Source of the DNA: a bacterium
GTDB lineage: Bacteria; B130-G9
Reading direction: 5' to 3'
NCBI GenBank assembly: GCA_035527515.1
Contig: DATLAJ010000128.1
Coordinates: 1-32,023 of the forward strand
Length of the DNA: 32,023 bases
Under the pieces are notes generated by a model. That model saw only the letters and a program-made list of their open reading frames with translations. It had not been told where the DNA came from and searched no databases. The translations under genes were made by a program, and so were the position numbers. Numbering within the stretch: position 1 is the first letter of the stretch; each line of letters starts with the position of its first letter. Below, one piece after another: positions 1 to 32,023 of this stretch.

Positions 1-1
1 G

Positions 2-1387
2 CGGTTCAGGACGCGTGCTGAACAGAAGGATGTTCTGAAGGGTCTGAAAGACGGGACAGTGCAGATCGTGATCGGCACGCACCGCCTCCTTTCCAAAGAT
101 GTCGAGTTCAACGACTTGGGACTTCTCGTCATTGACGAGGAGCATCGATTTGGGGTTCGCCATAAGGAGAAGATCAAGCAGAAGAGAAAACAGATTGACG
201 TGCTCACGATGACAGCGACGCCGATCCCTCGGACGTTGCACATGGCGCTTTCGGACCTTCGGGACATTAGCATAATCGACACGCCGCCGGAGGACCGGCT
301 CGCTATCAAGACCAGAATCGCCCGTTTTGACAAGGAACTGATTCGTGGGGCGATAATCAGGGAGATCAGCCGGGGAGGCCAGGTTTACTTCGTCCACAAC
401 CGCGTGAAGAGTATTAACGCGATGGCGCACATGCTCAAGCGGCTCGTGCCAGAGGCGCGGATAGTGGTAGCGCACGGCCAGATGGACGAGGGGCAGCTTG
501 AGGAGGTGATGGTGAGGTTTGTTCGTAACGAGTTCGACGTTCTGCTCTGCACTGCGATTATCGAGTCGGGCCTGGATATCCCCTTAGTCAACACGATCAT
601 CATCAACCGAGCGGACAGGTTTGGGCTCGCACAGCTGTATCAGCTCCGCGGCCGAGTCGGGCGGTATAAGCATCAGGCCTATGCCTACTTGATGATACCA
701 AACGTGAAGACGCTTACGCCGGACGCCCGGAAACGGCTGGCAGTTGTCAACGAGCTTACCCAGCTCGGCTCTGGATTCCGGATCGCGAATTACGACCTCC
801 AGATAAGGGGCTCAGGCAACCTGCTTGGACCCGAACAGCATGGCCACGTGAACGTCGTAGGTTTCTACCTATACTGCGACCTTCTGAAGGACGCCGTCCG
901 CGAGATGAAGGGCGAGCCAACCGCTGCGAGACTCCCCGAGCCAACGTTCAATCTCCCTATCAACGCTCTGATCCCTGACCACTACATCACCGACTGCGAC
1001 CAGCGGCTCTACATGTACCGCAAACTCATAGGCGCAAAGGATGAGGTAACAATCGACGAGACCGCCAGCGAGATGCTCGACCGCTTCGGGCCAATGCCCA
1101 AAGAAGTGGGAAACCTGCTTATGCTCGCTCGTCTCAAGCTTGTCGCCAAACAGATCGGCCTTAACGTCGTCAGCCGGCGAGGCGCCTCGCTCTATTTCGA
1201 GTTCCGCGAGCAAAGCGCACTCCGTGGGGAGGACATCTCGCTCATATTCGCGCAGCACCCCCGCGCGGTCTCGGTCATCTCGCCGTTCGCCGCTGTCGTC
1301 CGCGCGCGTTATATCGAGGGCGATACTATCCTAGATATGCTCAAGTTCGTGCTGCTGTCGCTGAGGAAGCTGCTCACCGCCGCGTGA
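2..1387 (+). CDS. mfd: Transcription-repair coupling factor Mfd, C-terminal part (5' end outside window)
   Basis: Mfd is a DNA translocase that removes RNA polymerase stalled at lesions and recruits UvrA. The reading frame is open from base 2, so the start lies outside the window and about 461 C-terminal residues are visible. Seen in order: THRLL (motif Ib region), the Walker B box IDEEHRFG, TATPIPRTL (motif III), the second RecA-like domain with GLDIP and QLRGRVGR (motifs V and VI), then the TRCF C-terminal domain from about LPEPTFNLPINALIP to the end. RecG shares the helicase motifs but lacks the TRCF domain, so Mfd is preferred. The GTG at 59 is internal, not a start, because the upstream codons RFRTRAEQKDVLKGLKDGT also match Mfd. 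The stop is followed after 35 bases by a gene of different base composition. Confidence 0.96.
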   Translation, partial: RFRTRAEQKDVLKGLKDGTVQIVIGTHRLLSKDVEFNDLGLLVIDEEHRFGVRHKEKIKQKRKQIDVLTMTATPIPRTLHMALSDLRDISIIDTPPEDRLAIKTRIARFDKELIRGAIIREISRGGQVYFVHNRVKSINAMAHMLKRLVPEARIVVAHGQMDEGQLEEVMVRFVRNEFDVLLCTAIIESGLDIPLVNTIIINRADRFGLAQLYQLRGRVGRYKHQAYAYLMIPNVKTLTPDARKRLAVVNELTQLGSGFRIANYDLQIRGSGNLLGPEQHGHVNVVGFYLYCDLLKDAVREMKGEPTAARLPEPTFNLPINALIPDHYITDCDQRLYMYRKLIGAKDEVTIDETASEMLDRFGPMPKEVGNLLMLARLKLVAKQIGLNVVSRRGASLYFEFREQSALRGEDISLIFAQHPRAVSVISPFAAVVRARYIEGDTILDMLKFVLLSLRKLLTAA

Positions 1388-1422
1388 GACAATGTTCACT
1401 TAGATATGGGGTTAGAGAAATC

Positions 1423-2442
1423 ATGAATCAGAGGAACGATGAGAAGGCTGTTGCCTACGTCGATCTCCTTGGTTTTAGCAACATGGTTGGGGAAAGCCTA
1501 GAGGAAGGAAAACGCGTCCTCAACGACTTCTATGATGTCTGCGAGTGCGTGATAGGTGCCGAGCCTGACGTAACGGGATTTCTTCTTTCTGACTCGTTAG
1601 TGGCTTACTGCGATAACAAGCCACTTATGTTGAAAGTCATCAGCAAGCTTTATAGGGAGTGCTTTAAGAAGAACCGGGAATACACAGATCGGAATATCTT
1701 CTTTCTAGTTCCCAGGGGAGCCATTGGTGTGGGATTGATCGAGGTTCGAGAGAAATGCAAGCCACCGAATCTGACAGAGGGTTTTGTTGTGAGCCCAGCG
1801 TTGGTTCACTGTGTTGAGATGGAGAAGACAGTGAAGGGAGGGCGTCTTTTGCTAGCCGTGAAGACAGATGGCGAGGGGAAAAAGAAGGAAGAGACGGAGC
1901 TGTTATGGTCACCTGAAAACCAGGGGATGATATATTGGGATTTCCCCCTTGAGTTGTGGGGTGGATACAGGTATTTGGACTTGCTCTGGTTCTCCGACTC
2001 CTCGAAGTCAAGGGCACAACAGAAGCCAGAGATAGAAGAACTCATAGCCGTCGCGAGGGATCTCGTGAAGCACAATACCCAGAACAAAGAGCACTTGCAG
2101 AAACACTGTGAGACCCTACGCATTGGTCTGCTTAGCTATTCACGCTTTGTTGAGGCCTTCCTTCGATCTGAGCTGTTTATGGACCTAATTCGGGAATACG
2201 AGCAGGGATACGAACACGAGGAGTTCTGGCCGATATGGTTGGGCATGGTGGAAATGGCTCTGTTCAGCCCGGACGGAGAGTGCGCGCTGCCGTATAACCA
2301 GGACTTTGTCGGGTTCTGCAAGAAGATCTCGTTGTCGAGAGGTTGGGCCAAGGTTCTATGTGAGATAAACAAACCGGGGCAGGAAGACGTGAAAAGAGAG
2401 CTCACCCAGGTTCTCGAGGCGATGCAAATCGCAACGATGTGA
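1423..2442 (+). CDS. Protein with a divergent class III nucleotidyl-cyclase-like domain
   Basis: 339 residues from the ATG at 1423; an upstream in-frame start at 1384 would overlap the mfd stop and adds residues unlike the family. No strong Shine-Dalgarno is seen. Residues 9-160 read as a class III cyclase-like fold: AYVDLLGF (Asp14, first metal position), FLLSDSLVAY (Asp57, second metal position), PRGAIGVGLIEV (resembling the GIxxG strand) and EGFVVSPALVHCVEME (the place of the VNxAARL helix). The transition-state Asn and Arg of that helix are not apparent (Ser and Val instead), so classical cyclase activity is doubtful. The C-terminal 180 residues match nothing I recognise. There is no signal peptide or membrane segment. 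Codons are more A/T-rich than in mfd or the ABC-F gene, which fits horizontal gain. The family name is inferred from motifs only. Confidence 0.6.
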   Translation: MNQRNDEKAVAYVDLLGFSNMVGESLEEGKRVLNDFYDVCECVIGAEPDVTGFLLSDSLVAYCDNKPLMLKVISKLYRECFKKNREYTDRNIFFLVPRGAIGVGLIEVREKCKPPNLTEGFVVSPALVHCVEMEKTVKGGRLLLAVKTDGEGKKKEETELLWSPENQGMIYWDFPLELWGGYRYLDLLWFSDSSKSRAQQKPEIEELIAVARDLVKHNTQNKEHLQKHCETLRIGLLSYSRFVEAFLRSELFMDLIREYEQGYEHEEFWPIWLGMVEMALFSPDGECALPYNQDFVGFCKKISLSRGWAKVLCEINKPGQEDVKRELTQVLEAMQIATM

Positions 2443-2443
2443 T

Positions 2444-2468
2444 CGGGGACAGCCGCAGCGTGTCCCCG
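2444..2468. terminator. 8-bp stem hairpin just after the cyclase-like gene
   Basis: CGGGGACA and TGTCCCCG form a perfect inverted repeat around a 9-nt loop, beginning two bases after the stop codon at 2442. No T-run follows, so it is either a weak or factor-assisted terminator for the mfd-side genes or a small dispersed repeat. It lies between two convergent genes. Confidence 0.4.
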
Positions 2469-2541
2469 AACCCCTCCGCTGCTTTCGTGCCTTGCCCATG
2501 CGGTAGAATCAGGAAGCGACCCTTTGCGGCCTTCCACCTAC

Positions 2542-4548
2542 CTACTCGCCCAGCTTGGCGAGCGCCTCCTTCAGGTCGCTCTGCTCCTTTGAGAGACTCT
2601 CCCACCTGTGATACAGCCGTTTCAGCTGCTTGCCGAGCTTACGCCTCTTTACCCTGGCGTCTCGAAACTTCGGCGCAGTCCGCTCCGTCTCAGAGTGCGG
2701 AATCTGTGCATCCAGCTTCTCGATCTGGGCCTCCGCCTCCTCGATCTCCTCTTCAACGGCTTCAATCTGAGATTTGATGCGCTCAATCTCCTGCGATAGC
2801 CTCGTCCTGTCGAGGTTGGTCTGCTGCTTGAGTTTCTTGCCCTCCCGACTCTTCGGATGCGGCGCCATCCTGATTCTCACCTCCTTTGCGCTCGAACCGT
2901 CCGGACCGCTGGCTGCGCTGTCCGCAATGTCATCCTCTGCTGAGAGATGGCTTTCCCGGTATAAGTAATCGTTGTAGTTCCCTAAATATGAAGTTACGTG
3001 GCCTTCCCTCACCTCGAGAACTCGCGTTGCCATGTTGTTCATCAGCCGGCGGTCATGCGAGACGATGAGAACCGTTCCCTCGAACCTCTGAATCGCGTCC
3101 TCGAATATCTGCTTGCCGGCGATGTCGAGGTGGTTGGTCGGCTCATCGAGAACGAGGAAATTGGCGCGGCGAAACATCATCTTGGCGAGAACCAGGCGAG
3201 ACCTCTCGCCTCCGCTCAGGACCTTCACCTTTTTGAGAACGTCATCGCCAGAGAAGAGGAAGTTGCCTAAAATGCCACGCAATCGGGGAACCATCTCGAT
3301 CGGGGCAACAGACTCCATCTCCTCAAGCACCGTGCTCTCAAGCGATAGGTCCGTCTCGTGCTCCTGCGAGAAATACTCGAACTTGATGTTGTAGCCGAGC
3401 TTTATCTCGCCACTGTCGATCGGCTCCGCGCCGGCGATTATCTTCAAAAGCGTGGTCTTGCCCGCGCCGTTGACGCCAACCACAGCGACTCGTTCGCGGC
3501 GCCGGAGCATCAGGTCCAGGCCGTCAAAAACTGTGTTGTCGCCGTAAGATTTTTGGACGCCGGTCAGACGCGCGACATCCTTGCCGCCTCGTTCGGGCTG
3601 CGGGAAGTCAAACCTGAAGGTTCCTAACTTGGGCGGTATCTCAATCCTTGTGAGCCTGTCCAGATACTTGATCCGGCTCTGGACCGCGCTGGCCTTTCTC
3701 GCCTTGTATCTAAACCTATCGATGAAGGTCTGAACGTGTGCGACATGCTCCTCCTGATGCTTGTAGCGCTTGAGCAACAGCTCGTGACGCTCCGCCCTTT
3801 CTTTCTCGTATTCCGTGTAGTTGCACCTGTAGTGCGCGAGCTTGCCGAAACCGACCTCGACAAGACTCGTTACCATCTTATCGAGGAAATACCTGTCGTG
3901 AGATACAATCACCACGGTGCCGTCATAATCGACGAGATACTGCTCAAGCCACTGACGCGCCTCGAGGTCGAGGTAGTTGGTCGGCTCGTCCAGAAGCAAG
4001 ACATCAGGCCTTTGCAGCAGCAGTTTGGCTAGCGCTATCCGCATCTGCCATCCACCGCTGAACTCGCTGGAGCTTCTCGGGAAATCGTCCTTCGCAAAGC
4101 CCAGTCCCATCAAGACTGCCCCCACCTTCGCCTCGACCTCAAATCCGTCCAGCTGCTCGAACCTGTGTTGGCAGAAGCTATACCTGTCAAGCAGCGGATC
4201 GCCGTCCACAATCGCACCACCTCTCGAGGCAATCTCATGCTCCAGATGCTCCATCTCATGCTTGAGCTCGATGACGTCAGCGAACACATGCATCGCCTCG
4301 TCCCATACAGTCTGGGTAAGCGCCTCATATACCTGCTGGGGAAGGTAGCCGAACCGGCAGTTCTTGGGGGCCTCGATGTTGCCTGAGTCTGGCTCCTGAA
4401 GGCCAGCGATAACCTTGAGAAGCGTGGTCTTGCCGGAGCCGTTTGCTCCGACGATGCCCACCCGCTCGTCGTCCCGAACGTGCCACGACACGTCGTCCAG
4501 AATCTTTCGCCCAACGAACGTCAGCGATATGTTATTCAAAGCGAACAT
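2542..4548 (-). CDS. ABC-F family ATPase (Uup/EttA/YdiF type)
   Basis: 668 residues with two ABC domains and no membrane segments, the hallmark of ABC-F proteins, which act on the ribosome (stall relief, translation factor or antibiotic protection). Domain 1: Walker A GANGSGKTT near residue 34, signature SGGWQMRIAL, Walker B VLLLDEPTNYLDL. Domain 2: GVNGAGKTT, LSGGERSRLVLAKM, FLVLDEPTNHLDI. The basic interdomain linker (RHELLLKRYKHQEE to SRIKYLDRL) corresponds to the P-site tRNA interaction motif region. Residues from about 560 are a charged coiled coil (EEIEEAEAQIEKLDAQI), as in Uup-like members. The ATG at 4548 fits the family start MFALNNISLTFVGRKIL, but no clear Shine-Dalgarno precedes it. 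It lies 144 bp downstream of rlmN on the same strand. The subfamily cannot be fixed by eye. Confidence 0.93.
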   Translation of the reverse strand: MFALNNISLTFVGRKILDDVSWHVRDDERVGIVGANGSGKTTLLKVIAGLQEPDSGNIEAPKNCRFGYLPQQVYEALTQTVWDEAMHVFADVIELKHEMEHLEHEIASRGGAIVDGDPLLDRYSFCQHRFEQLDGFEVEAKVGAVLMGLGFAKDDFPRSSSEFSGGWQMRIALAKLLLQRPDVLLLDEPTNYLDLEARQWLEQYLVDYDGTVVIVSHDRYFLDKMVTSLVEVGFGKLAHYRCNYTEYEKERAERHELLLKRYKHQEEHVAHVQTFIDRFRYKARKASAVQSRIKYLDRLTRIEIPPKLGTFRFDFPQPERGGKDVARLTGVQKSYGDNTVFDGLDLMLRRRERVAVVGVNGAGKTTLLKIIAGAEPIDSGEIKLGYNIKFEYFSQEHETDLSLESTVLEEMESVAPIEMVPRLRGILGNFLFSGDDVLKKVKVLSGGERSRLVLAKMMFRRANFLVLDEPTNHLDIAGKQIFEDAIQRFEGTVLIVSHDRRLMNNMATRVLEVREGHVTSYLGNYNDYLYRESHLSAEDDIADSAASGPDGSSAKEVRIRMAPHPKSREGKKLKQQTNLDRTRLSQEIERIKSQIEAVEEEIEEAEAQIEKLDAQIPHSETERTAPKFRDARVKRRKLGKQLKRLYHRWESLSKEQSDLKEALAKLGE

Positions 4549-4637
4549 GATGATTCAGTTGGCAGTTGGGTGCCCACGGCACTCGGGCAGCTTCTTCCGT
4601 TGTCGAACGAGCTTGGTCGGCTCGCACGTTCCGAGCT

Positions 4638-4654
4638 CGCCTCCGCCGGAGGCG
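4638..4654. repeat. Short GC-rich palindrome between rlmN and the ABC-F gene
   Basis: CGCCTCC-GCC-GGAGGCG is a perfect 7-bp inverted repeat with a 3-nt loop in the 144-bp spacer. A second small stem (GTGCC-CAC-GGCAC, 4570-4582) lies near the ABC-F start. No T-tract follows either. They may be REP-like elements or attenuating structures; function is unknown. Confidence 0.4.
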
Positions 4655-4692
4655 CAGGGTATGCGTGCGGAGGCTCTCCGCTGGCAGTTCCT

Positions 4693-5727
4693 TCATCCTT
4701 CCGCCTTCCGCCTCGCGAGTTGCCCACAGGCGGCTGCGATGTCGCTTCCCCTAGAATGTCTAATAGTAGCGTTCACACCAGCCTTTTCAAGTGTCCGGAG
4801 AAACAATTCCACCTCATGCGCGGTCGGCGCCGCAAACTTTGACAGAGGTGTCCTGTTGAAGGGGATCAGGTTGACCTTGCAGCGGACTGCCTTGAGCAGA
4901 GACGCAAGCGATCTGGCGTGCCCGGGCTCCGAGTTGATCCCGTCGAACAGGATGTATTCAAACGTCGGCAGCCGCCCAGTTGCCTCGAAGTAGGCTTTCG
5001 CCGCCTCGACTATCGATGCCACCGGGAAGGTGCGGTTTGCGGGGACGAGCTTGTCTCTGAGATCATCATCCGGAGCGTGAAGCGAGAAGGCGAGACCCAC
5101 CTGCGGGACCTGCTCGAGGATCTTACCGATGGTGTCGGGAAGCCCCACCGTCGAGAGGGTAATTCTGCGCCAACCGATGTTGAATACCGCGGCGTTGTTC
5201 ATGGCCTTGATTGCCTTGAGGGTGTTGTCCAAGTTGTCTGCCGGCTCGCCCATTCCCATCAGGACAACGTGCGTGATGCGGCTCTGCGGGACAGTTCTCT
5301 GCGCGAGAAGCACCTGGGCGAGCATCTCCCCCGCGGAAAGATCCCTCGTGAAGCCGCCTCCGCCGCTGGCGCAGAACTTGCACCCGAACTTGCACCCCAC
5401 CTGTGTGGAGACACACAACGTTAGCCTCTTCTCGGTCGGGATCAGAACCGATTCAACCAGGTTCCCGTCGTGAAGCTGAACCAGATGCTTCGAGGCGCCA
5501 TCGGTCTTCGATTTGAGTGTTTCGACGACCTTTGGCCTGCATATCTCGAACTCTCCGCTGAGTCGCTCGCGGAGAGCCGCCGGCAGGTTAGTCATTTGAC
5601 TGCACTGCGTCGATAGCCTCGAGTAAACCCACTGGACTACTTGTCGACTCCTGTATCGCGGCTCGCCCCAGTCGAGAAGCAGCGTGTCCAGCTCCTGTGG
5701 CGAAAGGTCAAGTATGTCTTGTTTCAT
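4693..5727 (-). CDS. rlmN: Dual-specificity RNA (A2503/A37) methyltransferase RlmN
   Basis: A radical SAM enzyme that makes 2-methyladenosine at 23S rRNA A2503 and at A37 of some tRNAs. It has 344 residues, normal for the family. The 4Fe-4S motif is GCKFGCKFC (Cys112, Cys116, Cys119), preceded by TLCVSTQVGC, typical of RlmN/Cfr. The SAM-binding region MGMGEPADNLDNTLKAI is intact. The methyl-carrying cysteine is Cys334 in DIAAACGQL, and the C-terminus is only ten residues beyond it (GQLARRKAEG). The ATG at 5727 has GGAG seven bases upstream. A good promoter lies at 5758-5786, giving a leader of about 25 nt. The last codons and stop coincide with an 18-bp sequence repeated at 16768-16785. Confidence 0.96.
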   Translation of the reverse strand: MKQDILDLSPQELDTLLLDWGEPRYRSRQVVQWVYSRLSTQCSQMTNLPAALRERLSGEFEICRPKVVETLKSKTDGASKHLVQLHDGNLVESVLIPTEKRLTLCVSTQVGCKFGCKFCASGGGGFTRDLSAGEMLAQVLLAQRTVPQSRITHVVLMGMGEPADNLDNTLKAIKAMNNAAVFNIGWRRITLSTVGLPDTIGKILEQVPQVGLAFSLHAPDDDLRDKLVPANRTFPVASIVEAAKAYFEATGRLPTFEYILFDGINSEPGHARSLASLLKAVRCKVNLIPFNRTPLSKFAAPTAHEVELFLRTLEKAGVNATIRHSRGSDIAAACGQLARRKAEG

Positions 5728-5757
5728 TATTGTCTCCGAGCCATCTTAAAAGGGCAG

Positions 5758-5786
5758 ATGATACTGAGGCAAGATCAAGTGGTCAA
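5758..5786 (-). promoter_or_regulatory. Sigma70-type promoter of rlmN
   Basis: Read on the minus strand: TTGACC, a 17-bp spacer, TATCAT. The predicted start is about 24 nt before the rlmN ATG. Just upstream a short inverted repeat TCACG-TAGGG-CGTGA (5788-5802) abuts the -35 box and could be an operator, though this is weak. Confidence 0.65.
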
Positions 5787-5915
5787 ATCACGTAGGGCGT
5801 GAAGGGTCAACGGCGGAATGAACAGGTGGGCCGTGTAGGGGCAGATCACCGCGCCTGCCCTTTCTTATCGATGCTAAAGGACAATCGAGCAGGATTGCCG
5901 CCCCAGTTGGCGGTT

Positions 5916-6122
5916 CTACCTGGGCCCCTGACCGAGGCGCCGGGAAAGCTCTTCATTCTTCTTCAGTACATACTCTTTGGCGGCCTCAAAGCTCATCCCA
6001 GGATGGCTGAGCACATCCGTTATGGTTGTGCGAGCCAGCTCCTCGGGGCTAACACCAAGGCGCTGGGCTGTCTCTGAAAGGGCATTTGCCTCTTCTTCGG
6101 AGAGGTCTATCGATATTCTCAT
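5916..6122 (-). CDS. Small antitoxin-like (ribbon-helix-helix/Phd-type) protein
   Basis: 68 residues: MRISIDLSEEEANALSETA at the N-terminus suits a ribbon-helix-helix strand plus helix, and the C-terminal YVLKKNEELSRRLGQG resembles the tail of small antitoxins paired with Fic/Doc or PIN toxins. The start is supported by GGAAAGG a few bases upstream of the ATG at 6122. No toxin gene is found on either side: downstream is a 188-bp spacer to rlmN, upstream is a decayed region. It is therefore an orphan or the survivor of a broken toxin-antitoxin pair. Family assignment is by resemblance only. Confidence 0.6.
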   Translation of the reverse strand: MRISIDLSEEEANALSETAQRLGVSPEELARTTITDVLSHPGMSFEAAKEYVLKKNEELSRRLGQGPR

Positions 6123-6255
6123 CGTCCTTTCCTTTCATATCCTGAATATCTGTCCATTATCATCCGCCTCGTTTCAAAGCATGAGCCTGGCCCAATGTTG
6201 CCGTGAACGTCAAGCGCTACAAGCCAGAGGGTTTGACCCCGGATTGGAGGTAACT

Positions 6256-6396
6256 TCATGCGGCCTTCTTGTATTGCTCCCAGAGTTGGTCGAATCGGTG
6301 CCTCTTTGATGCCCTCCTTATCGCCATCAAATGCTTGAATCCGTCCTTGCTCCAACGCATGCCCAGCCCCCGAAGCGACTTGGCGAAGCTCCTCAC
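6256..6396 (-). pseudogene. Remnant resembling a transposase C-terminus
   Basis: A minus-strand frame of about 46 codons ending at TGA 6256-6258 reads ...VRSFAKSLRGLGMRWSKDG, then FKHLMAIRRASKRHRFDQLW and EQYKKAA. The GMRWS-x-x-G pattern followed by a basic helix and a Trp near the end recalls C-termini of ISKra4/ISLre2-like transposases. Nothing of the catalytic part is present because the frame runs straight into the stop of the large surface gene at 6393. A remnant of an insertion is inferred; chance similarity is possible. Confidence 0.4.
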
Positions 6397-9300
6397 TCGA
6401 TCACAAAACTGTCCTCGCCAATGTCGCACCAAAGAGTTAGCGTCCCGCTCTCAGTCATCCCCGCCAACAGCATATAATCTCCATGTCTGTTGAACGGCAG
6501 CGACTCGCCTGTTACAGGTATCTGCCAGAGGCCGTCAAGCGTCAATTCGAGGCCCGCAGGCAGTGTGAAAGACGGCAGAAACGCCTCAAGGCCCGGCGCC
6601 CACGCCCAGTCCGGGCCTACGGGCGACCAGAATGCCCCTTCGGGGTCGAGCAGAGCGAGATACACGTCGCCGTCAACGTCATAATGAGGCGCTGAGATGT
6701 GCAGTCCGATGTTTAGCGTGTCGCCGAGAGCATAGGAATCTGCCTGAGCCGATAGCGTGATGAATGGCTCGCCCCCAATTGAGAACTCCACCGCCGCGAT
6801 ATTGGAGATAGCGTCGAGCGTCCCTGGCTCGGTTGCCCCTGCCAGCAGCGTGTAATCGCCGCTTCGGGCGAGATTTGGCACGTCATTGGGAACTGGCAGC
6901 GACCAAGCCGGCATGGAGACGTTAAACCCATGAGGGAGCTCGAAGCTGGTCAGCCAGGGCAGTATGCCCTCAGTCCAAGCCCCGAAGCCAACCGGCGACC
7001 AGAAGCGCTCGCCGTCTCCACCCCAGTTGTAAACCATCACCACGTAAACGTCCGCGTTTACGTCAGACCCGCTATTGGTGCATCCGAGTGAGATAGCGAC
7101 ATCGTCCCCGAACGCGTAACTGCTGCTGTCCGTCCAGACCGACATCTGAAGCGCACCGCCGACCATGTACACAGTCGTGCAGTCCGGCACAGCGGGGGCC
7201 GCCTCAACATTGCCGGCGTTGTCGGTTGCGACCGTATAGAAGTCGAACGTCCCCTCGCCATCGGGCGCAGTGAACTCGAAGCTGCCCGAGCTGCCTGTCT
7301 GTGCACTCCCGTAGTTCTGCCAAGAGCCGCCGTTGAAGCGATAGCGAAGCTGTGTCTGTGCCATACCGGACCCACCATCCGACGCCGTGAACTCAACATC
7401 GAACGGCACCTCGGCAACCTGCCCCGGAGCGGTTGCGACAGACTCCGGTGGCGTTGTGTCGAGCACCGTGGAGCTATCTCCGTTGCCAGATGCGTCAGCC
7501 TCCACGTTGCCAGCGGTGTCCTCCGCTACTGTCTGGAAGTAATACGTGCCCTCACCATGCGCCGCCGTGAAGTCGAATGAGCCGGACGAACCGCTCTCGG
7601 AAAGCTCGCTGTCGGTCCAACTACCCGTGCCGAACTTGTAGTAGAGCTTCGTCTCATCGAGACCACTGCCGCCGGTATCCGAGGCGGTAAACGTCACTTC
7701 GATAACCGAGTTCTTGCTGTACGTTGGACTGCTGCACCCCGAGGAAGGCGCGGTCGCATCATAAATGGTCGCATCGTTGCCATCGCCCGAGGGGCCCGCC
7801 TCCACGTTTCCGGCGTTGTCCTGGGCTTTCGTCTGGAAGCAGTACGTGCCCTGGCCATGCGCCGCCGTGAAGTCGAATGAGCCGGACGAAGCGCTCGCGG
7901 AAAGCTCGCTGTCGGTCCAGGTTCCCGACTGGCCAAACTTGTAGTAGAGCTTCGTCTCATCGAGGCCAGCGCCGCCGGTATCCGAGGCGGTGAAGGTCAC
8001 TTCGATGGCGGAGTTCCTGCTGTACGTTGGACTGCTGCATCCTGACGAGGGCGCGGTCGCATCGTAAATGGTCGCATCGTTGCCATCGCCCGAGGGGCCC
8101 GCCTCCACGTTTCCGGCGTTGTCCTGGGCTTTCGTCTGGAAGTAGTACGTGCCCTGGCCGCCCGCTGCCGTGAAACTGAACGAGCCTGATGCGCCGCTCT
8201 CGGAAAGCTCGCTGTCGGTCCAGGTTCCCGACTGGCCGAACTTGTAGTAGAGCTTCGTCTCATCAAGACCACTGCCGCCGGTATCCGAGGCGGTAAACGT
8301 CACTTCGATAGCCGAGCTCTTGCTATACGTTGGACTGCTGCACCCCGAGGAAGGCGCGGTCGCATCGTGAATGGTCGCATCGTCGCCGCTGCCAGAAGGG
8401 CCCGCTTCCACGTTTCCGGCGTTGTCCTGAGCTTTCGTCTGGAAGTAGTACGTGCCCTGGCCGTCAGCTGCCGTGAAACTGAACGAGCCTGATGCGCCGC
8501 TCTCGGAAAGTCCGCTGTCGGTCCATGTTCCCGACTGGCCGAACTTGTACCACAGCGCGACCGAAGCGAGGCCTGAGCCGCCATCGGACGCCTCATAGGT
8601 AACCGTTATCGCCGTCGAGTTGGAAAATGCTGGCGAGGAACAGCTGCTTTCTGGTACGGTCCAATCGACGGTCGTCTCCGCGTCGGGCACGTCTCGCATT
8701 GCCTCCTCGTGGCCAGCAGCATCCGTTCCGACGGAGATGAACCCATAAACACCCTCAACCGCGTCGTTGGGGGTAAAGGCCAATGTGCCGCGCGAGGCAT
8801 GAACATCGCCCGCAAGGGCCCAATCGGCGCCATCTAACGAGTAATAGACGGAGACATTGGTGACGAGTGTTACTGCATCTGTCGCCAAGACGGAGACCTG
8901 CACTGGGAACGCCGTGGAGTACTGAGGCGCTGAGACGGATGAAACTGGCGGAGCGAGATCGACAGCCAATTCCATGTCCGGCTCAGGCGGCGTGGGCTCG
9001 CGATTGCCGAAGGCGTCCGTGCAGATCGACCACAGCGTGTATATGCCTTCCTGGGCGGGTGCAAAGTCAAGAGAGCCGGTCGCTATGGTTGCTGGCGTGC
9101 CCTCGATCGTCTCGTAAAGTGTGTTACTTCCCTCGAACGAGTACCAGACCTCGACCGACTTCACCCCCGAGAGAAAATGACCTTCCTGGCCCTGATCGCT
9201 TGCGTCATAATAGACTGTGACGGGCAGAGAGCCTGCGATGCTTGGACCTGAAACGGCGGAGAAGGGCACGGTCGAATCGACCAGGACCTCGCAGTCGCAA

Positions 9301-12300
9301 GCGCTGGGGAACGGCTCTGCAAGCAGGTCCTCGTTCAGGGCAATCGTGCAAAATCGATAGTAGCCATCACCGTGGGGCATCTCGAAGACCAACATGCCCT
9401 CGCTCGCCTCCGACGTTACACCGCTGTCGAGCCATTCGTCCGGCCAGTCGACGCCGCCGGGGGCGAACGAATACCAGAGTTCCACGTGATCGTAGCCGGC
9501 CTCGCCAATGTCGGTTGCGTAATCTATCGCGACCGTCGCGGCTGACGCCTCGTCTGGCCCCCAGCAGCTTGAGAGTGCGTAGTCCGGGTTGTAGTCCGTG
9601 ATGCAGTCCGCCGTGTCCTTCATCGCCTCGAAGTTACCCGCCTTGTCCAGTGCGATGGTGAAGAAGCGGTAGATGCCGGCCCCGTAGGCAGGCTCGTAGC
9701 TGATGCTGCCTGCTGTGCCATATTCGTATTCGCCCGTGTATTCCCAATCGCCGGTGCAGGACGCTGTGGCTGCCGTAGAGAAGCAGACATAGAGCTCAAC
9801 ACCGTAAGCCCCCGAGAGCGCATCAGTGATCTCAAAAGCGACCTCGATGGTCGGGTCGTTTTCAACCTCAGGAGCGCTGGAAACGGAGGACGGAAGCCCA
9901 GTGTCGAATACTACTGTGCAGGCCCTGGCCGCAGAGATGCTCTCGACGTTCCCGGCGCCGTCGGTCGCAACGGTAACAAAGCGGTACGTGCCGTCAAGAC
10001 CAGCGAAATCATAGGTGAACGCGCCCGTCGCCTCACCGCTCTCAAGGCCAGTGTTTCCCCACGCGCTGCCGTCTCTGGACACGAAGAGCCGCACCAGCGC
10101 GACGCCCGTGAGCGCATCCGACGCTGAGTACTGCACGCTAATCGTCGCGGCCGAGGTGTATTCAACGTCAACGCTGCACGACGATACAGGCACCGTCGTG
10201 TCAAGGACAGTCTCGCTATCTGCCGCCGCCGGGAAATCCTCCTGGTTGCCGGCGTTGTCCTGCGCACGCGTCGCGAAGTAATAGGTCCCATCGCCCATGT
10301 AGGCAACGAAGGGGAACTGGCCCGAGGTCCCCGTCTGCGCGGCAAGGCCGCTCGTGCCCCAGCCGCCATCCTCGTACTTGTAAAGAAGCGTCGTCGAGTC
10401 CACACCGCTTCTGTCGTCAGACGACGTGAAATCAACCGGTATGGAGGTATTCTTGGACACTACGGGCGACGAGCAGTCCGATTCGGGCTTGACGGCGTCA
10501 TAGCCAAGCTCGCAGTCCGCATCGCCCGGCGCCTCAACGTTCCCCGCATTGTCCGTCGCTATTGTGTAGAGCTCCACGTCGTTCACGCCGCCCGGCAGGT
10601 TGAAACTGAAGCTGCCGCTCGCCTGGCCATCGGTTGTATCGTATTCGGTCCACGAGCCAGAAGGAAGCGGCCGATACCAGAGCGCTATGCTGTCAAGCCC
10701 AGCCAGGTTGTCGCTCGCGGTAAACCACACGTATATCCACTCACGCACCTTGACCCAGCGCGAGCAGTCGCAAGATGAAACAGGCGCCGTGCAGTCATAG
10801 AAGACCGAGCAGTCGGCAGTCCCCGGCGCCGCCTCGACGTTGCCGGCAACGTCCGTAGAGATTGTATAAAACTCGTAAGTCCCATCGCCGTCGCTAAACT
10901 CGAAACTGAACGTTCCCGCATCGCCCGTCTGCGTCTGGCCGCTGTCAGTCCAGCTGCCGCCCGCGTAGCGATACCAGAGCGCCGTCTCGTCAACGCCAGT
11001 GAGGGCGTCGTTCGCCGTGAAATCAACGTCTATGGGGCTGGAATTGGTCGAATCCTCGCAGCTGGCGCTCGAGGTCGGAGGCGTGCTATCGAAGACGGTC
11101 GTGGCGTCCGGGGGCCCGGGAGCGTTCTCCTCGTTCGTAGCCCGGTCGGTCGCTATCGTGTAGAAGTCGTAGGTCCCGTCTCCGCTTCCCAGGTCAACCG
11201 TGAAGCTCCCATTGCCGTCGGTGGATGAGTATCCCGAGTCGTAATACCCGTGGCCGTCAAACTGCATCCAGAGCACCACGCTAGCGACGCCTGAGTTGTC
11301 GTCCGTCGATGTGTAATCCACGTCTATTGTGTCGCTATTGGTGATTCCCGGAGCCGTGCAGCTCGACTGCGGCTTCACGTAGTCGTCATAGACCATCGGC
11401 CCGTCAAGCTCGCCAGAAGCCGGATGCCGCACATACTGCGCAAGCGAGTCGGTCGCCTCAAAATGATACGTTGCTTGGCCGTCCTCGGGGATGGTCCCCG
11501 TCCAGCTGTAAGTGCCGTTGGCCGCGCCGCCGCTCTGCAAGCTCATGCCGTGCGCAGTCCCGTTCACGACCACCTCGATTGAGGACGGCTGGCTGCCGGC
11601 GGGGCTGTAGTAATGGACTGTGAAAGTGAAGTTCACGTCGCTGCGCCCAGAATCGGGCGCGTGCGTGGGGTCGGACAGCTCGGGCCCCACGCTATAGTGG
11701 TAGCCCATGTCCACGATACCCGTGTCGGGCCGACCATCAGTGCAGGTCGTGTACTTGTCGAGGCCGAGCTCGGAAGCGTTCCGGTCGCCAGCGTCTATGC
11801 ACGGGCTATCCTGCCCCTCGGTATCGTAGTGCGATAGATACTCGTCGCCCTGGGCGCCGGTTACGAAGAGCGGCTCCTCTGATATGTTGCCGTTCTCGCC
11901 TAAGCCGTCGCCGTCCGAGATGTTGCAGTGGCGGATGATAAGCTCTGTGCTGCGCACGTCGAGATCGTCATCGTTGCCCCAGAAGATGCAGTTATAGAGC
12001 GTAACGCGGCCCGAATCAGCGGAGTGCATCAGTAAGCCCTGCTTGTGGTTGTTTACGACCGTGCAGTTGATCAGCGTAATGTAGTTGCCGGCCTGGGTCA
12101 TGATGCCGCCACCCAGGTAATAGCTAGGGTCATCCGGGATTGTGTTGTCGGCGATGAGGCAGTTCGTCATCCTCAGACTGTTCCGTAAGCCCAGGCCTAT
12201 CCCGCCTCCGCTGCTGTCGTCATTATTTCTTACGATCCTGCAATCTGTCAGCTCGATGTGAGTCCAATTGTAGGTATAAAGCCCGGCGCCCTTGTTATTG

Positions 12301-12767
12301 TCGCGTATCACGCAGCGCTCCAGCACCAGCGGACCCGGATCCGAAGACGCTGCGACCCCGCCCCCCATCGTGCCCGTGCTATCTCCCCCTGTTATGGTCA
12401 GGTCCGCCAGCGTGCCATGACCGCAGGTGATCTCAAGAACTCGGTAGATACCCTCTGCGTCGATTATGGTCACGTCCGCTCCGGAACCTAGCAGGCTCGC
12501 CCCTCCTCGTTGATACACGATGGGGATCGTTTCCCCGTTACTCGACGGGGAATAGATGCCAGCTGCCAGATGCAGAGCGCATGGGTTGTCGTCAGATGTT
12601 CTGTCCACGGCACAGGTGATTGTCTTCCACGGACTGCCCTCCGAGCCGTCACCGGTCGTGTCGCTCCCGTTGACGGGGTCCACATACCAATCCGTCGCGA
12701 TTGCTGTCATCCCGACGAACAGAATCACGAATGCCGCCAAAATCGCACACAATTGTCTAGATCTCAT
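6393..12767 (-). CDS. Giant exported beta-helix / Ig-like repeat protein (2124 aa)
   Basis: Probable surface or secreted protein. The ATG at 12767 follows AAGGAGG with good spacing. Residues 1-25 are a Sec signal peptide. TDWYVDPVNGSDTTGDG and SEGSPWKTI start a DUF1565-type right-handed beta-helix that ends near residue 358 with SPCIDAGD...DTGIVDMGYHY. One Ig-like domain follows, then about 14 tandem Ig-like repeats of 80-101 residues, each starting like (T/A)PxSSCSSP and ending GTYxFxTxAxDNAGNVE. Many repeats carry a Cys pair. The last 235 residues are two copies of a module also present in the proteins at 20499 and 29316 (YALGDTLNIGL...DVYLALLDPEGAFWSP). No LPXTG, PEP-CTERM or typical T9SS C-terminal signal is seen, so the export route past the inner membrane is unknown. 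It is the last gene of a same-strand series of four exported proteins. Carbohydrate binding or adhesion is a guess. Confidence 0.9.
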   Translation of the reverse strand: MRSRQLCAILAAFVILFVGMTAIATDWYVDPVNGSDTTGDGSEGSPWKTITCAVDRTSDDNPCALHLAAGIYSPSSNGETIPIVYQRGGASLLGSGADVTIIDAEGIYRVLEITCGHGTLADLTITGGDSTGTMGGGVAASSDPGPLVLERCVIRDNNKGAGLYTYNWTHIELTDCRIVRNNDDSSGGGIGLGLRNSLRMTNCLIADNTIPDDPSYYLGGGIMTQAGNYITLINCTVVNNHKQGLLMHSADSGRVTLYNCIFWGNDDDLDVRSTELIIRHCNISDGDGLGENGNISEEPLFVTGAQGDEYLSHYDTEGQDSPCIDAGDRNASELGLDKYTTCTDGRPDTGIVDMGYHYSVGPELSDPTHAPDSGRSDVNFTFTVHYYSPAGSQPSSIEVVVNGTAHGMSLQSGGAANGTYSWTGTIPEDGQATYHFEATDSLAQYVRHPASGELDGPMVYDDYVKPQSSCTAPGITNSDTIDVDYTSTDDNSGVASVVLWMQFDGHGYYDSGYSSTDGNGSFTVDLGSGDGTYDFYTIATDRATNEENAPGPPDATTVFDSTPPTSSASCEDSTNSSPIDVDFTANDALTGVDETALWYRYAGGSWTDSGQTQTGDAGTFSFEFSDGDGTYEFYTISTDVAGNVEAAPGTADCSVFYDCTAPVSSCDCSRWVKVREWIYVWFTASDNLAGLDSIALWYRPLPSGSWTEYDTTDGQASGSFSFNLPGGVNDVELYTIATDNAGNVEAPGDADCELGYDAVKPESDCSSPVVSKNTSIPVDFTSSDDRSGVDSTTLLYKYEDGGWGTSGLAAQTGTSGQFPFVAYMGDGTYYFATRAQDNAGNQEDFPAAADSETVLDTTVPVSSCSVDVEYTSAATISVQYSASDALTGVALVRLFVSRDGSAWGNTGLESGEATGAFTYDFAGLDGTYRFVTVATDGAGNVESISAARACTVVFDTGLPSSVSSAPEVENDPTIEVAFEITDALSGAYGVELYVCFSTAATASCTGDWEYTGEYEYGTAGSISYEPAYGAGIYRFFTIALDKAGNFEAMKDTADCITDYNPDYALSSCWGPDEASAATVAIDYATDIGEAGYDHVELWYSFAPGGVDWPDEWLDSGVTSEASEGMLVFEMPHGDGYYRFCTIALNEDLLAEPFPSACDCEVLVDSTVPFSAVSGPSIAGSLPVTVYYDASDQGQEGHFLSGVKSVEVWYSFEGSNTLYETIEGTPATIATGSLDFAPAQEGIYTLWSICTDAFGNREPTPPEPDMELAVDLAPPVSSVSAPQYSTAFPVQVSVLATDAVTLVTNVSVYYSLDGADWALAGDVHASRGTLAFTPNDAVEGVYGFISVGTDAAGHEEAMRDVPDAETTVDWTVPESSCSSPAFSNSTAITVTYEASDGGSGLASVALWYKFGQSGTWTDSGLSESGASGSFSFTAADGQGTYYFQTKAQDNAGNVEAGPSGSGDDATIHDATAPSSGCSSPTYSKSSAIEVTFTASDTGGSGLDETKLYYKFGQSGTWTDSELSESGASGSFSFTAAGGQGTYYFQTKAQDNAGNVEAGPSGDGNDATIYDATAPSSGCSSPTYSRNSAIEVTFTASDTGGAGLDETKLYYKFGQSGTWTDSELSASASSGSFDFTAAHGQGTYCFQTKAQDNAGNVEAGPSGDGNDATIYDATAPSSGCSSPTYSKNSVIEVTFTASDTGGSGLDETKLYYKFGTGSWTDSELSESGSSGSFDFTAAHGEGTYYFQTVAEDTAGNVEADASGNGDSSTVLDTTPPESVATAPGQVAEVPFDVEFTASDGGSGMAQTQLRYRFNGGSWQNYGSAQTGSSGSFEFTAPDGEGTFDFYTVATDNAGNVEAAPAVPDCTTVYMVGGALQMSVWTDSSSYAFGDDVAISLGCTNSGSDVNADVYVVMVYNWGGDGERFWSPVGFGAWTEGILPWLTSFELPHGFNVSMPAWSLPVPNDVPNLARSGDYTLLAGATEPGTLDAISNIAAVEFSIGGEPFITLSAQADSYALGDTLNIGLHISAPHYDVDGDVYLALLDPEGAFWSPVGPDWAWAPGLEAFLPSFTLPAGLELTLDGLWQIPVTGESLPFNRHGDYMLLAGMTESGTLTLWCDIGEDSFVIE
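7450..8650 (-). repeat. Near-identical 303-bp tandem repeats inside the giant gene
   Basis: Four consecutive Ig-like repeats are nearly identical at DNA level. The landmark GCGCGGTCGCATC recurs near 7748, 8051 and 8354, a period of 303 bp (101 codons), with the older neighbours clearly diverged. This is recent in-frame amplification and a likely site of copy-number change or short-read misassembly. Confidence 0.85.
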
Positions 12768-12844
12768 GAGTCTGCCTCCTTCTGCTTAAAGGTTGTAGGT
12801 TGAGAATTGTCGGTCGTTCGTTGTAGCTCCTTGGTTCGCGGAGC

Positions 12845-13012
12845 TTTGGAGTGCGGCGGCTTGACGCCGCTTTCATTGGTGGCTTGACACCACCCTCTAA
12901 TAGATGCTTGTCTCGAACCTGCAAGCGGCCATCGAGAAAACGTCCTGTCTTTCAAGACACGCCGCGTCAAGCCGCGGGGAGCCAAAGCGGCGTCAAGCCG
13001 CCGCACTCCAAA
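12845..13012. mobile_element. MITE-like palindromic element, copy A (168 bp)
   Basis: Bounded by 29-bp terminal inverted repeats, 12845-12873 and 12984-13012, which are exact reverse complements (outer end TTTGGAGTGCGGCGGC). Inside are further hairpins sharing the loop CTTGAC: GGTGGCTTGACACCACC at 12878-12894 and a CCGCG-stem version at 12962-12977. Copy B at 16080-16255 has the same order of parts in the opposite orientation, with a diverged core. No ORF is present, so any movement would need an enzyme from elsewhere. A hairpin GGCGGTTCACGAACCGCC follows at 13014-13031. Confidence 0.75.
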
Positions 13013-13056
13013 AGGCGGTTCACGAACCGCCCCTACAAGAGCGGATGTGCCAGCTC

Positions 13057-14052
13057 TCATTTGTCGTCTTTCTTTTTGGCGTTGACGCCGGCGTGGGAGA
13101 GATTGTAGTCGCCCTGGGCGCCTGAGACGAAGAGCGGGTCCTGGGAGATGTTCCCGTTCTCGCCTAAGCCGTCGCCATCCGAGATGTTGCAGTGGCTGAT
13201 GGAGTAGTCGAGCCCCTCCTTAAAACGGATATCGTCGTCGTTGTCCCAGAAGATGCAGTTGTAAAGCCTGACCCATCCGGTACTGGCGTATTTATACAGG
13301 CCGTGTGCCTCGTTGTGGGCGATCGTACAATTTATCAGTGTAGCTTTTTGCTCGCCGTAAAAATAGATACCGCCCCCGTTCAACCCAGTAGTGTTCATGG
13401 CAATCAGGCAGTTGGTTATGAGTATGGTGTTGGAATAATTGAACGCCATTGCTCCGCCGTGGTACGGCCCGGAGTCATTGCTAGTAAAAGCGCAATCGTT
13501 GAATTGGCAGTGGAGGCCTGCCCTGACGGAGCGAAGACCTCTTCTCGAGTTATCCCTTACGATGCAGTGGTCAAGCGTAAATGATGCAGGGCCGCCACCG
13601 GGAGACGACGAGTCCAGGACCAACCCCCCGTAGGATCCCCCAGTTATGGTCACACGCGAGATGGTCGTGTGGTGGGCACGTACCACCACGGCTTTCTCGG
13701 TGCTCTCCGCGTCGATTGTCGTCAGCTGTGCCCCTGCGCCCGCGAGTGAGTAGAACTCGTTGTGGTCCACCGAAAGGCCCGCGCCGAGGTAGATTGGGAA
13801 CGTCTCCCCATTGCCCGACGGTGAATACAACCCGGGCGCAGCGTGCAGCGTGCACGGGTCCTCCTCCCTGCCGAGACCGCCAATGATCGTGCGCGAGTAC
13901 GTAATGGTCCTCCAGGCGTCCGCCCAACTAGTCCCTCCGTTGCCGTTGCTCCCATTGATGGCATCGACATACCAGTCCGTCGCGCTCGCTGTTATGGTGA
14001 TAAGCGCAATTACGAATGCCGCCAACCCCACACAGAATCCACTTGCCTTCAT
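13057..14052 (-). CDS. Exported right-handed beta-helix protein (DUF1565-like), short form 1
   Basis: 331 residues from the ATG at 14052, which has GGAG eight bases upstream; a GTG at 14061 would add MRA only. Signal peptide MKASGFCVGLAAFVIALITI through TASA, then DWYVDAINGSNGNGGTSWAD, the usual N-terminal cap of DUF1565 beta-helix proteins. Helix rungs contain the NCxFxxN and ITNCLIAMN patterns, ending in LYNCIFWDNDDDI...HCNISDGDGLGENGNISQDPL. Unlike the giant protein it stops right after GDYNLSHAGVNAKKKDDK and lacks the SPCIDAG...VDMGYHY cap. It is a tandem paralogue of the next gene (14232-15260) and shares its odd lysine-rich tail. Surface structure or polysaccharide binding is possible; function is unknown. 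Confidence 0.85.
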   Translation of the reverse strand: MKASGFCVGLAAFVIALITITASATDWYVDAINGSNGNGGTSWADAWRTITYSRTIIGGLGREEDPCTLHAAPGLYSPSGNGETFPIYLGAGLSVDHNEFYSLAGAGAQLTTIDAESTEKAVVVRAHHTTISRVTITGGSYGGLVLDSSSPGGGPASFTLDHCIVRDNSRRGLRSVRAGLHCQFNDCAFTSNDSGPYHGGAMAFNYSNTILITNCLIAMNTTGLNGGGIYFYGEQKATLINCTIAHNEAHGLYKYASTGWVRLYNCIFWDNDDDIRFKEGLDYSISHCNISDGDGLGENGNISQDPLFVSGAQGDYNLSHAGVNAKKKDDK

Positions 14053-14120
14053 CGCCCTCACTCCTCACTCTTATGTTAGGTTCTCTTTACAATCCATTCT
14101 GCATTCGCTATACACATATC

Positions 14121-14226
14121 CGCAGCTCCGCGCGAGGCCTTTTGTCTTCGGCCCCGCGCAGAGCCGCCTTTCGTTTAGGGGTTGGGCCGGCGGTGCGCCA
14201 AGCCGCCAGCCCGCCCCTTTACCACC
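14121..14226. repeat. 106-bp intergenic hairpin repeat, copy 1
   Basis: Nearly identical to 15333-15438, the few differences being at the outer edge, in one loop and at a single base. It contains two potential hairpins: GCGCGAGGCC/GGCCCCGCGC around a 10-nt loop, and GGCGG/CCGCC around TGCGCCAAG. It lies immediately downstream of the 342-residue beta-helix gene (minus strand), as copy 2 lies downstream of the 13-Cys gene, so it may act as an mRNA stabiliser or processing signal within the operon. Confidence 0.8.
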
Positions 14227-14231
14227 TGTTA

Positions 14232-15260
14232 TCATTTGTTCTTTGCCTCCTTCTTTTTGGCGTTGACGCCGGCGTGGGCGAGGTAGTAGTCGCCCTGGGC
14301 GCCGGTTACGAAGAGCGGGTCCTGGGAGATGTTGCCGTTTTCGCCCTGACCGTCCCCGTCCGAGATGTTGCAGTGATAGATCTCGCACGGCACGCCCCCC
14401 TCAATGCAGATGTCGTCCTCGTTGTTCCAGAGAATGCAGTTGTACAGCTTAACGTAGTAGTTGGACGTCATTGCGTAAATGCCATGTTTGCTGTTGCGAG
14501 CCATCGTGCAGTTTATCAGAGTGGTCCTGCACCCCCACTCGATCACGATTCCCCCTCCCTGTCCGGCGGTCGTTGAGTTGTCGGCGATGAGGCAGTTTGT
14601 GATGGTTTGCTTTTGCCTAGGATCTAAGGCGATCGCTCCACCTCGGTTGACGCCTACGTCCTGATTGCCCGTGAATACGCAGTCATTCACCTTGACAGCT
14701 CCGGCATCAAACACCTTGAGGCCGTCCCCGCCGGAATTGTCCTTGATGATACAACGCTCCAGCGTGAATGAGCCCGAGCTTCCCATGATCGAGGTGATCG
14801 AGTTCCTCATCCCGCCGGCGTTCCCTCCTGTGATGGTCAGGCCGCTAACAGCGATGTAATACCCGGAGGTGTGGAGCACAAGCTCGGTCTCCTCCCCGTC
14901 AAAGATGGTAGCGTGAGGTCCCACACCCAAGAGGATGCCATAGTGGGGCGTGGCCGGGCCCCCGCCAGGCGGATACGTATTGTACTGCTGGAACTCGATA
15001 GGAAATGTCTCTCCATTCGTTGATGGCGAGTAAACGCCAGCCAAGGCGTGCAGCGCCACGGGGTTTTCCTCGGTTCCCTGGCATTTGGTTTGGCTGTTGG
15101 CATACGTCAGCGTCTTCCAAGGCGCTGTCGCCGAGCCGCCGCCCGTGCTGTCGCTCCCGTTCTCCGGGTCGATGTAGTAGTCGTCCGCGAACGCCATTAG
15201 TGAGCTAAAAGCGAGCGCCAACGCCGCCAGCAGAACCCAGAAACCTCGAGTCGTCATCAT
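14232..15260 (-). CDS. Exported right-handed beta-helix protein (DUF1565-like), short form 2
   Basis: 342 residues. The ATG at 15260 follows AAAGGAG with eight-base spacing. Signal peptide MMTTRGFWVLLAALALAFSS to about LMAFA, then DDYYIDPENGSDSTGGGSAT, the DUF1565-type cap, and beta-helix rungs with TLERCIIKDNSGG, ITNCLIADNS, TLINCTMARNS and LYNCILWNNEDDI. It ends GDYYLAHAGVNAKKKEAKNK, like its paralogue at 13057, without the SPCIDAG cap. The two genes with their spacers form a tandem duplication of roughly 1.2 kb; the protein cores have diverged more than the C-terminal block and the spacer repeat. Probably co-transcribed with its neighbours. Role unknown. Confidence 0.85.
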   Translation of the reverse strand: MMTTRGFWVLLAALALAFSSLMAFADDYYIDPENGSDSTGGGSATAPWKTLTYANSQTKCQGTEENPVALHALAGVYSPSTNGETFPIEFQQYNTYPPGGGPATPHYGILLGVGPHATIFDGEETELVLHTSGYYIAVSGLTITGGNAGGMRNSITSIMGSSGSFTLERCIIKDNSGGDGLKVFDAGAVKVNDCVFTGNQDVGVNRGGAIALDPRQKQTITNCLIADNSTTAGQGGGIVIEWGCRTTLINCTMARNSKHGIYAMTSNYYVKLYNCILWNNEDDICIEGGVPCEIYHCNISDGDGQGENGNISQDPLFVTGAQGDYYLAHAGVNAKKKEAKNK

Positions 15261-15332
15261 GTGTCTCTCTCCTTTTTGGTTTAGCTTTACACTTCCATTC
15301 TAATGCGTTACAAACTTGTTCCTGTCATTATT

Positions 15333-15438
15333 CGGAGCCCTGCGCGAGGCCTTTTCTTCTTGGCCCCGCGCAGAGCCGCCTTTCGTTTAGGGGTTAGGCC
15401 GGCGGTGCGCCAAGCCGCCAGCCCGCCCCTTTACCACC
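15333..15438. repeat. 106-bp intergenic hairpin repeat, copy 2
   Basis: Second copy of the 14121-14226 repeat, same orientation, ending nine bases before the stop of the 13-Cys gene. The loop of the first hairpin differs (TTTTCTTCTT against TTTTGTCTTC) while both stems are kept, which suggests the structure matters. Confidence 0.8.
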
Positions 15439-15446
15439 AACTCAGC

Positions 15447-15959
15447 CTATGGCTCCCAGCAGTAAACATCGTAGCTGCCGCTGACCACACACGACGATGT
15501 GGCCTGAGAGTCGTAGATCTTGTAGTAGTAGGTCTCATCCGACTTAACGACGAACGCACAGCTGTGATAGACGCCGTAGTCGCAGGGCAGCTGGTTAACC
15601 GAATCGTAATCGTGAGTCATCACCATCGGAATCGAGCAATCGCACGGTTGCTCGTCTTGCCTCACTTCAAGGACGATTGTGGCCGCCGTATGACAACAGC
15701 AATTGTCTGGGTCGTACAGCTTGTGCTTGACCTCCATCTGCATCTTGCAGTAGCCCTCCCATATTGGCAGACAGCTGGAAATCGTTGCGTCGTAGAGGCA
15801 CGAGTCGGTGCAGCCGTCGAGCGTTCCGCCGCCGTTGCTAGCGTAAACTGGCGGCGTGAACGACACGTTGGTCGTCGCCGAATCGTTACCGAACAAGATC
15901 ACCAGCCACAGCGAGAGAACAGCAAGAGCTGCTATCCCTATCAAAAGAGACTTCTTCAA
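15447..15959 (-). CDS. Exported cysteine-rich protein (170 aa, 13 Cys), TTG start
   Basis: The start codon is TTG at 15959, decided by a full Shine-Dalgarno AAAGGAGGTGAT nine bases upstream and by the N-terminus MKKSLLIGIAALAVLSLWLV, a signal peptide or signal anchor. The mature part has thirteen cysteines (residues 50, 54, 63, 71, 87, 88, 89, 106, 108, 126, 134, 157, 167) including a CCC run and C-x-C, so multiple disulfides or metal binding are likely. I recognise no family. It is the first gene of the minus-strand surface-protein series and lies downstream of the promoter at 16511-16540. The rare start combined with a perfect ribosome site may tune expression. Confidence 0.75.
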   Translation of the reverse strand: MKKSLLIGIAALAVLSLWLVILFGNDSATTNVSFTPPVYASNGGGTLDGCTDSCLYDATISSCLPIWEGYCKMQMEVKHKLYDPDNCCCHTAATIVLEVRQDEQPCDCSIPMVMTHDYDSVNQLPCDYGVYHSCAFVVKSDETYYYKIYDSQATSSCVVSGSYDVYCWEP

Positions 15960-16079
15960 AGCAAATCACCTCCTTTTGTTGGTTGATACTCCGCCGAAGG
16001 GTTTTGCGGGTCTCGGCCGGCGCAAGCCGGGAATGTTCCCGTAAGGGACTTGGCGGAGGCTAGTGTCGTATGAATAGGC

Positions 16080-16255
16080 TTTGGAGTGCGGCGGCTTGAC
16101 GCCGCTTTGGCTCGCCGCGGCTTGACGCGGCATGGGGACTCTTGGAGCACGGGCGATTCTCTGGATCACCGCTTCGATGTCCGAGAGAAAGGTCTATTAG
16201 ATTGTGGTGTCAAGCCACCACCAACGAAAGCGGCGTCAAGCCGCCGCACTCCAAA
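16080..16255. mobile_element. MITE-like palindromic element, copy B (176 bp)
   Basis: Same architecture as copy A (12845-13012) in opposite orientation. The 29-bp perfect terminal inverted repeats are at 16080-16108 and 16227-16255, with CTTGAC-loop hairpins at 16114-16131 (GCCGCGGCTTGACGCGGC) and 16204-16221. A diverged core retains a shared GGTCTATTAGA / CATCTATTAGA segment. No ORF. It sits between the 13-Cys gene and its likely promoter. Confidence 0.75.
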
Positions 16256-16256
16256 A

Positions 16257-16320
16257 GGCGGTTCGTGAACTGGCCCTACGCGGATCGTGTTTCCTTTGGG
16301 CGGTTCGTGAACCGCCCCTA
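16257..16320. repeat. GTTCGTGAAC hairpin repeats
   Basis: Two copies of the same hairpin: a damaged one at 16257-16275 (GGCGGTTCGTGAACTGGCC) and an intact 20-bp palindrome at 16298-16317 whose core is GCGGTTCGTGAACCGC. Both are followed by CCTAC. The same unit flanks MITE copy A at 13014-13031, so the elements tend to be nested together. Confidence 0.7.
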
Positions 16321-16510
16321 CAAAGGCCGAGGCGCTGCGCCTCGTTCTCGAACTGACCATCCAAACGTCCCTCGCCCTCAGACTCCGAGCCCTTGCCGCT
16401 TTCGGCCTGCAAAGCCGTTCATCGCAGCATTCTATCTCGAGGCCGGTGGGAATCGCCGCCTGGAAAGCAGCGACTCGGCGCCAGTCTTCAGTTACCCTTA
16501 CGTTGATTTT
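16321..16510. other. No gene seen
   Basis: 190 bases with no plausible coding frame, between the hairpin repeats and the minus-strand promoter. GGCGCTGCGCC at 16331-16341 is a small palindrome. Together with flanking repeats this makes 15960-16913 a gene-free stretch of about 950 bases. Confidence 0.5.
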
Positions 16511-16540
16511 ACTATGCTAAGAAAGTTCAATTCTTGTCAA
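16511..16540 (-). promoter_or_regulatory. Candidate promoter for the surface-protein series
   Basis: Minus strand: TTGACA (16535-16540), 18-bp spacer, CATAGT (16511-16516). The -35 is consensus, the -10 matches four of six. It points toward the 13-Cys gene about 550 bp away, across MITE copy B, so any leader would be long and heavily structured. Confidence 0.45.
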
Positions 16541-16668
16541 GCTCTTTTTTTCAGTGATCGGGAGATAATATCTTGGTTTAGTGCCTTGATGTGGCTCCGG
16601 CACGCCGCTTTTCTGATTTGAGCTATTTTTGTAGCCCGTTATATCCTGCCTGCCACATTGGCCTGAAT

Positions 16669-16716
16669 TGTCCCATTTGGGACAGTTGCAGAGTTAGAGT
16701 TGTCCCATTTGGGACA
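16669..16716. promoter_or_regulatory. Two identical 16-bp palindromes, candidate operators
   Basis: TGTCCCATTTGGGACA occurs at 16669-16684 and again at 16701-16716, 32 bp apart start to start (about three helical turns, same face). They lie 78 bp upstream of the -35 of the plus-strand promoter at 16794. This is typical of paired dimeric-regulator sites, for example of a sigma54-type activator, but no clear -24/-12 element is seen nearby. They could also be a dispersed repeat. Confidence 0.5.
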
Positions 16717-16793
16717 GTCGGAGGAACGAATCGGCCGTAATCTGTTGGCGGTTGGCCGTTTCTCATCCTTCATCCTTCCGCCTTCATCCTTAA

Positions 16794-16822
16794 TTGATAT
16801 GAGCTAAAGATTTGGCTAAAAT
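16794..16822 (+). promoter_or_regulatory. Sigma70-type promoter of the exported 346-aa protein
   Basis: TTGATA (16794-16799), 17-bp spacer, TAAAAT (16817-16822). The predicted start near 16829 leaves a leader of about 85 nt before the ATG at 16914. Confidence 0.6.
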
Positions 16823-16913
16823 GTTCGATAAGTACCTATTGTAGTTACTACCGAGACCAACGCATCGAACAGCAGGACACCTTCGTAACATTTGCGAAAA
16901 TGGGAGTGTGATT

Positions 16914-17951
16914 ATGAGGCGCATTGGTCTTTTGGCTTTACTGGCAGTTCTAGTCATCGCAATCGCTGGCCTCTCTGCGGACGGCCAGGGTGCGTCCAGT
17001 CCCAAGCTCGTTCCTTACAACGGCGGGTTCTTCTCGATCAACATCCCGAGCGGCTGGGAAGTCATCACCGCCGGCCAGTGCAGCTCGTTCGCATTCGTCG
17101 TCCGTGACCCGAAAAGCCCGCTGCGGCAAGTTTTCTTCTTCGGCGAGGTGGGGCCTGTCTATCTCAGCGAGCAGCAGCGCCAGATAGACTATCAGTATAT
17201 GGCGATGGGCGGATACCCGGTCACGTGGGTGGACACGCCATCCGTTGCGCCGCTCACGCCAGCGAATTTCCTCGCGAGTTTCTCCAAAATCGCCAGAACC
17301 AAAACGGCGCAGCAGTTCATGCCTCAATGCCCGAGGCTCGAGAACTTCCAGGCCATATCAGCGCTGCCTCAGCCGTCGCCGATGCAGGGAGGCCAGACGG
17401 CTCTTGTCAGAGGTCTCTTTGCCAAGAACGGCAGGGTGGGCCAGGGTCTGTTTTCCGCCACGGTCGTGCCGCTCTTGCAGATGAACGGCGGGCCAAGCTG
17501 CGGCATTGCCTTCGGCTTCTTCGTCGCTGGCGTCACGGCCCCGAAGCGAGAGTTTGCAACCTTGGAGCCGATCTTGAGCGCCTCGCTCAGAAGCTACAAC
17601 ATATCAAACAGCTACGTTGCGAACTGCCTTCAGATGCAGGCTCGCACCTATGCTGGCATTATGAAGGCCGGCCGGACCCTGAGCGAGACTTCGGACATGA
17701 TCGTCAACGGCTGGCAGAAGCGGCAGAAAGTGGACGACATCATCGCGGAGAAGCGGTCCGATGCGATGCTCGGCAAGGAGCGGCTCTACAACCCTGACAC
17801 GGGCGAGGTGTTCGAGTTCGAGAACGGCTTCTACGACAAGTATAACCTGCACCGTCAGCGATACGAGATGAGCAACCTCCAGCCGCTTCCGGAGAGCAAC
17901 TACGACCTCTGGATGAAGGCCGCGCTGAACGGCGAGCAGCACCTGCATTAG
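16914..17951 (+). CDS. Exported protein of unknown function (345 aa)
   Basis: The ATG at 16914 has GGGAG seven bases upstream; a GTG at 16908 would be only one base from it, so ATG is preferred. MRRIGLLALLAVLVIAIAGL and then SADGQG is a signal peptide. The mature N-terminal half (PYNGGFFSINIPSGWEVITA and following) resembles beta-rich PsbP/DcrB-like exported domains, with the usual GW after the IP-x-G. The C-terminal 110 residues are helical and charged, with QARTYAGIMKAGRTLSETSD and NPDTGEVFEFENGFYDKYNL, a pattern seen in uncharacterised exported proteins. It is transcribed from its own promoter at 16794 and is convergent with a small membrane-protein gene whose stop lies nine bases away. 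Function unknown. Confidence 0.85.
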   Translation: MRRIGLLALLAVLVIAIAGLSADGQGASSPKLVPYNGGFFSINIPSGWEVITAGQCSSFAFVVRDPKSPLRQVFFFGEVGPVYLSEQQRQIDYQYMAMGGYPVTWVDTPSVAPLTPANFLASFSKIARTKTAQQFMPQCPRLENFQAISALPQPSPMQGGQTALVRGLFAKNGRVGQGLFSATVVPLLQMNGGPSCGIAFGFFVAGVTAPKREFATLEPILSASLRSYNISNSYVANCLQMQARTYAGIMKAGRTLSETSDMIVNGWQKRQKVDDIIAEKRSDAMLGKERLYNPDTGEVFEFENGFYDKYNLHRQRYEMSNLQPLPESNYDLWMKAALNGEQHLH

Positions 17952-17960
17952 GCGTATGCC

Positions 17961-18122
17961 TTAATAACCCTTAACCATCAGGCTGGCATCCGACGAGGCG
18001 CAATCGGTATGATGCACGTTCTGCAAGGAGTAAGTGGGCATTGAGTAGGCTGCCACACAGACCACCAACGCAATTATCAGTGCAACCGCGATCGCAAGGA
18101 CCGCCTCAAGACTCAGTCTCAC
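17961..18122 (-). CDS. Small single-pass membrane protein (53 aa), GTG start
   Basis: A frame too short for usual cut-offs: MRLSLEAVLAIAVALIIALV, VCVAAYSMPTYSLQNVHHTD, CASSDASLMVKGY. One strongly hydrophobic N-terminal helix (residues 6-26) is followed by a polar tail with two His and a Cys. The GTG at 18122 is preceded by AAAAGGTGAG five bases away. A near-consensus promoter lies at 18245-18273. These three signals together make a real gene likely. No homologue is recognised; it could be a membrane peptide, a toxin-like peptide or a signal-peptide-bearing exported peptide. Confidence 0.65.
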   Translation of the reverse strand: MRLSLEAVLAIAVALIIALVVCVAAYSMPTYSLQNVHHTDCASSDASLMVKGY

Positions 18123-18244
18123 GTCAGCTCACCTTTTCCGGTCTCTCGTTCCGACTATGTTGCCGGGGCCGCCTCAGAACGTGTAGCTAAAGGGCGTCAG
18201 ACAGCAGCTTGCCGGTTTTTCGTAATCTCACTTCAGCCAAGGAT

Positions 18245-18273
18245 ATTTTACCTTAATGCAGCAGTATTGTCAA
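18245..18273 (-). promoter_or_regulatory. Near-consensus sigma70 promoter with long leader
   Basis: Minus strand: TTGACA (18268-18273), exactly 17 bp, TAAAAT (18245-18250), one of the best promoters in the window. Transcription would start near 18238, leaving about 115 nt before the GTG at 18122. The leader contains CCGGCAA twice, and CGCC/GGCG segments that could pair around TTTAGCTACACG. It matches no riboswitch I can name. Confidence 0.75.
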
Positions 18274-18300
18274 TCTTCACCGTTGGGCGGCTGACTGGGG

Positions 18301-18489
18301 TTATGCTTTTCCGGCGAGCTGCGCCGCTAGTGCCGCACCGTTGTAGATGACGTGCGCCGCGATCGGCGCAATGAGGAGGCCTGTTCGCTCGAAGCTGATG
18401 GCCGCTGCGATCCCAAGACCGAAGACGAGACGGCACTCAAGGCGCTGAAACGCTGGGTCGAGGCGGTTGCCAAGAGGTATGCCAAACAC
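18301..18489 (-). pseudogene. C-terminal remnant of a CPBP-family intramembrane protease
   Basis: 62 codons ending FGLGIAAAISFERTGLLIAP, then IAAHVIYNGAALAAQLAGKA. The pattern G-x5-(Y/F)-E-R-T-G-x-L-x-A-P-I-x-x-H-x-x-x-N is the C-terminal signature (HxxxN motif) of CPBP/Abi proteases. The upstream EExxxR and FxxxH motifs are absent and the frame degrades before the radical SAM gene stop at 18537, so only the last part survives. Confidence 0.6.
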
Positions 18490-18536
18490 CCGTTAAGCTG
18501 GCAATTCACGGCTCAAGGGCGAGGCATGCGAGCGGT

Positions 18537-20048
18537 TCAAGAGAAGAAATGTAAAGGCACTGGCGTAGAGGGAGGAGGCGCATACTTGCATATAGCCAAG
18601 GGAGTATTGCCTCTATTCCTGAAACTCAGGTCGCCCTCAATGAAGCAATCGACATAGACGGTATTACCGCACCTCTCGTCAAACCACAAAGGCTCTAAAT
18701 GGAGGTCCACTGTATAAGAGTCTCCAGGACCAACGTCTCTCGAGAACTCTTGCGTGTGAAGTCTCTCTTCGGCTAAGGGATGCATGAGGTCCTTCCTAAA
18801 AACCTCGAGGCATATAAACCTTCCCCAGGGGACTTTTCTGGAGTTCCACCTGATATTGCCTACGTTCTTGACCGTAACTCTAACGACGTCCTTCCTGTGC
18901 ACCTCAGAATTCATCTCGTACTTATGAACGAATCTTCGGCTTTCGTAGAGAAACGGGGCAATATACTCGAATTCCTTTTTGCCATATCTGAATCTCTTGG
19001 AGCCAATCAATGGGATGGCAGAGAGCTGATACACGAATTGATCTACACCAATCTCGGTCGCAATGCGTTCAGCCTGTCTGAGTTCTGCATCTGAGTCGTT
19101 CCATTTGAAGAGGATATACTGCCAGATGATCCTCGGCTTATTGCCTCGTCGTAGGGATGCCAATCTCTCCAGGGACTTGAGCGCGAGTTCAATATCGCCG
19201 CCCTTCCGGTATTTTTCATAGCTCTGCTGGGTCGCCCCATCTATGGAGAACAGAATCTCGTCGAGGCCCGAAAATGCTAGCTCCTTGAGCTTTGCATCGT
19301 CCGTCAATAGTGTCCCATTAGTGTTCACGAACAACGCTGCATTCGGGCACTTCTGTCTGGTGTAGGTGATCATTTCCATGATGTTCGGATGGAGAAATGG
19401 TTCGCCGTAATTGAAAAACCCAATCTGATCTACGTTGTCCTCCGTCTCATTGATGATTTTCTGAAAAAGAGCTAGCGGCATCCTCCTCATCGAGCGCCTG
19501 GCTCTGACCGAGACGTTTTTCGGGGCCTTTCTGCCACAGGAGGTAGGGCAGTCCAGATTGCACTCCACAGTGGGCTCAATCAGGAGTCTTTCAATTCTCC
19601 TTCCCATCGTTACACGCCTACCGAATCTGGGACGCAGATAGAGTTCCATTCCATGCAGCACGCATTGCTCACAGTTTTCTGATGAACCCTTTAGGATCTT
19701 ACCTCTGATACCTCTCATCTTTGGCCCATCCCAGACTTCCCACAGGTTCTGATCCGACACATTGCCGACAATCGGCGCCTCACCGAGCGTGCCGCACGCG
19801 ACAGAGCCGTCGCAGTTTATGACCATCTCTAGGAACGGGAATGGGCAATTGGCCTTTGCGCTTGCTCCTGCATTATACGTATTCCCGAGCTGCATCCGTT
19901 TGAACAGTAGCTGCCTGAAACTCCTGCGAGTTGCCTTTAATGCTCGTTCCACCGGCGGAAACCGACGCAGGGATTTGGTCATCGTCAGGTAGTAGCCCTC
20001 GAGGAGTCTCTTAGCTCGCAGTATGAAGAGCGATACTTCGCCTGTCAC
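18537..20048 (-). CDS. Radical SAM protein with N-terminal SPASM-like and C-terminal Ig-like domain
   Basis: 503 residues from GTG 20048 (weak ribosome site; the ATG at residue 23 is an alternative). Residues 60-135 look like a SPASM auxiliary cluster domain: CPFPFLEMVINCDGSVACGT ... NLWEVWDGPKMRGIR ... CEQC (Cys68, 79, 85, 126, 129). Residues 155-360 are a radical SAM core: IEPTVECNLDCPTSC, FNYGEPFLHPNIMEMI, VNTNGTLL, ILFSIDGATQQSYEKYR. The cluster motif is spaced C-x3-C-x3-C (Cys163, 167, 171) instead of C-x3-C-x2-C. SPASM normally follows the core, so the order is inverted. Residues 385-500 (VRVTVKNVGNIRW ... VGPGDSYTVDL ... VDCFIEGDLSFRNRGNTPL) are an Ig-like domain known from surface-glycan enzymes. 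Likely a peptide- or glycan-modifying enzyme; substrate unknown. Confidence 0.85.
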   Translation of the reverse strand: MTGEVSLFILRAKRLLEGYYLTMTKSLRRFPPVERALKATRRSFRQLLFKRMQLGNTYNAGASAKANCPFPFLEMVINCDGSVACGTLGEAPIVGNVSDQNLWEVWDGPKMRGIRGKILKGSSENCEQCVLHGMELYLRPRFGRRVTMGRRIERLLIEPTVECNLDCPTSCGRKAPKNVSVRARRSMRRMPLALFQKIINETEDNVDQIGFFNYGEPFLHPNIMEMITYTRQKCPNAALFVNTNGTLLTDDAKLKELAFSGLDEILFSIDGATQQSYEKYRKGGDIELALKSLERLASLRRGNKPRIIWQYILFKWNDSDAELRQAERIATEIGVDQFVYQLSAIPLIGSKRFRYGKKEFEYIAPFLYESRRFVHKYEMNSEVHRKDVVRVTVKNVGNIRWNSRKVPWGRFICLEVFRKDLMHPLAEERLHTQEFSRDVGPGDSYTVDLHLEPLWFDERCGNTVYVDCFIEGDLSFRNRGNTPLAICKYAPPPSTPVPLHFFS

Positions 20049-20096
20049 ATGGGTACTTAACCTCTGCTTTCCGGCCAGACTCTTGAGTTACCACCA

Positions 20097-20438
20097 TCAA
20101 GTGTGTAAATTCAAGTTAGGCCGGCTGGGTTTCTTTCTCAATGTCTTTTCGTCTGCCATCCACTGCCCCGGGGCGCGACTCACTGCGATGCGCCAGGGAT
20201 GCAGGGCGGCGGTGTAAGTTCCGCTGACGATGCTTGGGTCGTTCCGGACGATGGCCTCGGCCTCTTCTTTGGATTGCGCCTCAAAGATGGCCATGCCGCC
20301 TGCCTCGTCTATGAACGGCCCACCCATCACGAGAAGCCCCGCCTCGAAGTTCTTGTGCTGATACGCCTTGTGGGCCTCTATCTGGTCCTGGGCTGCTTCT
20401 GGGGGACGCACCGCGTAAACGAAGCAACTACGAGGCAT
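20097..20438 (-). CDS. YciI-like protein (113 aa)
   Basis: YCII-related ferredoxin-like fold. RPPEAAQDQIEAHKAYQHKN carries the conserved His near the helix end, GLLVMGGPFIDEAGGMAIFE the strand-turn, SKEEAEAIVRNDPSIVSGTY the Asp-Pro turn, and LHPWRIA the final strand. A basic tail follows (KTLRKKPSRPNLNLHT). The start ATG at 20438 follows GGGGGAT. The physiological role of the family is unsettled. It shares its strand with the downstream radical SAM gene across a 48-bp gap and may be co-transcribed. Confidence 0.85.
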   Translation of the reverse strand: MPRSCFVYAVRPPEAAQDQIEAHKAYQHKNFEAGLLVMGGPFIDEAGGMAIFEAQSKEEAEAIVRNDPSIVSGTYTAALHPWRIAVSRAPGQWMADEKTLRKKPSRPNLNLHT

Positions 20439-20498
20439 GATCCCCCATCCGCGTTGCTCTCAGAGGCTATCTAAACTGACTGAATGACCGGCCTGTCA

Positions 20499-22190
20499 TT
20501 ACTCCTTGATACCAGTTACCAGGAGCTTATTCCATTGGATCGGCCCCAGGGCCTCACCGGTTCCGTGTCTGAAGAAGCCGGCGTATGTTACGTATTCATC
20601 GGTTCGCCCGCCGACCGGTGGACAGAATATGCCGCCCTGATCAGCCGGCGTTATCGGAACGGTGATAACGGTAGATGGCGGCAGATAAAAGTTAGGAGGA
20701 AGCGACAGAGGCAGACACCACCAACTGAAACGATACAGCAGCTGTTCCTCTGAAACAGCCAAATAGAGGTCAATGTCCGCCCACTCGTCCTGTTGGTTGT
20801 CGATGCCCAGGACCAATGAGACGGCATCGTCGCCTCTTTCCATGTAGTAGTGGCGCTTGGTGGTATCGAGCGCAAGAAGTGGGTTGGAGGCTGGTTCTGG
20901 CAGAAATGCTCGGACCCGGCAGACCGGTCGCCATTTGAGGGGCCCTCTGGCGGAGGGGACGATGAACTTGGTTACGTAGGCAACATAAGCCTGGCCCTGT
21001 TCAGAAACGGCGATTTTCGGGCCAGAAAACATGTCTATATTACCCCAATTCTCCTTATATTCCGGAGGCGGCAGGACACCCCAGCCGACGTCCCCGAAGC
21101 CGTAGGTGAAGAACTCTGCCTCGCCGCTCGGGCAGTAGCGCAGATAGATCGCACTGCCCATCCCATAGCAGATGTTTGCGTTGCCATAGAGGTCGATGGC
21201 TATATTAGGCCCATTGGCGTCCCAGCCGGCCTTGCCCTGGGAGACGCCGCCGGCATCTCGATTGGGGTACACCAGCTGCTGACCGTCCCAATAGACATAG
21301 TAGATGTCGCATGGCGACTGAGACGTGTCCAGAAGAGTCACGTGGGGATGGTCCTGCGTGTCAATAGCGATTCTTGGGCTCGGACTGCTGAACCCGAATA
21401 TGTCCTTAATAGCGACCCTTTGCCAACTACTCCCGTCCCAGAATGCGTAGAACGCGCCACCCTCAGCGCCGCTATAAACAACGTGGGGGAACGAACGACT
21501 GTCCAGAGCGAACCAGAAGGAACTGAACCCATAAATATATGGCACGGCGTCGATGCCCTCGCCCTCATCGCTTCCACCAAGACCCTCGAGCGACGTGCCG
21601 TTCCAGAAGGAGTAATACAGATAGTTCACGCCGTTTTCGTAGTGCAGGTAAACGAAATGCGGCTTGGCCAGGCCGTCAAGACGTACCCTGTAATCTACCG
21701 CCTGGATCTGAGCCATGGCCGTCGAGAGGTCCTGCTGCCAAGCTGTCCCATTCCACATCATATAGTGAAGCTCGGGATACGCTGTGATCTCCGCCGAGTC
21801 ATAGATGACGGCCGGCCCACCCGGCAGGTTGACCAGCTGGCAGCTTACGCCTGGGCCAAAGCTGTCAGGCCCATCGGGATTCTCCATCCCGCGCCAGATA
21901 TCTCCGTCCCAATATGCGAACTTAACAACGCCGTTGGTCGTCTGCACCGTTCCCGAGGTCGCGGCCGACCACACCAGGTTGGGCCTGTCCGCACTGTCCA
22001 CGCCGATGTCATAGTAGTATGTGCCAAGGCTGTCGAACAGCTCGCCGGTTACGCCATCGCCGACGTCGCTTTCGCCGAGACCGGTCCAGTGACCCACGAT
22101 CCGGGTCCCCTGCGCCAAACAAGCACCCGCCGAACAGGCAGCGACGATAAGAACAAAGCAAGTCAAGAATATCCACCGAAACGTCCTCAT
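20499..22190 (-). CDS. Exported WDG-repeat (propeller-like) protein with shared C-terminal module
   Basis: 563 residues. The start ATG at 22190 uses GGGAGG embedded in the last codons of the upstream 45-codon gene, so the two are translationally coupled. Residues 1-26 are a signal peptide; LIVAAC at residues 14-19 also fits a lipobox, so it may be a lipoprotein. Residues 60-420 contain about six repeats of the form (I/L)D...xPHVxY...YYxYWDGxxW, as in beta-propeller lectin or sialidase-like folds. The last 125 residues (YYMERGDDAVSLVLGIDNQQ...ADIDLYLAV...YVTYAGFFRHGTGE) match the module of the giant protein and of the 29316 protein. Ligand binding at the surface is plausible; no catalytic motif is seen. 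Confidence 0.85.
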   Translation of the reverse strand: MRTFRWIFLTCFVLIVAACSAGACLAQGTRIVGHWTGLGESDVGDGVTGELFDSLGTYYYDIGVDSADRPNLVWSAATSGTVQTTNGVVKFAYWDGDIWRGMENPDGPDSFGPGVSCQLVNLPGGPAVIYDSAEITAYPELHYMMWNGTAWQQDLSTAMAQIQAVDYRVRLDGLAKPHFVYLHYENGVNYLYYSFWNGTSLEGLGGSDEGEGIDAVPYIYGFSSFWFALDSRSFPHVVYSGAEGGAFYAFWDGSSWQRVAIKDIFGFSSPSPRIAIDTQDHPHVTLLDTSQSPCDIYYVYWDGQQLVYPNRDAGGVSQGKAGWDANGPNIAIDLYGNANICYGMGSAIYLRYCPSGEAEFFTYGFGDVGWGVLPPPEYKENWGNIDMFSGPKIAVSEQGQAYVAYVTKFIVPSARGPLKWRPVCRVRAFLPEPASNPLLALDTTKRHYYMERGDDAVSLVLGIDNQQDEWADIDLYLAVSEEQLLYRFSWWCLPLSLPPNFYLPPSTVITVPITPADQGGIFCPPVGGRTDEYVTYAGFFRHGTGEALGPIQWNKLLVTGIKE

Positions 22191-22194
22191 TCTC

Positions 22195-22332
22195 TTACCT
22201 CCCGAAACCTTTGTCTGAACTCAAATTGCCCACAAATTCAAGGAAACGAGCGGGGACGGGATTTGCGAGGACCACGACTGCGCAGACGACAGCAGCTAGG
22301 GCGATCGCAGCTAGGAGCATTCGTGCTTTCAT
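22195..22332 (-). CDS. Small exported or membrane peptide (45 aa) coupled to the WDG-repeat protein
   Basis: Below common length cut-offs: MKARMLLAAIALAAVVCAVV, VLANPVPARFLEFVGNLSSD, KGFGR. A signal-peptide-like N-terminus (residues 6-23, ANPVPA) leaves a short mature peptide of about 20 residues. A full GGAGGTGAT lies at 22341-22349, twelve bases from the ATG. A closer ATG opens only a three-codon frame. Its last codons GGG AGG TAA form the ribosome-binding site of the next gene, which starts four bases after the stop. It may be a leader peptide for translational control or a small secreted partner. Confidence 0.6.
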   Translation of the reverse strand: MKARMLLAAIALAAVVCAVVVLANPVPARFLEFVGNLSSDKGFGR

Positions 22333-22498
22333 TTTGACATATCACCTCCTCTCTGTCGATACTGACAATTGGGACTTTCGTTCAAGCTTCCCATCCCCTT
22401 GTACATCGACATTAACTAAGTACAACAACTATTGTCGCTCTAATGTTCCGGCTCTCGCTAGTCTAATATATTGCGCACCACGTCAGCTCATTGCTCGC

Positions 22499-22528
22499 TT
22501 GCTCTCTTCGTGCCGGCTCGACTATAAT
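22499..22528 (+). promoter_or_regulatory. Promoter of surE
   Basis: Perfect TATAAT at 22523-22528 with a weak TTGCTC 18 bp upstream. The expected start near 22535 gives a leader of about 30 nt before surE. Confidence 0.55.
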
Positions 22529-22564
22529 GCCCCCTCATTCTGAATAACTCATAGGAAACCCCCA

Positions 22565-23362
22565 ATGAAGATACTTCTTGTTAATGATGACGGTATAGAG
22601 GCCACGGGCCTCGTGCGCCTCGAGCAAACGCTTGCGGCACTTGCGGATGTTTATGTTGTTGCTCCCGAGACGGAGCGCAGCGCCTGCTCGCATAGCATCA
22701 CGCTCCGAAGGCCGGTTGAGGCGAGGCAGATATCGCAGCGTAAGTTTGCGGTTGATGGCGTGCCAGCCGATTGCGTCAATCTGGCTCTCTTGAATCTGTT
22801 TGCCGACGTCCAGTTCGACCTGATCTTGTCCGGCATTAACAACGGCCACAACACTGGCGAGGACGTCAGCTACTCTGGGACCGTGGCCGGAGCAATTGAG
22901 GCCACCTTGCTTGGCTGGCGAGCTATTGCTCTTTCGGTCGGTTATTCCGAGCAGCCCAACCTCGGCTCTGCGTGCGAATTCATAACGGATTTCGTGAGGC
23001 GCTTCTCGCTGAAGGACTTTCCGGATAGATGCTTTTTGAACATCAACTTTCCACGAGGCGAAGGGCCATTTCCGGTGACGTTGACCAGACAGGGCAGGCT
23101 GCACTTTGAGAATAATGTGGTCGAGGTCGATGCGAATTCTAAAGGGAAAGGAACACCGCACCGGACGAGGCGGTTCAGGATAGGACGGACTACGCGGCCC
23201 GACCTCGCCGCAGAGGGGACTGACGTTTATGCGGTGAGCAATGGCTTCATCTCGATAACACCGATGCAGTCTGATCTGACAGATGTGCGAGCGCTCGGTC
23301 TGATGCAACATCTTGTGCGATCGGTGCTTTCCGATCGGAGTCGTCCCCATCTTGAGGCATAA
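22565..23362 (+). CDS. surE: 5'/3'-nucleotidase SurE
   Basis: A metal-dependent survival-protein phosphatase that dephosphorylates nucleoside 5'- and 3'-monophosphates. It has 265 residues, normal for the family. Metal ligands: LLVNDDG (Asp8, Asp9), TERSACSHS (Ser39) and LSGINNGHN (Asn92). The [11 protein letters not shown] and [11 protein letters not shown] motifs are present. AGGAAA eight bases before the ATG and the promoter at 22499 support the start. It is followed 35 bp later by the YqaA-like gene, likely in the same transcript. Confidence 0.96.
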
Positions 23363-23397
23363 TCCCCCCAACGTGGAATTCGGATAGGAAAGTACAA

Positions 23398-24090
23398 ATG
23401 CTCGACTGGTTGGCATCGATCCCGCACCAGCTCGTTGACTGGACCGTGGCGTGGTCCGGCTCCCCTTACAGCGTTTGGGCTCTCTTTCTGCTGGCGTTCG
23501 CGGAGTCGAGTTTCTTCCCGATACCGCCTGACGTCCTGCTGATCGCAATCGGTATGGCGAAGCCAACGTCCGCGTTATGGCTTGCGCTGGTTTGCACGGC
23601 TGGTTCGACGGTTGGGGGAATGTTCGGGTTTCTGATTGGCAGGGCGGGTGGCAGGCCGCTGCTTCTGAAGATATTCAAGGAAAAGAAGGTCGGCGTGGTT
23701 GATAGATACTTTGAGAAATACGGCGTAATGGCTGTTGGCGTCGCGGGATTCACACCCATCCCATACAAGGTGTTCACGATCTCGGCTGGCGCCTTTAGGA
23801 TGAACTTCCCCAAGTTCGTGGTCATCTCCGCCATCAGCCGAGGAGGCAGGTTCTTCCTTGTCGGCCTCGTTGTGATGTTCGTCTGGCCGCTTGTCAGGGA
23901 CTCGCTGCCGAAAGAGCAGCTGATGAGCTATCTGAACTACTTCTCGTTGGCTTTCATAATCCTCTTGATCGGCGGGTTCTATTTTGTAAGATTGATGGCA
24001 AAACGCCACGCGGCAAGGTCGGAGAAGGAGCAGGAAGCTGGTCGTTCGAGTTCGGTTGGGACGGACGGTTCCCGCTCATCCGACGCGTAA
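23398..24090 (+). CDS. YqaA/DedA-superfamily membrane protein (VTT domain)
   Basis: 230 residues with several membrane helices. Key VTT-domain marks: [17 protein letters not shown] (re-entrant loop with acidic Glu), [17 protein letters not shown], and [20 protein letters not shown] (second re-entrant loop, YqaA form). The hydrophilic C-terminal tail is rich in Ser/Glu. DedA/VTT proteins include flippases for undecaprenyl phosphate and phosphatidylethanolamine; whether the YqaA branch does this is not established. AGGAAAG lies upstream of the ATG. Confidence 0.9.
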
Positions 24091-24125
24091 GCAAGGTGAT
24101 TCGGCGTGCTGAGGCGGTATGGCTT

Positions 24126-24153
24126 TTGAGCTGTTCTCTTTGAGACTTAGATT
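24126..24153 (+). promoter_or_regulatory. Candidate promoter of tRNA-Pro
   Basis: TTGAGC (24126-24131), 16-bp spacer, TAGATT (24148-24153), placing the start a few bases before the tRNA 5' end. Nothing equivalent precedes the second tRNA copy at 26107. Confidence 0.45.
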
Positions 24154-24162
24154 GCGATGTGT

Positions 24163-24241
<79 letters not shown>

Positions 24242-24325
24242 CTGAATGACCGGGCGTTCGCGAGCGCTGGGTTACTCTCAAGGTTGACACAGAGTTATGC
24301 AGGTGCGACAGAGGTCAGGCAGACG

Positions 24326-26074
24326 ATGATAACGAAGGTTACCATAGAGTACTTCAAGAGATTCGCTAAACAGACATTTGACCTTGGCGATGATGTCGTC
24401 CTTGCCGGGCCAAACAACTCCGGGAAGACCACGCTTCTCCAAGCGATTTCGGTATGGGATCTTGGAGTTCAACGCTGGCTCGCTGAACGGCAAGAACCTT
24501 CCAAGGCTAAGGAGCGCACGGGAGTTCCAATAACCAGAAAAGACTTCGCTGCTATCCCGCTCAGAGAAATGAACCTCCTGTGGTACGACAGAAGGACGGC
24601 ATACCGCAAGAACGAAGACCCCGGGAAAAAGAGCGGAGATCATAAGCTGATAAGAGTGAGTATATGGGGGCGGGCCACTAAAGCAGAAGCCAATTGGCAC
24701 CTCGCGGTCTGCTTTCGCTACGCCAACAAGGAGCTGGTATATGTGTGGCTAGAAGATGAGCAGGGCAAGCACGTTGTGGATGTCCCTAAAGGGGTCAACG
24801 AGACTGACATTGTCCATGTGCCTCCCTTTTCCGGCATTGGGGCGGAAGAAACTGGGCTGAACCCGGGCTATCAGAATATGTTGGTTGGCCAAGGGAAGCC
24901 GGGAGACATCCTGCGCAACCTACTCCACGAGGTTTACGAGAAAAGCGAAGAGAGGAAGGCCGAGCCATGGCAATCACTCGTTGAGACCGTCAAAGAGGTC
25001 TTTGGCTACGTGCTTTTAGAGCCGCAGTATAACCCGCGCACAGACCCTTTCATCAAAGTTGAGTACCGACATAAGGCTTCAGGAGGTGCGAAGTTCGACA
25101 TTGCCTCCGCGGGCAGCGGCTTCCACCAGGTCCTGATGCTCCTCTCGTTTTTCTATGCAAGGCCAGCGTCCGTTCTTCTCCTCGACGAGCCCGACGCTCA
25201 CCTCCACGTGATCCTTCAGAGACAGATTTACGACCGTTTGCGCTCAGTAGCTCGAATGCGGCAATGCCAGCTCTTGGTCTCGACCCACTCGGAGGTCATC
25301 TTAGAAGATACAGGCCCGGAGCAAATCCTCTCGTTTTACGGTGCGCCTCATCGCCTGCGCGTCGAGCCCGAGAGGGATCAGGTGCGAGAGGCTCTCAAGC
25401 GACTCTCCTCGCTTGACATTCTGTCGGCAGAGAGCGGTCAGAACATTCTCTACGTTGAAGGCGAGAGCGACTTCAAGATTCTGGCGGAGTTAGCCCGCAT
25501 CCTTCACCACCCAATGAAGGCGTTTTTCGATATGCCATTTTTCTGGCCGATACACGGCAGAGACGCGCGCGAGGCAAGAGCACACTTCTTCGGGCTTAAA
25601 GCGATTCGCCCCGTAATACGAGGGGTTCTGCTCTTGGACGGCGATAACCGAAGCCTCCCAGACCACGAGATAGCAGCGGACGATCTGACGGTGCTCCGAT
25701 GGCGGCGCTATGAGATAGAGAACTACCTGCTTCACCCCGATGCTTTGTTGCGTTTCGTCGCGGGGCCGGCCCCGGACATCTTCTCAGCAGCTCGGAAGAC
25801 CGCGGGGGAGAAGTACCTGAAGGACAATCTGCCGCCCGCCGCCCTCTCACATCCATTGGGGGATATTGACTATCTCGTCGCCACACCTTCCAGCAAAGCC
25901 CTTCTCCCTGCCTTTCTTGAAGCGGCAGAGCTCGGTCTTTCGAAAAAGGACTACTATCAGATAGCCGCCGTGATGAAGAAAGCGGAGGTTCATCCTGAGG
26001 TCAAGGAGAAGCTTGACGAGATGGAGCGAGTGTTATTGCCCGTGCCCAGCGCCTCGGACGGCCCGGCAAGGTAA
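24326..26074 (+). CDS. ABC-type ATPase fused to TOPRIM/DUF4435-like domain (PARIS/OLD-like)
   Basis: 582 residues from the ATG at 24326, which gives the family-typical start MITKVTIEYFKRF; a TTG at 24284 would add 14 atypical residues. ATPase: Walker A GPNNSGKTT (28-36), signature-like SAGSGFHQ (261-268), Walker B VLLLDEPDAHLH (283-294), switch His STHSE (His321). The C-terminal TOPRIM-like domain: NILYVEGESDFKIL (Glu378), GVLLLDGDN (Asp438, Asp440), and RRYEIENYLLHP (461-471), a motif typical of DUF4435. ATPase and TOPRIM/DUF4435 make up AriA and AriB of the PARIS anti-phage system and, in another arrangement, OLD/GajA nucleases; here they are one chain. By family knowledge, likely a phage-triggered nuclease or toxin. 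The tRNA-flanked location supports defence cargo. Activity is inferred. Confidence 0.8.
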   Translation: MITKVTIEYFKRFAKQTFDLGDDVVLAGPNNSGKTTLLQAISVWDLGVQRWLAERQEPSKAKERTGVPITRKDFAAIPLREMNLLWYDRRTAYRKNEDPGKKSGDHKLIRVSIWGRATKAEANWHLAVCFRYANKELVYVWLEDEQGKHVVDVPKGVNETDIVHVPPFSGIGAEETGLNPGYQNMLVGQGKPGDILRNLLHEVYEKSEERKAEPWQSLVETVKEVFGYVLLEPQYNPRTDPFIKVEYRHKASGGAKFDIASAGSGFHQVLMLLSFFYARPASVLLLDEPDAHLHVILQRQIYDRLRSVARMRQCQLLVSTHSEVILEDTGPEQILSFYGAPHRLRVEPERDQVREALKRLSSLDILSAESGQNILYVEGESDFKILAELARILHHPMKAFFDMPFFWPIHGRDAREARAHFFGLKAIRPVIRGVLLLDGDNRSLPDHEIAADDLTVLRWRRYEIENYLLHPDALLRFVAGPAPDIFSAARKTAGEKYLKDNLPPAALSHPLGDIDYLVATPSSKALLPAFLEAAELGLSKKDYYQIAAVMKKAEVHPEVKEKLDEMERVLLPVPSASDGPAR

Positions 26075-26106
26075 GGGCCTCGCGCCCGTGAAACTGACAT
26101 CGCGAA

Positions 26107-26181
<75 letters not shown>

Positions 26182-26318
26182 GCCATATAGCGGCCTTCAC
26201 GGCGATTTCCCGTCAGGGCGCGCTCCTTCTGTCCTTTCTATGAGCATCTGCTTCGGGGCGTGATGCTTCACTGTCTGTTGCTCCGGGCACACATCGGTTT
26301 TCGGCTCCCGCGTGGCAA

Positions 26319-27767
26319 CTACTTGCGCCAGAACTCGGGGATGAGGAGGATTATGACCGTGTATATCTCGAGGCGCCCCAGGAGCATGCACCATATCAGC
26401 AGCCACTTGCCGAGGTAGGGTATGTTAGCGTAATTCGCGGCGGGGCCGACGAGGCCCAGGCCGGGGCCGATGTTCCCCATTGTGGCCGCAACTGCTCCGA
26501 CGGAGGTTACGACATCGACGCCCATGCTCGACAGCAGGACAGCGGAAACGGCGAATAGGCCCATGTAAAGGAGCACGAACCCCAAGACGCTCCTCATAAC
26601 GGCCCTGGACACGGGCTTGCCGCCGATCTTTACATATCTGACGCCGTGGGGGTGAACCATCGTGAAAAGCTCCTTGTAGATGTATTTGAGGCAGAGCATG
26701 ATGCGGAGGCACTTCATGCCGCCTCCAGTCGAACCGGCCGAGGCGCCGATGATCATGCACAAGAGCAGGATGAGCTGGGACATGGCCGGCCACTGGCCGT
26801 AGTCGGCCGTGACGTAGCCCGTGGTGGTAATGACTGAGACGACCTGAAAGGCCCCGTAGCGGAGCGCCTCGCCCAAGCTGTCATAGACGGCGCCGTAGAT
26901 GTTAAGGCTTACAATGACGATTAGGATAACGACGGCGCCGAGGAAGAAGCGGCACTCGGAGTCCCGCCAGAAGGCCAATGGTTTCCCCCTAAGCATCTGA
27001 TAGTGAAGCGCGAAGTTCACGCCAGCCAGCAGCATGAAAACGATGATAACGATGTCGAAATAGACGCTGTCGAAGTGGGCAATCGAGGCGCTCTTGGTTG
27101 AGAATCCGCCAGTGGGCATGGTGGTGAACGCGTGACACACGGCGTCATAGAGGCCCATTCCGCCTAACAAGAGGAGCCCGATTTCGGCCGCGGAAATCAG
27201 GGCATAGACCTTCCAGAGTACCATTGCGGTGTCCTTGATGCGGGGCCTGAGCTTGTCAGGGACGGGGCTTGGGACCTCGGCCTTGTAGAGCTGCATGCCG
27301 CCGACGCCCAAGAAGGGGAGAATCGCCACAGATAGGACGATGATGCCCATTCCGCCTAGCCATTGGATGAGGCTCCGCCACAGAAGAAGCCCCTTTGATA
27401 CCGTCTCGATATCGGTCAGGACAGACGAGCCCGTCGTTGTGAAGCCCGAAACGGATTCAAAGAAAGCATCGACGAAGGTCTCGAACGCACCGCTAAGATA
27501 GAAAGGCAGCGCGCCGAATAGGCCCATCGCAGTCCATCCAATCGCCACGATCGCCATTCCCTCGCGCTGGCTGATGTGCTCTACCCTCACGCCCCTGAAA
27601 CATGCGTAAAGCAGCGCCCCGGCAGTTATCGTTATTCCCATCGACGCCGAGATGGGAATGATGCTCTGGTCCCAGTAGTAAAGGCCGACCAAAAGGGGGA
27701 ACATCATCGTTAGCCCCAAGAACAGGACAAGTATCCCAACGATACAAAGGACGTAACGCCAGCGCAT
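26319..27767 (-). CDS. trkH: Trk potassium uptake protein, membrane subunit TrkH
   Basis: 482 residues, multi-spanning K+ translocating subunit. The four pore-loop filters are visible in order: GFTTTGSSV, MPTGGFSTKS, ITTTGYVTADYG and TMGNIGPGLGLVG; GASAGSTGGGMKCLRI lies between the third and fourth. Start ATG at 27767 immediately abuts the stop of trkA, so the two are translationally coupled. The C-terminus LIPEFWRK is normal for TrkH. It works with the TrkA ring that gates it by nucleotide binding. Confidence 0.96.
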   Translation of the reverse strand: MRWRYVLCIVGILVLFLGLTMMFPLLVGLYYWDQSIIPISASMGITITAGALLYACFRGVRVEHISQREGMAIVAIGWTAMGLFGALPFYLSGAFETFVDAFFESVSGFTTTGSSVLTDIETVSKGLLLWRSLIQWLGGMGIIVLSVAILPFLGVGGMQLYKAEVPSPVPDKLRPRIKDTAMVLWKVYALISAAEIGLLLLGGMGLYDAVCHAFTTMPTGGFSTKSASIAHFDSVYFDIVIIVFMLLAGVNFALHYQMLRGKPLAFWRDSECRFFLGAVVILIVIVSLNIYGAVYDSLGEALRYGAFQVVSVITTTGYVTADYGQWPAMSQLILLLCMIIGASAGSTGGGMKCLRIMLCLKYIYKELFTMVHPHGVRYVKIGGKPVSRAVMRSVLGFVLLYMGLFAVSAVLLSSMGVDVVTSVGAVAATMGNIGPGLGLVGPAANYANIPYLGKWLLIWCMLLGRLEIYTVIILLIPEFWRK

Positions 27768-29132
27768 CTAGAAGTACTTCAGCTTTGTCGCGAGGATCTT
27801 TTCGACCTTCGGGACGGCCTGTCTTCTGGCGAACACTATGATCCTGTCGTCGGGTTCGATAACGCTGTCGCCGGAGGGGATGATCACCTTGCCGCCGCGC
27901 GTTATCGCAGTAACGAGCACGCCTTGGGGGAACGAGATTTTCTTCAAGGGCTTGCCAACGATGTCCGAAGTCTTTTGGGCCACAGCTTCCATCACCTCCG
28001 CCTGTTCGCCCTTGATGGACATGGCCGACAGCACTTTGCCTCGCCGAACATGTTGCAGGATTGTGTTTATCGCGGAGAGGCGGGGGCTGACCACCTGGTC
28101 GAGACCAATCGTCGTCATCAGCGGGAAGTAGCTGAACGTGCTGATCTTCACAATTACCTTTCGCGCTCCCATCTGTTTGGCGAGCAGCGCGGCCAGAATG
28201 TTTGTCTGCTCATCGCCCGTCAGCGTGATAACGACATCCATATCCTGTATGTTCTCTTCGCTCAAGAGGGCCTGATCGGAGCAGTCGCCGTTGAGCACGA
28301 CTGTCTTGTTCAGCTGCTCAGCAAGCGCTTCGCATCGGTCAGGGTCCTTTTCGATTATCTTGGTCGAGATCGATTTCTCCTCAAGCAAGGCAGCCAGCCT
28401 GAAACCTATCCGCCCTCCGCCTGCGATCAGGACCCGGCGCAGCGGCTCGGCGTGCTTGTCGAAAGCAGAAAGCGTTTCCAGCAGCTTCGCCTTCTCGCTG
28501 ACGAGATAGACAAGGTCGCCCGGCTTTAGCCGGTCATTGCCGCGAGGGATTATCAGCTCCTCGTCCCGAACCACGGCCGCGATAAGAGGGCTTGGTCTTC
28601 CAATCTTGGCGGAAATCTCAGAGAGGCGAACGCCCGCCAGCCGCGCCTCTTTGTCCAGCTGTATCCCGATGAACTTGACGCGGCCGTCGGCAAACTCGCC
28701 TACGTCAACGGCTCCGGGGACGCTCATTAGCCTATCGATAGTCTTTACAACCTCGATCTCCGGGTTGATTATGGTGTCGATATGAGGCGGCCGATCGCGG
28801 AACGTCCCGTGATAATTCTCGAAGTCGGCATCCCGCATGCGGGCGAGTTTCTTGACTGACTGTGAGATTGTGTCCGCGATGAGGCACGCGGCGAGGTTCG
28901 TGTCGTCGCTGTTGGTTACCGCAAGGAGTATCTCGGCCTCTTCTATGCCCGCCTCCGCAAGGACCACTGGACTGCTTCCAGACCCGGTTATGACCTGCAC
29001 GTCTATGCTGTCCGAGACGCGCCGGATGGCCTCGGGGTCAATGTCTATTACAACCACGTCCTTGTTCTCATGGGCCAGGCGAGAAGCGATGTGAAAACCG
29101 ACCTCACCCGCGCCAACGATCACGACTTTCAA
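27768..29132 (-). CDS. trkA: Trk potassium uptake regulatory subunit TrkA
   Basis: 454 residues, two RCK units. RCK1: VIVGAGEVGFHIASRLAHEN with the acidic VVVIDIDPEA, then a TrkA-C domain near 140-225. RCK2: VLIAGGGRIGFRLAALLEEK and KIIEKDPDRCEALAE, then TrkA-C to the end (RIIVFARRQAVPKVEKIL). The start is TTG at 29132, chosen because GGGAG lies eight bases upstream and the Rossmann strand begins directly after. A TATAGT at 29178-29183 is a possible -10 without a good -35. Forms an operon with trkH, zero bases apart. Confidence 0.96.
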   Translation of the reverse strand: MKVVIVGAGEVGFHIASRLAHENKDVVVIDIDPEAIRRVSDSIDVQVITGSGSSPVVLAEAGIEEAEILLAVTNSDDTNLAACLIADTISQSVKKLARMRDADFENYHGTFRDRPPHIDTIINPEIEVVKTIDRLMSVPGAVDVGEFADGRVKFIGIQLDKEARLAGVRLSEISAKIGRPSPLIAAVVRDEELIIPRGNDRLKPGDLVYLVSEKAKLLETLSAFDKHAEPLRRVLIAGGGRIGFRLAALLEEKSISTKIIEKDPDRCEALAEQLNKTVVLNGDCSDQALLSEENIQDMDVVITLTGDEQTNILAALLAKQMGARKVIVKISTFSYFPLMTTIGLDQVVSPRLSAINTILQHVRRGKVLSAMSIKGEQAEVMEAVAQKTSDIVGKPLKKISFPQGVLVTAITRGGKVIIPSGDSVIEPDDRIIVFARRQAVPKVEKILATKLKYF

Positions 29133-29315
29133 CTGATCTGCTCCCTCTCGGTTGCCATCAACTCACGGTTAGCCCCTACTATACACAATCTGATCTGTCA
29201 TTTGTTGACGATGAGGGGAGAAGCGCAGAAGGGGGAAAAGGGGCAAATGGATGGCCTTACGCGGGAACCGTTGGAAACCTCATTCGCCTCAGTCTTCCAT
29301 TAGCCTGAATGACCT

Positions 29316-31511
29316 TCAGGGTAGCGGATAGTGAAATCCCATATCGACTGTGCCCGTATCCGGCGCGCCGTCGGCCTGGGTCGTGTGGTGACTCCCATAC
29401 TCCAGATAACGACTTCCAGCATCAATGCAGGGGCTGTTTGGGTCGAGGTAGTAGCTCCCAAGCGGCCCATCAAAGAAGAGCGGGTCGGCGTTTATGTTCC
29501 CCTCGCCCTCAATCTGCTCGCCTATACAGCAATACCTCGCCTCGCATCCGTCGATGTCATCGCCATTGCCCCAAACTATGCAATCCAGCAGCCTGCATGA
29601 ATCCCTGCCGAGAATACCACCGTACTCCGGGGCCGAATTATCGGCTATTGTGCAGTTCTGGATATCCACAATAGACCTACTCAGCCGCATCGCGCCTCCG
29701 GACTCCACGGCGGTGCAACCCACTATGAGAGTATCGTCCAGAGTCACTACGGAGTCCGTGATACTGACTCCGCCGCCCCAGTAGGCTGCGCAATCCGATA
29801 TCAAGTTCCCTGAGCAAGTTACAGAGCTGCGATAGAAATAGAAGGCGCCACCCCACCCGCGCGCCATATTTCCAGACAGTCTGTTTTCTGAGATATCAGC
29901 TGTGCTGTCGGACAAGAACACGCCAGCGCCGACGTAATCATATTCGCCAGACCTGACGTTGCCCTCAATCTCATTATTCCACAGGACCACTCTGCTGTCC
30001 CAACATTCGATGCCCGCCGTGTTATTCCTGATGACATTCCCACTTGCCTCCAGGACGCAACCATCATAGCCGCAGATGACGCCCGGACCGTCATTATCCT
30101 CGATGGTGTTGGCCCAAGCCATGATGGTGCAGGGGCCATAGCCGCACACGCCTCCACCTCTATTCTCGCTGATGATGTTATCTGATATCTCTGCCGTCGA
30201 ATCCTCGCCGATGGAGACACCATAGCTGTATTCGCCACAACCATTTCGCCGGATTGTGTTGCCCTCAATCTCCACCGCGCAGAAAGAAGAGCAACGTATC
30301 CCATCTCCATAATATTCAGTGCCGTTCTCCTGGATCACACAGTTGGTGATCGTCGGGGATGAATACCTGTTGTATATGCCGTTCTGGGAATTGGAGGTAA
30401 TCGTGTTGTCATTGATTACCGGCGAGCTCCTTTCGCAGTATATACCGCTACCAGTATTGAACATGATGATATTGCCTTCAAGTCGGCCGCCGCTATTGTC
30501 GAAGTATGCAACTGCTCCGCCCGACTCGGCTTGATTACGCTCGATGATATTGCCTGTAATGAGCGGCGATGAATCGATGAGGCAAATTGCACTACCACCA
30601 AGAACGCCCCCAGCCTGTTTCCAATTGGCGTAATTCCCGATAATTATGTTGTCCGCGATGGTCAGGAAGCTCCTGATACAGAGTATGCCGCCTCCGCGAG
30701 CGTCATCACCGTCCTGGGCGCAGGCGTTTCCGCCTGTGATCGTCAGCCCCTGGATGGTAGCATCGATGACACGATCGCAGAGAATTACGTGGTATGCAGC
30801 GTCTTCAGCGTTGACGATGGTCTCAAGCGCCGAGGCGCCCACGAGAGACACCCAGCTCTTCATGTTTAGCGGGAACGTCTCGCCGTTGGTCGAGGCGGCG
30901 TATGTCCCAGCGGCCACGTGGATCGAGACGCGATTCGCCTCGGAGCCATCCACGGACGCCAGCGCATGAGTTATTGTTTTCCACGGGGAGGCTTCAGAGC
31001 CGTCGTTGCCATCGTCACCGGCTTGCGCGCTAACGTAGCAATGCGACCTAGGTACGGGCTCAAACGTAAACGGCGCAAAGCTCGGGTTGCAGACCCATTC
31101 CAGTATCCCGGCGTGGGTGAGGACCGAGGCGAAGCAATACTGTCCTTGATCGCTGATTGGCGGCATCGAGCAGGGAATATCAAACAACCCAAGGGGCCAG
31201 CTATTGAGCACAAATCCCACTGGAAGATGGATCTCCTGCATCCAGGGTCCGACACCGCTTGTCCAGCCCTCAACCTGAAGCGAGAAGACTCCCCCATCGG
31301 GCGTTAGAAGCCCAACATAGACGTCAACATTGCACTCGATATCCCGATTCGTGGCCGTCAGAATTACCTCGATTGTGTCATCATCGCCGTAGATATCGCT
31401 ATCAGTGGAGATCGTGATTGATGGCCCGGCAATAGCCACGCCACAGAGCAGCAGCACGACCATTGATATTGACAAGGCCAGCTCGGTGTAGTGTCTGGTT
31501 TGTAAGCACAT
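29316..31511 (-). CDS. Exported beta-helix (NosD-like) protein with N-terminal shared module
   Basis: 731 residues from ATG 31511, chosen because GGAGGAGGAG lies directly before it; an upstream ATG at 31526 would overlap that site. A signal peptide (to about VAIAGPS) is followed by the module shared with two other proteins here: ITISTDSDIYGDDDTIEVIL ... NVDVYVGLLTPDGGVFSL. A DUF1565-type cap (HCYVSAQAGDDGNDGSEASP WKTI) begins a long right-handed beta-helix with many NTIxxN, GNxIxxN rungs of NosD type, ending with SPCIDAGSRYLEYG...DTGTVDMGFHYPLP. Probably a surface or outer-membrane-exported carbohydrate-binding or structural protein. It is transcribed alone, toward trkA. A 21-bp palindrome sits just upstream. 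Confidence 0.88.
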   Translation of the reverse strand: MCLQTRHYTELALSISMVVLLLCGVAIAGPSITISTDSDIYGDDDTIEVILTATNRDIECNVDVYVGLLTPDGGVFSLQVEGWTSGVGPWMQEIHLPVGFVLNSWPLGLFDIPCSMPPISDQGQYCFASVLTHAGILEWVCNPSFAPFTFEPVPRSHCYVSAQAGDDGNDGSEASPWKTITHALASVDGSEANRVSIHVAAGTYAASTNGETFPLNMKSWVSLVGASALETIVNAEDAAYHVILCDRVIDATIQGLTITGGNACAQDGDDARGGGILCIRSFLTIADNIIIGNYANWKQAGGVLGGSAICLIDSSPLITGNIIERNQAESGGAVAYFDNSGGRLEGNIIMFNTGSGIYCERSSPVINDNTITSNSQNGIYNRYSSPTITNCVIQENGTEYYGDGIRCSSFCAVEIEGNTIRRNGCGEYSYGVSIGEDSTAEISDNIISENRGGGVCGYGPCTIMAWANTIEDNDGPGVICGYDGCVLEASGNVIRNNTAGIECWDSRVVLWNNEIEGNVRSGEYDYVGAGVFLSDSTADISENRLSGNMARGWGGAFYFYRSSVTCSGNLISDCAAYWGGGVSITDSVVTLDDTLIVGCTAVESGGAMRLSRSIVDIQNCTIADNSAPEYGGILGRDSCRLLDCIVWGNGDDIDGCEARYCCIGEQIEGEGNINADPLFFDGPLGSYYLDPNSPCIDAGSRYLEYGSHHTTQADGAPDTGTVDMGFHYPLP

Positions 31512-31525
31512 CGTCTCCTCCTCCA

Positions 31526-31546
31526 TTCTATAAGTTACTTATAGAA
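31526..31546. promoter_or_regulatory. Perfect 21-bp palindrome before the beta-helix gene
   Basis: Arms TTCTATAAGT and ACTTATAGAA around one central base, ending 14 bases upstream of the ATG at 31511 and touching its ribosome-binding site. It could be a repressor operator or an mRNA hairpin that hides the ribosome site. It is AT-rich and unlike the GC-rich dispersed repeats. Confidence 0.55.
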
Positions 31547-31710
31547 CACCTAAACTCCCGAAGGCTTCAAGGATAACAGAGTTTGGAGAGTAGGTTCAAG
31601 TGGGAAAGAGTCAGGAGCTTCCCCAAGACTTCGCTTGGGTAGGCTGCGTTATTGGCTGTCAAGCGGTGATTTGGACGTTGAACAACTGGCATTGGCAATT
31701 TCGGTACAGC

Positions 31711-31916
31711 CAGCCCCAACGGGGCTGAATGTGAGTAGCCCCGTGTGCAACGCGGGGTCACGGGCGCATCCAAATCCGTCTTGGCGACCCTAACGGGGTC
31801 GAACAAATTCAGATTAACGGTATCGTTCGACCCCGTTAGGGTCGCTTTTCAGGAGGTTTGGGACAACCTGTCCGCAGGTTTCACCTGCGGCTACTCACGT
31901 GTTCCCCTACGGGGAA
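31711..31916. repeat. Nested palindromic repeat element (about 200 bp)
   Basis: Concentric inverted repeats. The centre has perfect 21-bp arms at 31784-31804 and 31825-31845 (core ACCCTAACGGGGT) around a 20-bp spacer, followed by TTTT. GTGAGTAGCC at 31731-31740 is mirrored by GGCTACTCAC at 31889-31898. Outer hairpins: CAGCCCCAACGGGGCTG (31711-31727), CCCCG/CGGGG (31739-31756), CCGCAGGT/ACCTGCGG (31872-31890) and TTCCCCTACGGGGAA (31902-31916). No gene is seen in 31547-32023; the open frames across it are low-complexity by-products. It looks like a REP/BIME-type non-autonomous element. Confidence 0.7.
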
Positions 31917-32023
31917 AGAAGCCACAGCCAGCCGACGCTTGGCTATGCCCATAACCCATCTGTTCCCGCTGTCTCGAGACAGAATGAGGGAACTCCTCTC
32001 AAAAGAGTGCGTTGACACGATTG

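Follow-up and report, generated by a model that had tools for sequence, protein, structure and literature searches.

GGAG-footed hairpin pairs in a B130-G9 genome as probable non-autonomous REPIN-like elements of a RAYT

REPINs and BIMEs of RAYTs (TnpA-REP), known from E. coli, Pseudomonas and Stenotrophomonas, are short hairpins paired in inverted orientation, with the tetranucleotide foot outermost (head-to-head). They occur in many intergenic copies, and their cognate HUH/Y1 transposase gene is flanked by the same hairpins. The foot is GT(A/G)G, group-3 REPs are perfect palindromes, and REPs have been described as not conserved between species (PMC6006769). In TIRtrons, or TIRYTs, which include cases from Acidobacteria, a RAYT-like gene lies within non-GTAG inverted repeats, some of them self-complementary (Di Nocera et al. 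2013, PMC3733652); 20 of the 26 published TIRYTs belong to subclass 2.1 and carry C-terminal HTH domains (PMC6006769). In IS200/IS605 elements, finally, the left and right hairpins differ from each other and share one orientation.

The elements reported here share with REPINs and BIMEs the inverted hairpin pairs with an outer foot, the many intergenic copies and the hairpin-flanked transposase gene, and with group-3 REPs the perfect palindrome. They would thus work like a REPIN without being a canonical GTAG REP, since their foot is GGAG and neither GTAG nor GTGG. The TIRtron motif GGGGWSAS, which holds for part of the published TIRYTs, is absent from their end unit (TNTGGAGTGC...GCTTT). With IS200/IS605 they have in common the HUH/Y1 fold, hairpin ends and, as expected, single-strand chemistry and the lack of a target-site duplication, but they are built from inverted copies of one hairpin.

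The window, that is, the whole stretch of 32,023 nucleotides analysed, contains two copies of an element of about 170 bp that is in all probability non-autonomous: copy 1 at 12845..13012 on the plus strand (168 bp; A end left, B end right) and copy 2 at 16080..16255 on the minus strand (176 bp; B end left, A end right). All four arms are made of one 29-bp end unit (REP), TTTGGAGTGCGGCGGCTTGACGCCGCTTT, itself a hairpin, and the arms of each copy are perfectly complementary over 29 bp. In copy 1, 12845..12873 (+) is matched by its inverted copy at 12984..13012 (−), and in copy 2 the B end at 16080..16108 (+) is complementary to the A end at 16227..16255 (−). This confirmed the original prediction of a MITE-like element with palindromic 29-bp inverted ends, present in two opposite orientations. 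The unit at 12845..12873 consists of TTT-GGAG-T, the hairpin GCGGCG/GCTTGA/CGCCGC (stem 12853-12858 with 12865-12870) and TTT; TTTGGAGT stands before the end hairpin GCGGCG-GCTTGA-CGCCGC and TTT after it. No match to the end 29-mer arose in dinucleotide shuffles of the window, even at a tolerance of 3 mismatches.

Two further hairpins with the same CTTGA loop, and with stems other than that of the ends, lie inside each copy. The resulting order, end unit, H2, core, H3, end unit, is the layout of the element in the window's genome. In copy 1, H2 (TGGTG-GCTTGA-CACCA) is at 12877..12892 (+) and covaries in relatives as helix 2, the core is at 12893..12961 (+), and H3 (CCGCG-TCAAGC-CGCGG), helix 3 of the covariation set, is at 12962..12977 (+). 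In copy 2, H3 (GCCGCG-GCTTGA-CGCGGC) is at 16114..16131 (+) and H2 (TGGTG-TCAAGC-CACCA as read on the plus strand) at 16205..16220 (−). The loop had been given as a constant CTTGAC: it is indeed shared by all internal hairpins, but is more aptly given as GCTTGA with 5-6 closing base pairs. The reading of three different stems holds, and other copies show further compensated variation. The core had been called diverged, and it is 63% identical between the two copies versus 100% for both end units; CTCTAATAGA at 12895-12904 in the core of copy 1 has CTATTAGA as its counterpart in copy 2. As single-stranded DNA, the two copies fold much more strongly than their shuffles do (z -9.1 and -8.8). Neither element contains an ORF, and an Rfam search of 12500-16600 returned no match. 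When the flanks were read directly, no direct repeat indicative of a target-site duplication was seen beside either copy, which is weak evidence alone.

Both copies sit in intergenic gaps flanking three minus-strand genes, two of which encode right-handed beta-helix proteins. The elements were said to bracket a surface-protein operon segment; positionally they do, but nothing ties them to those genes. Related secreted proteins are encoded at 6393-15260 (−), namely by two short right-handed beta-helix genes and a gene for a 2124-aa protein with many repeated domains, and these proteins have N-terminal and internal motifs in common. The window also holds repeats of the type GTAGGGGCGGTTC(A/G)(C/T)GAACCGCC at 13014-13036, 16257-16279 and 16299-16321. 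The first, a GTAG-tagged REP (GTAGGGGCGGTTCGTGAACCGCC read on the minus strand; 13014..13036, −), begins one base beyond copy 1, and the second, a GTAG-type REP with 2 mismatches (16257..16279, −), one base beyond copy 2. Both lie outside the elements, so that two of the three GTAG repeats start one base past a GGAG element, both times on its right-hand side.

The window's assembly (3.47 Mb in 183 contigs, 95.6% complete, with some contigs ending in GGAG element repeats) was searched for further ends. The 23-nt unit was matched with up to 3 mismatches at 46 sites, and its reversed control at 0. As many as 26 of these ends form 13 inverted plus/minus pairs with start-to-start spacings of 121-179 bp, six at exactly 147, and several unpaired ends have decayed partners. 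Because 26 of the 46 ends pair at such spacing, the notion of mostly independent single hairpins, which would make them simple REPs, fails in this genome. A comparison of nine copies from this genome gave about 91% identity for the end units and 44% for the cores. The commonest variant end is GGAGTGCGGTGGCTTGACACCGC, whose change is a compensated pair. In a MAG of the same genus, the GGAG elements are near-identical to one another, which suggests that they spread there recently.

A second MITE family of 315-322 bp, with inverted ends CCAATAATCAGATTGA, occurs in the same genome at 94 end-like sites (up to 2 mismatches; examples at L273, L277, L278, L285, L287 and L299) and has no copy in the window. 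GTAG REPs inside it resemble those flanking the genome's only Pfam-level Y1 gene. Most GGAG elements of the phylum adjoin, in either orientation, the conserved flanks P (CCNANAATCAGATTGAC) and Q (TTGCACCCG.TGGGTGA), for instance at L001, L006, L007, L015, L035, L059 and L075, as though nested at a single position of the 315-322-bp MITE. P and Q were considered as part of the GGAG element and rejected: P is an end of the 315-322-bp family, and Q resembles its interior. The window copies are without P/Q flanks.

Across elements, the stems vary yet stay paired, while the loop, the GGAG foot and the CTTT tail are constant. The foot is GGAG, with GGAC in a minority, and conservation begins and ends abruptly, at TNT|GGAG on one side and CGCTTT on the other. 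Pairing holds for 98.3% of the stem cells across 16 elements from the window's lineage. Changes on both sides of a pair were found in 17 cells versus 5.6 after shuffling (0 of 500 shuffles as high), and the covariation signal was destroyed by sliding the stem partners. The strength of the covariation rests on these cells and on the covariation score, because the count of pairs with double changes was ordinary (106 of 500 shuffles). In other genomes, 57 partner ends, found solely as lying opposite an exact end, gave 217 Watson-Crick pairs out of 228 inner stem pairs, versus a mean of 154 and a maximum of 170 over 2000 shuffles. The tabulation of stem variants thus revealed compensatory changes. 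Moreover, 47 of 60 partner ends have a stem or loop unlike the opposite end and retain a hairpin of their own; the conserved structure is each local hairpin, not a long end-to-end duplex. The suggested selection for a structure is borne out by the compensated stems, and as to whether it acts as DNA or RNA, the hairpins are probably read as single-stranded DNA.

The unit is widespread. The exact 26-mer GGAGTGCGGCGGCTTGACGCCGCTTT is present in at least 116 stretches of GTDB species genomes. By record title, its hosts among the matches listed are Acidobacteria, Verrucomicrobia, Planctomycetes, Lentisphaerae, Kiritimatiellia, Hydrogenedentes, Coatesbacteria, Armatimonadetes and Proteobacteria, about nine phyla in total, with contamination possible for the phylum labels of individual MAGs. 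Copy number ranges from several to dozens in many of these genomes, and the stems are particular to each genome; an Armatimonadetes MAG, for example, has GCGAGG. Single units are also frequent in other phyla, and an inverted partner lay within 260 bp for 60 of 104 exact matches. Three IMG/VR viral contigs carry one GGAG unit each (L267:8312-8340, L268:11300-11328 and L269:8942-8970), with no partner end nearby; such contigs are possible carriers between hosts.

The original prediction had advised looking for a transposase with matching ends, of IS200/IS605 or DDE type. Such an enzyme was found, IS200-like in being Y1/HUH and more exactly a RAYT. GGAG-tagged hairpins flank a single HUH/Y1 gene of about 180 aa in Acidobacteria, Verrucomicrobia, Planctomycetes, Armatimonadota and Hydrogenedentes, and they lie beside a gene of the same RAYT family in the window's own GTDB family. 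One 184-aa ORF of an Acidobacteria MAG (G013) lies between two inverted TTTGGAGTGCGGCGGCTTGACGCCGCTTT ends 593 bp apart, the second of which immediately follows the ORF's stop codon; in two genomes the identical unit, letter for letter, stands on both sides of the RAYT ORF. The cognate RAYT scores below or near the Pfam cut-off (PF01797) and was found only by following up weak hits. By contrast with the IS200 model NF033573, which gave these proteins 14-18 bits or no score (cut-off 55), the NCBIfam model NF047646 (REP_Tyr_transpos) was passed by the 184-aa product and its homologues with 93, 83.7, 87.3 and 91.1 bits (cut-off 80). The protein also matches the E. coli TnpA-REP structure 4er8 (E 5e-10). 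The HUH motif NHYH is invariant in these proteins. Their likewise invariant Y133 is aligned with Y115 in 4er8, the residue changed in the catalytic mutant (Y115F) of E. coli TnpA-REP (PMC8266576).

A profile search of 60 genomes yielded many relatives. The RAYTs that go with the unit show about 37-63% identity to the one discovered first. A GGA(G/C)-tagged hairpin lay within 450 bp of the gene in 21 of 21 family members versus 1 of 63 other Y1 genes (Fisher 7e-19), both groups coming from the same genomes, which were chosen for holding the unit, and the 63 being slightly inflated by a few loci that are second views of one gene. It is this association, together with the NF047646 scores, that makes the elements a REPIN/MITE of a RAYT and neither IS200/IS605 proper nor a DDE element. 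As the proteins diverge the loops change (TTCT, TTTA, CTTG in longer stems, CAACG, CCCC); despite this, GGAGTGCG and CGCTTT are mostly retained. Two autonomous copies have double-hairpin ends resembling the window's four-hairpin design (L152/L236 and L139/L237), one of them seen with both ends. The family tree has poor internal resolution and on its own does not give the direction of transfer, and plasmid and phage records contained no RAYT of this family. Other GGAG-footed palindromes, CGACGGCG-TCC and GGCCGGGGC-TTCA, were observed beside more distant Y1 genes (L183:584-631; L264 around its Y1 gene), hinting that GGAG feet are wider than this RAYT family.

Profile and protein searches of the window's own assembly for a cognate RAYT came back empty; its absence is not proven, because the assembly is incomplete and some contigs end in these very repeats. 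Within the window's GTDB family, one genome (G062, whose match is identical to that of G044, MAG AUK292) has a RAYT of the family with one in-frame TAG, adjoining a GGAG REPIN. In the other three of the phylum's four genomes searched, none was found. From the same-genus assembly a repeat-flanked RAYT could be missing, because several GGAG copies are at contig ends. Two other candidate mobilisers were rejected. The window genome's sole Pfam-level Y1 gene (C146) is flanked by GTAGCCG... REPs, not by GGAG units; the top-scoring PF01797 genes of 47 genomes have REPs mostly of GTAG type, and none stands beside a GGAGTGC hairpin.

Collectively, we consider with high confidence that the window elements are non-autonomous REPINs/MITEs, in which an inverted pair of GGAG-tagged hairpins is recognised, cut and joined in trans by a RAYT. 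Because the same hairpin flanks a small single-strand DNA transposase gene in other bacteria, they are most likely stripped-down passengers of such an enzyme. By analogy with the RAYT literature on folding, guide and cleavage (PMC8266576, PMC6006769), the ends would fold whenever their strand becomes single, for instance on the template of the lagging strand, and the RAYT would bind the loop and stem of the folded end. GGAG may act as a guide pairing with a CT cleavage dinucleotide, for which the invariant CT of ...CGC-TTT is the candidate; we infer this role because in GTAG it is A3G4 that pair with CT, and both bases are retained in GGAG. The catalytic tyrosine would then cut, and the element would be joined at another place with no duplication of the target site. 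By this action the window copies would have spread while a cognate RAYT was present.

It may be, though we rate this below even chances, that the window copies are fixed relics, REPINs made by a RAYT, immobile since its loss and kept, or not, only by chance. This is the stopped version of RAYT mobilisation, and with respect to origin the two are compatible. The strongly diverged cores fit such an end state, as does the lack of an intact cognate RAYT in any of the phylum's four genomes, the one in G062 having its in-frame stop. Yet neutral decay does not give ends that are about 91% identical with cores at 44%, nor compensated stems, and the near-identical copies of the same-genus MAG suggest recent spread.

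A role as transcribed RNA elements (mRNA stabilisers, processing sites or attenuators), with hairpins selected as RNA, seems improbable to us. The strong hairpins are intergenic and next to genes, and some REPs have been suggested to act as RNA (PMC3733652), but 12500-16600 lacks any Rfam match, both orientations occur, the GGAG foot and CTTT tail outside the stem are more constant than an RNA structure needs, and such hairpins flank the transposase gene in 21 of 21 cases. Even less credible is a classical DDE-transposase MITE with terminal repeats palindromic by chance: inverted termini, conserved length and the lack of an internal ORF would suit it, but neither window copy has a target-site duplication, HUH/Y1 RAYTs are the only genes repeatedly enclosed by matching ends, and the local hairpin is conserved in place of an end-to-end duplex (47 of 60 partner ends differ).

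As RAYT passengers, the elements depart from known REPs in several respects. Their GCTTGA loop is more constant than the stem, the REPIN of the window's lineage has four hairpins, and the 26-mer recurs in about nine phyla among the matches listed, unlike the species-bound REPs of the literature. The GGAG-family RAYTs, of about 175-185 aa, end shortly after the core with no long tail, unlike the HTH-tailed TIRYTs, and the motif set NHYH / WD / YVHxNP in a protein of about 180 aa matches no row of the 2018 subclass table. No paper describing the GGAG unit was found in open-access main texts, including by search with the sequence string. What is new is the GGAG foot, the conserved loop, the four-hairpin composites and the exact 26-mer shared across phyla, most likely as a new branch within the known REP/RAYT system of mobile repeats. 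More tentatively, the RAYTs might form an undescribed subclass whose GGAG-footed REP moves horizontally across phyla, partly as bare 29-bp units, and outlives its transposase by trans-mobilisation, the four-hairpin form being derived.

Published accounts present REPs as species-specific and as bearing a GT(A/G)G tag almost without exception; because at least one published search required that tag, a class abundant among the phyla of soil and sediment may have been overlooked. An identical 26-mer combined with diverged RAYTs would amount to a strong natural experiment on what the enzyme reads in a REP, be it foot, stem, loop or tail, given that stems are freely exchanged with compensation and loops vary along with the enzyme. 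Finally, the single-gene element of about 620 bp would provide a clean model pair for REP mobilisation, a process treated in published work as poorly understood.
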